This document shows, piece by piece, positions 1 to 64,000 of a stretch of 64,000 bases of DNA (positions are counted from its first letter, which is position 1; each line of letters starts with the position of its first letter). The notes beneath the pieces are model-generated. The model saw nothing but the letters and a program-made list of their open reading frames with translations, was not told where the DNA came from and ran no database searches. This DNA comes from Bacteroidota bacterium (GTDB taxonomy: Bacteria > Bacteroidota > Ignavibacteria > Kapaibacteriales > Kapaibacteriaceae). Position numbers and translations under genes: made by a program. Location: assembly GCA_018266735.1 (NCBI GenBank), contig JAFDZT010000007.1, positions 62,001 through 126,000 on the forward strand, read 5' to 3'.

Positions 1-1
1 G

Positions 2-127
2 GAAGTGATCGATGCCATTGGCCACACGTGTGCGACCGGCACAGGTCCACATGTTTCCATTCCACCGTCCTCCGGTTTGTACGTGGTTCGATTCCGGAAC
101 GCCCAAGTTGTGGTGATGGCCTTGTAA
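2..127 (+). CDS. 3' end of a probable T9SS cargo protein (C-terminal sorting tail), partial
   Basis: An open frame enters from the left edge and stops at TAA 125-127, giving about 41 residues. The last residues contain PPSSGLYVVRFRNAQ followed by VVVMAL. A G-x-Y-x-V-R strand followed by a short hydrophobic strand at the very C-terminus is the usual look of the Por-secretion (T9SS) sorting domain. That fits the SprA and PorQ genes further along. The frame ends 14 bases before the converging gene at 142. The body of the protein is outside the window, so the cargo type is unknown. The family call rests on a short tail only. Confidence 0.5.
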   Translation, partial: EVIDAIGHTCATGTGPHVSIPPSSGLYVVRFRNAQVVVMAL

Positions 128-141
128 CGGCACTGCGCCGT

Positions 142-417
142 TCACACAGCAAACGGATCGTTCCCGGTGATTCGAGCCCACAAGCCATCGGGTGCCAAGT
201 CTACACCGCACGGCCATGCAACGGCACCACGTTCGACGTATACCTTCGCAAACTCTTCATCGTCGCGCAACGCGGTGAAGACGGTGCCTTCTGTCCCATA
301 AATGGAGCTCGACAGATCCTCCACACCGGATGACCCGTCTGCAAACTCGATGTAGATAGTACGACCATCGATAGGTCGGACATTCACAACGCGCCAAGGA
401 ATCAATGTTGCATTCAT
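142..417 (-). CDS. DUF2442 family protein
   Basis: This 91-residue protein has the DUF2442 pattern: an N-terminal stretch reading WRVVNVRPIDGRTIYIEFADGS, then a D-L-S segment, a predicted helix with F-A-K-V-Y-V-E-R-G, and W-P-x-G-V-D-L-A-P-D near the C-terminus. Its biochemical function is not known. It follows the DUF4160 gene on the same strand with a 6-base gap, a pairing seen in many bacterial genomes. The pair is often suspected to be a toxin-antitoxin-like or mobile accessory module. I see no catalytic motif, so the role stays open. Confidence 0.75.
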   Translation of the reverse strand: MNATLIPWRVVNVRPIDGRTIYIEFADGSSGVEDLSSSIYGTEGTVFTALRDDEEFAKVYVERGAVAWPCGVDLAPDGLWARITGNDPFAV

Positions 418-423
418 GGATTT

Positions 424-684
424 TTAAGGAAGTGGTGGAATGTTCAGCGGTGATTGACCGTACCGACAGCGATGCCAATTCAACCGTAACTCTTCACGAT
501 GCAGTTCCGCCCATTCAGTCACTAACGCCATCACTCGCGCAGGTAGGTATCCGGATGCAAGATGAAGCTCATCTATCAAAATAACAGCTTCGTACTCTCC
601 ATAGGTCGCATGGAAATGCGGATACCCATGCTCATTCCAATACATCGCAATCGTGATGCCGTAAAATACTGATATTGTTGGCAT
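424..684 (-). CDS. DUF4160 family protein
   Basis: This 86-residue protein shows the DUF4160 signature: MPTISVFYGITIAMYWNEHG, then PHFHATYGEYEA (the conserved H-x-P-H-F-H-A-x-Y motif) and a C-terminal W-x-x-x-H-R-E-E-L-x-x-N-W segment. The start is preceded by AGGAAC at a normal ribosome-binding distance. It is the upstream member of a two-gene unit with the DUF2442 gene. Function is unknown. The histidine-rich motif could suggest a nucleic-acid or metal-binding role, but that is a guess. Confidence 0.8.
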   Translation of the reverse strand: MPTISVFYGITIAMYWNEHGYPHFHATYGEYEAVILIDELHLASGYLPARVMALVTEWAELHREELRLNWHRCRYGQSPLNIPPLP

Positions 685-757
685 AGGAGTTCCTGAAGAT
701 GTGTATTTGAAGAGCGCACAGTGCGGCCCTTATCACGATCTTCGTGCACTCAACCCC

Positions 758-765
758 TATGTTTG
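758..765 (+). promoter_or_regulatory. Bacteroidetes-type -7 element (TATGTTTG)
   Basis: TATGTTTG matches the TAnnTTTG element. The matching -33 TTTG is not evident 19-21 bases upstream. If used, transcription would start near 770, about 20 bases before the ATG at 789. That argues for the 789 start over the earlier in-frame ATG at 744. Confidence 0.4.
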
Positions 766-788
766 TGACACCTCAGCTTCACTACTTC

Positions 789-1928
789 ATGCGTCTCCCC
801 CTTCTATCCCTCCTGTGTTTCTTGTGTGCGGCGACCACTTCACTTGTGTACGCCAACGACGGCGTGTTCTACGGATGCTCCGGTATTGACGAGCCACTGA
901 AACCAACTCGGGTCCGCATTCACCACGAGTGGCTTTCGATTCGCTTTCTCCAACGTGATGCGAACGAATTCTACTCTGATTCGGAGGCCGAAGTGAACGT
1001 CAGATTTCATTTCTGGAATCCGGAGAAGAAGACGGTCACCTTGCCAGTGGGCTTTGTGGTCCCGAGAGGCGGTGGCGACTACGGATATGACGACTACAAC
1101 AGAACCGCTGTGTCGCTCTTCACTACACAAGTGAATGGAGCACTTCTGTCTCATCGATTGTATGAGCGCGCATGCGATACGTGCTCTCTTCGTGACACGG
1201 TCATCATCCCCGAGGGCGATGGTGGTATCGATCCAAACGGAGGTGGTCCGGAACATGTTTTCCTTTCGAAGATGTCGTTCAAGCCCGGATTGAATGTCGT
1301 TACGCATTCATATCGTCAGCGGTTGTCGATGGGCATGAGCGTGCTCTCAGAGTTTTACTACATACTGACGACTGCCAAACACTGGGCAGGCCAAGTGATC
1401 GATACGTTCGAATGCGATATCGCACCGACGCGAAACGTTGTTTGCTTCATCGACGGCATGGATGCACTCCCGCGCCCTACGCTTGTAGGCATCGGAGCAC
1501 TCGCACCTCATCTATTGGCATCTCACGCAAAGTCCGATTTCTCTGTTTTTGAAGACATGGGCGATCTTGCCATCAGGATCATAGATGCGACGATCCATTT
1601 TCGTGCTACCTCGTTCAAGCCTCGTTCAAACCTTGCTGTCAGATTGTTCGATCGAGTTCGATTTCAGTATCCCTCATCAGGCAATCCCTTCGATCCAGAT
1701 CGAAAGCACCCACACCTCTACGATATATACGCGGGGTATGGTTTTGTCTTCAAGGACGCCAAGGTTCAGCGTTGGTACGAACGCCAACCTTGGTACATCG
1801 CCGACCCAAACTGCACTCCCGAGAGCATGCAACTGACAGAGCAGGACCGAGAGAGTGTCAAAGATCTTCTCAACGATCACCGGGACGATCCAGCTATCTA
1901 CGGCAGACCGCCGTTGAAGCGTAAGTGA
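789..1928 (+). CDS. Exported protein with C-terminal YARHG domain
   Basis: This 379-residue protein has a clear signal peptide (MRLPLLSLLCFLCAATTSLVYA). The start at 789 is chosen because an earlier in-frame ATG at 744 only adds residues before the signal peptide. The body is a beta-rich domain with N-V-R-F-H-F-W-N-P, reminiscent of DUF4424-type extracellular domains. The C-terminal part, IYAGYGFVFKD then RWYERQPWYIADP, matches the YARHG extracellular domain found in periplasmic or surface proteins of many bacteria. Function is unknown; a periplasmic or cell-surface location is inferred. It stands alone between the divergent DUF pair and the aldehyde dehydrogenase gene. Confidence 0.65.
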   Translation: MRLPLLSLLCFLCAATTSLVYANDGVFYGCSGIDEPLKPTRVRIHHEWLSIRFLQRDANEFYSDSEAEVNVRFHFWNPEKKTVTLPVGFVVPRGGGDYGYDDYNRTAVSLFTTQVNGALLSHRLYERACDTCSLRDTVIIPEGDGGIDPNGGGPEHVFLSKMSFKPGLNVVTHSYRQRLSMGMSVLSEFYYILTTAKHWAGQVIDTFECDIAPTRNVVCFIDGMDALPRPTLVGIGALAPHLLASHAKSDFSVFEDMGDLAIRIIDATIHFRATSFKPRSNLAVRLFDRVRFQYPSSGNPFDPDRKHPHLYDIYAGYGFVFKDAKVQRWYERQPWYIADPNCTPESMQLTEQDRESVKDLLNDHRDDPAIYGRPPLKRK

Positions 1929-2014
1929 CGGGAAACTCGAACCATCTCCATCACATCCGTTGACCGTATCTTCGCGTGCATAGCAGCCAACCCTCGATCA
2001 CCAACGAGACGACC

Positions 2015-3487
2015 ATGAAGAACTATATCAACGGACAATGGGTGGACTCCAGCACGGGTCGCACCTTCAACAACATCAATCCTGCGCAGACATCCGATGT
2101 GATCGGCGCCTTCCCAAGGTCCAATGCCGACGACGTGGCCAAGGCCGTCGAGGCGGCTTCGAATGCCTTCAAGGCATGGCGGCTGTTGCCGGCTCCGAAG
2201 CGTGGTGATATCCTCCGAATTGCGGGTGACATCTTCACCCGTCGAAAAGATGAGCTGGCCGACGTGATGACGCGCGAAATGGGCAAGACCCTTACGGAAA
2301 CGAAGGGCGACATTCAGGAGGCCATCGATACGGCTTACTATGCGGCCACCGAGACTCGCAGGCTGTTCGGCTACAACGCCCCGTCGGAAATGAACAACAA
2401 GATGAACATGTCGTTCCGTATGCCCATTGGCGTGTGCGGTATCATTACGGCATGGAACTTCCCCATCGCCGTCCCCTCTTGGAAGATCCTCCCCGCCCTG
2501 GCCTGCGGCAATACCGTGGTCTTCAAGCCGAGCGATGATTCGCCACACAGCGCCAACATCTTTGCCGAGATCCTTGAAGAAGCCGGCCTCCCTGCCGGGG
2601 TCTTCAATGTGGTCCATGGTGATGGCGAGGCAGGCTCTGCCATTGTCGAACATCCCGATGTTCGCGTGGTGGGCTTCACGGGATCGACCACCACGGGTAA
2701 TGCCATCGCTGCTCGTTGTGGCGCCCTTAACAAGAAGGTCTCGCTTGAAATGGGTGGGAAGAATGCACAGATCGTGATGCCCGATGCCGACATGGACCTT
2801 GCCATTCATGGCGTGTTGTGGGGCGCCTTCGGCACCACCGGACAGCGATGCACAGCCACTTCCCGCCTTATCCTCCATGCCGCCATTCACGACACCTTCA
2901 TTGCCGAACTCACCAAGCAGGCCTCGGCGCTGGTGCTCGGGAACGGACGGAGCAATGCGGCTGCGCAGGTGGGGCCAGTGATCAATCAACGACAACTCGA
3001 CAAGATCCTGTCATACATCGAGATCGGCAAGAGCGAGGCCACATGCGTGCTCGGCGGTGAGCGCGACATGCAAGGTGACAATGCCAACGGCTACTTCGTA
3101 CAGCCAACGATCTTCACGAACGTTGAGCGCACCCATCGCATTTTTCAAGAAGAGATCTTCGGTCCGGTGCTCAGTGTTGCTAAGGCCACATCGTTCGAAC
3201 ACGCCATCAGCCTTGCGAACGATTCCGCCTACGGTCTCTCGTCCAGCATCTACACACGCGACGTGAACGCTGCCTTTACCGCCATCCGTGATATTGAAGC
3301 AGGCATCACGTACATCAATGCGCCAACGATCGGTGCAGAGGCTCACATGCCGTTTGGAGGGATCAAGGGCACAGGGAACGGACATCGCGAGGGCGGATGG
3401 ACGGTGTTCGACATCTTCACGGAATGGAAGACCGTGTACGTTGATTTCAGCGGCACTCTGCAGCGAGCACAGATCGACAACTATTGA
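2015..3487 (+). CDS. NAD(P)-dependent aldehyde dehydrogenase
   Basis: This 490-residue protein, a normal length for the ALDH superfamily, oxidises an aldehyde to the acid in the cytoplasm. From the ATG at 2015 (an ACGAG-like site upstream; an earlier in-frame ATG at 1976 adds 13 unlikely residues), the visible landmarks are Asn148 in TAWNFP, the FTGSTTTG nucleotide loop at 221-228, general base Glu245 in LEMGGKN, and catalytic Cys279 in TTGQRCTA. The C-terminal GAEAHMPFGGIKGTGNGHRE resembles the semialdehyde-dehydrogenase branch (aminoadipate or alpha-ketoglutarate semialdehyde types). The substrate cannot be fixed from sequence alone. The gene appears monocistronic or runs into the barrel gene 23 bases downstream. 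Confidence 0.85.
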   Translation: MKNYINGQWVDSSTGRTFNNINPAQTSDVIGAFPRSNADDVAKAVEAASNAFKAWRLLPAPKRGDILRIAGDIFTRRKDELADVMTREMGKTLTETKGDIQEAIDTAYYAATETRRLFGYNAPSEMNNKMNMSFRMPIGVCGIITAWNFPIAVPSWKILPALACGNTVVFKPSDDSPHSANIFAEILEEAGLPAGVFNVVHGDGEAGSAIVEHPDVRVVGFTGSTTTGNAIAARCGALNKKVSLEMGGKNAQIVMPDADMDLAIHGVLWGAFGTTGQRCTATSRLILHAAIHDTFIAELTKQASALVLGNGRSNAAAQVGPVINQRQLDKILSYIEIGKSEATCVLGGERDMQGDNANGYFVQPTIFTNVERTHRIFQEEIFGPVLSVAKATSFEHAISLANDSAYGLSSSIYTRDVNAAFTAIRDIEAGITYINAPTIGAEAHMPFGGIKGTGNGHREGGWTVFDIFTEWKTVYVDFSGTLQRAQIDNY

Positions 3488-3510
3488 TTTTTCCATTGAT
3501 GGAGGGGTCC

Positions 3511-4470
3511 ATGAAGAAACACATCCTGATGTCGGCGATGGTGCTGACACTGGTCACCGGATCGCTGCAAGCACAGAACGAAGACGTGCTCAGACCATAC
3601 GGACGTCCGGGAGACGCACAGCAGAGCAACTCTCGCTCCAGGTCGAAGCGCGATAAGATGATCATTGGCGTTGAAGGAGGCGGACTGCTGAGCTTCTTCA
3701 GTCAAACACTTGAGCGCGACGTGCAAGTGACGGGCTCTCCCGAGGATGTTCTGAAGAGCGGAAGCGGCTGGGGAGGAACGTTTGGCCTGTTCTTCGATGC
3801 GCCATTGTCGTCGTCCGTCGGTCTGCAGTTCCGCGTGAACTACAACATGCAGGCATTCTCCAATTCAAGCACGGCCGATACCATCGATGCCGCCATCGTG
3901 GGCATCCGTCCTCGCGATGGCGAGGCACCGCAAGGCTTCACGACCGTCGTCCCCATGCCCGTGCAAACGTCGGCGTCGTGGACAACGAATTCGATCTCCA
4001 TTGCAGCTCTTGCGCGCATCGATATCGTGGATGAGCTCTTCCTGACGATCGGACCGATCGCCTCTATCAGAATGGGCGATGTTGTTCGACACGACATGAT
4101 CGAGAAAACGGAGAACGATACGATGACGTGGATCTCGATCGACTACAACGGCGTTGCGGGGAAGTATCAATCGATCCATCGTGACATTTCCGTTGCATCG
4201 AACATCCTCCCGGTGGGTGCGATCTCGACGTCGACGTATGCAGGTGCACGCTTCGGACTCGAAGCCGGTATTGGCTATCGTTGGAAGATCGGTCCTTCTG
4301 TGTTCATCGCACCGAATGTTCGATATCAGTACATGTTCTCGAAGATGAACGAGACGTTCCAGTCCACGGACGTGTCGCGCGGCAACCTGCAAAGTCCGTC
4401 GAACATCACCTTCAGTAACGCCAAGCTCAATGCCCTGGCAATTGTTCTTCAAGTTGGCTTCTACTTCTAA
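3511..4470 (+). CDS. Outer-membrane beta-barrel protein
   Basis: This 319-residue protein begins with a signal peptide (MKKHILMSAMVLTLVTGSLQAQ). It has a strong GGAGG ribosome-binding site six bases upstream, which fixes the start at 3511 rather than the in-frame ATG at 3484. After a charged, Ser/Arg-rich linker the sequence alternates hydrophobic and polar residues with repeated aromatic ends, and it finishes ALAIVLQVGFYF with a terminal Phe, the classic end of an outer-membrane barrel. I read it as a porin-like barrel of the Bacteroidetes type. It sits 11 bases before the PorE-like OmpA gene, so the two probably form an envelope operon. Substrate and role are unknown. Confidence 0.7.
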   Translation: MKKHILMSAMVLTLVTGSLQAQNEDVLRPYGRPGDAQQSNSRSRSKRDKMIIGVEGGGLLSFFSQTLERDVQVTGSPEDVLKSGSGWGGTFGLFFDAPLSSSVGLQFRVNYNMQAFSNSSTADTIDAAIVGIRPRDGEAPQGFTTVVPMPVQTSASWTTNSISIAALARIDIVDELFLTIGPIASIRMGDVVRHDMIEKTENDTMTWISIDYNGVAGKYQSIHRDISVASNILPVGAISTSTYAGARFGLEAGIGYRWKIGPSVFIAPNVRYQYMFSKMNETFQSTDVSRGNLQSPSNITFSNAKLNALAIVLQVGFYF

Positions 4471-4481
4471 CGAGGAACATC

Positions 4482-5951
4482 ATGAACACACTCAGACACG
4501 CTGCCTTTTTGATGTTCTTCGTTGCATGCACGGCATTCGCACAGAACATTCGCATTGTTCCCGTCGATCACAATTCGTCGAACGACGACTTCGGTCTTAC
4601 GCCCACCAATCACGGTCGCCTGGTCTACTTCACCTCCGACCGCTCCGGTGAGCAACAGATCTACTCCATGGAGCGCACATCGTCAGGCTGGACCGAGCCC
4701 GACAAGCTCGGCGGAAAGGTGAACAGTGCAACACATGTTGGTACGTGTGCACTCACGACGGACGGACAGTACATGGTCTTCGCCGGCTATGAGCACAACG
4801 TCGACGGTCTTGGTCGCACCGACCTCTACAGCGCAACCCGCGAGAACGGAACGTTCAAGAACATCACGAACCTTGCCGCCCTCAACTCCTCCTTCTACGA
4901 CTCGCAGCCTACCCTCTCGGCAGATGGCCGGACAATGCTCTTTGTGAGCGATCGTACGGGTGGAGCCGGAAAGACGGACATCTATCTGTCCACCTGGAAT
5001 GGCAAGGAATGGAGCACTCCCAAGCAAGTAACGGGCATCAACTCGGCCGCCAGTGAAATGTCACCGGTGCTCGCATCCGACGGTCGTACGGTCTACTTCG
5101 CAAGTGATCGGCAAGGCGGCAAGGGTGGCTTCGATGTGTATGTGGCCAAACTTTCGGGTCTTGATGCCACGAATGTTCGTCCGGTGGGCGAACCGATCAA
5201 CACCGCTGCCGATGAACTGTTCTACACGTCGATCCCGAACAGCGACCAGGCATACTTCACGCGTGCCACGGCAAGCGGCGACTACGACAACTTCATGGCC
5301 GTGCCGAATCCGTTCCCATCGGATCCTGTGGTCCTCGTGGAAGGCATCGTGCGCGATTCGGTCTCGCGCGAACCACTTGGATCGGCGATGTCGATCACGG
5401 ATCTCTCTACGGGCAAGGCCATTGCAACATTGCATAGCGACGACGAGACCGGTCGGTACTACGTCACGCTCGTACCCGGACGTGTGTATTCCATCACGTC
5501 GTCACGTCAAGGCTACATGTTCCATTCGGAACGGTATGAAGTACCTCCTGCAGCGAAGGGTTCTACGGTGCAGAAGGACATCGATCTCATTCCGCTCTCC
5601 AGCGGCAAGACCGGAAGTCTGCTCGTCTTCTTCGATAACGACAAGTCCGAGCTCAAGCCTGAATCGATGCCGGAACTTGAGCGTGTGATCGAGCTCATGC
5701 GCGAGAATGCAAACATCTCTGTGCGGTTCGAGGGACATACCGACGACAAAGGCAGCGACGACTACAACGTCAAACTGTCGGAGCGTCGTGCAGAATCCGT
5801 GCGCGACTACATCATCGCCGCCGGCATCGAAAGAACACGCATTGAATCTGCTGGATACGGAAAGAAGAAACCACTCTCAAACGCCACCACCGAAGATGCT
5901 CGTGCCCTGAATCGGCGCGTTGAGATGAGGATCATCTCCACGGGAAAATGA
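4482..5951 (+). CDS. PorE-like OmpA family protein (PD40 propeller, carboxypeptidase-like domain, OmpA_C)
   Basis: This 489-residue exported protein has a signal peptide ending AFAQ at about residue 20 and a GAGGA site before its ATG. Domains in order are a WD40-like PD40 propeller (about 30-260; repeats such as YFTSDRSGEQQIY, LFVSDRTGGAGKTDIY and YFASDRQGGKGGFDVY), a carboxypeptidase regulatory-like fold (about 283-375), and a peptidoglycan-binding OmpA domain (about 380-485, with FDNDKSELK, FEGHTDDKG and ALNRRVEM). This order matches the T9SS-associated protein PorE, except that I see no N-terminal TPR. It may anchor an envelope machine to peptidoglycan. The role is inferred from architecture and from T9SS genes elsewhere in the window. 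Confidence 0.7.
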   Translation: MNTLRHAAFLMFFVACTAFAQNIRIVPVDHNSSNDDFGLTPTNHGRLVYFTSDRSGEQQIYSMERTSSGWTEPDKLGGKVNSATHVGTCALTTDGQYMVFAGYEHNVDGLGRTDLYSATRENGTFKNITNLAALNSSFYDSQPTLSADGRTMLFVSDRTGGAGKTDIYLSTWNGKEWSTPKQVTGINSAASEMSPVLASDGRTVYFASDRQGGKGGFDVYVAKLSGLDATNVRPVGEPINTAADELFYTSIPNSDQAYFTRATASGDYDNFMAVPNPFPSDPVVLVEGIVRDSVSREPLGSAMSITDLSTGKAIATLHSDDETGRYYVTLVPGRVYSITSSRQGYMFHSERYEVPPAAKGSTVQKDIDLIPLSSGKTGSLLVFFDNDKSELKPESMPELERVIELMRENANISVRFEGHTDDKGSDDYNVKLSERRAESVRDYIIAAGIERTRIESAGYGKKKPLSNATTEDARALNRRVEMRIISTGK

Positions 5952-6499
5952 TCGCTCCGGTCGACACAGACACCATCATGGTGCGGATACGGGACCTCGT
6001 GCCGGAGATCCTCGCAGATGTGAAGTATGCCACTACCGACAACTTCACGCACAAGGTCCTGTATCGAAGCAATGAACTTTATGCGCGGAGGGCCATGGCC
6101 CTCCGCCTTGCAGATGTCCAACGCAACCTCAAGGCGCAAGGTCTGCAACTCAAGATCTTCGACGCCTACCGTCCCCTCTCCATCCAGCGGTTGATGTGGT
6201 CTATCGTGCCCGACGAACGCTACGTGGCCGATCCTGCAAAGGGATCACGTCATAATCGTGGAGCCGCCGTCGACCTCACCATCTGCGATGCCACAGGCAA
6301 GGAGCTCGACATGGGCTCGGGCTACGACGAATTCACCGAACGTGCCCACATGAACTATCGCGGGTGTACCGAAGAGCAACGTCGCAATCGTACACTCCTG
6401 CTCACAGTGATGAAGGAGGCAGGGTTCTCCGTCCTCGACACCGAATGGTGGCACTACGACCTCGACGGATGGCAACGCTTCGGCATCCTGGATGAGTAA
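5948..6499 (+). CDS. D-alanyl-D-alanine dipeptidase (VanX/DdpX family)
   Basis: This 183-residue zinc peptidase hydrolyses D-Ala-D-Ala dipeptide. The family hallmarks are all present: Arg75 in FDAYRP, the zinc ligands His102 and Asp109 in SRHNRGAAVDL, and catalytic Glu166 with ligand His169 in TEWWHY. The ATG overlaps the stop of the OmpA gene (ATGA), so translation is probably coupled. No signal peptide is visible, which suggests a cytoplasmic role in recycling cell-wall dipeptide rather than periplasmic action. No vanH or vanA genes are nearby, so this is not a vancomycin-resistance cluster. Confidence 0.9.
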   Translation: MIAPVDTDTIMVRIRDLVPEILADVKYATTDNFTHKVLYRSNELYARRAMALRLADVQRNLKAQGLQLKIFDAYRPLSIQRLMWSIVPDERYVADPAKGSRHNRGAAVDLTICDATGKELDMGSGYDEFTERAHMNYRGCTEEQRRNRTLLLTVMKEAGFSVLDTEWWHYDLDGWQRFGILDE

Positions 6500-6504
6500 G
6501 CTTT

Positions 6505-9336
<2,832 letters not shown>

Positions 9337-9383
9337 TAATTCTTGCACGGCATTGCCACCACGGGGCCTCGTAACTTGCACGT

Positions 9384-10526
9384 ATGGAACACCGCGAACG
9401 GACCCTGTTGCCATTGCTAACGTTGTCGTTGCTGGTCTCGGCGACACTTGGCGTACTGATGCGCGCGACGCCGTTCCTCTCCATTCCCCTTTCGTTCGAT
9501 CATCTCCGTCATGCCCATTCCCACTGGGGATTCCTGGGATGGGTCTTTGCATCCTTCGCGCTGATCGTGCCGTCGGCATTCGGCATCGAACGGCTGCAAC
9601 GATCGTGGTACCGCATGTTGTGGATCGCATCGCAGACGGTGGCCTTGGTGGCGGTGACGTTCCTTGTCACCCAGGGCTATGCCGGACCTGCCATCGTTGC
9701 ACTGGCTGTGCATGGACTCTTGACGTCGACCATGTTGGCGGCGATCATCATGTCCCTTCCCGGCAACATGAGCGGACGCACACTCCAGATCGCCTCCCTA
9801 GCCGCCATTGTCTCGACGCTTGCTCCCCTGCTCACGTCAACGCTACCGAGACTCATGCCGTGGTTCACGGGTCTTGACGGGATCGATGGCGTACGCTTCT
9901 ACATGTCGGTGCAGATCGAGGGCTTCTTCCTCATCGGAGTGATGGGGCTCTTACTTCGGATGATCGAAGTGGGAAGCGGTCGGATCTCTCCGTGGCTCTT
10001 CGTGCCTGCTCTGCTATCGATGATCGGCGCCCTCTTCGTCACGTCAGACCTTTTGGCAGCGGCGCTGCGCGCCGCGTCCATCGCCTTCATCGTGGTGATC
10101 GTCATTCGCACGATGCCGCAACTACTGCATGTGCTCAGTGGCACATCGACCATGGTCATCATGGTCGTCCTTGGCGCCCTTATCGTCCGCTCCCTTGCCG
10201 CCCTCGGCATTGCCCTTCTTGCTTATGCCGGACATGACGTCAGCACACCAGCACTGCGCATACTTCTCTTTCACGTGGTCTTCCTCGGCATCATCACTCC
10301 CGTCATCTTCGTCTCAGTGCGTGTCTGGTTCGGCATGCGCATCGCACGCATGACGTGGATCGTCTACACCATCGGCGTCACCGGCACGTTGCTCGTCCTG
10401 CTTACACAGAGCATCGGCCTTGATCTCCCCTACACTGAAGAGGCGCTGCTTGCCTTCGCAGTTGTGATCGCCGGTGCGACGTTGATGACCGTGCCGGCGG
10501 CGATGAGGCACTTTGTGCGACACTAA
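9384..10526 (+). CDS. Polytopic membrane protein with HAHSH motif
   Basis: This 380-residue protein is almost entirely hydrophobic, with about 11-12 membrane spans. Near the N-terminus it reads HLRHAHSHWGFLGWVFASF. A histidine cluster of the form H-A-H-S-H followed by G-W is seen in heme-copper-oxidase-like and NnrS-like membrane proteins, where histidines may bind haem. I cannot assign it to a named family with confidence. It is divergent from the tpl-tnaA pair. Its last codons (GTG CGA CAC) form the first copy of the GTGCGACAC repeat that continues downstream. Confidence 0.55.
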   Translation: MEHRERTLLPLLTLSLLVSATLGVLMRATPFLSIPLSFDHLRHAHSHWGFLGWVFASFALIVPSAFGIERLQRSWYRMLWIASQTVALVAVTFLVTQGYAGPAIVALAVHGLLTSTMLAAIIMSLPGNMSGRTLQIASLAAIVSTLAPLLTSTLPRLMPWFTGLDGIDGVRFYMSVQIEGFFLIGVMGLLLRMIEVGSGRISPWLFVPALLSMIGALFVTSDLLAAALRAASIAFIVVIVIRTMPQLLHVLSGTSTMVIMVVLGALIVRSLAALGIALLAYAGHDVSTPALRILLFHVVFLGIITPVIFVSVRVWFGMRIARMTWIVYTIGVTGTLLVLLTQSIGLDLPYTEEALLAFAVVIAGATLMTVPAAMRHFVRH

Positions 10527-10574
10527 AAGAACGCCTTCGGCGTGCGACACGGAGTGCGACACGGAGTGCGACAC
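10515..10574 (+). repeat. GTGCGACAC 12-bp tandem array (left copy)
   Basis: GTGCGACAC occurs at 10515-10523 (inside the preceding gene's last codons), 10542-10550, 10554-10562 and 10566-10574. The last three are 12 bp apart. A small hairpin ACGCC-TTC-GGCGT lies at 10531-10543. The complement of this unit forms a larger array at 18073-18178. It is followed by an imperfect repeat of CTTTTACTTCT up to about 10625. Confidence 0.8.
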
Positions 10575-10644
10575 TTCTGCTTTTACTTCTGCTCTTACTT
10601 CTCTTTTACTTCTCTTTTACTTCTTCCTTCCTTGCTTTCTTTCC

Positions 10645-10680
10645 CTACATTTTGTAGACTTGCACTCCACAATTTGTAGG
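10645..10680 (+). promoter_or_regulatory. Twin operator-like palindromes upstream of the mutasome operon
   Basis: Two related palindromes lie just before the ATG at 10688: CTACA-TTT-TGTAG at 10645-10657 and CCACAATTTGTAGG at 10667-10680. Both approximate CCTACAAnTTTGTAGG. Their centres are about 22 bp apart, two helical turns, which suits binding by two dimers of a helix-turn-helix repressor. The adjacent HTH-UmuD protein is the obvious candidate for autoregulation. Confidence 0.5.
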
Positions 10681-10687
10681 ATTCGCC

Positions 10688-11389
10688 ATGTCGAAGGCAG
10701 CGATCGGACAACGGCACCGGACGGTGCGTGAAACGATACTGAAGATGTCCGTGGCCGACTATGCACGGACCCTCTCCGTGAAAGAGAACACCGTCTACTC
10801 GTGGGAGAACGGACGCACCTCCGTCCCCCAAACCGCCCTGGCCTACTTGGAGCGGCACGGTATCTCGGCGGGCTGGATGCTGACGGGAGAAGGGTCACAG
10901 AAGGCGGCACGGCAGCGGCAGGAGCCGACCGTTGAGCTGGAGCATCATCTGGGGGCGATGCAGCGCATTGTCACAGACCTGAAGCAGCGCCCCATCACTA
11001 TGGGTGTGCGCATTCCCATGCTGAGCATCGGCGTGAGCGCCGGTACGCCAACGGCATCGGACGATACCATCGAACGCGAGATCGACCTGGCCGAGATGCT
11101 GCTCGAACATCCCGAGCAGACCTACTTCATTCGCGTGGTGGGCGACTCGATGACGGATGCCGGCATTTCGAATGGTGATACGCTCATCGTGGACTGTGCT
11201 GTGGATCCCAAGCCCGGACAAGTGGTGATCGCCAAGGTGTTCGGAGAACTGACGGTGAAGCGCTATATGCAGCGGAACGGACGTCCGGTGCTGCGCGCAG
11301 AGAACAAACGCTATAAGGACATTGCCATAACGGCCGACATGGATTTTCGCATCGTTGGCGTGGTACGTTCCTGCATCAAGGCATTCTGA
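10688..11389 (+). CDS. HTH-UmuD/LexA-like self-cleaving regulator (XRE-type HTH plus S24 peptidase)
   Basis: This 233-residue protein fuses an N-terminal XRE/CI-like helix-turn-helix (about 8-60, with VKENTVYSWENGR) to a UmuD-like S24 domain (about 108-233). The Ala118-Gly119 cleavage site, Ser154 in VGDSM and Lys191 in GELTVKRY keep the E. coli UmuD spacing exactly (36 and 37 residues). DNA damage and RecA filament should therefore trigger self-cleavage. It leads an operon with imuB and dnaE2, so it probably represses the operon, and a cleaved form may also assist translesion synthesis as UmuD' does. Twin palindromes upstream suggest autoregulation. It takes the place usually held by imuA or lexA. 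Confidence 0.85.
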   Translation: MSKAAIGQRHRTVRETILKMSVADYARTLSVKENTVYSWENGRTSVPQTALAYLERHGISAGWMLTGEGSQKAARQRQEPTVELEHHLGAMQRIVTDLKQRPITMGVRIPMLSIGVSAGTPTASDDTIEREIDLAEMLLEHPEQTYFIRVVGDSMTDAGISNGDTLIVDCAVDPKPGQVVIAKVFGELTVKRYMQRNGRPVLRAENKRYKDIAITADMDFRIVGVVRSCIKAF

Positions 11390-11405
11390 ATCGAGGCTTC
11401 GTACC

Positions 11406-12542
11406 GTGTACACCATTTGCTGTCTTCACTTCCCGCACTACCCTGCCCTAGCCGCCCGCTTTGCGCTGAACACACAGCGCATGGTGATCGTCGAGGCCAA
11501 CGGTCGTGTGATGGCCACCACTCCCGATGGCACGGCCTGCGGTATCACCGTGGGAATGTCCATCAACAGAGCGCGTGCCCTTGTGAGCGATGCCGTGATC
11601 ACCGAACGCGATCATGCACGCGAACTCGCTGTATGGGAAATGGTGATGGACATGTTGTACAGCAGTACGCCACTCCTCACCAGTCCGCGTATCGGCGAGG
11701 CCTACTGTGCCGTGGACAACCGCGAGCGCATTGCCACCGTGCTGGAGCAGACCCTGGCGCAGGCCGGCATTGCGCGTACACGTACACTTGCCCTGCTTGC
11801 CGCCGTGCGTTCACGTCCGTCCACGATGACGTATGTGCACGACGACGATGAAGCACGCTTCCTTGCAGAGTGGCCCGTAGCACTGCTGCGAGAACTGCAC
11901 GTGGATGATGCTACGGTGGAGCGACTCGAACTCTTTGGCCTTGCCACCCTTGCCCATCTCCGTCACCTTTCCGAACGACATCTTCATGTGCAGTTCGGGG
12001 AAGAGGGACGCCGACTGCATGCACTGTTGAAACAACTTCCTGTCCGGACGGACCTCCCCTTCTATACCCCCCCACCGTCGATCGATGTGGTGCAGCAGTT
12101 CGATGAAGCACAACGTGAGCCATCCATCTTGGAGCCCCTCCTACTCCTTATGGCAGATCAGGCTGCACAGTTGTTGCAAGGCCGACGGACGTCGGTGATC
12201 GAAGTGCGCGCCAGGAACAATGCCGACGTTGTTGTGCAACGCGCAACGCGCATCCTCAAGGAACCAACAACGTCGGCATCATCGATCCGCACCGTCGGCA
12301 CGATCCTCCTTCGGCAGATCCTCTCGGCGCATCAGTGGTGGTATGGGATCGAGCTGGTGTTGAAGGGACTGATGACGCCGCTCGTGGAACAGACCTCCTT
12401 GTTCGCACAGCGTGCATCGCTGAACGACGTGGCCGCACACGTCTACCGACGTTTCCCGCATGCCGTGCTGCGCATCGAGCGCCACACGCCCGATGCCTAT
12501 CTGCCCGAGCACACGTTCGCGCTGACGCACTGGCAACGATGA
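11406..12542 (+). CDS. imuB: ImuB-like Y-family polymerase homologue
   Basis: This 378-residue protein starts at GTG 11406 (VYTICCLHFPHYPALAARFA), which aligns with usual ImuB N-termini; the in-frame ATG at 11355 lies inside the upstream gene. The Y-family palm and fingers pattern is present (GITVGMSINRARAL, GEAYCAVDN). Where active polymerases carry catalytic acidic residues, the matches are poor, as is typical for ImuB. ImuB acts as an inactive hub linking DnaE2 to the beta clamp at lesions. It is followed by DUF6504 with an ATGA overlap, then dnaE2. I did not find an imuA gene in the window. Confidence 0.8.
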   Translation: MYTICCLHFPHYPALAARFALNTQRMVIVEANGRVMATTPDGTACGITVGMSINRARALVSDAVITERDHARELAVWEMVMDMLYSSTPLLTSPRIGEAYCAVDNRERIATVLEQTLAQAGIARTRTLALLAAVRSRPSTMTYVHDDDEARFLAEWPVALLRELHVDDATVERLELFGLATLAHLRHLSERHLHVQFGEEGRRLHALLKQLPVRTDLPFYTPPPSIDVVQQFDEAQREPSILEPLLLLMADQAAQLLQGRRTSVIEVRARNNADVVVQRATRILKEPTTSASSIRTVGTILLRQILSAHQWWYGIELVLKGLMTPLVEQTSLFAQRASLNDVAAHVYRRFPHAVLRIERHTPDAYLPEHTFALTHWQR

Positions 12543-12772
12543 AGCTCTTTCTGGATCAGATCGACGTGCAATGCAAGAACGACCGACCAACGCTTGTGTG
12601 CTGGCGTGGCGGCGTGTATGCCGTGGAGCACATCTTGGAAACGTGGACGTCGCGCACGGCCTGGTGGTCGGCCGATGAAGCGCGCGAATACATGCTCCTC
12701 GAAACAACGAATGGCGTGATGGAAGTGTATCGGACGGCGAACGGATGGACCCTCTCTCGACTCTTCGACTAG
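12539..12772 (+). CDS. DUF6504-like small mutasome-associated protein
   Basis: This 77-residue protein starts inside the imuB stop (ATGA). The pattern PTLVCWRGGVYAVEHILETW, then WW, then a C-terminal VYRTANGWTLSRLFD fits DUF6504, a small family encoded next to imuB and dnaE2 in other bacteria. Its function is unknown; position implies a role in the translesion complex. It ends 12 bases before dnaE2. Because it is short and overlaps imuB it could easily be missed. Confidence 0.7.
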   Translation: MKLFLDQIDVQCKNDRPTLVCWRGGVYAVEHILETWTSRTAWWSADEAREYMLLETTNGVMEVYRTANGWTLSRLFD

Positions 12773-12784
12773 CACACCACACAC

Positions 12785-15700
12785 ATGCATTACGGCTCGC
12801 TCCATACGCGGTCGCACTTCTCGTTTCTTGCCGGTGCCTCGTCGCCCGACGAGCTGGCTGCGCAGGCACATGCGCTTGGGCATAGCTTCGTGGGACTGAC
12901 GGATCGCATGGGCGTCTACGGTGCCGTGCGCTTGCAACGCGCCTGTGCAACGTATGGCCTGAAGCCCATCATTGGGGCAGAGGTGACGGTTGAAGGAGCA
13001 CCGCTCGTGCTGATCGCCCGATCGATGCGCGGATACACATCGCTGTGTTCCTTGCTCACCGTTGCACACCAGTGCGATCGGTCCGATCCGCAGGTGACGC
13101 TCGACGATTGCGCACAGCATCGCGACGATCTGATCTGTCTGACCGGAGGTCGTGAAGGTCGCTACTGGCAGCTCATGCATGCACGCGACCACGATGCCGC
13201 ACAGCAATGGCTGCAGACCTTGCGATCGGTGTACGGGTCCGATGTGGTGATCGAACTGTTGCATCATCGACGTCCGCGCGACGGGGCCATCGCAGAACGC
13301 ATGGTGGCCATGGGTGCCGCCATGCAGATCGATGTATGCATCGGTGGTGATGTGCGCTATGCAACGGCGGACGACTACATGATCTACGACGTGATGACAT
13401 GCACACGCGAAGGCATCACCATCTTCGATCATCACACGGCACGTCCGGTGAACGACCAGCAATGTCTGCGCAGCTACCGTGACCTTTCCTCCCTGCTGCC
13501 CTACCCGCAGGCCTTTGCCACCATGGCGCGCATTGCCGATGCCTGCAGCTACGATATTCTGCCGGACCATATCACGCCGCCTGGCGCGCGGCTTCCGGAG
13601 GGTGTGAAGGCCGATGATGTGTTGCGCGCGTTATGCAATGCGGCGTTCACGAAACGCTATGCCAACGATACGGCGAACGTCGAGTATGCAGCTGATCTGT
13701 TGGAGCATGAGTTGACGGTGATCTGCGATCTCGCACTTGCAGATTTTTTTCTCGTCGTCCACGAGGTAACGCAGGAGGCACGGCGGCAAGGAATTCGATG
13801 TTCGGGTCGTGGCTCCGCTGCGAACTCCATTGTGGCCTATCTGTTGGGGATCACGGGTGTCGATCCGATACGACATCATCTGTTGTTCGAGCGTTTCCTG
13901 CATCGGGGACGCAAAGGGACGCCCGATATCGATGTCGACTTTGATAGCGACCGACGCAACGAAGTGATCACATGGATGGAAGAGCGCTTCGGTCCGGAGC
14001 AAACGGCGATGACGGGAACGTTGATCACGTATCGCCTACGCATGGCCGTGCGCGATGCGGCCAAGGCCTTGGGATGGCCCATGGAGGTGGTGAATGCCAT
14101 GTCGAAGGCCGTGCCCGGCTACACCAACAAACCCATAGCCGACTATGCCGAAGAGCTTGCAACGGTGGTGGGTCCGTCACCACTCTTGCAAACACTTCTA
14201 CGTGTGGTCGAGCGCATGCTCGATCGACCACGTCATCTCGGACTGCACTCCGGCGGCATGATCCTCTCGGCCCGTCCGCTCACCACGCTCACGCCCGTGC
14301 AGGTCTCTGCCAATGGTGTGACGGTGGTACAGTTCGACAAAGATGATGTCGAGGCCATGGGGCTTGTGAAGTTCGATGTGCTCGGCCTTCGCATGCTGGC
14401 CTGTATCAGCGAGACGCTGGAGCTCATTGAGCGCTATGAGGGCCACCGACCGGATGTGGACGAGCTCTCGCTTGACGATCCGCATGTGTTCCAGATGATC
14501 AAGGATGGACGGACGCTTGGTGTGTTCCAGATCGAATCGCAAGGACAGATGCATCTGCTCGCACAGCATCAGCCGGACTGCTTCGACGATCTCGTCAGCG
14601 AGGTGGCGCTCTTCCGTCCGGGGCCACTGCAAGGCGGCATGGTGAATCCGTATGTGCGCAGGCGACGCGGACAGGAACCCGTGCAGTATCTCCATCCCCA
14701 TCTCGAACCGATCCTTCGTGATACGCTTGGCATCGTGCTCTTTCAGGAACAAGTGCTCGAGATCGCGCACAAGTTCGCCGGCATGTCGTTGCAGGATGCG
14801 GACGACTTTCGTGCGTTGGTATCGAAGAATCGCGACCTTAAGGCGCTTGCCATCATGCGCAAGCGATTCATCCGTGGCGCCATGCAACGCGGTGTTGACC
14901 TTGCGGCTGCAGAGGCCGTGTACGACAAGGTCTCGCACTTCGTTGGCTACGGTTTCTGTCGGTCCCACGCCGCCGCCTTTGCCAAGATCGTCTATCAGTC
15001 GGCATGGCTCAAACACTACCACCCTGCCGCTTACTTGGCCGCCTTCATGCAGCATCGACCGGGCTTCTACAATCTGATGACGCTAGAGGAGGAGGCACGG
15101 CGGTGTGGTGTGGAGGTCTTGTTGCCCGACATCAATGCATCGTGGTTCCGCTATGAGCTTGCGCATTCTTCCACGGGAGCACTGGCCATTCGCAAGCCGC
15201 TCACGTCGATCAAGGGATGTACGGAAGATGTGGCCCGCTCCATTCTATGGGCTCGACTCATGGGACCGTTCACGTCGACGGAAGATCTCATCCGTCGTGT
15301 CGACCTCGACGTCGACGTGGCCTCGGCCATTGCGCTGAGCGGTGCGCTCGACAGACTGGCTCGCGATTCTCGCACAGCGATGTGGGAAGTGGGTGTGGCC
15401 CTCAAGCGCAAGGCACGACCTTCTCTCGACTTCGAGGCGCAGACATCTGTCTTCGATCTGCCACTCGTGATGGACGACGACGTGCCGCATCTTCCGACGC
15501 TGCGCGCACAGGAACGTCTGGCCTATGACTACATGACGCATCGTGCTGCGCGGCTGCATCCGATGACGTTGTATCGACGAGCTCTCAACGATATGGAAGT
15601 GCGCACCATAGCAACGGCGTTTCGCTCGACGGTGAAGGAGATCACCATTGGCGGCATTGTGATCTTGCGGCAAAGTCCACCCACGGCGCATGGCGTTCTC

Positions 15701-16063
15701 TTCGTGACCCTTGAAGACGAGACCGGATTCGTCCAATGCGTCGTCCAGCCCGAGGCGCGCGAGCAATTCTCACAACACCTCCGCAAGGCCTCACTCATCA
15801 TCCGCGGCAAGGTCCACGCCGTCAACAACTGGCGCGGCATCGTCGTCACCGACGTCCGTCCCCTCACCGGCGTCATCGGCGGCTACTACGGTCATCCCGC
15901 GATGTATGGCGGAACGGATGAGATGGAAATGGGAAGAGGCGATCAGAATACAGAATACATGATCAAGAATTCAATCAATGATCAAGGATCAATGATACGA
16001 GCAGGTCGCAAAACGACCGACGCTACACGGCCCCCCTTTTCATCAATTGACCTGCCACAATGA
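12785..16063 (+). CDS. dnaE2: Error-prone DNA polymerase III alpha subunit DnaE2
   Basis: This 1092-residue C-family polymerase carries an N-terminal PHP domain (MHYGSLHTRSHFSFLAGAS), a palm with catalytic Asp381 and Asp383 in PDIDVDFD and Asp531 in LVKFDVLGL, fingers, helix-hairpin-helix, and an OB fold near 940-1030. Length and operon with imuB identify it as DnaE2, the polymerase of SOS mutagenesis, rather than replicative DnaE. The last 40 or so residues are odd: they read through an intergenic-style repeat rich in GATCA (about 15941-16000) and end inside the converging immunity gene. The ancestral stop has probably been lost. Confidence 0.93.
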   Translation: MHYGSLHTRSHFSFLAGASSPDELAAQAHALGHSFVGLTDRMGVYGAVRLQRACATYGLKPIIGAEVTVEGAPLVLIARSMRGYTSLCSLLTVAHQCDRSDPQVTLDDCAQHRDDLICLTGGREGRYWQLMHARDHDAAQQWLQTLRSVYGSDVVIELLHHRRPRDGAIAERMVAMGAAMQIDVCIGGDVRYATADDYMIYDVMTCTREGITIFDHHTARPVNDQQCLRSYRDLSSLLPYPQAFATMARIADACSYDILPDHITPPGARLPEGVKADDVLRALCNAAFTKRYANDTANVEYAADLLEHELTVICDLALADFFLVVHEVTQEARRQGIRCSGRGSAANSIVAYLLGITGVDPIRHHLLFERFLHRGRKGTPDIDVDFDSDRRNEVITWMEERFGPEQTAMTGTLITYRLRMAVRDAAKALGWPMEVVNAMSKAVPGYTNKPIADYAEELATVVGPSPLLQTLLRVVERMLDRPRHLGLHSGGMILSARPLTTLTPVQVSANGVTVVQFDKDDVEAMGLVKFDVLGLRMLACISETLELIERYEGHRPDVDELSLDDPHVFQMIKDGRTLGVFQIESQGQMHLLAQHQPDCFDDLVSEVALFRPGPLQGGMVNPYVRRRRGQEPVQYLHPHLEPILRDTLGIVLFQEQVLEIAHKFAGMSLQDADDFRALVSKNRDLKALAIMRKRFIRGAMQRGVDLAAAEAVYDKVSHFVGYGFCRSHAAAFAKIVYQSAWLKHYHPAAYLAAFMQHRPGFYNLMTLEEEARRCGVEVLLPDINASWFRYELAHSSTGALAIRKPLTSIKGCTEDVARSILWARLMGPFTSTEDLIRRVDLDVDVASAIALSGALDRLARDSRTAMWEVGVALKRKARPSLDFEAQTSVFDLPLVMDDDVPHLPTLRAQERLAYDYMTHRAARLHPMTLYRRALNDMEVRTIATAFRSTVKEITIGGIVILRQSPPTAHGVLFVTLEDETGFVQCVVQPEAREQFSQHLRKASLIIRGKVHAVNNWRGIVVTDVRPLTGVIGGYYGHPAMYGGTDEMEMGRGDQNTEYMIKNSINDQGSMIRAGRKTTDATRPPFSSIDLPQ

Positions 16064-16562
16064 GTTCATGTGGCAATTCAACATGAAGGTCTGAGAATAC
16101 TTCCACCAATCCCTCATATGCCAGTCCATATTCACCGACATCGATGAACTCGTCGATCAGTTCCAAATCGAGCGACGACGATATTCTCAGGATCACAATC
16201 TCTAGTTTCGAACGAGCGGAGAGCAACAACACCTCAAGCCTTTTAAAGTGAGGAATCAAATCATGACGGACGGGGGAGTAACAAGATCGAACCGCCACCA
16301 TGCGCTTTCCACCAGACAATTCCTGCTCCTCAACAAAGACCAATGTACCTGGCGGATACTCCCACACCTCTACGGATCTAACTCTATGCAGTTCAGCTCC
16401 CTGAACAACGAAGAGTTGATCGCGTAGACGCAATGCTGGAACCGGCTTCAATACTGCTGCGCCTTCTTCCATGATCGGTATGTGAATGATCTCAAACATC
16501 GGTCCGAATATATGAATGCTTGGTTCCGTCAACCCATTCTTCAAGTGCAATGACGTGAACAA
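16023..16562 (-). CDS. MafI-like immunity protein candidate
   Basis: This protein has up to 179 residues. The C-terminal third (LELIDEFIDVGEYGLAYEGL, then LPHELIVAGQLMK) fits the helical pattern of MafI-family immunity proteins, which protect against secreted polymorphic toxins. The N-terminal part is a beta-rich domain I do not recognise. The start is uncertain. TTG at 16562 has GGAG 11 bases upstream, and an ATG at 16499 would give 158 residues. The frame stays open a little further upstream, so the natural 5' end may have been altered by the repeat insertion at 16582. Its 3' end overlaps dnaE2 by 41 bases. The region is AT-richer than its surroundings. Confidence 0.5.
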   Translation of the reverse strand: MFTSLHLKNGLTEPSIHIFGPMFEIIHIPIMEEGAAVLKPVPALRLRDQLFVVQGAELHRVRSVEVWEYPPGTLVFVEEQELSGGKRMVAVRSCYSPVRHDLIPHFKRLEVLLLSARSKLEIVILRISSSLDLELIDEFIDVGEYGLAYEGLVEVFSDLHVELPHELIVAGQLMKRGAV

Positions 16563-16579
16563 GATGAGGATATCTCCGT

Positions 16580-16702
16580 TTAGAAATGAAGGAAGAACGC
16601 ATCCGTGAGTTCGCCATCATCAACCATACGTATGTACACGTCGATAAGTTCATGGATAGCCACTACCGCATCCTCGGTGATCCAACCAAAATGATCAACG
16701 AC
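16580..16702 (-). pseudogene. 3' remnant of the 17528-17941 immunity-like gene
   Basis: The 121 bases 16582-16702 match 17530-17650 with only three differences. They encode the same C-terminal 40 residues (VVDHFGWITEDAV through FFLHF), because all three changes are synonymous. The fragment ends in its own TAA stop (16580-16582). Upstream in frame a TGA comes after only three codons and there is no start codon, so it is a truncated copy. It lies between the SUKH gene and the MafI-like gene on the same strand. Confidence 0.85.
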
Positions 16703-16758
16703 AACAGAGATTCACCTCGTTCACGAATGTATTACACATCAGACCTCTGATCATCAGA

Positions 16759-17355
16759 TCACGTTTGAGTTTCTTGCTCTCGAAGAAGCTTGATCTCTCG
16801 ATTCCAATACCGTACCGCCTGCACGTGCTGTTCCTTTGTCAGAACCACTACATTCGATGGGTCATGCGGACTCCCGCCGAGTATCGCCGGGTGGATCTGG
16901 AAGAGCTCCTTACCTCGCAGCTCCTCACCACCCCTCTCATTCGTTTCATAATCACTGCTCTCTCCGATTGACATCAGGAAACCCTCGAATGATGTCGACT
17001 CGACCTCGATCAATGATCTCGACATCCCAACAAATGGCACACGAATGATTTTCATCTCACCATCTATTCGGTCGATCCCGAATGCTTCACCTCCACCACT
17101 CGAACCGATCAACACGACTCCGGGGCAATAGAGTGCTGTTTCATAGTCAGCATTGAACTCAGCCAATTCTCGAACACTCCATAGCGTCAAGTAGGAGCCC
17201 TCACCAATGAACCCGTCACCTCCATCCATGCTCATCATAAACTGCTTGTAATCCATTGGCAATGTGATTCCAAGTGCTTTCTCCGCATCCGCCACATCGT
17301 CCACAGAAGCACCCGCTCTTCCTTGAAACGATAACAATACATTCTCCATGCTCAT
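16759..17355 (-). CDS. SMI1/KNR4 (SUKH) family immunity-type protein
   Basis: This 198-residue protein starts at ATG 17355, chosen because GGAGG lies eight bases upstream; a longer frame to 17415 lacks such a site. The N-terminal region has the SUKH pattern (DVADAEKALGITLPMDYKQF, then MDGGDGFIGEGSYLTLWSV, then GSSGGGEAFGID). The C-terminal tail (HPAILGGSPHDPSNVVVLT, then AVRYWNREI) is commonly attached to SUKH immunity proteins. SUKH proteins neutralise diverse nuclease and other toxins by direct binding. No toxin gene is in the window, so this is an orphan immunity gene. It is bracketed by two copies of a 121-bp direct repeat. Confidence 0.8.
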   Translation of the reverse strand: MSMENVLLSFQGRAGASVDDVADAEKALGITLPMDYKQFMMSMDGGDGFIGEGSYLTLWSVRELAEFNADYETALYCPGVVLIGSSGGGEAFGIDRIDGEMKIIRVPFVGMSRSLIEVESTSFEGFLMSIGESSDYETNERGGEELRGKELFQIHPAILGGSPHDPSNVVVLTKEQHVQAVRYWNREIKLLREQETQT

Positions 17356-17527
17356 TGACTCATCCTCCAGGTGGAAATCAGAAGTGAATAGTTCCATTCG
17401 CTCAACGATGCACACTCCACATGAGTGAACAAGACCTTCCTTGATCTTAACCTACAGAATGTGTACAACCACACGATTGGGGCTGTGTGGAATTGAATGA
17501 TGTGATCTTAACGCGCGGGTTCCACAT

Positions 17528-17941
17528 TCAGAAATGAAGGAAGAACGCATCCGTGAGTTCGCCATCATCAACCATGCGAATGTACACGTCGATAAGTTCA
17601 TGGATAGCCACTACTGCATCCTCGGTGATCCAACCAAAATGATCAACGACCCTCTTCACGAGTTCATCTTCACTGATCGTGATCATATCGATATCAACAA
17701 GATTGTTCTCCGCCAAGTAGTCACAGAGATCCTTGACCTTGCTTTGAGGGAAGGGCTCGGTGCACAAATCCCACATGAAGTCCTGCATCTCCTCATCGGG
17801 CTCGTCCATCAATTCAGGAATTTGATTGTACTCCGCTGTACCATGCACTTTACAATCTTCTACACGAATTTTCACAAGACGAAAATCCATGGTCGCGAAA
17901 AACGCTTTCAAGAATGCAACGATCAAGTTCTCGGGGACCAT
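17528..17941 (-). CDS. Small acidic protein of the immunity island, unknown family
   Basis: This 137-residue acidic protein has an AAGGAG site seven bases before the ATG. It is mostly helical by eye, with EPDEEMQDFMWDLCTEPFP in the middle and a C-terminal helical pair (EDAVVAIHELIDVYIRMVDD). I do not recognise the family. Small size, acidity, position beside a SUKH gene and partial duplication of its 3' end downstream of that gene make an immunity role the best guess. It is first in a leftward cluster followed by the SUKH gene, the 3' remnant and the MafI-like gene. Base composition is AT-rich like the rest of the island. Confidence 0.55.
   Translation of the reverse strand: MVPENLIVAFLKAFFATMDFRLVKIRVEDCKVHGTAEYNQIPELMDEPDEEMQDFMWDLCTEPFPQSKVKDLCDYLAENNLVDIDMITISEDELVKRVVDHFGWITEDAVVAIHELIDVYIRMVDDGELTDAFFLHF
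17530..17650. repeat. 121-bp direct repeat, second copy
   Basis: This matches 16582-16702 in the same orientation with three differences. The two copies flank about 830 bp containing the SUKH gene. Recombination between them would delete or exchange that gene and leave one intact 3' end of the 137-residue gene. Confidence 0.9.
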
Positions 17942-18072
17942 TCTTCTTCTCCTTGTTCACGCTGTCTCAGTACTTTTGAATGTATGAGGTTCTTCCATCT
18001 ACGAGTATGCTTTTGAATTTACGACAGCCTCAGATTCTCTGAGCACCTACTTGATCTATAGCTCTACACGAA

Positions 18073-18178
18073 GTGTCGCACTCCGTGTCGCACGAAGTGT
18101 CCCACGCAGTGTCCCACGCAGTGTCCCACGCAAGTGTCCCACAAAGTGTCGCACTCCGTGTCGCACAAAGTGTCGCAC
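18073..18178 (+). repeat. GTGTCGCAC / GTGTCCCAC 12-bp tandem array (right copy)
   Basis: There are nine copies of GTGTSSCAC-type 9-mers, almost all 12 bp apart: at 18073, 18085, 18097, 18109, 18121, 18134, 18146, 18158 and 18170. The three-base linkers are mostly TCC, AAA or GCA. The unit is the reverse complement of the array at 10515-10574. It fills most of the gap between the immunity island and truA; the rest of that gap (17942-18072) holds no gene that I can see. Confidence 0.88.
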
Positions 18179-18200
18179 TCCGTGGCTATTTTCGTTGATC

Positions 18201-18977
18201 ATGCCTCGCCCTCTCGCCCTCCTCCTCGAATACGACGGAACCCACTATGCCGGATGGCAACGTCAGCCGAATGTGCGGACGGTGCAGGGCGTGGTGGAGA
18301 AGGCAGTGAGCGAGACGTTCGGTGTGCCGACGCAGATCGTGGGGTCGGGGAGGACGGATTCGGGGGTGCATGCACGCGGACAGGTGGCACATATGCTGAT
18401 CGAGAATGGTCATGCCATCCCAACGGACAAGGTCGCTGTGGCACTGAACACACATCTCCCCGCCGATGTTCGCATTCGAGCGGCGGAAGACGTGGACGCG
18501 TCCTTCCACGCACGCTACGATGCGAACTGGCGTGAGTACAGCTACACGATCAGCGACGAGCATTCCGTGTTCTATGAACGGTTCTCGTGGTGTCCGAAAA
18601 AGCCATACGACCACGACCTGCTTGCGGCCGCTGCCGTGGTGTTTCGCGGTGAGCACGACTTCACCACGTTCTCCAAGTTCCGAGCCGATTGCCGCTCGTA
18701 TATTTGCAACGTCATGGACTGTAATGTGAGCGAAACCGAGGGTGGAAGCCTTGTGCGCATTCGCGCCAACCGCTTTGTCTACTCGATGGTGCGAAGCATT
18801 GTGGGAACCATGATGGACGTGGCACTGTCACGCCGGACGGTTGACGATGTTCGCACTGCTCTCAAGGCCCTCGATCGGTCCGCATGCAGCGAACTCGCCC
18901 CTCCGCAAGGACTGTGCCTGACAACGGTCCACTACCCGATCGAGATCTTCCACCGCTATCACCCGGCGCACCTATGA
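18201..18977 (+). CDS. truA: tRNA pseudouridine(38-40) synthase TruA
   Basis: This 258-residue enzyme isomerises uridines 38-40 in the tRNA anticodon arm. The start at 18201 (MPRPLALLLEYDGTHYAGWQ) matches the family N-terminus. The same frame is open further upstream through the 12-bp repeats, but that part is repeat-derived Arg/Ser/Pro sequence and is excluded. The catalytic motif GSGRTDSGVHARGQVAH contains the essential Asp. The C-terminal FVYSMVRSIVGTMMDV and APPQGLCL segments are normal. The stop overlaps the next gene's ATG. Confidence 0.95.
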   Translation: MPRPLALLLEYDGTHYAGWQRQPNVRTVQGVVEKAVSETFGVPTQIVGSGRTDSGVHARGQVAHMLIENGHAIPTDKVAVALNTHLPADVRIRAAEDVDASFHARYDANWREYSYTISDEHSVFYERFSWCPKKPYDHDLLAAAAVVFRGEHDFTTFSKFRADCRSYICNVMDCNVSETEGGSLVRIRANRFVYSMVRSIVGTMMDVALSRRTVDDVRTALKALDRSACSELAPPQGLCLTTVHYPIEIFHRYHPAHL

Positions 18978-19777
18978 ACGCACGTACCACTCGACTGCTC
19001 ACCGTCCTTTCCGCCATCGTTGCCTCCCTTACCCTTACGATGTGCGGCGCCTTCAACATCTTTCCCGTCTCGGAAGATCAGAAGCTTGGGAAACAGTTCG
19101 ATCAGCAGATCCGTGCCGATACGAAGCAGTATCCCGTGTTGAACAATGTCGTTGCACGTTCCTACGTGCAGTCCATCGTGAACAAGATCATCACGGCACC
19201 GGACGTGAAGTACCGAGGCACGTTCCCCTATCAGGTGGAGATCATCAAGGACGACAATACCGTGAACGCCTTCTGCACGCCGGGTGGATACATTTACGTG
19301 TACACAGGGCTGCTCAAGATGCTCGACAATGAAGCATCGCTGGCAGGCGTGCTGGGTCACGAGATCGCCCACGCCGAACGTCGCCACAGCACGAACCGCA
19401 TGACCACACAGCTCGGGTTGCAGACCGTGACGGAGATGGCGCTCGGCAAGACCACGAACAGTAACGTGGCCCTGGCCGCCAACATGTTCACAGGACTTGG
19501 CCTGCTGCAGAACTCCCGCTCGGACGAGACCGAAGCCGATGAGTATAGCTTCAAGTACCTTCGCTCCACACAATGGTATCCCGGCGCCATCATCTATTTC
19601 TTTGAGAAAGTGAAAGGGCGGGGAGGCAGCAGCATCGAGCGACTCCTGAGCTCGCATCCCCTGCCGCAGGATCGGATCGATGCCACGAATTCGCGCCTTC
19701 GCGATGCGAACATCGCACCGCCAACCGAGGCGCAATTGAATGCGCGTGGCTATGCAGACTTCAAGAAGAACCTGTGA
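18974..19777 (+). CDS. M48-family metalloprotease
   Basis: This 267-residue exported protease begins with a hydrophobic signal (LLTVLSAIVASLTLTMCG). A Cys follows, but the residue before it (Met) makes a poor lipobox, so lipoprotein status is unsure. The zinc motif HEIAH is at 129-133 in LAGVLGHEIAHAERRHS, and the third ligand lies in DETEADEYS near Glu187. This is the BepA/LoiP-like branch that handles misassembled outer-membrane proteins in the periplasm. It overlaps truA by ATGA and the next gene by GTGA, so the three genes are probably translated from one message. Confidence 0.88.
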   Translation: MNARTTRLLTVLSAIVASLTLTMCGAFNIFPVSEDQKLGKQFDQQIRADTKQYPVLNNVVARSYVQSIVNKIITAPDVKYRGTFPYQVEIIKDDNTVNAFCTPGGYIYVYTGLLKMLDNEASLAGVLGHEIAHAERRHSTNRMTTQLGLQTVTEMALGKTTNSNVALAANMFTGLGLLQNSRSDETEADEYSFKYLRSTQWYPGAIIYFFEKVKGRGGSSIERLLSSHPLPQDRIDATNSRLRDANIAPPTEAQLNARGYADFKKNL

Positions 19778-21888
19778 TCGAGCAACGACTTCATGAACTT
19801 CGCGAGTCGCTTCGTGCCTCGCCAATCGACGATGGTGTGCGGGCGCAGATCCTTGCCTGCGTCTTCGATGCCGAAGCAACGGGCGATGCTGTCCTGATCG
19901 CCAAGGCCCATGTGGTGTTGGCCGAGTATCATTTCTCGAAAGGACAGCAAGACCAAACGGTGTCGATCGCCGAACGGGCCCTGGCAGCCGCCGCCGGGAA
20001 GGCACCTCGTGAAGAGGCCGACCTGCTCTATCTGTTGGGTCGTACGTCCATGGCGCTCACCGACGTCACGTCGTCGCTCTCCTACTTCGAACGCGCGATC
20101 GCCATCCTGCAAGAACATTCCATTGACGGAGTGGTCAAGGTCTACCTTCGCTACGGCGAGGCCCTTGGCAAGGCACGGCGCTTTGCCGATGCCGCCCACA
20201 TGCTCGAGAAGGCACTGCGCTCGTATGAGGCCATCAACGATGTCTATGGTGCGATCAACTGCTGCAATCGACTGACGTTGCACTACATCCATACGGGCAT
20301 GTATGCCAAGGCGATGGAGTATGCGTATGAGTCGCTGACGCTGCTGGATGCGGAACCGAACGATGGACAGAAGGCATCGGCCTTCAAGAGTTTGTGCATC
20401 ATCCATACTCGACTCGGAATGCTGCCGCGCGCCATCGAATATGGTGTGCGAGGGTTGGACGTTTCACGACGTGTGCACGGTCCACTCCCCCAGGCCGACA
20501 TGCTCGGCTGCGTCGGAGATGCCTACTATCGTAGTGGTGATGTAGGCGCTGCCTTGCATTACTTCACCGAAGCGGCAGCCTTCTATCAGCAAGGTGGCTC
20601 GAAGATCGGTCAAGGCTTCGTCTACACCTCTCTTGCCGTTGCCTATCGCGATGGCGGCAAGTACGACGATGCACTGAAGCTGGTCGATCAGGTGATCGAC
20701 ATCTTCACCACCGGCAACTACACATTGGGGCTTGCCGCGGCAACACTGATCAAGGTGAGCATTCTCATTCACATGGGTTTGCTCGACGATGCCGATGCAC
20801 TCCTGACGACGATCGTTGCCGACGAGTCCACGGAACCCCAGACAGCGCTGGACATCTATGCTGCGCGCGTCACGCTTGCCGATGCGCGTGGCGACGCAAC
20901 GTCGGCCGCACGCTATCGGTTGCTCCTGCAACGACTCTCCGTGCATGTCTTCTCCAACGAGGCCATTACCGAGGCCTTGGAACGATTCCGTTCGCGCGAG
21001 CTTCCACGTCGCGGATCCGATCTGCCAACACTCGACCATCTCTTCTCGACCTCGACGTCGATCCCCGCCCCGCCACCTCCCAAGCCCATTGCAGCACCGA
21101 TCGCACCGATCACGGCAAGTGCGCCGACACTTTCTCCATCTTTTACGATCACGACGTTCGGGTCGTTCGTTGTGCGCAGAAATGGCGAAGAGATCTCGCC
21201 CGAGCAATGGAAGCGCAAAAAGGCACGCGATGTGTTCAAGTACCTGTTGTTGCGCTACCGTCGGTCCGTGACCCCAGAGGAGATCATCACTGCCTTGTGG
21301 GGAGAGGATGCCGATGTTGATGCCTGCATCCCCACGTTGCAGAACTCCGTGTCGTTCATTCGCACCGCTCTCGAACCCCACCTCAAGCCGCGACAACCCT
21401 CATCCTACCTGGTGTTCCGCGATGGTGCGTATCTGCTTGACTTCAAGGACGCGGCCGAGATCGATCTGTTCACGTTCCTCTCAACACTGGATGATCGCCG
21501 GAACGAAACGTCGACCGAGCAGCAGATCTCCATGCTCACGGCAGCAACGCAGCTCTATACGGGAGATCTGTTGCCGGACGATCGGTATGATGATTGGACG
21601 GCTCCCATGCGCGATGAATGCAAGGAACGTTGTATCGAGGCTCTTCTCGAGCTCTCGCAGCTACACTTCGATACGGGCAACACCACAGACGGGACGGCGG
21701 CGGTACGTCGCGTCCTGCAACTGGACGACACGTATGAGGAGGCCTACGAGGTGCTCATCTCCGAGCTTCTGCGCACCGGACGTTCATCCGATGCAGAGCG
21801 CGTGTTCGAGTCGGCCAAAAAGGCCTATCAACGCGAATACAATTCCCTTCCACCCTCCACCATTGCATCACTGGTGTCGAAGCGGTGA
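19774..21888 (+). CDS. TPR protein with C-terminal SARP-type winged helix and BTAD domain
   Basis: This 704-residue protein starts at GTG 19774 (GTGA overlap with the protease stop). Residues about 1-400 are tetratricopeptide-like helical repeats (for example LSYFERAIAILQEH and SLAVAYRDGGKYDDALKLVD). A Pro/Ala-rich linker near 430-455 follows. The C-terminal part is a winged helix (FTITTFGSFVVRRNGEEI, WKRKKARDVFKYLLLR, VTPEEIITALWGE) plus a bacterial transcriptional-activation domain (LYTGDLLPDDRYDDW, LEDT-type helices). SARP regulators usually have the DNA-binding unit first; here it is last. Likely a cytoplasmic transcription regulator with a large sensing arm; targets unknown. Confidence 0.8.
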   Translation: MIEQRLHELRESLRASPIDDGVRAQILACVFDAEATGDAVLIAKAHVVLAEYHFSKGQQDQTVSIAERALAAAAGKAPREEADLLYLLGRTSMALTDVTSSLSYFERAIAILQEHSIDGVVKVYLRYGEALGKARRFADAAHMLEKALRSYEAINDVYGAINCCNRLTLHYIHTGMYAKAMEYAYESLTLLDAEPNDGQKASAFKSLCIIHTRLGMLPRAIEYGVRGLDVSRRVHGPLPQADMLGCVGDAYYRSGDVGAALHYFTEAAAFYQQGGSKIGQGFVYTSLAVAYRDGGKYDDALKLVDQVIDIFTTGNYTLGLAAATLIKVSILIHMGLLDDADALLTTIVADESTEPQTALDIYAARVTLADARGDATSAARYRLLLQRLSVHVFSNEAITEALERFRSRELPRRGSDLPTLDHLFSTSTSIPAPPPPKPIAAPIAPITASAPTLSPSFTITTFGSFVVRRNGEEISPEQWKRKKARDVFKYLLLRYRRSVTPEEIITALWGEDADVDACIPTLQNSVSFIRTALEPHLKPRQPSSYLVFRDGAYLLDFKDAAEIDLFTFLSTLDDRRNETSTEQQISMLTAATQLYTGDLLPDDRYDDWTAPMRDECKERCIEALLELSQLHFDTGNTTDGTAAVRRVLQLDDTYEEAYEVLISELLRTGRSSDAERVFESAKKAYQREYNSLPPSTIASLVSKR

Positions 21889-21942
21889 GTCCGCGGTGAG
21901 TTGCGCATCCGATGTTTGTGCATCATTCATTCGGAGCCTTCC

Positions 21943-22353
21943 ATGACGGACAACCAGGTCACACTCATCCAAACAAGTTTTTCCAAGGTTCGCACCATCG
22001 CCGATGCGGCCGCTACGCTGTTCTATGAGCGCCTCTTCACTTTGGCGCCCGAATTGCGTCCGCTCTTCCCCGACGATATGTCGGAGCAAAAGAAGAAGCT
22101 CATGATGATGCTAGGAATGATCGTGGCCTCGCTGAAAGATCCCGAGACGATGCGCACCATGCTCGTATCGTTGGGTCAGCGACACATGTCGTACGGCGTC
22201 ACCACGGAGCAATTCAGCATTGTTGGTGCATCCTTGATCTGGACGCTGGAACAAGGACTGGGCAAGGAGTTCACACCCGAGACGCAAACGGCCTGGCTTG
22301 CGGCGTATCACGCCATTGCGACGACGATGTCCGAGGCCATGGTCGAGGCCTGA
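21943..22353 (+). CDS. Single-domain globin (Vitreoscilla-type haemoglobin)
   Basis: This 136-residue globin starts at ATG 21943 with CGGAG upstream. Key positions are Tyr28 (helix B10) in LFYERLF, the proximal His81 (F8) in LGQRHMSYGV, and a C-terminal helix TAWLAAYHAIATTMSEAM. This is the flavohaemoglobin-like globin domain without a reductase partner, as in Vitreoscilla haemoglobin. It binds oxygen or nitric oxide in the cytoplasm and may aid respiration at low oxygen or NO detoxification. It follows the SARP gene and converges on dppA with no gap. Confidence 0.88.
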   Translation: MTDNQVTLIQTSFSKVRTIADAAATLFYERLFTLAPELRPLFPDDMSEQKKKLMMMLGMIVASLKDPETMRTMLVSLGQRHMSYGVTTEQFSIVGASLIWTLEQGLGKEFTPETQTAWLAAYHAIATTMSEAMVEA

Positions 22354-23202
22354 TCACTTCAACCAGGGTTGCGGATCTTCGAGCGTGCGCGTGATGGCAT
22401 TCCAGAACATGCGGAATGCCTCGGCGGCGTTGGCATGCGTGACGGAAAACGTGCGATCGTCAACGACGTGCACACCGTTCACCGTGGCCGCACGGTCGAG
22501 CATTTCCCGTCGGTACAGCGTGGCCGTGAGTGTAGTCGTTGCAGGATTCTCGCGTAAAGAGTACAAGCGGCGCTCCACCACCTGACGTGCGATCTCTTCG
22601 ATCTCGCTTGCGGTGCGACGTGGCGTCTTGCAGATGCCGGCCGTTGGACCAAGCGTGGTCTTCGTTGCATAGAACGTCACCGTTGGATCCCATGCGCGCA
22701 CTTCCGGTTCGAGGTCGCTATTGCCAACGATGAGTCCGACCGGAACACCATACGATGCCATGATGGCCGCATCGATCTCGGCCTCCCCTGCCACCCTGCC
22801 ATTCAATGAAAGATCGCAAATGGTGCTTCCCACGAACGTGTGGGCGAGCAATCCGCCAGGTGTGCCGGCGCGAGTGTGGAAGCCGATGAGCATGCCGACG
22901 TCGAAGGAGGCGTCGATGCCCTCGCACTGGCAGAGCGGCTTGTTCTCGTAGCGACCCGGACCGACGACGAGCATGGCACGTTCATCCAGCTCGTCGAGCA
23001 AGACGTTGCGCATGATGCCGTGTCCGTCTCCCACCACGATCTCTGCTGCCGCATCGGCCGCACAGATCCCGCGGATCGCCGCATTGATGTCGCCCGTGAG
23101 CCACCGTTGTGCAGCGGCATACCCACGTCCGTCCGGCATTAACTGGTCGTGGTGCACGACACCCGTCGCTCCTTCAAGGTCGACCGCTAGGAAGTACTTC
23201 AT
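22354..23202 (-). CDS. M55-family D-aminopeptidase (DppA-like)
   Basis: This 282-residue protein matches DppA: metal ligands Asp8 and Glu10 in AVDLEGATGV, DGHG near residue 58, and GFHTRAGTPGG with further ligand histidines. DppA is a self-compartmentalising zinc D-aminopeptidase active on D-Ala-containing peptides, so it may work with the D-Ala-D-Ala dipeptidase at 5948 in cell-wall peptide use, although they are unlinked. Its ATG overlaps the mtaB stop, so it is the second gene of an mtaB-dppA unit. Confidence 0.88.
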   Translation of the reverse strand: MKYFLAVDLEGATGVVHHDQLMPDGRGYAAAQRWLTGDINAAIRGICAADAAAEIVVGDGHGIMRNVLLDELDERAMLVVGPGRYENKPLCQCEGIDASFDVGMLIGFHTRAGTPGGLLAHTFVGSTICDLSLNGRVAGEAEIDAAIMASYGVPVGLIVGNSDLEPEVRAWDPTVTFYATKTTLGPTAGICKTPRRTASEIEEIARQVVERRLYSLRENPATTTLTATLYRREMLDRAATVNGVHVVDDRTFSVTHANAAEAFRMFWNAITRTLEDPQPWLK

Positions 23203-24587
23203 GCAATGGCAATAGGAATGTGGAAGGGATGCAAGGCGGCACGGTCTGCATGGAGTGGACGAACAATGGTGGTATGCATCGCCGATGCATTTGCGTCGAC
23301 GGGATCACCAACATGCACCACATATGGAACATGGAGGAGCGGTTCGTTGGATGTGATGGCCACGCGGACATAGTTCTCTGTCCACCCGGGATACACGCCA
23401 CGTTCCGTGTCGAAGGCTTCGGGGATCACCACATGCTCGGTATGGGCAGCCATGCGATGGCACGCACTCCGTCGCTCATCCGAGAGTGCCCGCAATCTGG
23501 CCGTGCGTGCATGACGTACCGACGATGGAACACGCGCACCAAAGGAAGCCGCCGGCGTGTTCTCGCGTTCACTGTACGTGAACACATGCAGATACGAGAA
23601 CGGAAGCGATGCGAGGAAGTGATACGATTCTTCGAACAACGCATCGGTCTCGCCCGGGAAACCCACGATGACATCGATGCCGATGGCCGCGGATGGCATG
23701 GCCGCATGTACGGCGTCGATGGTCGCTCGATACTTCTCCGGATTGTAGCGACGCTTCATGGCCTGCAGGATCGTTGCAGAGCCGCTTTGCAGCGGGACGT
23801 GCACATGGTCGCAGAAAATATCGGACGAGGCAAGCACATCGATCACATCGGCACGCAGCGTGTTCGGTTCGATCGACGAGATGCGGATGCGAAACCCGGG
23901 TGTACGATCGCGAAGTGCACGGAGTACGTCGACGAAACGATCGCCCGTGGGAGTGGAATACTCGCCAACGTTCACGCCTGTGAGCACCACTTCCTGATAT
24001 CCCTCTGCTTCGAGGGCGCTCACTTCGTCAAGGATGCGATCGATGGAAAGTGAACGTCCGGGGCCGCGCGCAAGCGGGATCGTACAGAACGTGCAACTGT
24101 AATCGCAACCGTCCTGGATCTTGAGAAAGGCACGCGTCCGTGTATCCGTGTCGGTGGAACGGGCCATGGAGAACGGCACGTCATCAGTGAACTCATCGAC
24201 AACGATGCGTGGACCACTCTCGGCATCTGACTGCCGTAAGAGCGTCGGTATCTGTTGTTTCTGCGCTTGCCCGACCACAAGCGACACACCATCGATCGAA
24301 GCAAGCCGCTCGGGTTGTAACTGCGCATAACAGCCGGTGATGGCCACGCGGGCATGTGGCGATCGTCGAAGTCCACGACGGACCAGCGATCGACACTCCG
24401 CATCGGCGCGCTCGGTAACGGTGCAGGTGTTCACCACGACCACGTCTACATCTTCGCCAAATGGGACAACGTGATACCCATCCTGCAGGAACTGTTCGCG
24501 GAGTGCAGATGACTCGGCATAGTTCAGTTTGCAACCGAGGGTGGTGATCGCAACGCGTGGTCGCTGTGATGTATCTTCGTTCGACAT
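23199..24587 (-). CDS. mtaB: tRNA (N6-threonylcarbamoyladenosine-37) methylthiotransferase MtaB
   Basis: This 462-residue radical-SAM enzyme converts t6A37 to ms2t6A37 in tRNAs reading ANN codons. The start at 24587 (MSNEDTSQRPRVAITTLGC) aligns with the family. A longer open frame upstream to 24971 is antisense to the thioesterase gene and is excluded. The N-terminal cluster cysteines are in TLGCKLNYAES, VNTCTVTERAD and ITGCYAQLQ. The radical-SAM C-x3-C-x2-C is in DGCDYSCTFCTIP. A TRAM-like C-terminal domain follows. The short distance to the divergent thioesterase gene (39 bp) suggests a shared control region. Confidence 0.9.
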   Translation of the reverse strand: MSNEDTSQRPRVAITTLGCKLNYAESSALREQFLQDGYHVVPFGEDVDVVVVNTCTVTERADAECRSLVRRGLRRSPHARVAITGCYAQLQPERLASIDGVSLVVGQAQKQQIPTLLRQSDAESGPRIVVDEFTDDVPFSMARSTDTDTRTRAFLKIQDGCDYSCTFCTIPLARGPGRSLSIDRILDEVSALEAEGYQEVVLTGVNVGEYSTPTGDRFVDVLRALRDRTPGFRIRISSIEPNTLRADVIDVLASSDIFCDHVHVPLQSGSATILQAMKRRYNPEKYRATIDAVHAAMPSAAIGIDVIVGFPGETDALFEESYHFLASLPFSYLHVFTYSERENTPAASFGARVPSSVRHARTARLRALSDERRSACHRMAAHTEHVVIPEAFDTERGVYPGWTENYVRVAITSNEPLLHVPYVVHVGDPVDANASAMHTTIVRPLHADRAALHPFHIPIAIA

Positions 24588-24626
24588 GTCGCACAAATTA
24601 ACACCATTCATCACCTGGGTGTCACC

Positions 24627-25025
24627 ATGAAAGCAGGCGTAGAGAACAGCGTTGGATCGATCGACGTGCTGGTCACACCCGAGATGTCGGCTCGATTGGA
24701 TGGACGTGAGATCCATCACGTGTACTCCACGTTCTGGCTTGCCTATCATGCCGAAGTGGCGGCACGTCGTGCCATCGAGCCCTTCTTCGAGAAAGGTGAG
24801 AACGCCGTTGGTGCCGAGCTGCAGATCAAACATCTGGCCATGACGGCCATTGGTGCCACAGTGCACATCACGGCTCGCGTGACGCAGGTTCGCGGCCCTG
24901 TGATCACCTGTGCGATCGAGGCACGGGTCGGAAACAAGAATACCCTCGTTGCAGAGGGTATTCAAGTACAAGTGTGTATCACAGATACGATCGTTCAGGA
25001 AAGAGTGAAGAACGCTCTGCGTTGA
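24627..25025 (+). CDS. Hotdog-fold thioesterase (FlK-like)
   Basis: This 132-residue protein resembles fluoroacetyl-CoA thioesterase FlK and its broad family: STFWLAYHAEVAARRAIEPF, then GENAVGAELQIKHLAMTAIG, then VHITARVTQVRGPVITCAIEA. These proteins hydrolyse small acyl-CoA thioesters in the cytoplasm. The usual FlK Thr/Glu/His triad may be partly present (His in IKHLA, Glu in GAELQ), but the substrate is unknown. It is monocistronic, divergent from mtaB and convergent with the VWA gene. Confidence 0.75.
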   Translation: MKAGVENSVGSIDVLVTPEMSARLDGREIHHVYSTFWLAYHAEVAARRAIEPFFEKGENAVGAELQIKHLAMTAIGATVHITARVTQVRGPVITCAIEARVGNKNTLVAEGIQVQVCITDTIVQERVKNALR

Positions 25026-25034
25026 GGTCCGTTG

Positions 25035-26423
25035 TTAGAGTTTCGACAGGATGAGCGTCGTCTTCTTCGTTGAGGAGTTGCTCAATTGCCGCGTGTTGCC
25101 CATGCTATGCACACGTGCCGAGGGTACACCGCGACGAATGAGAAGCTCGCGAATGGCTTGCGTCCGACGCGTTGCCAGTGTAACAACGTCGGGATCGTTC
25201 GTGTTGTTCTCTCCAAAGTGCGAGATCTCCAAGGCGAGGTCACGACGCCGGATGAGCACGGTCGCAATGCTATCAAGTGCAGCAGCGTCGGCCGGAGAGA
25301 TGTCCACTTCGTTCAGGTACTGTACGTCCATGTTGATGACAAGTGCTTCTTGGGTTTGGGCGGTGTTGGGCACTTCAACGTTGGACTTGGGGAGCATTTC
25401 GAGAATGTCGCGTGAGTGCACGTTACCGCTTCCGGACAAGTGAACGGTCGTGATAGCGCTCACGATGTTCTCTGGCGCCTCGGGTTCACGACTGCGGATG
25501 GAGAGGCGATAGGTGTGTCGCAACGCACTGTACATCCCAAGGAAGACCTTGTCGAAGTCGTAGACATCGTTCAATCGCGTCACACGGCCACCGGTCGCTC
25601 CCGCCATTTCATGAAGTGGATCGTCGTTTGCCACGCCGTACGTAACGGCGAACACTTGTGTACCGGTTGCCACGGCCTTATCGATCACCTGCTGAAGAGA
25701 GATGGCCGAAGAATTGTCCTCTCCGTCGGTGAAGACGATCATTACCCGCTTGGAATCCTGCGGAGCCGTTGAGAGTTGCTCGAGAGCTGCCATGGCACCG
25801 TCGTAAATGGCCGTTCCCTCGCTCCGGAGGTTCAAACCGTTCACCTTGAAGCCATTCATGAACGTTGCATGCTCCTTGGTGAGCGGCACCTCGGTTTGCA
25901 CCCGACCTGTGAACTTTACCACGGAAACGTAGTCGTTGGCATCGAACAGCGACAGTGCGTGCTGCACAGCACGCTGCATCCGAAGGGCACGTGGCACGGT
26001 CATGGACGGACTGTGGTCCAGCACAAAGGCGATCGCAAAGCTCTCGTTCTCCACCTTCCGCTGTTCAAGTACGTTGATATCTTCTGGGTGCGTTGGGATC
26101 TGGAGCGTGGAGATCACATAGTCCTTCCACAGGGCACGATAATCTTCCTGGGGTGACACGAAGGGGGGCGCATACTGTCCGATCGTCCGTCCTGTGGTGA
26201 TGTCATACAGGGCAACATCGAACTCCAGGCCCGAAGACGTCGTCCGCTTTTCCAACACATGCGCTGCCGCCGTGTTCGAATTCACGAGGTCATAGACCGC
26301 TCGCTTGCCCAAGGCAGGGGCCGCCGGAGTGGTCGCAACCACTGCCACCGCAAACTGTGACGCTACAATGAATAGCGTCGCGATCGCGCAAAAAAGGAAA
26401 CCTCGTCCATTGCTGTAGTTCAT
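25035..26423 (-). CDS. Exported VWA-domain protein with OmpA-like C-terminus
   Basis: This 462-residue protein starts at ATG 26423 with GGAG upstream. A signal peptide (LFCAIATLFIVASQFAVAVVA) is followed by a beta-rich region, a von Willebrand A domain (about 135-310) with the MIDAS motif DHSPSMTVP and VFTDGEDNS, and a C-terminal OmpA/MotB-like fold (SIATVLIRRRDLALEISHF, then TLATRRTQAIRELLIRRGV). It is likely periplasmic or surface-exposed, binding a ligand through the metal site and peptidoglycan at its end. Its partner is unknown. It has an unusually long, AT-rich upstream region. Confidence 0.78.
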   Translation of the reverse strand: MNYSNGRGFLFCAIATLFIVASQFAVAVVATTPAAPALGKRAVYDLVNSNTAAAHVLEKRTTSSGLEFDVALYDITTGRTIGQYAPPFVSPQEDYRALWKDYVISTLQIPTHPEDINVLEQRKVENESFAIAFVLDHSPSMTVPRALRMQRAVQHALSLFDANDYVSVVKFTGRVQTEVPLTKEHATFMNGFKVNGLNLRSEGTAIYDGAMAALEQLSTAPQDSKRVMIVFTDGEDNSSAISLQQVIDKAVATGTQVFAVTYGVANDDPLHEMAGATGGRVTRLNDVYDFDKVFLGMYSALRHTYRLSIRSREPEAPENIVSAITTVHLSGSGNVHSRDILEMLPKSNVEVPNTAQTQEALVINMDVQYLNEVDISPADAAALDSIATVLIRRRDLALEISHFGENNTNDPDVVTLATRRTQAIRELLIRRGVPSARVHSMGNTRQLSNSSTKKTTLILSKL

Positions 26424-26697
26424 CGCGTGCTCCACTCAGATTTCGAGTTTGAGCAGCATTACGTACTCTTACGTACGTTTATGCCACGCGCGAATGTACT
26501 ACGTATTTGTACCGCATGCAAGTACTTTCTGCGTATATCTACGGACGTAAATCGAAAGAACTTTAAGGGCCTTGCTTAAGTACTCTTGTTATATAATACT
26601 TACCCATTATCTCTTAAGGTCTCTTCTCGCACTTTTTCTTCTCATAACTACGTATCTCATTGGATCTTTGATCTCTGATCCTTGATCTCTCGTCCCA
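26424..26697. other. AT-rich intergenic region with TACGTA palindromes
   Basis: There are 274 bp without a gene. TACGTA occurs at 26460-26465, 26470-26475 and 26500-26505, and related ACGTA and GTACT strings recur up to about 26660. The left side upstream of the VWA gene should hold its promoter, but I see no TAnnTTTG match. The right end (about 26660-26695) is a GATCT/GATCA-rich repeat directly after the Ogg gene stop. Confidence 0.6.
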
Positions 26698-27324
26698 TTA
26701 CTTCAACACCTCTCCGGCCACAGAGCTCCAGAACAGCAGGTCGACCTCGTCCATTTCCACCCCGATCCCCTCGCAAAACCGTCGGAATCGCTCTTCGATG
26801 TCGAGGTAGATCTTGCGTGTTCCGACCGTTGGCACTTCATCCAACACCCCGCACTCGACCAGACAGCGAAGGAGGTGACGGTCGATGATGGCCAGGTTGC
26901 GGTGACCGATGTTGCGGAGGAAGTGACTCGCCTCCTTGAGGCCAAAGCCGTTGACCTTGGTCACCAACTCATCGCGGAGCTGCGGCGATGGCAGACCGGA
27001 GGCAAGGAGTGCATCGATCTCCCCCCAGTGCTGCTGCACCCATTCGATGCGACGGGCCTTCGTGTTGTGGAAACGGATGTAATGCTCTTTGTTGGCGAGG
27101 ATCCCTGCCACCTCCCCTCCCTTTTCCCGATACTCCATGGCCTGAAGCGTCTGTTGGACGATCAGGGCGTGGCGGGCGCGTGATTGTGGGGTGCAAAGGC
27201 AGAAGCAGAGTTCATAGAACCAGGCGTCGCGGGGGACGCGGGCGAAGTCGTCCAAGCGCGACAGGATCTGTTCACGTGTCGTGAGATAGAGGGCAAGGAG
27301 GTGGGGCGGCAGGACCGGCGTCAT
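26698..27324 (-). CDS. Ogg2-type 8-oxoguanine DNA glycosylase/AP lyase
   Basis: This 208-residue HhH-GPD enzyme excises oxidised guanine from DNA. The start at 27324 overlaps the upstream VWA gene stop (ATGA); a longer frame to 27405 is rejected. The helix-hairpin-helix reads VTKVNGFGLKEASHFLRNIG, with catalytic Lys in FGLKEAS and the essential Asp in LAIIDRHLLR, the K/D pair of the Ogg family. The compact size and lack of an N-terminal beta-sheet domain match the Ogg2 branch seen in archaea and some bacteria. Confidence 0.85.
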   Translation of the reverse strand: MTPVLPPHLLALYLTTREQILSRLDDFARVPRDAWFYELCFCLCTPQSRARHALIVQQTLQAMEYREKGGEVAGILANKEHYIRFHNTKARRIEWVQQHWGEIDALLASGLPSPQLRDELVTKVNGFGLKEASHFLRNIGHRNLAIIDRHLLRCLVECGVLDEVPTVGTRKIYLDIEERFRRFCEGIGVEMDEVDLLFWSSVAGEVLK

Positions 27325-29492
27325 ACCAGGCCGCGGCGTTTCCGGAGGAACCACTCGGTGGCGAACATGGCAATGGCGGCAGCAAGGAGCCAAGGAAGGC
27401 TCCACAGGGCCGTTTCGCGTTCGGAGGTGACCGTGGTGGCCTTGAATCGAGGATTGGCGCGAATGGCCGAGATGAGGCCCTCCACGCTGTCGGCGCGCGT
27501 GAACGTGCCACCCGTGCGGGCGGCGAGCTGACGGAGCAGTTCAATGTCCATGGTGGTCGAGGCGTACTCGATCGAAAGATCGCTCACCGAAAAGCTACCA
27601 TTGTCCGAACCGAGGTCCTGCCCTTTCGCCGTGGCCTTGCCGGTATAGGTGTAGTCACCTGCCGGCAACACGCCAACAACACTGGCATAGCGACCGTTGG
27701 CTTGCGGAGCCATCACGATGCGCTTCTCGATACCGTTGCCCTTGATCGTTACGGACACATCAGCACCGTCAACAGGGGCATACGATGCATCGGTGACGGA
27801 GGCCGTGAACTCGACGAGTTCGCCGGAGGCGTAGAGGAGTCGACCCGGCTTGATGCGTACATGCTTGGCGTCCTCACGTACCGAGAGCCACTGCATGGAA
27901 TTGTCGATGAACTGTGAGAACACATCGGTCACAACCGCGCCGCGAGCCTGTCCGGGCCCAACGCCCAAGAGCTTCCACCGATACAGACCATAGGCGAGCA
28001 CGGCAAGACTCTTGACGCGATCGGTCTCGCGTTTCATGATGAGTGGTTCTTGCATGGGAACATTGTTCACGCGCGAGGTGGCAAGGATCGTGGACTGCGG
28101 CGCCGCACGTACGAACGTCTCTGTGCGGTATACCGGAGGCAGATCGTTCCAGCGCTTGGCATCATCGTCATCGCCAACGATCTTCAAGATCGGGTCTGAT
28201 GTGGCAGAGCGTTGCACGTCGGAGCTGACCATCATTTCATTCGTACGTGTTGCGGCCACCGTGAATGGCAGCACATCAGCAAGGGCACCGAGCTTTCCAT
28301 AGTCGGTGGCCTGCGAGGGGATGAACATCAATGAGCAACCGCGTTGCGCGGCCGTTGCGACAACGTCGACGACGGAGGCGGGTGACGAAGCGATCGGGAA
28401 TCCGATGAGCACGCATGCTTCAGCGTTCATGAAGGCCGCCGCTGTTGGTACGCCTTCGTAGAACTCTGCGCCCTGCTTCTGCACGAAGGAGACGATCTCG
28501 AGGTCCTTGTTGCGTTGTAGCGCAGCGCGAACGAACGTCACATCGGCACTGGGCGCCCCCGCGATGAGCACTACTCTGCGTTTCTTCTCCAGCACTGTGA
28601 TGTAGTCGATCACAGAATTGTTGCGCGTACTGAACTCACCCGGTAGGTCGAGCACCTTCGCTGTGATCTTCTGCATGCCTGCCTGTGTTGGCGTGTAGGA
28701 GAACGTGAGCGATGTCCGCTCGCTTCCCGATCGGATGGCCACATTCTGTCGACCGATCTCAGTGTTCCCGCGCATCAGCACCACCGTTGCCGTTGTTGCT
28801 GCGAAGCCGGTCGAGCGGAGCTCGACGGAGATGGGAACGGCCTGACCGATGTAGCACACTGCGTTGGCATTCAGCGACATGGCCACAACGTCCTTTGGTT
28901 GCGTCGTGTCGCCTACACCCACGGTGTAGATAGGAAGTCCGCTTCGTTCTGCGCCATAGATGGGATTGTCCCCTGCCGTGATCGTTCCATCGCTGACAAG
29001 TACGACGGCTCCGTACGAGCGCTCCATGGCCGCATTGGACACGCTTCGTAGCGCCGCGCTGATGTCGGTGCGCTGTCCGTTGAACTGCAATGAATCCACC
29101 GACGGATCTTCGATGGTTCGCGAACGCGCGTCGAACAGAATGACATCTGCATCCGATCCGGCGTCACGGAACAACGTCGCCGCGGCTGCCCGCATCGATG
29201 CGGCACGATCGCCGCCAAGGTCTTTCATGCCGGCCGACCTCGACACATCGACGAGCACGGCCAGCCGTGGCGCGCGCTGTTCAGAACGGATGTAGCGAAG
29301 CACGGGCTCGAACAACGTGATCAGCAGCAATGCCAGAGCAAGGGTTCGCAGGGTGGCAAGGATGATCTTCCACGGACGCGTGATCTCGGGCTGCGTGCGC
29401 GCATACGTGAACGTGGCGGCCGCACCGGCAACCACCACGAGAAGAAGATAGATCCACGCCGAACCGGAGAACAGGATGCTGATCGTTTCCAT
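27321..29492 (-). CDS. Membrane protein with VWA domain
   Basis: This 723-residue protein starts at ATG 29492 with GGCGG upstream; an extension to 29543 lacks support and would run into the tRNA promoter. Two N-terminal membrane spans (AWIYLLLVVVAGAAATF; ILATLRTLALALLLITLF) are followed by a VWA-like domain (RLAVLVDVSRSAGMKD, with Ala replacing the third MIDAS residue; VVLVSDGTITAGDN), two or three Ig-like modules, a glutamine-amidotransferase-like region and a final span (LLAAAIAMFATEWFLRKR). This is the common large BatA-like membrane protein of Bacteroidetes relatives. Function is unknown. It is operonic with the Ogg gene. Confidence 0.7.
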   Translation of the reverse strand: METISILFSGSAWIYLLLVVVAGAAATFTYARTQPEITRPWKIILATLRTLALALLLITLFEPVLRYIRSEQRAPRLAVLVDVSRSAGMKDLGGDRAASMRAAAATLFRDAGSDADVILFDARSRTIEDPSVDSLQFNGQRTDISAALRSVSNAAMERSYGAVVLVSDGTITAGDNPIYGAERSGLPIYTVGVGDTTQPKDVVAMSLNANAVCYIGQAVPISVELRSTGFAATTATVVLMRGNTEIGRQNVAIRSGSERTSLTFSYTPTQAGMQKITAKVLDLPGEFSTRNNSVIDYITVLEKKRRVVLIAGAPSADVTFVRAALQRNKDLEIVSFVQKQGAEFYEGVPTAAAFMNAEACVLIGFPIASSPASVVDVVATAAQRGCSLMFIPSQATDYGKLGALADVLPFTVAATRTNEMMVSSDVQRSATSDPILKIVGDDDDAKRWNDLPPVYRTETFVRAAPQSTILATSRVNNVPMQEPLIMKRETDRVKSLAVLAYGLYRWKLLGVGPGQARGAVVTDVFSQFIDNSMQWLSVREDAKHVRIKPGRLLYASGELVEFTASVTDASYAPVDGADVSVTIKGNGIEKRIVMAPQANGRYASVVGVLPAGDYTYTGKATAKGQDLGSDNGSFSVSDLSIEYASTTMDIELLRQLAARTGGTFTRADSVEGLISAIRANPRFKATTVTSERETALWSLPWLLAAAIAMFATEWFLRKRRGLV

Positions 29493-29504
29493 GCCGCCTT
29501 TCAA

Positions 29505-29535
29505 TTTGCAATCGAGAATGCGTTCCGTAATTTTG
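29505..29535 (+). promoter_or_regulatory. Bacteroidetes-type promoter of tRNA-Pro
   Basis: TTTG at 29505-29508, a 19-base spacer, and TAATTTTG at 29528-29535 exactly match TTTG-N19-TAnnTTTG. The mature tRNA begins 10 bases after the -7 element, so the start site is only a few bases before the tRNA. Confidence 0.8.
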
Positions 29536-29544
29536 AACCGCACT

Positions 29545-29618
29545 CGGGGTGTGGCTCAGCCCGGTAGAGCACCTCGTTCGGGACGAGGGGGTCGGAGGTT
29601 CAAATCCTCTCACCCCGA
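29545..29618 (+). tRNA. tRNA-Pro (anticodon CGG)
   Basis: This 74-nt cloverleaf has acceptor stem CGGGGTG/CACCCCG and discriminator A. The D arm is in GGCTCAGCCCGGTAGAGC. The anticodon stem CCTCG/CGAGG encloses loop TTCGGGA, so the anticodon is CGG (reads CCG). The T arm is TCGGAGGTTCAAATCCTCT-like with GTTCAAAT. CCA is not encoded. It has its own promoter just upstream and an intrinsic terminator 11 bases downstream. Confidence 0.96.
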
Positions 29619-29629
29619 CGCAGTGACGG

Positions 29630-29665
29630 AAAAACCCGTTATGTCGTATGGCATAGCGGGTTTTT
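29630..29665 (+). terminator. Intrinsic terminator after tRNA-Pro
   Basis: AAAAACCCGTTATG (29630-29643) pairs with CATAGCGGGTTTTT (29652-29665) with one mismatch, ending in a T run. The A run on the other side means it could also stop leftward transcription. Confidence 0.9.
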
Positions 29666-29693
29666 CTTTGTGTGACTGCCACGCAAAGATACG

Positions 29694-30422
29694 TTACGAG
29701 CGGGCGCTCTCCGGCAACAAGATCACGAAGCTCTGCGCCACCACAAGACTCGTGCAGTAGAAGAAGGCCATCTCTTCCCAGGGCAGGATCGATGCAACTC
29801 GCAGACCGGTGATGCGGCGTGCATCGAAGAACCAGATCCCCTCTCGCACGGCCTTCACGTCGGCCAGCGTGAGATACGTTCCCATCACGAGCGTGGGGAT
29901 CACAACGGCAGGCCAACGCGGGATGAGCACGGGCCACCCAACGATCCATTGCAACACGATCACGGGCGCGAACCACAAGAACAGATGCCATGCATAGTGC
30001 AGGTGCGGACGCGTCGTGGGGATACGACGCGTGCGCCATGCGATGACGATCCATCCGATCAGGAGAATCGAGAGTGCAATGGCCGTTCGCAGATCGGTGA
30101 TCGATGCATCGATCGAATGCCAACCACCAAGATGGACGATCACGAACGTTAGCAAGGCCACCTGTGTGGTCTGAATGCAGAAGAACGCATACTCCTCGAC
30201 CGGAAGCGCGTTGATACGACGCCAGATCCGATCGTCGGGAAAGTCCCAGATGCCGTAGCGGACGGCAATTGCGTCCCATGGTGAGGTGACGATCATCACG
30301 ATGCCAAGAAGAGCGGCAAGGGTGATCGTATGTGCGCTCGTCCATCCGAGCCACCATGCAAGCGGAAGGAGGAGAAGGAGAACAGGAAGATTGAAGACGA
30401 CGTGGAAGCGGGAGTAGGTCAT
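29694..30422 (-). CDS. Lycopene cyclase (fused CrtYcd/CarR-type)
   Basis: This 242-residue membrane protein has about seven spans and two copies of the heterodimeric lycopene-cyclase unit. The first copy contains PWDAIAVRYGIWDF, DRIWRRINALPVEEYAFF. The second has GIWFFDARRITGLRVASILPWEEMAFF. The P-x-E-E and W-D/GIW motifs are those of CrtYc/CrtYd, which cyclise lycopene ends to beta-ionone rings in the membrane. No other carotenoid genes are nearby. Its ATG overlaps the stop of the upstream sensor kinase gene. Confidence 0.85.
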   Translation of the reverse strand: MTYSRFHVVFNLPVLLLLLPLAWWLGWTSAHTITLAALLGIVMIVTSPWDAIAVRYGIWDFPDDRIWRRINALPVEEYAFFCIQTTQVALLTFVIVHLGGWHSIDASITDLRTAIALSILLIGWIVIAWRTRRIPTTRPHLHYAWHLFLWFAPVIVLQWIVGWPVLIPRWPAVVIPTLVMGTYLTLADVKAVREGIWFFDARRITGLRVASILPWEEMAFFYCTSLVVAQSFVILLPESARS

Positions 30423-32356
30423 GCCATTTTACGAACGATGGTCAACGGACCTCGCTCTGAATCGTCAACGGCCAACGGAAGTTCCACGTAGAAAGAAGCT
30501 CCTTTGCCGGGCGTGCTTTCGCACCAAACATGACCGTTCAACGATTCGACATCCCGTTTCACGATATGCAGTCCAAGTCCGGTGCTGTGTTCACCGGCCG
30601 TTGGAGTTGATGAGAGCTTTTGGAAGGGCTCGAACAGTAATGGCATTTCTTCCGGAGAAATTCCCGGACCTTCATCCGTAACGCTGAACAGCACAACCGG
30701 TTTGCCGTTGCCCTTTGTGGATTGTGTGTGTCGCATCGTCACACGAACAGTGCTATTCGGTGGCGAGAACTTCACGGCATTCGACAAGAGATTCCCCGCG
30801 ATCGTTACCAGGTGTTGTTCCGTAGCGATCACTGGGTAGGACGTGGCGTCAGCGTCGGTGACGATCTCGATGTGCTTGTCACGCGCTGCATACCCGGCTT
30901 GCATGACGATATGCGTCCAGACCGTGGCTGCATTGACGAGTGAGACCTCTTCATGTCGCTCTCGTTCAGTGCGTGCACGTTCGAGCAATGATGTGATCAG
31001 GTCGAACATCCGTGACGAGATGGTCAGGATCTGTGCTTCGAGCTCACGACGTTCCTTCGTATGCATGAGCGGATCTGCCGTGAGGAGTGCCGCAATGGAA
31101 CGGATCGTGCTGAGTGGGTTCTTGAGCTCGTGAGCAATGAAGGCGAGGTACTCGGATTTCTGTGTGTTCAATTCTTCGAGTCGACGCACAGCTTCGGCAA
31201 GTTCAACGTTGCGGAGACGTTCGATCTCTGCCATGTTCTTCGAGTGCTGCACTTCGTACTTCGAACGGATGTAGGAAAGTCGGTGATCCATTCGCGTGCG
31301 CGTATCAGCCTCTTTCGTTTCGACGATATGACGATAGATCGGGCTCGCCTTGTCATACATGCCAAGCGCGGAATACGCATCGGCAACGTCAAGCTCCGCT
31401 TCGGATGCATCGCCCTCCAGGCCCATGGCATGCATCTCTTCTTTCGTTCGGAGCGCCATTTCAAGACTCTCGGCGTACCGGCCTTCTGCGAGCATTACCT
31501 TTGCATTTGCCAATTGCACATACAGTGTGCCGGGACTCTTCGGGAACTGCGTTGAAAGCTCCAACCCCTCATCGATCACATCCCGCGCATTGCCAACTTC
31601 ATTCTTCAGGAGATACGAATACGCCAGGCTGTAGTAATTGGAGAGGTGGTCGATCGGCTCGGAGAACTTCTTATCGATATCCAGCGCCATCTGTGAATAC
31701 ATGATCGCTGCATCGTAATCGCCGCTGCGACGCTGATAGGAGGCCATGTTGGAATACGCCTTGGCCAATCCCACAAGGTCCCCCATCTTCTTGAAGACCT
31801 CGATGGTGCGCGACGCATAGTTCAACGATGTCTCGGTATCGTAGATCAACAGGTCGAAGAACGGTGACATGTTCGTGAGCACCTTTGCTTCGAGGATCTC
31901 ATCCTCCACTTCTTGCGCGATCTCGAGGCACTGTTCGTAATACGAAAGTGACGTTGCGAAATCGCCAAGCCGATGGTACACATTCCCGATGTTCAGCAGC
32001 ACCTTCCCCACATCATGCGTTGCATCGGAGGATCTGAACAACCGTTCCGCTTCCTTGTAGTGATTCAAGGCATCGTCAAAGCGCGAACGGATGAAACAGT
32101 AGACACCAAGTTCGTTGATGGACCGACCGAGGCCGATCACGTCATAGTTCGCCGTTGCATAGTTGAAGGCACGACGTGCATGCACTTCCCCTTCGTCCGT
32201 CTTTCCCATGTGGATGCAGGCACGGGAAAGGAGCAAGGCGGCACGGACACGCAACTGAACGTCGCGATCCTTCGATGCCAGCTCCTCCGCTTCGGCCGCG
32301 ATCTCCATCGTGCGTGGCGGATCGCTCCGCACGTAGGACTCAGCCTCCTGCAACAT
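30419..32356 (-). CDS. Soluble TPR-sensor histidine kinase
   Basis: This kinase has about 645 residues from ATG 32356; a TTG at 32434 would add 26 residues but falls near the preceding terminator. Residues 1 to about 370 are TPR repeats (for example LLNIGNVYHRLGDFATSLSYYEQ). The kinase core follows: H box EYLAFIAHELKNPLSTIRS, N box NLLSNAVKFSPPN, G1 VTDEGPGISPEEMP, and G2 HSTGLGLHIVK. There are no membrane spans and no receiver domain, so it is a cytoplasmic kinase of the Bacteroidetes TPR type. Its response regulator is not adjacent; the OmpR-type regulator at 59440 is an unlinked orphan. It is co-transcribed with the lycopene cyclase gene. Confidence 0.88.
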   Translation of the reverse strand: MLQEAESYVRSDPPRTMEIAAEAEELASKDRDVQLRVRAALLLSRACIHMGKTDEGEVHARRAFNYATANYDVIGLGRSINELGVYCFIRSRFDDALNHYKEAERLFRSSDATHDVGKVLLNIGNVYHRLGDFATSLSYYEQCLEIAQEVEDEILEAKVLTNMSPFFDLLIYDTETSLNYASRTIEVFKKMGDLVGLAKAYSNMASYQRRSGDYDAAIMYSQMALDIDKKFSEPIDHLSNYYSLAYSYLLKNEVGNARDVIDEGLELSTQFPKSPGTLYVQLANAKVMLAEGRYAESLEMALRTKEEMHAMGLEGDASEAELDVADAYSALGMYDKASPIYRHIVETKEADTRTRMDHRLSYIRSKYEVQHSKNMAEIERLRNVELAEAVRRLEELNTQKSEYLAFIAHELKNPLSTIRSIAALLTADPLMHTKERRELEAQILTISSRMFDLITSLLERARTERERHEEVSLVNAATVWTHIVMQAGYAARDKHIEIVTDADATSYPVIATEQHLVTIAGNLLSNAVKFSPPNSTVRVTMRHTQSTKGNGKPVVLFSVTDEGPGISPEEMPLLFEPFQKLSSTPTAGEHSTGLGLHIVKRDVESLNGHVWCESTPGKGASFYVELPLAVDDSERGPLTIVRKMA

Positions 32357-32416
32357 GCTGTGCAATATGGGGTTTACATTTACCACCGACGGTAAAAGTA
32401 CGTATTCCTGCTGTGG

Positions 32417-32443
32417 AAAAAAAAGCGGATCCAAAGGATCCGC
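32417..32443 (-). terminator. Intrinsic terminator after the 32507-32920 gene
   Basis: GCGGATCC (32425-32432), loop AAA, GGATCCGC (32436-32443) is a perfect 8-bp stem. Reading leftward it is followed by eight T residues (A run at 32417-32424 on the plus strand). Confidence 0.9.
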
Positions 32444-32453
32444 TCATTTTCTA

Positions 32454-32509
32454 CTTGTCACTTGTCACTCGTCACTCGTCACTCGTCACTTGTCACTTGT
32501 CACTCGTCA
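32454..32509 (-). repeat. 7-bp tandem repeat with stop codons in all frames
   Basis: Eight consecutive units of CTYGTCA on the plus strand read TGACRAG on the minus strand, the sense of the adjoining gene. The gene's own TGA (32507-32509) is the first. Because the period is 7, successive TGA triplets fall in rotating frames. The block lies between that stop codon and the terminator. Confidence 0.9.
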
Positions 32510-32920
32510 CTTCTTCTGTGCTTCTTTCGCCGCCTCTTGGATCGACGTGGTGATCTCCTTGAACTTCTCTGCTTCGGCGCCCTTCAGGGATGCTCGCTGC
32601 ATTAGGAGGAACAAGTTCTGTGCGACGTCCAGCTTCAGATCGACCGTGATCACGTCGTCGTCCTTCTTGCCGGCCTTGGCAGCGGCTTCTGCTGCCGATG
32701 TGAGGGTCTTCTTCACTTCGATGAAAGCATCAACTTCGTTGCCCTTGATATCCACGCCACCAATGAAATTGGCCACGGCCTTCACATCACCCAACTTGAG
32801 TTTTGGCTTGATGGTCACCACTTCTGCTTGCGTTGGCGACAGGTTCTGTTGTGCAGAAACGACCGTTGTACCAGCGATCAACGTGCATGCCACAAGGGCG
32901 CTAAGGAGAATGTGCTTCAC
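32507..32920 (-). CDS. Small exported protein, unknown function
   Basis: This 137-residue protein has a signal peptide (MKHILLSALVACTLIAGTTVVSAQ). The mature part is lysine- and alanine-rich and helical, with KAVANFIGGVDIKGNEVDAF in the middle and a C-terminal QEAAKEAQKK tail. I do not recognise a family. The -7 element TACCTTTG at 32965-32972 gives a leader of about 40 bases. It has its own terminator at 32417-32443, so it is a single-gene transcript, which suggests an abundant small periplasmic or surface protein. Confidence 0.6.
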   Translation of the reverse strand: MKHILLSALVACTLIAGTTVVSAQQNLSPTQAEVVTIKPKLKLGDVKAVANFIGGVDIKGNEVDAFIEVKKTLTSAAEAAAKAGKKDDDVITVDLKLDVAQNLFLLMQRASLKGAEAEKFKEITTSIQEAAKEAQKK

Positions 32921-32964
32921 GGATGTAGATCCTGAAAATTGAACATGGAATTGGCTAAGGGCTA

Positions 32965-32972
32965 CAAAGGTA
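32965..32972 (-). promoter_or_regulatory. Bacteroidetes-type -7 element (TACCTTTG)
   Basis: On the minus strand TACCTTTG matches TAnnTTTG about 45 bases before the 32920 start codon. A TTTG lies upstream but only 14 bases away, which is shorter than the usual 19-21, so only the -7 part is well supported. Confidence 0.45.
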
Positions 32973-32983
32973 GGGGTTTCCCA

Positions 32984-34315
32984 CTACAAATCCACACCTA
33001 GGGAAAACCTGTGAAGAAGTGCAGCAGAGCCGAATGTGCTCATGGCGTAGTCGATCTTGATGGTCTTGACGACGAGACCAAAGCCGGCGGAAAGACCGGT
33101 GAGCTGCGAGGCCACATTCACATCACTCGTGTTCCGGGTGGAATTGTCGTAGCCAACACGTAAACGGACGGCTTTGCCGACGTAGAGTTCTCCACCAACA
33201 CTGAAGTTCAAGAACCGGTCCAGGAACGAGGGAACCTCGTCGGCCAGGTGGATCAGGGACACATTGACAAGAAGTGGGAGGCCCTTCAAGCGATGATTCA
33301 CACCCAACCTTACATCAACCGGCATACGATCGCGCGTACCGTCATAGGTGGAAAGCTGCGCTCCAAGATTGAGGATGGAGAACGCAAGGTTGGTGCGTGA
33401 TTGCGGGATGCGAACCAACAGTCCGGCATCAAGGGCCAAGGCTGTCGAGACCATGTCATCGATGCCACTGTAGATGAACTTCGCCGTTGCACCATACGTG
33501 ATGAGCGAATCGATCTCGTTCGCGTAGGAGACACCGATGGCCAAGTCCTGCGAGTTGAACGTTCCGGTGCGGACGCCTTGTCGGTCGGCACGCTCGAATG
33601 AACCGTAGCTCGTGTAGATCACACTGGCCGCCACGGAACCGAACCCGTCGATGTGGTCGGTATAAGCGGCGAGACCGGAGTTGATGTCGAGCGTATGCTT
33701 CAAGAACGTGGCCGATGTCTGCGGTCCGTCGAGCACCGGCAGAACGGCAGGGTTGAGGAACAACGTACTGATATCGTCGGTGAGGGCATTGGTAGCGCCA
33801 CCGAGGCCGGCAGCACGCGCCGACATGTTGTACCGCAAGAACGGGAAGATGGTGGCCTGTTGTGCCACGGCCGCGCCACCGCAGAAACAGAGAACGAGGA
33901 TCAGGGCAAGGGCCTTGCGAACGGCATCGGTGAACACGGACGGAGGCCGCACCATACGCCAATCGGACGAGCGCACAAAGGCGTGCTTCGTGTAGCCCGT
34001 GGTGAGAACGGTGCCATTGCGTTCGATGGAATACGAAAGCTGGATCATGGCCGATCCTTGATCGGGCACATACGTCGTGTGGATGTCGAGCACGTCGTCG
34101 TAATAGGCCGGCTGTTTATACTCCACATGTGCTTCCATGACTGGCAATAAAAGTCCACGTTGTTCAAGGTCTGCATACGGTAGATCCATCGCGCGCAAGA
34201 GCTCTGTACGTCCGATCTCGAAGAACATCAGGTAGTTGCCGTTGTAGACAATTCCCATTTTGTCCGTATCTGCATACCGTACGCGCACCGACGTTGTGTG
34301 CGAGATCGCTTGCAT
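32984..34315 (-). CDS. Acyl-CoA thioesterase (YbgC/FadM-like) fused in frame to T9SS protein PorQ
   Basis: This 443-residue frame contains two proteins. Residues 1 to about 133 are a hotdog thioesterase (VRYADTDKMGIVYNGNYLMF with catalytic Asp, ending RPPSVFTDAVR as in free-standing thioesterases). Residues about 134-152 look like a signal peptide (ALALILVLCFCGGAAVAQQ). Residues 153-443 match PorQ, the T9SS-associated outer-membrane barrel (FPFLRYNMSARAAGLGGATN, then FLNPAVLP). Either the stop between two genes has been lost, or PorQ is translated from an internal start. Met121 (33955) and GTG Val127 (33937) are candidates. A true fusion would put a folded enzyme ahead of an export signal, which is hard to export. 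It lies 2 bases after parB. Confidence 0.8.
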   Translation of the reverse strand: MQAISHTTSVRVRYADTDKMGIVYNGNYLMFFEIGRTELLRAMDLPYADLEQRGLLLPVMEAHVEYKQPAYYDDVLDIHTTYVPDQGSAMIQLSYSIERNGTVLTTGYTKHAFVRSSDWRMVRPPSVFTDAVRKALALILVLCFCGGAAVAQQATIFPFLRYNMSARAAGLGGATNALTDDISTLFLNPAVLPVLDGPQTSATFLKHTLDINSGLAAYTDHIDGFGSVAASVIYTSYGSFERADRQGVRTGTFNSQDLAIGVSYANEIDSLITYGATAKFIYSGIDDMVSTALALDAGLLVRIPQSRTNLAFSILNLGAQLSTYDGTRDRMPVDVRLGVNHRLKGLPLLVNVSLIHLADEVPSFLDRFLNFSVGGELYVGKAVRLRVGYDNSTRNTSDVNVASQLTGLSAGFGLVVKTIKIDYAMSTFGSAALLHRFSLGVDL

Positions 34316-34317
34316 GC

Positions 34318-35286
34318 TCAGGAGCCCTTCGTTCCATCGATGGCCGAGAACAATTCCAGCAAACGTTCAAGTTCTTCCAGAGAGTAGAACTCGATCTCGA
34401 TGACCCCCTCCTCGCCGCCTTTCATCTTGAGCTTGACCTGTGTTTGCAAGAGATGGCGCAGTGAGTTCTCGAGTTCGGCAACAGAGGCGGACGTATCGGC
34501 ACGACCGCCGTCGATTGGTGAAGAGATGAGGACGGTTTTATTGTTGACGGAGACGATGTCGCCATTCTTTGAAATGTCCTTGCGGCCAAGTTCAATGTCC
34601 TTGACGAGGGTCTCGGTCTTTCGAACCGACAGATCGTGTGTGATCACTTCGCGGAGCACGGAACGTTGTGCGCGCTCATCCGAGAGTGCTGCCATTGCAC
34701 GTGCATGGCCCATGGAGATAGAACGTTTGACGAGGGCGGACTGCACTTCGATGGGCAGCTTCAACAATCGGAGGAAGTTGGCGACGGTCGATCGGTCCTT
34801 GCCGACGCGGGCCGCTACTTCGTCCTGCGTGAGGTCGTACTCCTCGATGAGCATTTGATAGCTGGTGGCCACTTCGAGAGCATTGAGATTTTCCCGTTGC
34901 AGATTCTCGATGATGGCAATGGCGATCATCTGTTCGTCGTTGGCAACGTTGATCTGATAGGCAGGGATCTGTGTGAGTCCGGCAAGCTTGGCTGCGCGAA
35001 GTCGACGTTCACCGCTGACGAGTTCATAGTGGTCGAACACCTTGCGCACCGTGATGGGCTGAACGACGCCATGCACGCGGATCGAGGCGGCAAGCTCTTG
35101 CAGGGCCGTCGGATCGAATTCTTTGCGCGGCTGATACGGATTCGGGCGCACCTTATCCACATCCACAAAGGCAATGCCGGCGCTTCCGTCAGAATCGTCG
35201 ACGATGGTCTGTTGCGATGTGTTCTCAGGCTTGATGAGGTCGCGCGGGATGAGCGCTCCAATGCCCTTTCCTAGTCCACCCTTCAT
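34318..35286 (-). CDS. parB: Chromosome partitioning protein ParB
   Basis: This 322-residue CTP-dependent DNA clamp loads at parS and interacts with ParA and SMC. Visible parts are the N-terminal [13 protein letters not shown] (ParA-stimulating basic segment), the ParB/Srx CTPase domain with [10 protein letters not shown] and the conserved [26 protein letters not shown], a helix-turn-helix ([24 protein letters not shown]), and a C-terminal dimer domain. The ATG overlaps the parA stop. I found no clear parS (TGTTTCACGTGAAACA-like) in the window. Confidence 0.95.
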
Positions 35287-36068
35287 GCTTCCACCTCCGG
35301 AACGATGCCATTCTTCGTCATGATCTCATTGGCAAGTTCCAAATAGTTCTGCGCGCCGATGCTGGAGGCATCGTAGAGCAGTGCGGGCTTCCCGTGACTC
35401 GGTGCCTCGCTCAAGCGGACGTTCCGAGCGATGACGGTGCGACAGGCCTTGTCTTCGAAGTGACGTCGGACTTCGTCCACCACTTGATTCGACAATCGCA
35501 AGCGACTGTCATACATGGTAAGCAGGACGCCTTCGATGTCAAGCTTCGGATTGGTCGAACGTCGAACGATGGCAATGGTGTTGAGCAACTGTCCGAGTCC
35601 TTCGAGTGCATAGAATTCGCACTGCACCGGAATGAGCACGGAGTCGGCCGCCGTGAGCGCATTCAACGTGAGCAGACCGAGTGATGGCGGACAGTCGATG
35701 ACGATGAAGTCGTAGTCGTTGCGAACACTCTGCAGAATACGCTTCATCAGGTATTCACGATTTGGAATGTTCACGAGCTCGATCTCTGCGCCCACCAGAT
35801 TGATGTGCGACGGGACAACATCAAGATGCGGAAGTGCCGTCTTGCAGACGGTCTGCTCCACCGGAAGACCGTTGACGAGGACCTCGTAGACGGTCTTTTC
35901 GAGCGCCGATGTGTCGATGCCATAGCCATGTGTTGCATTGGCCTGTGGATCGATGTCGACCAGCAAGGTGCGTTGCTCGGCCGCCGCGAGTGAAGCTGCG
36001 AGATTGACAGATGTCGTGGTCTTTCCCACGCCACCCTTCTGATTTGCTACGGCGATGACCTTACCCAT
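35283..36068 (-). CDS. parA: Chromosome partitioning ATPase ParA
   Basis: This 261-residue Soj-type ATPase has the deviant Walker A motif [14 protein letters not shown], Walker A' residues [12 protein letters not shown], and Walker [13 protein letters not shown]. The short length without an N-terminal HTH marks the chromosomal type. It binds nucleoid DNA as an ATP dimer and moves ParB complexes. It is encoded 79 bases after sprA and overlaps parB, an unusual neighbourhood for the pair. Confidence 0.96.
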
Positions 36069-36147
36069 GATTTCCTACGATGCGAGTGCGATGCGAGAAC
36101 GAGAGTGAAAACGCAAATTACACAGTTTTCACAAGCGTTCCACGCCG

Positions 36148-39100
36148 TTACCGGCCGCCGGAGATCGACAGTCGGATGTCGACGCCCACTTGCGACGTGG
36201 AGAAGCCCGGACTGGTTGCTCCGGAGCTGAAATTCCCCTCGTACCGGAAGAAGGCCGAGGCGGTGACGCGGTTGCTGACGATGTATCGTGCACGCGGTTC
36301 GATGGTGATCTGTGTGGTCCCGTCGACCAGCGATCCGTCCTCTCCCTTGTAGTCCAACACATCGAATCGTGAACGTGTGGAGTGTCGGATCTGCGTCAGG
36401 AACGTGAACTCCACATCGTTCTGCAGATCAAGTCCCAAGAACGAGATCACCATGCCCCGTTTCAAGTACGAAGCTTGGATCTGCAATTCATTCTGCACTT
36501 CACGCGAGATGGTACTCCGAGCGGAGGCATTGAGTTGGTAGGCGGTCTTCGTGTTGTATCGCACCGTCGCTGTGAGCGTCCCCTTCAACTTCTGATCGTC
36601 GAAGTTCATGGTGATACCGATCAGGGGCTGGAATCCGGTGGACACCTGTTGCACTTCGATCACGCGTCCATTGTCGTTGATACGCGCATTCTCCTGATAC
36701 GTGCTCACGTAAGAGTGCTCCAGATAGATCCGCTGTGCGAGCCCCTTGAACAGCGGGAACTTCTCGATGCCGTCCCAACGGAACGTCCAGTTCAAGGCAG
36801 GCGCGATACGGGCCAGTTCACCCGAGAACAGTTGCAACGATTCGAAGCCGTCTCGAAACGATGTGGCAAGCGCTTCCAGCAGTTGCTGGTTTCGCTTCGA
36901 TGTGTCGGGCTCCGCGAGGATCTGTGCCTTCTTTGCATTGTAGAGCGCGATCACGTTCTCGACATTGTCGTTGAAAGCGCCGAAGACGAACCACGAAGGA
37001 ATGCTCAAGTACGTTCGGTCGAGCGTTTGTCGTTTGTTCACATTGGCGAACGATGGCACGCCTGCAGCATCTGTGAGCACACGCTGGTTCTTGGTATACC
37101 CGAAGTCGCTCTTCATGGTCAGATCGAGCGTCGCACCCGGCCACAAAGGTCGACTGGTCTGGAACTGCAGCGTGGTCTTCTGTGAATAGTCATCCTGCAT
37201 CACGCCATTGGCGGGACGCAGACCGGTGCTCGTGCCGAATTTGAAGAATGGGAACGACGAGCTTGGTTCGATGGAAATACCGCCGTGTGGACTGTCGACA
37301 AGACCCAATTGATAGGCCGTGCTTGGTCCCCACATCGGATCGTTCCCGCGGAACGTAAGTGTGCGTGCCCACAGGTTCGTCACACCACTTGCGCCACCGA
37401 GCACTCCCCCATTCGTTGACGTGGTGTTGTTGTTGATCACGAAGGTGAGATTCTCAAAGCCGAAGAAGATGTCCTGGAGCGCATTACCGAGCTCTCCCAT
37501 GAATCCTTCGGGCGACTTGCGCGGAGCGCCAAAGATCTCCTGTCCGAGCTGCCGCCAACGAAGGATCGGACTCACTCGCAACGTTGCATTGTACTTCGCC
37601 GTGCGCACGATGTCGCGCTGCAATGGGTCCGGCTGCAACGGATCGAACCAGTTGTAGATCGAAGAATACGATGCCGTCGTCTCGATCAATCGGTTCAGTC
37701 CCCAGAAGTCTGGCAGTCGTGGTCGCATCGTGATGGTGATCGTCTGATCGTAGCGATTCGTCGTTCCGAGATTGATGAAACCGTCGTTGAAGAAGATCTG
37801 CGACGCCATGTCTCTCCCCGTGCGTTGCTTTCCATTGGCATCGAGTTCGAACGGTACGAGCGTGCTGTACGACATCACCTTATAGTCGATGATCGGACTC
37901 AGGAATCCGTTCTCGATGAGCTTCCAGTTGAACGATGCCGTGGTGAGACCAACGAATTCACGCACAACCGGACTTGGGAAGTCGAGGAAGCGCGACTGCT
38001 CTGTGGCGCGCGAGCGCGTAAGGAACAATCCAAGATTGATGTTCGACGGCATGAAGTTGATCTTGAAGTCCTTGTATGCCTTGAGTCCCGGAACACCTTC
38101 CAGGAACTTGGCCGGACTCACATCGTACTTCGGCGGGATCGTCACGGCATAGTCTGCCTTGAACTGCCAGTTCCAACGGAAGCGCGACTCCACGACCTGA
38201 CTTCGCTCGAACTCTTGCGAATAGCTGTACGCGAACGTCATCTTGTTGAACGTATCATCGATCCACCAGCTCTTCACCGGAATGCCGAGCTTGATCCCCG
38301 TCATGGCGATCTGATCCTGTACGAGCACTCGCTGCGAGCGTGTGATCACACGGTCGTACGTCTCCGCCGCCGCCTGCTCCGTGGCACCCTTCGACAACGT
38401 ATCTCGCTTGGCCGCCTCTGCCGCACGCGTGAGCTCCACATCGTTCTGCGCCGCATACAGTGGTGTTTCGGCGATCTCGGTATGCGTGATGCTCAACGGG
38501 AGTTTGGTTTGATTGAGATCTTTCGGCAAGAGCTTTTCGAGCCCTGCCACCATGGTCACATTCCAGTTGGTCGACATCATCCGATTCCCGAATCGATCTT
38601 CGAGACGGTGGAAGTTCGGCTGCGAATGCTTGATGGATCCCTGGAACTCTGCAAGGTCGGCCAAACGCAACGAACCACTTGCAACGGCCGCCCAGTCTGT
38701 GTTGTCGGTGGGCTCGACAAGTCGCATTTCATCCACCCACATGTCGGTGGTGAGCTCGTTCGGATAGCGTTGCGCCGGATTGGCAACACCGAATCCAACG
38801 AACTGGATACGTGTGAGGATCGGATTCCCGCGGATGGCGAAGATGGCCTGATCGTCACCCGGAACGGGAAACTCCTGTCGCTCCAACGTCCGCCCCTGAT
38901 CCCTGATCTGCTTGATGGCCGTGAGGTCGCCCATGATGATATGGATGTCCTGCCAGCCACGCAGCAGCGGTCTGCGATACTCATAGTAGTTCACGGAGTC
39001 GATACCGAAGCGGATGTAGGCATAGGCAGGCGGAATGGCTCCGGTGGCCACTTTGTCCGGCATGGTCTGATCGCCGTGAATGAAGAAGGCCAATTGCTTG

Positions 39101-42100
39101 TAGTAGAAGATGTCCTGCGAACGATAGATACGAACGGCCATGCGCTCTTCACCAAAGCTCAGGTTGCGCACACGTACCACGAGTGACTGCTCGTTGAAGT
39201 AGATCTCTGAACGCGGATCGGGATTCTGAAGCTGACGGGGTGGCGAGACGCAAGGAGGCATGGTGTAGAACGTCGGAGCAGCACTGTTTTCTTCGCGACT
39301 CACATAGGCGACGGCCAATGCCGAATCGTTCGGCGTGAGTCCGGATTGCAGGCTGTGATTGCGAAGCCAGTACGAACCAACAAGACCCCAGTCCGCGATC
39401 GATACCTTCGTGTATCCACCTTGGAAGAACACACGGATGTATTGAATGTTGGTGTAGAGAGGGTTGCCGACGACGGAGTCCGGACGTCGCACCGGAATGC
39501 GGAAGAGGAACCATCCCTTGTCCGGATTACCACCCACGATCTGTGTGTTGTTCGCCGGATTCGGATCGAGTCGTACTTCGTAGCGGAAGTACGAGTTGTC
39601 CAGCATGATGGTCTGACCATTGTTCTTGTTCAGGATCTCCGTGTCGGGGAACTGACCAACTTCGGACTGCGATGCATTCCCCTCGAAGTTGTTGTATTGA
39701 ACAAAGTCGCCTTCGCTTTGTTCGGCCCGATTGCCACCGAAGTTGAACTTGTAATCGTCACGCGCAGGGTCTGCCTCGCGATTCAACGGATCCGGGTAGA
39801 CGTCCTTTTCTGCTGCATTGAAGAGCGTATCGATCCCTCGATCTTCCCCTTGATCGATCAGGTTGTTCGGCGGAGAACGATCTTCGGTGTTCAACGTCTT
39901 GTTCGGAATGATGTCTTCGCTGATCTGACCAAGATCGATGAACATGCGTGAATTCGGATCGTAGGAGTCGATGCGCATCATCACTTCGATGTAGTCGATG
40001 TTCTCGTTGTCGAAGTTGGTGTTGAACGGAGACAGCAGTCGCATCATCCCGCCCCAGATGCGTGTCTTGTTCTCGGCGATATAGGCAGAGGCCGTTGCTC
40101 GCACGGCATCGGAATCCGAATCGTTCCAGCGCGGATTCAACGCATCGATGAACTGCGCATTGGTGTTGTAGATCCCGCGAACGCCATGGTCGAACGTGAT
40201 ATGCAGCGGCGTGATGTTGGATCGTCCTTGCACACGTGCACGATTGGGATAGACATCTACCTGCGGCACATCGGGAACGAAGAACTGATACCAATAGAGA
40301 CGGGCCCGATACTGGGCCGCCATCGTGTCGTTGGGCCAGATGGCCGTGTTCTCCGATGGCGACGAGTAGTTCCATACGGCCGGGGTGAGACCGAAGGAGA
40401 TGTAGCGACGTGCACTTTCGAAGTCGTCGAGGTAGGCCACCGGAAGTCCGTTATCAGAGCAGACCGTAGAGAATCGTTTGTTCGGCGTTGATGCCACCAA
40501 CGCCCACTCCCCTTGTGCCGTGAACGACGAACGTTCCTTGGTGTTGAAGAAGGGCAAGGCATCGAGGGCTCGCGTGAGCCATGGGAGATCGGCGTTGATC
40601 TTTCCGTCAATTCCGAACATCAAATTCGCATTCGGCTCCTGACCCGGTGCCACACGGTCGATCACGGCCGCCTGGTTGTAGTTCATGAGCGTCATTCCAA
40701 TGCTGCTGTTCACCCGTCGGGTCTTGAACAACTGCATATCCGCTCGCACCCCTAACAACGTCCGTGTCGACACGTTGAAGATATCGTTCTGCTCATACTC
40801 CACTTGCAGATTCGCATTCGGAAGCAGTGCGCGCGAGTTCAACACATTCAGTGTTCCCGTGTAGTAGTCCACAGTATAGTCGCTTCCTTCGCGCAAGGGC
40901 ACTCCATCCAACGTCACCTTCACGCTTCCCGGTGCTGTATTGTAGGCAAGGTTGATACGAGAGCCACCGGCCACCCCTGCCGCCTCGCCAATGATGACGA
41001 AGCGGTCCTTGGCCGAATTCAATCGTGCGGCCAGATCGGTGGTGTCGTACACTTCGTTGAAGACATACTGCTCGGCAAGCTGGGCATTGCCCTTCGAGGC
41101 GAAGTACTCGCGCAATCCGCTTCGGAACGGCTCAAGGGATGGGAAGGTGATCTCTCCGCGTACGGCGTTGAACACCGGTGGACGGGCATCGAAGGCTCCA
41201 TCAGGCGGTTGCGCTCCGGTTCCGTTGTTCACCTGGTCGATGCGGAAGATCGTCACGATCTTATCGGGCGCACCATTCAACACATCGCCCGAATCGTTCG
41301 TGTTCCGGAAGTACCACATGCCGATCTTGGCATCGGCCGGACTCACGTTCGTGACGCCAATGGTGTAGATGTTCCGCATCTGTCGGGCCCAGATGTTCTT
41401 GAAGCCGGGCTGCATCTGTGGACGTGAGACGAGCTTCAGGATCAGCGTGTCCTTTTCTGTGGCCGTGGTCGACAGCGTGCCGTGGTAGTCGTCGTCGTCC
41501 GGACTCGATGTTGGTCCCTCCGTACGATACGACACGGCATAGGACCGATCGGTGCGCAGATTCAAGATCGTCAGCGTACCAAGGTTGAGATCGATCTCGT
41601 ACCGATTCTGCGGTAGACGTGCATAGCGGCCGCGCTCGGCGTAGCCGGACTTGATCTCGATCTGCCGCATCGATGCGGGATAACGTTGTCCCTGCATGTA
41701 CTTGATCGGTGAAAGCGTATCGATGGCAATGGCCTCGTTCGCCGTGACATCACGAACGTCCGTGGTCGACTCCCAGACTTCGATCTCCTTCACCACCAAC
41801 GGTGCACCATTCTGTGGCAGCACCGGTGTGGCCGACTTGAAGTACTCTTTCCAAATGGCGTGATAGGCCGTGTCCAGGAAGAAGTGGTTGCGCGCATAAT
41901 CATAGGCCCGCACATTGAACTGCGTGCGCGACGAACCACCACGTGCATTCACGAACTTTCGTTCACCGCGTCGTTGCGAGGCAATGGTCTTGAGGAAGAG
42001 CGCACCGAATTGGAAGTCGGCTCGTACACCGAACAGCGTTTGGCCACCGCCGATAAGCTGACTTTGCGATTCGAGGTTGACGTTCCCGAACTCCACCCGC

Positions 42101-42984
42101 TTGATGATATCGTCGTCGTATCCTTCGTATCCTACTTTGAATCGATTGTTGAATTCGAATTGGTTCAGCGTGTTCCAATCGACATTCATCTTGAACTTGT
42201 CCCCGATCCGCGCCGAAACGTTCACCTGGATGTTCTGCTGGAAGATCGGCGAGGACTGCGTCTGTCCATACACGGATGCCGTTCCCAACCGCTGCGTATC
42301 CCATCGCCATCCGCCGCGCACGTTCACTTCCCCGTTCACATTGATGCTCACCTCGGGCTTGCCGAAGATCCCGAAGATGGGATTGGGTGGGAGCGGGATC
42401 GTGATGTTCGTGGCCTGCATGAGGAGCTTGGTGAGCTCTGCGTCGGACGAGGCCTTCTTCATTTCGTACTTGGTGATGGCCGAGTCGCGGTAGGCAGTGA
42501 GCATCGACTCGCTGCGATACTTCAAGTACGTATCGAGGTCCATCGGAATGGCCTCTCCCACATCGATCCCTGAGACCAGCTCGCGAAGGAGGACACCTTT
42601 CCCCGTGCTATCCAGGTCGGCCGTGGTCGAATATCCGATCGGCAACGGAAGCCACGTGTTGCGTGGTTGCTTCTTGCTGTAACTGTTGCGATTTGTGGTG
42701 CTATACGGATAGGTGGCCGGAAGGTCCCGGTTCGTGGGATCGCCCGAATTGTATCGGAGGGTGTCGGCGTTGGTGGAGTCGGCAGGAGGGAGGAAGGACC
42801 GAAGGGTGGGGCCAAGGGCGGCCATGAGCGTGAAGGACGCCACGCGCAGCCCCATGATGGACATGCCATCTGAAGGCTCTGCGAGCAGTAGTTCGGACGC
42901 ACCGGTGCCGGTCGTGGCCATGCAAATAGCCACTACCAACGACACGATGCGGAACGTATGTCTGAAATGCGCCCCGTTGATCAC
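36148..42984 (-). CDS. sprA: Type IX secretion translocon SprA/Sov
   Basis: This 2278-residue outer-membrane protein forms the giant beta-barrel pore of the T9SS, through which cargo with C-terminal sorting domains leaves the cell. The N-terminus is a signal peptide (FRIVSLVVAICMATTGTGAS) after a GTG start at 42984. The long body alternates barrel strands and soluble inserts, with repeated W-D-T-Q-R-L/N-V-R-G-G-W type motifs (VNVRGGWRWDTQRLGTASVY), the GPTSSPDDDDYHGTL linker, and a C-terminal strand ending VGVDIRLSISGG. The length is close to Flavobacterium SprA. A -7 element lies at 43068-43075. With PorQ nearby and a sorting-tail gene at the left edge, the T9SS is probably functional. Confidence 0.93.
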   Translation of the reverse strand: MINGAHFRHTFRIVSLVVAICMATTGTGASELLLAEPSDGMSIMGLRVASFTLMAALGPTLRSFLPPADSTNADTLRYNSGDPTNRDLPATYPYSTTNRNSYSKKQPRNTWLPLPIGYSTTADLDSTGKGVLLRELVSGIDVGEAIPMDLDTYLKYRSESMLTAYRDSAITKYEMKKASSDAELTKLLMQATNITIPLPPNPIFGIFGKPEVSINVNGEVNVRGGWRWDTQRLGTASVYGQTQSSPIFQQNIQVNVSARIGDKFKMNVDWNTLNQFEFNNRFKVGYEGYDDDIIKRVEFGNVNLESQSQLIGGGQTLFGVRADFQFGALFLKTIASQRRGERKFVNARGGSSRTQFNVRAYDYARNHFFLDTAYHAIWKEYFKSATPVLPQNGAPLVVKEIEVWESTTDVRDVTANEAIAIDTLSPIKYMQGQRYPASMRQIEIKSGYAERGRYARLPQNRYEIDLNLGTLTILNLRTDRSYAVSYRTEGPTSSPDDDDYHGTLSTTATEKDTLILKLVSRPQMQPGFKNIWARQMRNIYTIGVTNVSPADAKIGMWYFRNTNDSGDVLNGAPDKIVTIFRIDQVNNGTGAQPPDGAFDARPPVFNAVRGEITFPSLEPFRSGLREYFASKGNAQLAEQYVFNEVYDTTDLAARLNSAKDRFVIIGEAAGVAGGSRINLAYNTAPGSVKVTLDGVPLREGSDYTVDYYTGTLNVLNSRALLPNANLQVEYEQNDIFNVSTRTLLGVRADMQLFKTRRVNSSIGMTLMNYNQAAVIDRVAPGQEPNANLMFGIDGKINADLPWLTRALDALPFFNTKERSSFTAQGEWALVASTPNKRFSTVCSDNGLPVAYLDDFESARRYISFGLTPAVWNYSSPSENTAIWPNDTMAAQYRARLYWYQFFVPDVPQVDVYPNRARVQGRSNITPLHITFDHGVRGIYNTNAQFIDALNPRWNDSDSDAVRATASAYIAENKTRIWGGMMRLLSPFNTNFDNENIDYIEVMMRIDSYDPNSRMFIDLGQISEDIIPNKTLNTEDRSPPNNLIDQGEDRGIDTLFNAAEKDVYPDPLNREADPARDDYKFNFGGNRAEQSEGDFVQYNNFEGNASQSEVGQFPDTEILNKNNGQTIMLDNSYFRYEVRLDPNPANNTQIVGGNPDKGWFLFRIPVRRPDSVVGNPLYTNIQYIRVFFQGGYTKVSIADWGLVGSYWLRNHSLQSGLTPNDSALAVAYVSREENSAAPTFYTMPPCVSPPRQLQNPDPRSEIYFNEQSLVVRVRNLSFGEERMAVRIYRSQDIFYYKQLAFFIHGDQTMPDKVATGAIPPAYAYIRFGIDSVNYYEYRRPLLRGWQDIHIIMGDLTAIKQIRDQGRTLERQEFPVPGDDQAIFAIRGNPILTRIQFVGFGVANPAQRYPNELTTDMWVDEMRLVEPTDNTDWAAVASGSLRLADLAEFQGSIKHSQPNFHRLEDRFGNRMMSTNWNVTMVAGLEKLLPKDLNQTKLPLSITHTEIAETPLYAAQNDVELTRAAEAAKRDTLSKGATEQAAAETYDRVITRSQRVLVQDQIAMTGIKLGIPVKSWWIDDTFNKMTFAYSYSQEFERSQVVESRFRWNWQFKADYAVTIPPKYDVSPAKFLEGVPGLKAYKDFKINFMPSNINLGLFLTRSRATEQSRFLDFPSPVVREFVGLTTASFNWKLIENGFLSPIIDYKVMSYSTLVPFELDANGKQRTGRDMASQIFFNDGFINLGTTNRYDQTITITMRPRLPDFWGLNRLIETTASYSSIYNWFDPLQPDPLQRDIVRTAKYNATLRVSPILRWRQLGQEIFGAPRKSPEGFMGELGNALQDIFFGFENLTFVINNNTTSTNGGVLGGASGVTNLWARTLTFRGNDPMWGPSTAYQLGLVDSPHGGISIEPSSSFPFFKFGTSTGLRPANGVMQDDYSQKTTLQFQTSRPLWPGATLDLTMKSDFGYTKNQRVLTDAAGVPSFANVNKRQTLDRTYLSIPSWFVFGAFNDNVENVIALYNAKKAQILAEPDTSKRNQQLLEALATSFRDGFESLQLFSGELARIAPALNWTFRWDGIEKFPLFKGLAQRIYLEHSYVSTYQENARINDNGRVIEVQQVSTGFQPLIGITMNFDDQKLKGTLTATVRYNTKTAYQLNASARSTISREVQNELQIQASYLKRGMVISFLGLDLQNDVEFTFLTQIRHSTRSRFDVLDYKGEDGSLVDGTTQITIEPRARYIVSNRVTASAFFRYEGNFSSGATSPGFSTSQVGVDIRLSISGGR

Positions 42985-43030
42985 GTCGCCGTACTCACCA
43001 ACTGTATGTTACAAAACACTGTAGCGAACG

Positions 43031-43045
43031 GTGAGTATAGCTCAC
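43031..43045. promoter_or_regulatory. Inverted repeat in the sprA leader
   Basis: GTGAG-TATAG-CTCAC is a perfect 5-bp inverted repeat between the proposed sprA transcription start (about 43061) and its GTG start. It could be an operator or a small leader hairpin. Confidence 0.35.
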
Positions 43046-43067
43046 TTCCTCAAGAATGACTGGTAAA

Positions 43068-43075
43068 CAAAGATA
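43068..43075 (-). promoter_or_regulatory. Bacteroidetes-type -7 element for sprA (TATCTTTG)
   Basis: On the minus strand TATCTTTG fits TAnnTTTG and would give a leader of about 77 bases before the sprA GTG. No TTTG or TTG is found 19-21 bases upstream, so the promoter is only half supported. Confidence 0.45.
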
Positions 43076-43130
43076 GGATAAAGCCAGGATTGGTAATTTG
43101 GTACGAACTCCTCGCACCACTATTGTACGC

Positions 43131-45731
43131 ATGACCAGTTCTCTACGCCTATTTGCCCTGTGCCTTGCCACCCTTGGCATCGCATCCATCCGGATGAACG
43201 CAGACTATAACGACTACGCTCGTTTAGGACCCGACCAGATCCGGACCATTGTTCCATCGTCCACGCGCGAGGTGGTCGACCTTAGCGGCCCATGGCAGCG
43301 AGAGATCGACGGGAAGGCGGAAGGGATCGTCTCCCTCCCCTGCACCGAAGCACAGCACGGCCGTGTGGTGTATCGCCGAACGGTTCGCATCGACCCCGAG
43401 ATGCTGCAATTGCATTCGTGGCAATTGTATTTCCTGGGCGTGACCGACGAGGTCGAACTCCGGATCAACAAACGCTTCGTCCAGCGCTATCCCGGTGGCA
43501 TGGTGCCGTTCTCGGCACGTGTGCCCGAGCGATTGCTCGTGAATGGTACGAATGAGATCGAACTCGTCGTGAATTCCTACGGCGAGAAGACGCGACTGGT
43601 GGAGATGTTCGCACGGTCTGCTCAGAAGAATTCCATGGGCCTGTTGCGCGAAGTGTTCCTTGTGGGGACTCCACATGTGTGGACAAATGATGTGCGCGCC
43701 AAAGTGAACATCGGTGGTTACGGTGCTACCGTGACCCTTGGAGCAACGATCACCGGTGGTGCGGTCGAGCGCCTGATGTCGAGCGGCACGCCGAGTGATG
43801 CGCTCACGTACGGCAAGGCCGGTGTGACGGTCGAGGCCATTCTGAGCAAGACGCGCGGTGGTGATGCCGTCGCTCGTAGCGGTGCATCGTCGATCACGAT
43901 CGAGCGAGCCCGCAGTGCGAACATGGCGTTCCAATTGAATGTGGGGAATCCAGAACTCTGGTCGCCGTCAAGCCCATCGGTCTACTATGCCACGATCCGC
44001 ATTGAATACAACGGAGCACTGGTCGATGAGTTCGTGACGACGATCGGACTCCGCTCACTGTCGGTCGCGACGAACAATGGCACACGCAAGCTGCTGGTGA
44101 ACGGTCAGCCCATGACGGTGAATGCCGTTGAGTACATCGAAGAGTATCCGACGTTGGGTCCATCCATGTCGTACCGACAGATGGAGCAGGACATCTCGAT
44201 GATGAAGACACTCGGCGTGAATACAGTACGGTTCCGCCATGGTAGTCCGCATCCGTATCTGCTCGATCTGTGTGACCGGTACGGACTGTTCGTGATGGTC
44301 GAGTTGCCTGCCGCCGACATTCCGAAGTCCTTCCTTCCGCACGAAGAGATCACCGCCCGCATGAAGAACACGGCGGAGCGACTGATCACGTACATCGATG
44401 CACACCCCGCCGTCCTTGCATATGGTTTGAGTGAAGGACTACAGGAAGACGCGCAGGAGACAGCCGACTTCCATGCCTCCCTTCTGACCATCTTCCGCTC
44501 CTCCGGGACGAAGCTGCTGTACAAAGTGGTCCCATCGTCGGAAGCACGTGTGCTTGTCGAAGGTGGGTTTGACATGGTGCTCATTCGCACTTGCACCACG
44601 GCAGATCGAGCACATTTCGCCGAGACCCTGAAAGACGTGATGAAGCGTGCCGGTCGTGCGGCCATCATCCCCTGCTTCGGTGCCGTTGTCTCGCCCATGA
44701 ACATGAATGGCTTCAGCGATCCGTTGTCGAACGAGGCGCAAGCCGTCACGCTTCGTGACTGTTACAAAACCACCATGAGCCTCGGACTTGCCGGCGTGGT
44801 GGTTTGGTCGTTCAACGACTATGCTCTTGAGAAACCTACGATGCTCGTGGATCACGATGATCCGTATGTGTGCACGTCGGGTCTCGTCGACGTGTGGCGT
44901 CAACCACGCGTTGCCTATGCCATGCTGAAATCACTGATCAACGATGAAAAGGAACCACTGCTCCAGGCACGTGACTACTCGGCCGACACGCCGTTGATCT
45001 TCATCGCCTTGGGCATCATCCTTGCGTTGGTGCTGGCATTCCTTGTGAACAGATCCCGTCGCTTCCGCGAATACTTGCTCCGCTCATTGCTGCGCCCGTA
45101 TAACTTCTATGCCGACATTCGCGATCAACGCATTCTGTCGACGGTGCAGACCGTGATCCTGGGTGCCGTGATCGCATTCTGTGTGGGATTGGTGGATGCA
45201 TCGCTGGTCTACTTCCTTCGCACTGATGCACTCGTTGAATACTTGCTGCACTTGCTCTTCCCTTCCAATGGCATTTACGAAGTACTTCGCTTCGTGGCAT
45301 GGCGACCGACCCTGGCCGTGATCACGCTCTCCGTGGTGGTCTTCGGTTGCATCATGCTGCTGGCCGTTGCGTTGCGCATCTCGGCCATGTTCATCAAGGG
45401 TCGCATCTTCTTCCGCGATACGCTTACGATCACCGTGTGGTCCGCACTTCCGTTGATCATCCTCTTGCCCATCGGGATCACCTTGTACAAGGTGCTCAGC
45501 ACGGATGCCATGTCGATCTGGGTGCCCATCATCATCTTCGGCGTGATCATCTGGTTCTTCTCACGCACGTTGCGCGCAACGGCAGTGGTCTTCGATGTGC
45601 GTCCGTCCATGGTCTACGGCATCGGTGCAGGGATCTTCCTGCTCGCTTCGCTGACCATGGTGTTCTGGTATAACACATCGTACGGACTCCTTGCGTTCCT
45701 GCAGTACTACTGGAAGGTCGTGTCGGCATGA
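43131..45731 (+). CDS. Membrane-anchored GH2-like protein, probably catalytically inactive
   Basis: This 866-residue protein starts at ATG 43131 with a signal or anchor segment (LRLFALCLATLGIASI). Residues about 30-600 follow the glycoside hydrolase family 2 plan: jelly-roll (VDLSGPWQREIDG, PCTEAQHGRVVYRRTV), Ig-like domain, and TIM barrel (RKLLVNGQPMTVNAVEYIEE, LGVNTVRFRHGSPHPYLLDL, VVWSFNDYALEKP). The acid/base site reads AYGLSEGL instead of G-N-E, and the nucleophile site reads IIPCFGAV where E-F-G or E-Y-G is expected. Hydrolysis is therefore unlikely. About five membrane spans fill the C-terminal 230 residues. Its stop overlaps hrcA. Confidence 0.72.
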   Translation: MTSSLRLFALCLATLGIASIRMNADYNDYARLGPDQIRTIVPSSTREVVDLSGPWQREIDGKAEGIVSLPCTEAQHGRVVYRRTVRIDPEMLQLHSWQLYFLGVTDEVELRINKRFVQRYPGGMVPFSARVPERLLVNGTNEIELVVNSYGEKTRLVEMFARSAQKNSMGLLREVFLVGTPHVWTNDVRAKVNIGGYGATVTLGATITGGAVERLMSSGTPSDALTYGKAGVTVEAILSKTRGGDAVARSGASSITIERARSANMAFQLNVGNPELWSPSSPSVYYATIRIEYNGALVDEFVTTIGLRSLSVATNNGTRKLLVNGQPMTVNAVEYIEEYPTLGPSMSYRQMEQDISMMKTLGVNTVRFRHGSPHPYLLDLCDRYGLFVMVELPAADIPKSFLPHEEITARMKNTAERLITYIDAHPAVLAYGLSEGLQEDAQETADFHASLLTIFRSSGTKLLYKVVPSSEARVLVEGGFDMVLIRTCTTADRAHFAETLKDVMKRAGRAAIIPCFGAVVSPMNMNGFSDPLSNEAQAVTLRDCYKTTMSLGLAGVVVWSFNDYALEKPTMLVDHDDPYVCTSGLVDVWRQPRVAYAMLKSLINDEKEPLLQARDYSADTPLIFIALGIILALVLAFLVNRSRRFREYLLRSLLRPYNFYADIRDQRILSTVQTVILGAVIAFCVGLVDASLVYFLRTDALVEYLLHLLFPSNGIYEVLRFVAWRPTLAVITLSVVVFGCIMLLAVALRISAMFIKGRIFFRDTLTITVWSALPLIILLPIGITLYKVLSTDAMSIWVPIIIFGVIIWFFSRTLRATAVVFDVRPSMVYGIGAGIFLLASLTMVFWYNTSYGLLAFLQYYWKVVSA

Positions 45732-46744
45732 CGGAGCGGGAACAGATCATCCTTCGAGCGATCGTCCACCTCTACATCCTGCATGCAACGCCCGTGGGAT
45801 CGGGATTCGTAGCCACCTATCTGGAGCGTGAGCTCAAGTTGAGTCCGGCCACCATTCGCGCCGTCATGGCCGATCTGGAGGAGAAGGGCTTCATCACACA
45901 TCCGCATACATCCGCCGGTCGGATGCCAACGGACAAAGGATATCGGTTCTACGTCGACTCGCTCATGCAGCACGAAACGGTGAGCCATCACGACGCCGAT
46001 GCTGTGCGATCGAATCTTCTACATGCTTCACGCGAGACCATCCTTCGCGATGCCTCGCGCGTGCTCGGTTCGCTCAGTCACTACCTTGCCCTGGTGCAAA
46101 TGCCACAACTCGCCAACGTGGTGGTGCGCAAGGTGGAGATGATCCCCCTTTCTTCACAACGCATCCTGGTGGTGATCGCCCTTGAATCCGACATTGTGCG
46201 AACGCTGACGATCGAGACCCAGTCGTTGACGGATTTCACCGACCTCGACGAGATCACACGCTATATCAATGAACGAAGCAGCGGACGTTCGCTCAATCAG
46301 CTTGCCAGTGTCTTCCCCGAGATCCGGTCCGACACCGACGAGCGGGCTCTGATCCGTCTCTTCGTGGATCAAGTATCGAAGCTGCAGGAGCCGACCTCTA
46401 CACTGTCCGACACGATCCATGTGGCAGGTGCCCAGAACCTGATCGCACATCCGGAGTTCGACACCACGGACCGACTTCGCAGCGTGATCGAACTCGTCGA
46501 GAACGAGGATGTGATCATCCACCTCTTTGGCGCTGCCGACGATGACGGCGTTCGCGTCCGCATCGGCAACGAGCTGGCCAATGAGCAGCTCCAAGACTAT
46601 AGTCTGATCTCCACCACGTACAAGATCGGCGCCGCAACCGGCTCCGTGGGCCTGATCGGTCCCAAGCGCATGAACTATGCCCGCATGGTCTCGCTTGTTG
46701 AATTCGTCTCGCATGTGATCACGTCCACCTACGGCGGACGGTAG
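45728..46744 (+). CDS. hrcA: Heat-inducible transcription repressor HrcA
   Basis: This 338-residue repressor has the N-terminal winged helix (LSPATIRAVMADLEEKGFIT then HPHTSAGRMPTDKGYRFYV), which is diagnostic. It binds CIRCE operators of groE/dnaK-type operons and is tuned by GroEL. The ATG overlaps the stop of the GH2-like membrane gene. grpE and dnaJ follow, so this is the usual hrcA-grpE-dnaJ order, but dnaK is not in the window. I found no CIRCE element (TTAGCACTC-N9-GAGTGCTAA) near these genes, so the operon may be under other control. Confidence 0.95.
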   Translation: MTEREQIILRAIVHLYILHATPVGSGFVATYLERELKLSPATIRAVMADLEEKGFITHPHTSAGRMPTDKGYRFYVDSLMQHETVSHHDADAVRSNLLHASRETILRDASRVLGSLSHYLALVQMPQLANVVVRKVEMIPLSSQRILVVIALESDIVRTLTIETQSLTDFTDLDEITRYINERSSGRSLNQLASVFPEIRSDTDERALIRLFVDQVSKLQEPTSTLSDTIHVAGAQNLIAHPEFDTTDRLRSVIELVENEDVIIHLFGAADDDGVRVRIGNELANEQLQDYSLISTTYKIGAATGSVGLIGPKRMNYARMVSLVEFVSHVITSTYGGR

Positions 46745-46811
46745 CATATCATACAATTCGCCCTCGTTCGTCTACGAGCGGCTTCATGTTCCATTTGTAA
46801 CGCACAGTACC

Positions 46812-47321
46812 ATGACCGACGAAACAACGATCGAACAACACGACGAACCGACCGAGATGTCCGAACTCGATGCCCTGCGCAAAGAGGTGGACGAGTGGAA
46901 GGACCTTGCACATCGCAAGGCCGCTGAACTCGAGAACGTCCGTCGCCGCTCCATTCTACGCGAACAGGAGCTCACGATGTTCGCGTCGGAACATCTGATC
47001 ACGAAGATGATCCCCGTGCTCGACGATCTCGCCGCTGCGGTCGAGGCCTCTGCCGGCTCCACCGATGTGGCGTCGATCAAGCAAGGCATCGACATGATCT
47101 ATGCCAAGGCCTCGAAGATCTTCGAAGATGCCGGCGTCCGCGTGATCGAAAGCGGCGTGGGACAACCCTTCAACGTTGAGCGCCACGAAGCATTGATGCA
47201 CATGCCGTCCGATGCCCATCCGGAAGGACATGTGATCCAGGAAGTGCAACGCGGATATCTGCTGCACGACAAGGTGATCCGTCACGCAAAAGTGATCACG
47301 TCGGCCGGGAGTGAAGCATGA
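46812..47321 (+). CDS. grpE: Nucleotide exchange factor GrpE
   Basis: This 169-residue protein has an acidic N-terminus, a long helical dimerisation segment ([20 protein letters not shown]) and the C-terminal beta domain with [18 protein letters not shown] and [19 protein letters not shown], the GrpE signature. It releases ADP from DnaK. It is placed between hrcA (67-base gap) and dnaJ (ATGA overlap). Confidence 0.96.
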
Positions 47322-48448
47322 CCAATCGCGATTACTACGACGTGCTCGGTGTGGGCAAGCAGGCCACGGCGGACGAGATCAAGTCCGCCTACCGCAAGCT
47401 TGCCATGCAATACCATCCGGATCGCAATCCCGACGATCACGATGCCGAGTCCAAGTTCAAGGAAGCAGCCGAAGCCTACGAAGTACTCAGCGATGCCGAC
47501 AAGCGCGCCCGCTATGATCGCTTCGGACATCAGGGTGTGAAGGGCGGACAGGATTATCACGACTTCAACAACGTCAACGACATCTTCTCGATGTTCAGCG
47601 ACATCTTCGGATTCGGCTTTGGCGGACAGCAGCAACAGCAGCGCCGACGTGGTGCCGGTGAACCCGGTGCCGACCTCAAGGTGCGTATGCAGCTTACGCT
47701 GGAAGAGATCGCCACGGGCGTCGAGAAGACGATCAAGATCAAGCACTGGAAGACCTGCGAACCCTGCACCGGCACGGGCGCTGCGCCCGGTAGCGGCACG
47801 ACCACATGTAGCACCTGTAACGGACAAGGCGAGATCCGTCAGGTATCGCGCAGCATGTTCGGTCAGTTCATCAACGTTGCCGTCTGCACCACGTGCGGCG
47901 GCTCCGGCGAGATCATCAAAGAGAAGTGCACAACGTGCGAAGGCGAAGGTCGCGTACAAGGTGAGACCACCGTCAAGGTCACGATCCCTGCCGGTGTGCG
48001 CACTGGTAATTATCTGACCATCAGCGGCAAGGGTCATGCAGGGCGGCGAGGCGGCTCGACGGGTGATGCCTACGTAGAGATCGAAGAGAAGGATCACGAC
48101 CTCTTTGCACGCGACGAGGACAACGTGTACTTCGATCTCACGGTCGACTTTGCAACGGCAGCACTTGGCGGAGAGATCGAAGTGCCAACGCTGTACGGGA
48201 CGGCAATGCTCAACATCGAATCGGGCACACAGCCCGGCACCTTGTTGCGCATGAAGGACAAGGGCATTCCGCATCTGCAGAGCAGAGGCAAGGGCGATCA
48301 GTTCGTCCGCTTCTCCGTGTACGTGCCGAAGTCGTTGAACTCGAAAGAAAAGCAGACACTGAAAGACCTTGCCAAAGGCGAACATTTCCATCCGAAGAAG
48401 GGACATAAGAATTCCTTCTTCGAGAAGATGAAGGAAGCGTTCTCGTAA
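47318..48448 (+). CDS. dnaJ: Chaperone DnaJ (type I Hsp40)
   Basis: This 376-residue co-chaperone has a J domain with YHPDRNPDD (HPD), a G/F region ([12 protein letters not shown]), four C-x-x-C-x-G-x-G zinc motifs ([32 protein letters not shown]) and two beta-barrel substrate domains ([21 protein letters not shown]). It stimulates the DnaK ATPase and delivers substrates. It is the last gene of the hrcA-grpE-dnaJ unit. Confidence 0.97.
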
Positions 48449-48481
48449 CTCATCGAAACGGGACGCTTCATTGGAGCACAC

Positions 48482-48952
48482 ATGAAGCGTCCCCTTTCCA
48501 CCCTCCAGACCCTCCTTGGCTCGACACGGAGCGAGGCCATCGTCATTCTGATCTTGCTTGGTGGACTGCTTGCAGGCCAAGCACTCTCCTGGTGGGAGCA
48601 GGCACACCGGCAGCCGTGGGAAGTATCAGCCACGGCCCGAGATATCGCCGCCATCCTCGACACAACAGAACATCGTGCGGCACTGGCCGACAGTATGCCT
48701 CTCGCACCGATCCACGACGCACAACCATCCTTCTCTCGTTCGCAACGCTCACAGGCTCCGCATCCTGTGAATCTCAATACCGCATCCGTCACAGAGCTCG
48801 CAACACTTCCGGGCATTGGCGAGAAGACCGCCGAAAAGATCATCGAACGTCGGAAGATGCGACCGTTCAGAACACCGGAAGACATCATGGATGTGCGCGG
48901 TATCGGACAAAAAAAGTTCGAACGCATGCGCCCGTTCCTACGAGTGCAGTAA
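48482..48952 (+). CDS. ComEA-like helix-hairpin-helix protein
   Basis: This 156-residue protein has an N-terminal membrane span (AIVILILLGGLLAGQAL), a variable periplasmic linker, and a C-terminal double helix-hairpin-helix (VNLNTASVTELATLPGIGEKTAEKIIERR, EDIMDVRGIGQKKFERMRPFL; quoted in parts). This arrangement fits ComEA-type DNA receptors used in natural transformation, although many Bacteroidetes have such proteins without known competence. It starts 33 bases after dnaJ and ends 10 bases before the next gene. Confidence 0.8.
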   Translation: MKRPLSTLQTLLGSTRSEAIVILILLGGLLAGQALSWWEQAHRQPWEVSATARDIAAILDTTEHRAALADSMPLAPIHDAQPSFSRSQRSQAPHPVNLNTASVTELATLPGIGEKTAEKIIERRKMRPFRTPEDIMDVRGIGQKKFERMRPFLRVQ

Positions 48953-48962
48953 CTTCGTGCCC

Positions 48963-49865
48963 ATGAGCATTGCCTCCGTTTACTGTCATCCAGACCGCAC
49001 CGTGGTCAGCACATGGGATATTCGCGAGAACATTCCGATCCTCCTCTCGCTACGATTCGCAGAATCGCTGTCCGATGCGTGGTGGCTCGGACATGAATCG
49101 CTCCCGATCCCCGATGCCGTGGCCTCTGCCGCCGCATCGTGTGCCGACATTCGCATTGCCCTCCCCCACTCGCTCTTCACAATGCTTCGCTATCCGACGG
49201 ATCCCTCCGAGGCATCCGATGAACGCATGATGTTCGAGTTCTCGATGAATGCACCGGACGTCCGCCGCTCCACCCATGCCCTTGCCACCTTCCATGGCCT
49301 TCACGGTCGTGGAGCAACGCCATGGGACATTGCTTGTGCCGTCAGCACACGCGTGCTCGATACCGGAGGCAGGATCTCTGCGCGTGCGACCATCGCACCA
49401 TCGTTCATGGCCGAGGCCATGGCCGTGCAGCATTGCAAGGGCTTGAACGAGGGTGCCACGGCCTTGATCGGTCGACGTGCCGACCTCTGGGAAACGATGA
49501 TCGTCTCGTCCACCGGAGAGCTCATCTGGTACACCATCACGCAGGACGATGGAACGCTGGACCATCCGGTGCAGGCACGCGAAGTGCTCTTGGATGCACG
49601 CGCTGCTGTGGATACAGAGCTGACCTCTGTCCTCGTCTATGGCGACGGCGTCACACCCGATACCTTGGCCGCATGCACAGAAGGCATGTTCGGTCTTGTT
49701 CAGCGCGTTGCACGCATGAACCCGTTCGCACGCGTGGGCGCCGATGTGGACGACGACACGAAGCGCATGTGCATTCGGTATGCCCACATGCTTGGCCCTG
49801 TGGTGGGTCAAGTTCTCTCACCACCCTGGCCGGCCTTTCCATGCGCATCCTCGGCGGCTCGCTAA
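48963..49865 (+). CDS. Conserved protein adjacent to rsmD (possible DUF3822/PilM-like)
   Basis: This 300-residue protein starts at ATG 48963; a longer open frame back to 48816 overlaps the ComEA-like gene and is excluded. The C-terminal RVARMNPFARVGADVDDDTKR and the following YAHMLGPVVGQVL look like the end of actin-fold PilM-type proteins. In Bacteroidetes relatives a DUF3822 gene often sits directly before rsmD, and position and size fit that family. I cannot confirm the family by eye. It overlaps rsmD by 25 bases. Confidence 0.45.
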   Translation: MSIASVYCHPDRTVVSTWDIRENIPILLSLRFAESLSDAWWLGHESLPIPDAVASAAASCADIRIALPHSLFTMLRYPTDPSEASDERMMFEFSMNAPDVRRSTHALATFHGLHGRGATPWDIACAVSTRVLDTGGRISARATIAPSFMAEAMAVQHCKGLNEGATALIGRRADLWETMIVSSTGELIWYTITQDDGTLDHPVQAREVLLDARAAVDTELTSVLVYGDGVTPDTLAACTEGMFGLVQRVARMNPFARVGADVDDDTKRMCIRYAHMLGPVVGQVLSPPWPAFPCASSAAR

Positions 49866-50395
49866 AAGGCAGAACGCTTGCCGTGGTGGTGGCACCCGGT
49901 ACGCGCCCAACGACGGATGCGATGCGGGAATCCCTCTTCTCGATCTTGAACGCTGTGGTGGATTGGACCGATTGCACGGTGCTCGATCTCTTCAGCGGCA
50001 CCGGCGCGCTTGGGTTCGAAGCCTTGAGTCGTGGTGCGGCGCACTGCACCTTCGTCGACAAGAACGCGGCCATGTGTCGGTCCATTCAACGCAATGCCAC
50101 CGCCCTTGGCGTGGCAGACAAGTGCACCATTGACGTCGACGATGTGATGACCATGCTCAAGCGACGAACCGGTCCGTACGACGTGGTCTTCTGCGATCCG
50201 CCCTACGACCTGCGCATCTGCAATCAGGTCCTTCGCGTCCTCGACACCGAACACCTTCTCACCGATGGCGGCATCTTCATTGCCGAACATGATGAGCGGG
50301 AAGTGGTGGTGGACGTCGAAGGGTGGGAACGGCAGGCATCACGGAAGCGAGGCGGCACGGTGGTCGACGTGTTCCAGTTCACCCAAGAGCAGTAG
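49841..50395 (+). CDS. rsmD: 16S rRNA (guanine(966)-N2)-methyltransferase RsmD
   Basis: This 184-residue SAM-dependent enzyme starts at ATG 49841 (MRILGGSLKGRTLAVV), the usual family N-terminus, inside the end of the previous gene. Motif I is LDLFSGTGALGFEALSRGA; the catalytic motif DPPY is in VVFCDPPYDLRI. It methylates G966 of 16S rRNA in the small subunit. It is directly followed by coaD, a pairing conserved across bacteria. Confidence 0.93.
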   Translation: MRILGGSLKGRTLAVVVAPGTRPTTDAMRESLFSILNAVVDWTDCTVLDLFSGTGALGFEALSRGAAHCTFVDKNAAMCRSIQRNATALGVADKCTIDVDDVMTMLKRRTGPYDVVFCDPPYDLRICNQVLRVLDTEHLLTDGGIFIAEHDEREVVVDVEGWERQASRKRGGTVVDVFQFTQEQ

Positions 50396-50417
50396 TTTGC
50401 ACGCAACGGAGGTTCCC

Positions 50418-50900
50418 ATGCAGAAGCACGCCATGTATCCCGGATCGTTCGATCCGATCACCAACGGTCACGTCGACGTGATCGAACGCGCCTCGCAATT
50501 GTTCGCGCGCGTCACGGTGGTCGTGGCCAAGAACAGCAAGAAGACCCCGCTGTTCGACGAAGAGGAACGCACGGAGATGGCAAAGGCCTCGTTGATCCAT
50601 TGTCCGAACGTCGACGTCGTGGTCCACGCCGGCCTCGTGGTCGACTTTGCCCGCGAACACGGCGTGGATGTGATCGTGCGCGGCCTGCGCGCCGTGACGG
50701 ATTTCGAGTACGAGTTCCAGATCGCCCTGATGAATCGCAAGCTCGAGAGCGGCCTCACGACGATCTTCATGATGCCCCATGAGCGCTACACGTATCTGAA
50801 CTCCAGCATCATTCGCGAGCTGGGTCGTTACGGTCAGGACATCACGGAATTCGTGCCACCGGTGGTGGCGGAGCGAATGAAGCGTAAATTTGGGACATGA
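50418..50900 (+). CDS. coaD: Phosphopantetheine adenylyltransferase CoaD
   Basis: This 160-residue nucleotidyltransferase has GGAGG six bases before its ATG. The N-terminal MYPGSFDPITNGHVDVIERA contains the T/N-x-G-H nucleotidyl-transfer motif, and VIVRGLRAVTDFEYEFQIAL and ERYTYLNSSIIRELGRYG are the family's substrate loops. It catalyses the penultimate, rate-limiting step of coenzyme A synthesis. It overlaps rimO by ATGA. Confidence 0.96.
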   Translation: MQKHAMYPGSFDPITNGHVDVIERASQLFARVTVVVAKNSKKTPLFDEEERTEMAKASLIHCPNVDVVVHAGLVVDFAREHGVDVIVRGLRAVTDFEYEFQIALMNRKLESGLTTIFMMPHERYTYLNSSIIRELGRYGQDITEFVPPVVAERMKRKFGT

Positions 50901-52198
50901 CAACTCCAGACGCCGCCCCACGCTCGGTCCACATCATCACCCTTGGATGTAGCAAGAACACCGTCGACTCCGAGATCCTCGCAGGACATCTCCGGGCGAA
51001 CAATCTCGTGCTCTCCGACTCTGCCTCCGACGCAGAGGCCATTGTGATCAATACGTGCGGCTTTATCGATGCAGCCAAAGAAGAGAGCATCAACACGATC
51101 CTTGAAGCAAGCAAGCTCAAATCGAAGGGCACATTGCGCACCCTGATCGTTGCCGGATGTTTGAGTGAACGCTATGCCGATGATCTTCGCAGTGAATTGC
51201 CCGAAGTGGATCACTTCTTCGGCACCGAGGCCTACGGTCCGATCCTCAAGACCCTCTCCCCCGACCTCAAGTATTCGTTGCTTGGCGAGCGCATCCTCTC
51301 AACACCGAAGCACTATGCCTATCTGAAGATCTCCGAAGGATGCGACAATCCGTGTTCGTTTTGCGCCATTCCGATCATGCGCGGCAAGCACCGCAGCACG
51401 TCCATCGAAGAGCTCGTGGCCCAATCGAAGAACCTAGTGGTGCAAGGCGTGAAGGAGATCGTATTGGTGGCGCAGGACCTAACGTACTACGGACTGGATC
51501 TCGATCGGAAGCGATCGCTCGCCGATCTCTTGCGTGCATTGTCCGATGAAAGCGGCGCCGACTGGATCCGCTGCATGTATGCGTTCCCCTCGAAGTTCCC
51601 GCTGGACATTCTGCCGGTGATCCGCGACACGCCGAACATCTGCACCTATCTCGACATGCCGCTGCAACACGCATCCACCAACGTTCTCAAGAGCATGCGC
51701 CGCGGCATCACACGTCGTGCCATGGAAGAACTGCTGGACACGATCCGTCAGACCGTGCCCGACATCGTTCTGCGCAGCACGTTCATCGTTGGCTATCCGA
51801 ACGAGACCGAGGCGGACTTCGAGGAGCTCATGGAGTTCATCGAACAACAGCGTCTCGATCGTCTCGGCGTGTTCCGCTACAGTCAGGAAGACGATACATA
51901 TGCCTACATCCTCGGAGATCCGATCGACGATGCCGTGAAAGAAGAACGGCAGCATCGCATCATGGAACTCCAGCGTTCGATCTCCATGGAGAAGAACAAG
52001 GCCAAGATCGGAAGCACCGTGCGAGTGCTCATCGAAGAGGAAATGAATGGCGAGTATCGTGGACGTACAGAGGCCGATGCACCGGAAGTGGACAATGAGA
52101 TCTACGTCCGCTCATCCCGCCCTCTCCTCCCTGGCACCTTCCTCGATGTCGAGATCGAGGATGCCGTGGAGTTCGATCTCTTCGCTACCGTTCAATAA
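50897..52198 (+). CDS. rimO: Ribosomal protein S12 methylthiotransferase RimO
   Basis: This 433-residue radical-SAM enzyme adds a methylthio group to the conserved Asp of ribosomal protein S12. The N-terminal cluster cysteines are in TLGCSKNTVDSE, INTCGFIDAAKEES and VAGCLSERY. The radical-SAM C-x3-C-x2-C is in EGCDNPCSFCAIP, followed by MRGKHRSTS. The phrases CGFIDAAKEES and LVAQDLTYYG favour RimO over MiaB/MtaB. A C-terminal TRAM domain is present. Its 3' end overlaps the converging redoxin gene by 14 bases. Confidence 0.93.
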   Translation: MTTPDAAPRSVHIITLGCSKNTVDSEILAGHLRANNLVLSDSASDAEAIVINTCGFIDAAKEESINTILEASKLKSKGTLRTLIVAGCLSERYADDLRSELPEVDHFFGTEAYGPILKTLSPDLKYSLLGERILSTPKHYAYLKISEGCDNPCSFCAIPIMRGKHRSTSIEELVAQSKNLVVQGVKEIVLVAQDLTYYGLDLDRKRSLADLLRALSDESGADWIRCMYAFPSKFPLDILPVIRDTPNICTYLDMPLQHASTNVLKSMRRGITRRAMEELLDTIRQTVPDIVLRSTFIVGYPNETEADFEELMEFIEQQRLDRLGVFRYSQEDDTYAYILGDPIDDAVKEERQHRIMELQRSISMEKNKAKIGSTVRVLIEEEMNGEYRGRTEADAPEVDNEIYVRSSRPLLPGTFLDVEIEDAVEFDLFATVQ

Positions 52199-52739
52199 AA
52201 CAGCCCACAGCTTCGGTGGATCTGAAGGCAGGTACTTTCCCGTCAACGATGGCTCGCAGCACGTCGCGCGCATCGTGTCTCGTGATGTGCTGTCGGCGTT
52301 TGCCGATGCGCTCAAAGAGATCGTTGATACGACCCTTGTAGACAACGGACTCATCCGGAAGCACGATCACCACTTGTGGTGTCACGTCAGCACCGAGCGA
52401 GTTCGCGGCCAACAGGTCCTTATCGTACAGGATCGGGATCGTTAGATGGTACTTCAGCAAGAAGTCCTCGATCTCCGATGTATCGGCATACTCACCCGAG
52501 AACACGCCGATGAAGCGCACGCCCTTATCAGCGAACGTATCCCGCAAGGCCTTGATATACGGCGCTTCCACGATGCTCACCGGACAGGTGGTGTTCAGGA
52601 ACACCCACAGCGTTGCAACAGGTTCTTCTTCCACATCGGAGAACTCCATGCGTGGAGGTTTCACATGCGGACGTTCCTGTGCAAGCGTCGGCACAGCAAG
52701 TGCAAGCAGGAGCAAGGCGGCAAGGATGGATCGGTGCAT
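52185..52739 (-). CDS. Exported redoxin-domain protein
   Basis: This 184-residue protein starts at ATG 52739 with a signal peptide (ILAALLLLALAVPTLAQ). The thioredoxin-like fold carries a single cysteine in LNTTCPVSIVEAPYIKAL, the C-P-x-S/A pattern of redoxin proteins linked to c-type cytochromes, and the C-terminal TEAVGCFIE is also conserved in that group. It is likely periplasmic and may act as a peroxiredoxin-like or copper/cytochrome-assembly factor. The upstream frame to 53267 covers other genes and is rejected. It is the last gene of the pheS-ABC-TMEM14 run. Confidence 0.75.
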   Translation of the reverse strand: MHRSILAALLLLALAVPTLAQERPHVKPPRMEFSDVEEEPVATLWVFLNTTCPVSIVEAPYIKALRDTFADKGVRFIGVFSGEYADTSEIEDFLLKYHLTIPILYDKDLLAANSLGADVTPQVVIVLPDESVVYKGRINDLFERIGKRRQHITRHDARDVLRAIVDGKVPAFRSTEAVGCFIER

Positions 52740-52741
52740 GT

Positions 52742-53104
52742 TCAATGTCGGTACGACCGGAATAGCGTGACGAACATCGCGACGCTCACCAGGAAGAGCA
52801 AGAGCAACAAGATGCCCACTCCCAGATGTCCCGGCGCGCCATCGAGAACAGCGCGCAGTTGGAGAATGCCGCGCCAAAAGAATGTCAACGTAAAGATACC
52901 AACTGCCGAAAGGCTGGCCGGAAACGTCCACATCTTCCCTTGTCGGAGAAGAAATCCAAGTCCGACGACCAGTGTTCCGAAGATCCCGCCATTGAGCAGC
53001 GACGATGTGCTCGTTTCGCCCGTGAGTGCGTAGCCGAGCAGACCGCAGACGACGAGGAACGATCCGTAGACCATGACGCGCACACCAAGCTGCTTCTGCG
53101 TCAT
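52742..53104 (-). CDS. TMEM14-like small membrane protein
   Basis: This 120-residue protein has four membrane spans. The first half reads VCGLLGYALTGETSTSSLLNGGIFGTLVVGLGF, quoted here only as its pattern G-x-x-G-Y followed by S-L-x-x-G. That is the pattern of the TMEM14/UPF0136 family, whose bacterial role is unknown. It overlaps the ABC ATPase stop by ATGA and is two bases from the redoxin gene, so the four genes form one leftward unit. Confidence 0.65.
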   Translation of the reverse strand: MTQKQLGVRVMVYGSFLVVCGLLGYALTGETSTSSLLNGGIFGTLVVGLGFLLRQGKMWTFPASLSAVGIFTLTFFWRGILQLRAVLDGAPGHLGVGILLLLLFLVSVAMFVTLFRSYRH

Positions 53105-53784
53105 ACGATGTTCCCATCGCGCATATGAATGATGCGATGGGCACGTTGCGCCACCTCGGTGCTATGCGTGGCCACGACACAGGCCATGTTCGTCGATGTC
53201 TGCAATTCACACAACAGGTCCACAATGGCCGTTGCATTCGCGCTGTCGAGATTTCCCGTTGGTTCATCGGCGAAGAGCACTGCCGGCTCGTTCATGAGCG
53301 CACGTGCAATGGCAACGCGTTGTTGCTCACCTCCACTGAGTTCCGATGGCATGTGTTCCGCACGCGCGGCAATGCCCACGCGATCGAGCAATCGTTCCGC
53401 CTTCGTGCGCGCCTGCGTTGTGCTCGCTCCACTGATGAGGGCGGGCATCATCACGTTCTCGAGTGCGGTGAATTCCGGCAAGAGATGATGGAACTGATAT
53501 ACCACACCAATGGAGGTATTGCGCATGGCGGCGAGCTCACGTTGCGACCGTTGTACATAGTTCACGGTGCCTGCCGACGTGGTCAGTTGGACCGTACCGC
53601 TGTCGGGTACATCGAGCGAGGCCAGGATATGCAACAGTGTGCTCTTCCCCGCGCCGCTCGGTCCAACAAGGGCAACGAATTCGCCGGCATCGATGGAGCA
53701 CGATACACCCTGGAGGACCACCGTATCGGCCTGTCCACTTCGCGCGTACGACTTCACGATGTTCGATGCAGTAAGGAGCGTCAT
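53101..53784 (-). CDS. ABC transporter ATP-binding protein (LolD/MacB-like)
   Basis: This 227-residue ATPase has Walker A GPSGAGKSTLLHIL, Q-loop VYQFHHLLPEFTALENV, signature LSGGEQQRVAIARAL, Walker B VLFADEPTGNLDS and an H-loop ATHSTE. The size, the FHHLLPEFTALENVMMP stretch and GNLDS match the LolD/MacB/FtsE class, which pairs with FtsX-like permeases for lipoprotein release or export. No permease is encoded nearby. The start at 53784 is one base after the pheS stop codon. Confidence 0.88.
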   Translation of the reverse strand: MTLLTASNIVKSYARSGQADTVVLQGVSCSIDAGEFVALVGPSGAGKSTLLHILASLDVPDSGTVQLTTSAGTVNYVQRSQRELAAMRNTSIGVVYQFHHLLPEFTALENVMMPALISGASTTQARTKAERLLDRVGIAARAEHMPSELSGGEQQRVAIARALMNEPAVLFADEPTGNLDSANATAIVDLLCELQTSTNMACVVATHSTEVAQRAHRIIHMRDGNIV

Positions 53785-53785
53785 G

Positions 53786-54808
53786 TTAGAACTGACGGAG
53801 GACGCGCACGTCGTTATCGTAGAGCATGCGAATGTCATCGATGCCCGTGAGCATCATGGTCACGCGTTCGATCCCGAATCCAAAGGCGAATCCCGAATAC
53901 TCTTCCGGATCGATGCCGCAATTCCGCAAGACGTTCGGGTGGACCATTCCACAACCGCAGATCTCGAGCCAGCCCGAGTGCTTGCAGATGCGGCACCCTT
54001 GTCCCTTGCAGATGAAGCACGACATGTCGACCTCGGCACTCGGCTCTGTGAACGGGAAGTACGAGGTGCGGAAGCGGAACTTCGCATCACTCGAGTACAT
54101 GCGTTGCGCAAAGGCCATGATGGTGCCCTTCAGGTCGGCCATGCTCACACCCTTATCGATGTAGAGTCCTTCCACCTGATGGAACTCCGCCAACGACCGT
54201 GCGCTGACGGCTTCGTTGCGATAGACGCGACCCGGCATGATGCATCGGATCGGTGGGCTCATCTGTTCCATCACACGGATCTGCACGCTCGAAGTGTGCG
54301 TGCGCAAGACCAGATCGGCACGCTCGGCATCGTCGATGAAGAACGTGTCCTGCATATCACGTGCAGGATGATCTTCGGCGAAGTTCAGTTTTCCAAAGTT
54401 GTGATCGTCGTCTTCGATGTCGAACGACTCGGCCACATCGAATCCCATCGACGTGAAGATGTCGACGATCCGATCGAGCGTTTGTGTGATCGGATGCACG
54501 GAACCGGCAGTGGCGGCTCGACCCGGCAAGGACACGTCGATCCGCTGCGTGGACGTACGTCGCTCATACGTTGCACGTGCCGCCTCGAAGCCGTTCTCGG
54601 CCAGTTTGCGTAGCTCGTTCAGGTTCTTGCCGACCGTTGGCTTGTCTTCCTTGGGGACGGTGCGCAAGGCATCCGTCAGCGTCTGCAACGTCCCCTTCTT
54701 CACCATGTGTGCAAGACGGAAACGCTCAAGGTCTTCAGGGGAAGCGATGGCGGCAAGGTCGCGTTCAATGTCGACGCGAAGGGCGTGGATCTGTTCGATC
54801 ATGGTCAT
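53786..54808 (-). CDS. pheS: Phenylalanine-tRNA ligase alpha subunit
   Basis: This 340-residue subunit has an N-terminal coiled coil, then class II motifs: motif 2 MPGRVYRNEAVSARSLAEFHQVEG and motif 3 GFAFGFGIERVTMM, with FPFTEPSAEVDMSC in between (quoted in parts). An extra cysteine-rich loop (CFICKGQGCRICKHSG) is common in PheS of several phyla and may bind zinc. It activates phenylalanine together with PheT, which is not in the window. It is transcribed leftward and followed at once by the ABC ATPase gene. Confidence 0.96.
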   Translation of the reverse strand: MTMIEQIHALRVDIERDLAAIASPEDLERFRLAHMVKKGTLQTLTDALRTVPKEDKPTVGKNLNELRKLAENGFEAARATYERRTSTQRIDVSLPGRAATAGSVHPITQTLDRIVDIFTSMGFDVAESFDIEDDDHNFGKLNFAEDHPARDMQDTFFIDDAERADLVLRTHTSSVQIRVMEQMSPPIRCIMPGRVYRNEAVSARSLAEFHQVEGLYIDKGVSMADLKGTIMAFAQRMYSSDAKFRFRTSYFPFTEPSAEVDMSCFICKGQGCRICKHSGWLEICGCGMVHPNVLRNCGIDPEEYSGFAFGFGIERVTMMLTGIDDIRMLYDNDVRVLRQF

Positions 54809-54821
54809 AGGGCATCAAGAT

Positions 54822-54854
54822 AAAAAAAGGCAACGTCGTAGGAACGACGTTGCC
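54822..54854 (-). terminator. Intrinsic terminator after rplT
   Basis: GGCAACGTCGT (54829-54839), loop AGGA, ACGACGTTGCC (54844-54854) is an 11-bp perfect stem followed leftward by seven T residues. It separates the infC-rpmI-rplT operon from pheS. Confidence 0.95.
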
Positions 54855-54878
54855 TTCACAAATGAATTCGCGAGCGGC

Positions 54879-55229
54879 CTACGAGACCTTGGCCTGCTTT
54901 ACGATGGCCGTGAACACGTCGGGATGATTCATCGCCAGGTTTGCCAGGACCTTCCGATTGATCATGATGTTCTGAAGCTTCATGGCGTGCATCAAGCGCG
55001 AGTACGTTGTTCCGTTCAATCGCGCGGCGGCGTTGATACGGACGATCCACAGACTGCGGAATGTACGCTTCTTGTTGCGACGGTCACGATAGGCGTATTG
55101 AAGACCCTTCTCGACGTGGTGCTTGACGATCTGCCAAACCTTCGAGCGAGCTCCCCAATATCCTTTCGCGAGCTTGAAATACTTCTTCTTCCGATTATGG
55201 GCCGCTGCTTTATTTTTTGCTCTTGGCAT
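54879..55229 (-). CDS. rplT: 50S ribosomal protein L20
   Basis: This 116-residue protein begins [23 protein letters not shown] and contains [20 protein letters not shown], the L20 signature (quoted in parts). The start has a strong AGGAGG six bases upstream. It is an early 23S rRNA assembly protein; in several bacteria L20 represses its own operon. A hairpin AGCGGT-ACGA-ACCGCT straddles the rpmI stop in the 99-base gap upstream (55314-55329). It is the last gene of infC-rpmI-rplT. Confidence 0.97.
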
Positions 55230-55328
55230 AGGTGCCTCCTAGGGATTGAGCGTACAACATATGGTCGTCAGGAGAACGGCGATTCCCTGAACGGCCTGTA
55301 GAGAGACTTTCTGAGCGGTACGAACCGC

Positions 55329-55526
55329 TTACTTCATGCCCAAGCAATGCAACACGATGTTCAGGTTTGTTGGGTCGACCAACACGTCCCGACGAAGGTT
55401 ACGCTTGCGCTTGCGGTTCTTGCTTGTCAGGATGTGGCTACGATTGGCCTTCTGACGCTTGATCTGTCCAGATCCTGTTACTTTGAAGCGCTTCTTCGCT
55501 CCGGCAACGGTCTTCATTTTTGGCAT
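55329..55526 (-). CDS. rpmI: 50S ribosomal protein L35
   Basis: This 65-residue protein begins [20 protein letters not shown] and contains the basic [15 protein letters not shown] segment typical of L35. GGAG lies eight bases before the ATG. The frame remains open upstream through the end of infC, but the start at 55526 matches the family. It lies between infC (16-base gap) and rplT. Confidence 0.96.
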
Positions 55527-55542
55527 GATGAACTCCGAATGT

Positions 55543-56181
55543 TTATGCTGATGGTTGCTTTGTTTCTGGTGAAGGAGCTGTTCCCTCCGACGGTGTTCCG
55601 TCGGCCGACTTTTCCTTCTTGACCGGCTTCTTCGCTTCGGGAGCAAGGGTCACGCTGAGCGTTCTTCCTTCCGAGCGGATCGGCTGATCGATCTTCGAGA
55701 TATCCGCACACTGTTCAACGAAACGGTTCAAGATCACATGTCCCAGATCCTGGTGCATGATCTCACGTCCGCGGAAGAACACCGTGGCCTTCACTTTGTG
55801 CCCTTCTTCCAAGAAGCCACGTGCGTGACGGGTCTTGAAGTCGAAGTCGTGCACATCCGTACCGGCCTTGAGGCGGATCTCTTTCAGAAGTTGATGGCTT
55901 TGGGCCTTCTTCTGAACCTTCTCGCGCTTCTGTTGCTCGTACGAGAATTTCCCATAGTCGATGATCTTGCACACCGGCGGTTTCGCCTGCGGTGCGATCT
56001 CGACAAGGTCCATCTCGGCTTCCAGTGCCAGGCGTAGTGCCTCGCGACGTGGAAGAACTCCGAGAGCTCCTCCTTTTGCATCTACAACGCGGAGTTCCGG
56101 AGCTTGGATCTCATCGTTGATCTTGTGCTTGCGCTGCGTCTCCTGACGCGGCACATTGTACGGGGTAAAGGGTCTCCTCAA
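55543..56181 (-). CDS. infC: Translation initiation factor IF-3
   Basis: This 212-residue factor has an N-domain ([20 protein letters not shown]), a linker ([26 protein letters not shown]), and a C-domain ([21 protein letters not shown]), quoted as landmarks. There is an extra charged Pro/Lys tail of about 35 residues. IF-3 checks the start codon on the 30S subunit. The likely start is TTG at 56181; no ATG is near the conserved N-terminus. A rare start codon is a known means of IF-3 autoregulation in other bacteria. A promoter match lies 44 bases upstream, within the divergent lon reading frame. Confidence 0.95.
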
Positions 56182-56198
56182 GCGGGGCCGTTCGTGTT

Positions 56199-58859
56199 AT
56201 GAATGATACGGATTCCAAAGACGGTAAAGATACGGCAGGAAACAACGAGGTGCAAACAAATCAAGACGTTAGAGCGCGTCTTCGTAATTTTTCCGTCCCG
56301 CGTTCGTCAACGCGGCCTTCCCCACTTGCACCACCAACCCCAGCCAATATGACTTCTAGCGACGACCTGCTCCAATCGATCGAAGAGGCGGAAAAGCGCG
56401 GCACCATGATCCCCTCCACCCTTCCCGTCCTTCCACTTCGCGACATCGTCATCTATCCGCACATGATCTTCCCGGTGCTGATCGGACGCGCCTCCTCCCT
56501 GAAGGCCGTGGCCGAGGCGCTTGAGCGGGAGAAGTACATCTTCCTTGTGGCCCAGCGCGACCCGACCGTGGAGGAGCCCGGCTTTGGCGACGTATTCGAG
56601 TACGGAACCGTGGCCAAGATCCTTCAAGTGCTCCGCCTCCCGAACAACCTGCTGAAGGTGCTTGTCGAGGGCGTGATGCAGGCCCGGATCGAGCGTCCGG
56701 GCAAGACCACGCCGTATCTCGAAGCCGAGATCGCCACGGTGAATGTTCTGCACAATGTGCGCGACCGGCAGCTCAAGGCCATGGTCCGCCACTCGGCCGA
56801 ACTGTTCGCCGAGTACGTCAAGGACAATCGCAATCTGCCGCCCGAAGTGCTCGGCGCATTCGAGAACATCGACGAACCTGTGCGCAAACTGTACTATGCG
56901 GCGGCCAACGTTCAGCAGTCTGTTGAAGCAAAACAAAAGATCCTCGACAAGACCGATCTGAAGGACCAGTACTTCGAACTCGTGCAAATGCTCTCCGGAG
57001 AGCTGGAGCTGTTGAAGCTCGAGGCCGAGATCGACACCAAGGTGCAGGACCAGATCCAGCGCTCCCAACGCAAGTATTTCATCCAGGAACAGATCCGAAC
57101 GCTGCAGAAGGAACTCGGAGATGATGAGACGGAGGCAGGGCCTGAGTTGCAGCCACTCAAGGATGCTCTGGATGAGGCCGGTTTGCCGGAGACCGTTCGT
57201 GCGAAGGTAATGGAAGAATTCGATCGCCTGAAGAAGACGAACTCCATGTCGCCCGAATTCAGTGTGAATCGCACATGGCTCGAGTGGATCTCGAACGTGC
57301 CGTGGACGAAGCGCACGGACGATGATCTCGATGTGACGCATGTGCGTTCGATCCTCGAGGCCGATCATTACGGACTGGAAAAACCCAAGCAACGCATTCT
57401 CGAATACATCTCCGTGTTGAATCTCATCGGCTCCATGAAGGGCCAGATCCTGTGCTTCGTCGGACCTCCGGGCGTTGGGAAGACGTCGCTTGCCAAGAGC
57501 ATCGCTCGCGCCACGGGACGGAACTTCGTTCGCATCTCCCTTGGTGGTGTGCGCGATGAGGCCGAGATCCGCGGCCACCGCCGCACATACATCGGCGCAC
57601 AACCGGGCAAGATCGTTCAGGCCATGAAGCGGGCTGGCTCGGTGAATCCCGTGATCCTGCTCGACGAGATCGACAAGATGAGCATGGACTTCCGCGGCGA
57701 TCCTTCGTCGGCACTGCTCGAAGTGCTGGACCCGGAGCAGAATGCAGGCTTCAACGATCATTACCTGGAAGTGGACTACGATCTGTCCAAGGTGCTCTTC
57801 ATTGCAACGGCCAATGTGATGTTCGACATTCCCGGACCACTGCTCGATCGGTTGGAAGTGATCCAGCTCTCCAGTTATCTGGAGCCCGACAAGGTGGAGA
57901 TCGCGAAGCGACACATTCTGCCGAAGCTCATCAAGGAGCATGGTTTGTCGGACTTCAAGATCACGTTCAAGGATGCTGCCCTGTTGAAGATCGTGCGTGA
58001 GTACACACGCGAGGCCGGCGTACGGAATGTGGAGCGCGAACTCTCGTCCATCCTCCGAAAACTCGCCACGGAAATCGTCACCGAAGTTGGCACGAAGGCC
58101 GGCACGTCGAAGCCGGAGGAGATGAAGAAGAGTGCTGCCTACAAGCGTCTCGCCAAGTCGAAGAAGTTCGTGGTGGATGAAGCCCTTGTCGAGAAGTACC
58201 TGCGCGCACCGAAGTTCAAGGTCAAGGAGGGCGAACTCACCGATAAGGTGGGCGTTGCCATGGGTCTTGCGTGGACGAGCATGGGCGGCGAGATGCTCCC
58301 CGTCGAGGTCACCATCATGCCGGGTGCGGAACGACTCACGCTCACTGGAAAGCTCGGCGACGTGATGAAGGAATCTGCCGTTGCAGCTCTCTCCTACCTG
58401 CGTTCGAACTTCGCAGCCTTCGGTCTCGATGCCGACTTCGCCAAGGGCAAGGAGATCCACATCCACGTTCCCGAGGGAGCCATCCCAAAGGACGGTCCGT
58501 CGGCCGGGATCACGATGACCCTTGCACTGCTGAGCGCTGCCTCGGGCAGACCGTTGCGTGGCGACCTTGCGATGACGGGTGAAGTGACCCTTCGCGGTAA
58601 TGTGCTGCCCATTGGCGGACTCAATGAGAAGCTCCTCGCGGCCAAGCGATTCGGCGTGAAAACGGTCTTCGTCCCCAAGGCCAATCGCAAGGACGTGGAA
58701 GAGATCTCGCCCGTGGTAACGAAGAACCTCGAGATCATCTACGTAGAGAAGATCTCAGACGCCATTCCCTTTGCGTTTCGGCAACGACCGGTACGGACGG
58801 TTTCGACGAAGAAGACCCTGAAACCGGCGGCTAAGAAAGTGGTAAGTCGTAAGAAATGA
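56199..58859 (+). CDS. lon: ATP-dependent Lon protease
   Basis: This 886-residue protein has a LAN substrate domain ([20 protein letters not shown]), coiled coil ([20 protein letters not shown]), AAA+ module with Walker [16 protein letters not shown] and LLDEIDKM, and a serine-lysine protease domain with Ser768 in [11 protein letters not shown] and Lys811 in [12 protein letters not shown]. The 43-residue spacing equals that of E. coli Lon. It degrades misfolded and regulatory proteins in the cytoplasm. The first 50 or so residues are low-complexity, so the start could be ATG 56199 or 56349. A Lys-rich tail ends the protein. Confidence 0.96.
56225..56256 (-). promoter_or_regulatory. Bacteroidetes-type promoter of infC-rpmI-rplT
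   Basis: On the minus strand TTTG, a 20-base spacer, then TATCTTTA gives a -33/-7 pair differing from TTTG-N20-TAnnTTTG at one base. The leader would be about 40 bases. It lies inside the first codons of lon on the other strand if lon starts at 56199. Confidence 0.65.
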
Positions 58860-58863
58860 ACGA

Positions 58864-58895
58864 TTTGGAAAAATCGTTCACGTCCCGTACTTTTG
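58864..58895 (+). promoter_or_regulatory. Bacteroidetes-type promoter of rpmG
   Basis: TTTG at 58864-58867, a 20-base spacer and TACTTTTG at 58888-58895 match TTTG-N20-TAnnTTTG exactly. The -33 element sits within a hairpin AACGATTT-GGAA-AAATCGTT (58859-58878) that directly follows the lon stop. Confidence 0.8.
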
Positions 58896-58932
58896 TTGTC
58901 TTGACTACGAACTAAGCACTCAGGAGAAGACC

Positions 58933-59112
58933 ATGGCCAAGAAAGGCGCACGCGTGATCATCACGGTGGAATGTACGGAAGCCAAAAAAGAAGGCAAGCC
59001 GGCATCGCGCTATACCACGATGAAGAACAAGCAGAACACTACCGAACGTCTTGAACTCAAGAAGTACAATCCGTTCCTTCGTCGTCACACGGTCCACAAA
59101 GAAGTACGCTAA
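58933..59112 (+). CDS. rpmG: 50S ribosomal protein L33
   Basis: This 59-residue protein begins [20 protein letters not shown] and continues through [20 protein letters not shown] and [14 protein letters not shown], a clear L33. AGGAGA lies about six bases before the ATG. There is one Cys and no C-x-x-C pairs, so it is the zinc-free form. It has its own promoter and is the only gene before the converging MazG-like gene at 59117. Confidence 0.95.
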
Positions 59113-59116
59113 GCGA

Positions 59117-59443
59117 TCACTCGATGGTTGGGCGTATGCGCTCGAGCTTTGAGACCACTGCTTGCGAAAGATCGATGCCTCGTGCATTGCAGAAGTTCAT
59201 CAGCGCGATGAACACATCGGCCGCTTCTTCTGCTGTATGACCATCGTCCGGTGGACTCCCCTTCCACCTCTTCTTCTCGAGGTTGGCCAATTCGCCCGCC
59301 TCACCACAGAGTTCCAGACAAAAGAATTCTGCTGGCCGTTGTAGGAAACACGCTTGCTGATATGCATCGAAGGCCTTCTGGATCTCCGGAAGGCCTTCGC
59401 TCGTTGTGGCCATGGTTCGTTCGCACAGCGGGTGGAGCGTCAT
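59117..59443 (-). CDS. MazG-like nucleotide pyrophosphohydrolase
   Basis: This 108-residue all-alpha NTP-PPase family protein has the metal-binding signature ELCGEAGELANLEKKRWKG followed by EEAADVFIALMNFCN, matching E-x-x-E-...-E-x-x-D. Such enzymes cleave NTPs or dCTP/dUTP to the monophosphate and pyrophosphate, cleaning the nucleotide pool. The precise substrate is unknown. The ATG overlaps the stop of the response-regulator gene, so the two are probably translated together. Confidence 0.82.
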   Translation of the reverse strand: MTLHPLCERTMATTSEGLPEIQKAFDAYQQACFLQRPAEFFCLELCGEAGELANLEKKRWKGSPPDDGHTAEEAADVFIALMNFCNARGIDLSQAVVSKLERIRPTIE

Positions 59444-60147
59444 GCTTCTTCATCTCCTTCATCGGTATCAAGTGCACCGCCTTCGCGAATGCGATAGCCC
59501 ACGCCACGAATGCTCTGGATCACGCTCGGATGTCCGGGACGTTCCACCTTCGACCGAAGTCGTTTGATGTACACATCGATGATGTTCGACTCCGGATCGA
59601 AGTTGTGCTTCCATACGTGTTGCATGATCATGCTGCGCGAGAGGATGCGGTTCTTGTGGCGCATCAGATACTCCAGCAGCGCATACTCCTTCGTGGTGAG
59701 CTCGATCTCCTTCTCGTCGCGATAGGCGAAGTGTGTCACCATGTCCAGCGTCAGATCGCCGCATTGCAGCTTCGTGGTCTTCTCCGTGCTCGACCGACGG
59801 AGGATGGACCGTAATCGAGCCGCCAGCTCCTCGAAATGGAATGGTTTGGCCAGATAATCATCGGCACCAAGATCAAGCCCCTGCACGCGGTCCTCCATGG
59901 TCCCTCGCGCCGTGAGCATGAGCACCGGCGTTGCCTTGCCATTGTCGCGCAAGGCGCCCAACACCGAGTAGCCATCCAGCTTCGGTAACATCACGTCGAG
60001 CACGATAGCGTCGAAGTGATTGTTCAAGGCAAGATCGAGACCTGCTTCGCCATCGGCGGCGGTCTCTACGATGTAGCGTTCTTCCTCAAGTCCACGCTTG
60101 ATGAAGCTCGCCACCTTCCGTTCGTCTTCGATCACAAGAATGCGCAT
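59440..60147 (-). CDS. OmpR-family response regulator
   Basis: This 235-residue regulator has a receiver domain (Asp9 region, phospho-acceptor Asp51 in IVLDVMLPKLDGY, Thr79 and Lys101 in DYLAKPF) and a winged-helix DNA-binding domain (LTTKEYALLEYLMRHKNRIL, SNIIDVYIKRLRSKV, SIRGVGYRIRE). It is a CusR/PhoB-like activator of the kind paired with membrane sensor kinases. No kinase is adjacent, so its partner is elsewhere. The short acidic tail (ALDTDEGDEEA) is slightly longer than usual. Confidence 0.93.
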   Translation of the reverse strand: MRILVIEDERKVASFIKRGLEEERYIVETAADGEAGLDLALNNHFDAIVLDVMLPKLDGYSVLGALRDNGKATPVLMLTARGTMEDRVQGLDLGADDYLAKPFHFEELAARLRSILRRSSTEKTTKLQCGDLTLDMVTHFAYRDEKEIELTTKEYALLEYLMRHKNRILSRSMIMQHVWKHNFDPESNIIDVYIKRLRSKVERPGHPSVIQSIRGVGYRIREGGALDTDEGDEEA

Positions 60148-60169
60148 GAAGCGAATATAGTCACAGGCC

Positions 60170-60177
60170 TATCTTTG
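60170..60177 (+). promoter_or_regulatory. Possible -7 element (TATCTTTG) at the holB start
   Basis: TATCTTTG matches TAnnTTTG but ends only four bases before the holB ATG, so transcription would begin at or next to the start codon. No -33 TTTG is seen. Treat as tentative. Confidence 0.3.
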
Positions 60178-60181
60178 TGCT

Positions 60182-61342
60182 ATGGCATGGACCGACATCA
60201 TTGGACAAGACCGCATCAAACATCTGTTGCAACGGATGATCCATGAACAGCGACTTCCACAGGCCATGCTCTTCTCGGGCATGGCAGGCACCGGTGCCGT
60301 GGGGCTTGCCATCGAGTTCGCACGCACCTCGAATTGTATCGACCCCATCCGAACAACCACAGGCATCGATGCCTGCGGCGTCTGTCGCTCCTGCGCACAG
60401 TTCCGTCATCTCGGTCATCCCAATCTTCGGCTTACGGTGGCCTTGCCGGCCGGGAAGGGTGGCGAGGTGGAGTCGGAGATGAAGGCCGACGTGATCGAGG
60501 AGCTCAAGACACAGATCTTGGCCCTTGCCGAGGATCCCTATTTCGAGATCCGCTTACCGAACGCCACACAGATCAAGATCGGCGCGATCCGTGAATTGAA
60601 GCGCACGCTCACGCTGTCCGCCGCACAAGAAGGCGGACGTCGCGTGTGCTTGATCGTGCATGCCGATGAGATGACGACGGAAGCATCGAATGCCTTCTTG
60701 AAAACGCTGGAAGAGCCGCATGAAGGGGTCACGATCATCCTCACCACGGAGCGACCCGAACGCATGCTGCAGACGATCACATCACGCTGTCAGGAAGTGG
60801 TGGTTCCCCCGCTTGGCGACGACCTCCTTGCCGAAGCCCTTCATCGTTGTGACGGAATACCTGAAGCCGACGCTACCTTGATCGCATCGTTCGCACAAGG
60901 AAGCTATACGCGTGCCCGCTCGTTCATGAACGAGGACATGCGAGGATATCGACAAGATGTGGTGGACCTGTTGCGACTTGCGCTCAAAGGGCAGTCGTTC
61001 CGCATTCCGCTTACCGAAGCCCTGGCCGAGATCGCCGAAGGAAAGGACAAGGTGAAAGTGGAGATGATGTTGTCGCTCCTTCTTCTTTGGCTTCGCGATG
61101 CCTACTCCATCGTCAAGACCGGTACATCGGCGTCCATCATGAATGTTGACCAACGCGATGCGTTGGAGAAGTTCGCCGCGAGCTTTGGCAATGCGGACTA
61201 TCCGCGTGTGCTGCGCGCGGTAGAACATTCCGTACGTCTCGTCCATCGAAATGTGAATCTTACTCTCGTCCTTCTGCCACTCTTGCTGGATATCCGGCGG
61301 GTCTTTCACGAAGCACGTTCGGCCACTATGCGAGCATCCTGA
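60182..61342 (+). CDS. holB: DNA polymerase III delta' subunit
   Basis: This 386-residue clamp-loader subunit begins WTDIIGQDRIKHLLQRMIHE. The P-loop position reads GMAGTGAVGLA without the Gly-Lys-Thr, as expected for delta', which does not hydrolyse ATP. A zinc-binding CGVCRSCAQF, AAQEGGRRVCLIVHADEMT, and sensor-type NAFLKTLEEPHEGVTIILTT follow. It loads the beta clamp together with DnaX and delta. It is followed after three bases by the VWA/propeller gene. Confidence 0.88.
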   Translation: MAWTDIIGQDRIKHLLQRMIHEQRLPQAMLFSGMAGTGAVGLAIEFARTSNCIDPIRTTTGIDACGVCRSCAQFRHLGHPNLRLTVALPAGKGGEVESEMKADVIEELKTQILALAEDPYFEIRLPNATQIKIGAIRELKRTLTLSAAQEGGRRVCLIVHADEMTTEASNAFLKTLEEPHEGVTIILTTERPERMLQTITSRCQEVVVPPLGDDLLAEALHRCDGIPEADATLIASFAQGSYTRARSFMNEDMRGYRQDVVDLLRLALKGQSFRIPLTEALAEIAEGKDKVKVEMMLSLLLLWLRDAYSIVKTGTSASIMNVDQRDALEKFAASFGNADYPRVLRAVEHSVRLVHRNVNLTLVLLPLLLDIRRVFHEARSATMRAS

Positions 61343-61345
61343 TCT

Positions 61346-64000
61346 ATGACACTCCGTCACGTCTTCCCCTTCGTGCTCGTCGTCCTCTTGTCGTGTTCAC
61401 TCCATGCGCAACAGCGCTCGCTGATCCTGCATCGTGTGGACGCAGATTCGTTCCCACGGATCAAGGCAGAGGTCTACCGATTCGACCCCAGGTCCGGTGC
61501 GAACATTCCGTTCGGACGATCAGAGATCAACGTCACGGAGAACGGTCAGTCACGAACCATCCTTGCCGTGCACTGTCCCGAAGGCGGAACGCGCAGCGAG
61601 GTGTCCTCCGTGCTCACGATCGATGTGAGCGGATCGATGTCGAAGGGTGGACCGAACATCGCCCTCGCTCGTGCAGCGGCCAAGGCATGGATCGAAGCTC
61701 TGACGCCCGGCTCGGAATGCGCCATCACATCGTTCGATGATCATCACTACGTGAACATCGACTTCACGCGCGACACACAGCGACTCATGGAGACGTTGCC
61801 CACGCTCACTCCTCGTGGAGGCACGAACTATAACGAAGGATTCATCGGCGAGCCGTTCGGTGGACTTCGCATTGCCGCCAACGGGACGAAGAAGCGCGTC
61901 CTGGTCTTCCTTACCGACGGACAAGGCGTGGTCACACCCGATCGCGTGATCAGCGAAGCGGAGCGTGACAGTGTGACCATCTACTGCGTATCGCTTGGCA
62001 TGGTGATGCCGCAAGTATTGCGCGACATCGCCGAGCGCACCGGCGGCATCTTCTTCGAGAATGTGACCACCGTTGAAGAGGCCGTTCTCGCCTATCGCCG
62101 GATCTACGAGATCGTCACCGGCGTTGGACCATGCGAGATCGAATGGGAGAGCAACACCACGTGCGATGCCGTGCGCGCCGTGCAGATCAAGGCCGGCAAC
62201 GATATGGTCGTTACGAAGTACACCGCGCCCGACACGGCCGTGGCACGGTTGCAGTTGAATCCACCAACAATGGCCTACGGCGTGGTACCGGCATCCACGA
62301 CGCTTGGACGTGAAGTGACGATCACGGCAGAGAATGACGACTTCACCATCACCGGCATCAAGCGTGACGGGAATGAACGGTTCCGCTTCCTCGACACGAC
62401 GTTCCCTGTGGTACTTCGGCGTGGACAGAACATCACGTGGCGCTTGGAGTACACGGCGGCCGACACAACGTATGCCACTGTGCGCTTCGATCTGCTCACC
62501 GATAAATGTCCGGGCACTTCTATCTATGCCGTGGCTGGATCGAGCATTCAAGCACCTCTCAAGCCAACACTGCGCGTGGTCTCACCCAACGGCGGAGAGC
62601 GCATCGTGGCGGGGACGAGTACGATGCTTCGGTACGACGGAATTCCACCCGACATTCCCGTGAAACTCGACGTGAGCACCGACGGCGGTATCACATGGAA
62701 GCAGGCAGGGTTCAACGTGCGCAACTATGGCATGATGTGGACGGCACCGTATGTGCGAAGCGATCAGTGTTTGCTTCGTGTGACGCAGGAGCAGACCGAA
62801 CAGCGGACACGCACGAATGGTGCACTGATGCAGATCACCGATGAGCACATTCGCTCCGTGAAGTTCTCGCCAAATGGTCGGTACATCCTTACCACCGGAT
62901 GGGAAGAACAACGGGACAGCTCTCACATCATGGGACATTCCCGCCTCTACGATGCGACCACCGGCTCCCTTCTCCGCGTCTTCGACGGCGGAGAGTTCGC
63001 CCGATTCACACCCGATGGTTTGTCCATCGTGACGTGGGGCAACGGGAACGTGATCGTTTGGAACACTGCCAACGGTGAGATCACGTGGAAGCGCGACCTC
63101 CTCACCATCGGCGTGCCTCCCAAGAACATCGAAGTATCGAAGTCGGGAACGGTTCTGCTTGTTGCAGGTGGTAAGGGCGACACAACGTATGTGCTCGATG
63201 CACGAACGGGCAAGGAACTTTCACGTCTACCCCGTGCCGACAAGAACATCATGTGGGCAACCCTCTCTCCCGACGGGTCGATGGCCGCCGTCTGCGATGC
63301 CGATAGCTCCGTGCACATCTACAACACTGTGAACGGCAGCGTGCTGCGATCGCTTCGTGAAGATCGTGTGAGCACCTTCTACCGTGCCGCCTTCAGTCCA
63401 CGCGATCCGCTGATCGCCGTGACCACGAACAAGGGCACGACGAGTCTGTGGTATGTGAGCAACGGCATGAAGTTCCGAGATGTCGCACAACGTCAGTACA
63501 TCAACGACAACACCTACATCGCCTTTTCGCCCGACGGATCGCGGATGACGGTGGAGACGGGAAAGGACCAGACAAAGATCTTCGAAGTGCAGACCGGGAA
63601 AGAACTCATCACCATCCAGCGTGTACCGGACGAAGGCGGCGTGTCGGATGCTGTGTACAGTCCGGACGGACAGTTTGTTGCCTTGAACACGTTGTCGAAG
63701 ACAACAGTTTACGAAGCCGTGAATGGCGTGGCGATCGGTACCTTCCCACGATACGAAGGACTGCCGGCGTTCTCGAACGACGGATCGATGGTGGCCGTGA
63801 TCAGTTCGACATCCACCGTTGACGTGTATCCCGTCAAGGGTCGCATCTTCCAGCGCGATGAGAGCGATGCGCAATGGTCCATCATCAAGCCTGAACCAGT
63901 CCTTGCCGATGTTCGCTTTGGTACACGATTCGTTGGAAGTGCGCGCGATTCCGTGGTGAGTGGCGCCATCAAGAACAAAGGCGATGCACCATTCACCATC
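61346..64000 (+). CDS. Large exported VWA/beta-propeller protein, 3' end beyond window
   Basis: The frame is open for 885 codons to the right edge. A signal peptide (HVFPFVLVVLLSCSLHAQ) is followed by a von Willebrand A domain with MIDAS DVSGSMSKGG and VFLTDGQGVV, Ig-like modules (SPNGGERIVAGTSTMLRYDG), and WD40-like propeller repeats (SVKFSPNGRYILTTGW, ATLSPDGSMAAVCDADSSVHIY, IAFSPDGSRMTVETG). The last visible residues look like the start of an ASPM/SPD-2/Hydin-like Ig module. The architecture fits a surface adhesin-type T9SS cargo, but its C-terminal sorting tail would lie outside the window. Confidence 0.75.
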   Translation, partial: MTLRHVFPFVLVVLLSCSLHAQQRSLILHRVDADSFPRIKAEVYRFDPRSGANIPFGRSEINVTENGQSRTILAVHCPEGGTRSEVSSVLTIDVSGSMSKGGPNIALARAAAKAWIEALTPGSECAITSFDDHHYVNIDFTRDTQRLMETLPTLTPRGGTNYNEGFIGEPFGGLRIAANGTKKRVLVFLTDGQGVVTPDRVISEAERDSVTIYCVSLGMVMPQVLRDIAERTGGIFFENVTTVEEAVLAYRRIYEIVTGVGPCEIEWESNTTCDAVRAVQIKAGNDMVVTKYTAPDTAVARLQLNPPTMAYGVVPASTTLGREVTITAENDDFTITGIKRDGNERFRFLDTTFPVVLRRGQNITWRLEYTAADTTYATVRFDLLTDKCPGTSIYAVAGSSIQAPLKPTLRVVSPNGGERIVAGTSTMLRYDGIPPDIPVKLDVSTDGGITWKQAGFNVRNYGMMWTAPYVRSDQCLLRVTQEQTEQRTRTNGALMQITDEHIRSVKFSPNGRYILTTGWEEQRDSSHIMGHSRLYDATTGSLLRVFDGGEFARFTPDGLSIVTWGNGNVIVWNTANGEITWKRDLLTIGVPPKNIEVSKSGTVLLVAGGKGDTTYVLDARTGKELSRLPRADKNIMWATLSPDGSMAAVCDADSSVHIYNTVNGSVLRSLREDRVSTFYRAAFSPRDPLIAVTTNKGTTSLWYVSNGMKFRDVAQRQYINDNTYIAFSPDGSRMTVETGKDQTKIFEVQTGKELITIQRVPDEGGVSDAVYSPDGQFVALNTLSKTTVYEAVNGVAIGTFPRYEGLPAFSNDGSMVAVISSTSTVDVYPVKGRIFQRDESDAQWSIIKPEPVLADVRFGTRFVGSARDSVVSGAIKNKGDAPFTI

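Follow-up and report, generated by a model that had tools for sequence, protein, structure and literature searches.

The window analyzed here, a stretch of 64,000 nucleotides from a Bacteroidota bacterium, contains a low-G+C island at positions 15950 to 18050 (windows of 44 to 50%) between a gene for DNA polymerase III alpha (PF07733; E value, 8.7e-76) and one for tRNA pseudouridine synthase (PF01416; E value, 3.9e-41), which we read as a probable truA. Genes within the island have 46 to 50% G+C, compared to ~60% in the flanking genes. Three of them are co-oriented on the minus strand, and no further gene was assigned in between. Gene X (17528 to 17941) is intact, encodes 137 residues, and belongs to an almost orphan family with a weak match to PF20212/DUF6572 (21 bits, with a cutoff of 27); we treat its product as a putative immunity protein. 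A 172-base spacer (17356 to 17527) leads from the X stop codon to the likely start of a SUKH gene (16759 to 17355). The open reading frame (ORF) of the latter extends to 17415, and the start at 17355 is likely because five aligned homologs begin at or next to residue 21. The end of the SUKH gene (16759 to 16932, stop codon included) encodes a C-terminal tail that is homologous to the C-terminal domain of toxins encoded ahead of SUKH genes of the same family in other genomes. A 56-base junction (16703 to 16758) then separates the SUKH stop codon from a headless remnant of X (16580 to 16702), behind which lies a 179-residue ORF (16023 to 16562). This ORF is a possible MafI-like immunity gene, with a match of 17.8 bits falling below the cutoff of 31; its database entry comprises 158 residues from an inner start, and one protein database search returned only this genome's own protein. 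X, SUKH, and the MafI-like gene would together form a small orphan immunity array without toxins. Pfam searches (E value up to 0.001) gave no secretion or toxin families among 10 neighboring proteins (7.9 to 23.2 kb), and no further repeat was common to the island spacers, which share only short matches of 10 to 20 bases. Rfam and plasmid searches returned no useful match, and a promoter and terminator scan gave results at the background level.

Tandem repeats of 12 bases (GTGTC[CG]CACNNN) occur at 10542 to 10574 on the minus strand and at 18073 to 18178 on the plus strand. The two arrays are inverted relative to each other and lie on either side of S24-peptidase, IMS, and polymerase genes plus the immunity island. 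A 33-base pattern of these repeats had 140 matches in the genome (94 + 46), none in a backward control, and none in a same-genus genome or in two family members. Along a 15-kb stretch of contig C7, the repeats are mostly located in the 3' parts of successive ORFs of ~700 residues, as delimited by mechanical ORF calls.

The SUKH gene is bracketed by a direct repeat. Positions 16582 to 16702 and 17530 to 17650 are in the same orientation and differ at 3 of 121 bases; a repeat finder lengthens the pair to 124 bases (16579 to 16702 and 17527 to 17650; 97% identity), with the copies 948 bases apart. On the minus strand and in the X reading frame, the two copies specify one and the same 40-residue sequence, followed by a stop codon. 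One (17528 to 17650) comprises codons 98 to 137 and the TGA stop of intact X; the other (16580 to 16702) comprises 40 codons and the TAA stop of an X allele. The latter has in-frame stops just ahead of it and no ATG, GTG, or TTG start before its 40 codons and is therefore not read as a gene. In this frame the copies differ at 4 of 123 bases, all synonymous (GCA/GCG, ATT/ATA, CGC/CGT, and the stops TGA/TAA). Their identity is limited by codon 98 at one end and by a position one base past the stop codon at the other. Beyond that base the similarity vanishes, and the DNA behind one copy does not align with that behind the other, including in register across the 172-base spacer. A genome-wide search (E value up to 1) returned six matches, namely, the two copies (E values of 1.5e-59 and 4e-54) and four with E values of 0.36 or worse, so the genome holds no third copy; with only two good matches, chance is excluded as the source of the repeat. 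A sequence-only reading made earlier had described direct repeats with three differences in 121 bases, all synonymous, of which one is the 3' end of an intact gene and the other a headless remnant after the SUKH gene. The repeat search and codon comparison confirmed the first part of this description, and the reading of frames confirmed its anatomy.

A random substitution in the repeat would be synonymous 21 to 26% of the time. The probability that every difference is synonymous is thus 0.0019 to 0.0049 for four of four changes, the small number on which this test is based, or 0.009 to 0.018 for three of three if the stop codon is left out. By our own arithmetic, the synonymous divergence of the copies is ~0.15 per site, over ~26 synonymous sites. 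Since the differences are synonymous only, each copy was probably still part of a coding sequence when they arose, and the copies are best read as two alleles of X that recombination would have joined. Homology that ends at the stop codon, followed by nonaligning DNA, fits alleles with different neighbors. Divergence resembling that of an old neutral duplication, which the sequence-only reading had named as grounds for giving up its interpretation, was not what we found.

The identity of the bracketed gene is certain, as its product matches the SUKH family (PF09346) above the cutoff with an E value of 1.9e-14. The best structural match of its model is 3d5p (E value, 2.4e-7; TM score, 0.78 by target length), and its likely function is to shield the cell against the toxins of rivals. 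A relative of this SUKH protein, P0003 (71% identity), is encoded on a 950,151-base contig and did not turn up in the collections searched. For X, the nearest relative is P0001 (93% identity); its single contig, 1,578 bases long, comes from the source "lgn," which we take to be the Logan assemblies. The only distant relative of X found, in another genome (G093), adjoins matches to DUF7674 (weak) and Imm11 (23.5 bits, with a cutoff of 22.1) and probably sits in another immunity cluster; it is mainly because of this neighborhood that we call X an immunity protein. No relatives of X were found beside other SUKH genes, searches of viral contigs gave no useful result for X, and its structure model (mean pLDDT of 44) was uninformative. 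X and P0001 differ at nine residues, seven of them in the repeated 40 residues and two in the other 97 (Fisher P value of 0.0026). These seven cluster at 17588 to 17638 (X residues 102 to 118), inside the repeat. The repeat block thus contains the most variable part of X relative to P0001, either because 3' ends have been exchanged or because a patch that binds the toxin is under selection.

Near relatives hardly hold either gene. Among the 99 nearest genomes, this one included, X was detected in two (this genome and G093; E value up to 0.01) and SUKH in this genome only (E value up to 1e-5). Hence, SUKH was absent from 98 of the 98 other relatives and X from 97 of them, with a same-genus genome among the absentees, and neither gene was found in any of the 22 genomes searched from the same genus and family. 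Across 395 genomes of the phylum (again including this one), SUKH (E value up to 1e-8) occurred in five, the four others at 32 to 39% identity, and X (E value up to 0.001) in this genome only. The one genome from the same genus is only distantly related (64% for the polymerase and 56% for truA), and because it carries these two genes on different contigs, it offers no syntenic empty site. No empty, single-repeat, or SUKH-less allele was found, X and SUKH both being missing from the 22 genus and family genomes; nor was a donor or recipient allele found, and we therefore infer the direction and order of the events proposed below.

We also surveyed flanking repeats at other SUKH genes, using 78 SUKH loci (69 from genome contigs and 9 from viral contigs). 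A direct repeat within 4 kb of SUKH was present on both sides in 11 of the 68 testable loci among those from genome contigs. Nine of these were inspected (all except L087 and L107): several of the repeats we read as dispersed or MITE-like noncoding elements, that at L052 as the end of an Rhs core, and that at L071 as a shared 3' gene end. In a matched test, for which 35 of the 78 loci were long enough to supply control segments from the same locus, flanking repeats were seen at SUKH in 5 of 35 loci, versus 34 of 140 control segments; at a threshold of at least 90% over 40 bases, the counts were 2 of 35 and 7 of 140. Flanking repeats as a habit of SUKH genes were rejected for lack of any excess over the controls, and the bracket in the window is consequently regarded as an individual event.

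Three of the surveyed loci deserve separate description. At L071, a Mesorhizobium prophage-like locus, a phage gene upstream has its final 41 bases repeated at the 3' end of the tail ORF that follows SUKH (7182 to 7222 and 10537 to 10577), so that the repeat brackets a toxin-SUKH cassette, a partial parallel to the window. At L062, a 109-base noncoding repeat with palindromic ends (9849 to 9957 and 10589 to 10696), MITE-like by our reading, tightly flanks a Mesorhizobium SUKH gene. At L047, from a Pirellula metagenome-assembled genome, two ORFs with like starts and unlike ends (8131 to 8667 and 9611 to 9880) precede SUKH; they are presumably HINT-like and resemble a pretoxin end that was duplicated and whose tips were swapped.

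We interpret the repeat as the scar left when incoming DNA bearing X and SUKH joined a resident X allele, a reading to which we assign about an even chance of being correct. It is supported by the synonymous-only divergence of the 3' ends, by homology limited to the reading frame, by the differing DNA behind the copies, and by a low-G+C island of which the genes X and SUKH are missing in near relatives. According to this model, the DNA carrying gene X and SUKH would enter at the resident allele of X. Homology within X or immediately ahead of it would probably have provided the anchor, and the other side would be closed by an illegitimate join to codon 98 of the resident. The outcome would be an insertion with a long target duplication, in which the last 40 codons of the resident stand headless behind SUKH. 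Insertion with long target duplication was reportedly described by Nobusato in 2000 for Helicobacter restriction-modification genes. The copies are identical at the protein level, though the same segment varies in P0001, and later gene conversion may have blurred the history; since conversion would also erase synonymous differences, it cannot have been complete. If the scar model holds, a headless remnant with purely synonymous divergence would be a readable record of one step of array assembly, in a lineage whose kin hardly hold X and SUKH.

The same data can be explained by a second, complete X from which the 5' part was lost at a later time. Here, an array of the order X-SUKH-X'-MafI-like would have decayed by a deletion that took the first 97 codons of X', and such decay would likewise account for the synonymous-only differences, the homology up to the stop codon, and the differing DNA behind the copies. 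Tandem immunity paralogs are, moreover, common (PMC9484751 and PMC3482391). We nevertheless consider this history rather unlikely: the deletion must end inside X', erase every other part of that gene, and leave just 56 bases between SUKH and the remnant, and none of the genomes searched carries two full X genes. A local duplication by slippage or template switching, which would have placed a duplicate of the X 3' end behind SUKH and left the remnant to drift since, has the simplest topology, with the repeats in the same orientation and 948 bases apart. Drift should, however, yield mostly nonsynonymous changes, in conflict with four of four synonymous differences (P value of 0.002 to 0.005), and it would take a coincidence for the copied stretch to end a single base after the stop codon; we regard this origin as improbable.

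Slightly less probable again is active module swapping, in which the shared 3' end would be a reused block of homology through which cassettes come and go by homologous recombination: the bracket geometry fits, the X segment most different from its nearest relative falls inside the block, and esaG arrays grow and shrink through recombination at shared blocks (PMC9484751), but no variant allele is known at this locus, SUKH genes show no enrichment of flanking repeats (5 of 35 versus 34 of 140; 2 of 35 versus 7 of 140), and the genome has just one such block and one such cassette. The sequence-only reading had seen what looked like a mechanism of this kind, and a working one was not supported, given the lack of a single-repeat or SUKH-less allele, of a flanking-repeat excess, of any further spacer repeat beyond short matches, and of a tyrosine-recombinase match within 160 kb on the contig. 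Its narrower claim, that homologous recombination between the copies could delete SUKH cleanly, fares better in part: the geometry of direct repeats would leave one intact X, but no deleted allele was found. RecA-type crossing-over between the copies is thus predicted to remove SUKH and restore a single intact X, and the bracket would allow clean loss of the shield gene. We file the bracket as a scar of immunity array assembly, of a known kind, and not as an active swapping device.

The part of the finding that we consider most worth following is the SUKH tail. A conserved C-terminal tail of ~55 residues is common to the homologs of the window's SUKH, and a profile built from six SUKH proteins chosen by SUKH homology (E value up to 0.01) detected this tail or its like at 89 places in 55 of the 78 SUKH loci. 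Of these places, 52 lie directly behind SUKH (50 in a separate ORF and 2 in the same ORF) and 37 lie at most 400 bases in front of it. SUKH is bracketed by both the toxin domain and the tail in 33 of the 78 loci, although many loci are close kin (Mesorhizobium and Pseudomonas) and these counts are not independent. The tail is fused to SUKH in the window, whereas elsewhere it is mostly a separate ORF overlapping the SUKH stop codon; in 28 of these 50 separate ORFs, the closest ATG overlaps that stop as ATGA, and in 14 others the overlap is longer. In a motif-picked set, the stretch before SUKH terminates an ORF whose length, counted from stop to stop, reaches 2,962 codons, which by our reading is to be expected for an Rhs-type toxin; other such ORFs, some as short as 56 codons, may be broken or orphan ends. 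This genome's only RHS-repeat match (L127 / L135, G000:C8:119611-119694) lies within a 2,602-residue open frame.

The toxin ends and the tails are related. A comparison of their profiles gave a probability of 98.3%, an E value of 1.2e-14, and 36% identity, for motif-picked sets that make the comparison partly circular. A plain toxin query against the whole genome returned the window's SUKH tail as its sole match (E value, 3.5e-4; 39%), and no toxin C terminus of the SUKH-linked kind was found there. Later Asn and His positions are kept in nearly all toxins and tails. The two groups differ at the first polar site, which is His in 30 of 33 unique toxin sequences and, in the tails, Phe in 36 of 44 and His in 2 of 44; the window's SUKH tail is without this first conserved histidine of the toxins. 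Judging from the motif, the toxin end may be an HNH-like nuclease. No Pfam or NCBIfam family covered the toxin end or tail above the cutoff for the examples tested, no solved structure matched the one toxin end queried, and the tail part of the SUKH model (block pLDDT of 38 to 52) showed nothing firm. Among the papers listed by literature searches, none describes such a SUKH tail in its title or the opening of its abstract, which is no proof that no description has been published.

Toxin ends and tails form two clades, with 1 of 74 sequences misplaced and a support of 0.895. We considered that the tail might be remade at each locus from the local toxin, an idea left unsupported by the two clades and by a mean toxin-tail identity of 0.38 both within and between loci; a faint local signal may exist, as only 2 of 500 label shuffles reached or exceeded the observed mean. 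The split into two clades also speaks against the tail being the product of repeated recent scars and would call for one old event. As a tentative suggestion, which we think has a smaller chance of being right than wrong, the cassette could be a two-part immunity device consisting of SUKH and a disarmed copy of the nuclease-like toxin domain that it guards against. The tail would in that case serve as a decoy or co-inhibitor, and the headless remnant behind an immunity gene in the window would illustrate the kind of step by which a headless toxin end might once have been captured as an immunity part. An apparently altered toxin domain beside an immunity domain, found in several phyla by record titles, would further provide a testable design for neutralization.

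Several known systems resemble the locus in part. The arrays of rAID immunity genes (PMC12247911) are characterized by a tyrosine recombinase at the head, genes below 41% G+C, and conserved intergenic motifs. The window contains no tyrosine recombinase (PF00589; seven matches elsewhere in the genome, the nearest on the same contig being ~163 kb away), and its island genes, at 46 to 50% G+C, are separated by spacers that share only matches of 10 to 20 bases. Heterogeneous polyimmunity loci (PMC3482391) consist of co-oriented unrelated genes of immunity type without toxin genes between them, an arrangement shared by X, SUKH, and the 179-residue ORF. The island has only three such genes, of which SUKH belongs to its family above the cutoff (by the SMI1/KNR4 profile PF09346 and the fold of 3d5p) and the other two are assigned by the sub-threshold matches given above. 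A XerC/D-type recombinase adjoins several but not all polyimmunity loci in that account, and none is adjacent here.

The crossover blocks of esaG and tipC arrays in Firmicutes provide a second point of reference. In Staphylococcus, recombination between shared blocks of tandem esaG genes deletes the intervening DNA and makes mosaics (PMC9484751). The likeness lies in shared immunity gene blocks that serve as crossover points and at which deletions were observed; the difference is that esaG and tipC arrays hold many full paralogs and were studied by comparing strains, whereas the window has one full and one headless copy with an unrelated SUKH gene between them. The Helicobacter restriction-modification genes of PMC1643837, for which insertion with long target duplication is described, share with the window an inserted gene flanked by direct copies of the target. 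There, two strains were compared; here, the copies differ synonymously and are probably alleles, and no empty site was found.

An analogy to the proposed scar is found in the type VI secretion system (T6SS) arrays of Vibrio. PMC5361080 describes sequential displacement of effectors, for which homology-facilitated illegitimate recombination was proposed and in which the 3' end of the older effector gene is shifted back, leaving orphan immunity genes in a row. There, and under the scar model here as well, insertion pushes back the 3' end of an older gene, and the headless remnant 56 bases behind SUKH corresponds to the 3' remnant behind the inserted module. The displaced gene in Vibrio is an effector within a T6SS cluster, whereas in the window the remnant is immunity-like, with an intact allele opposite it, in a toxin-less island whose neighboring proteins (7.9 to 23.2 kb) gave no Pfam match to secretion or toxin families. 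Set beside these systems, the case is ordinary in kind and informative in detail.
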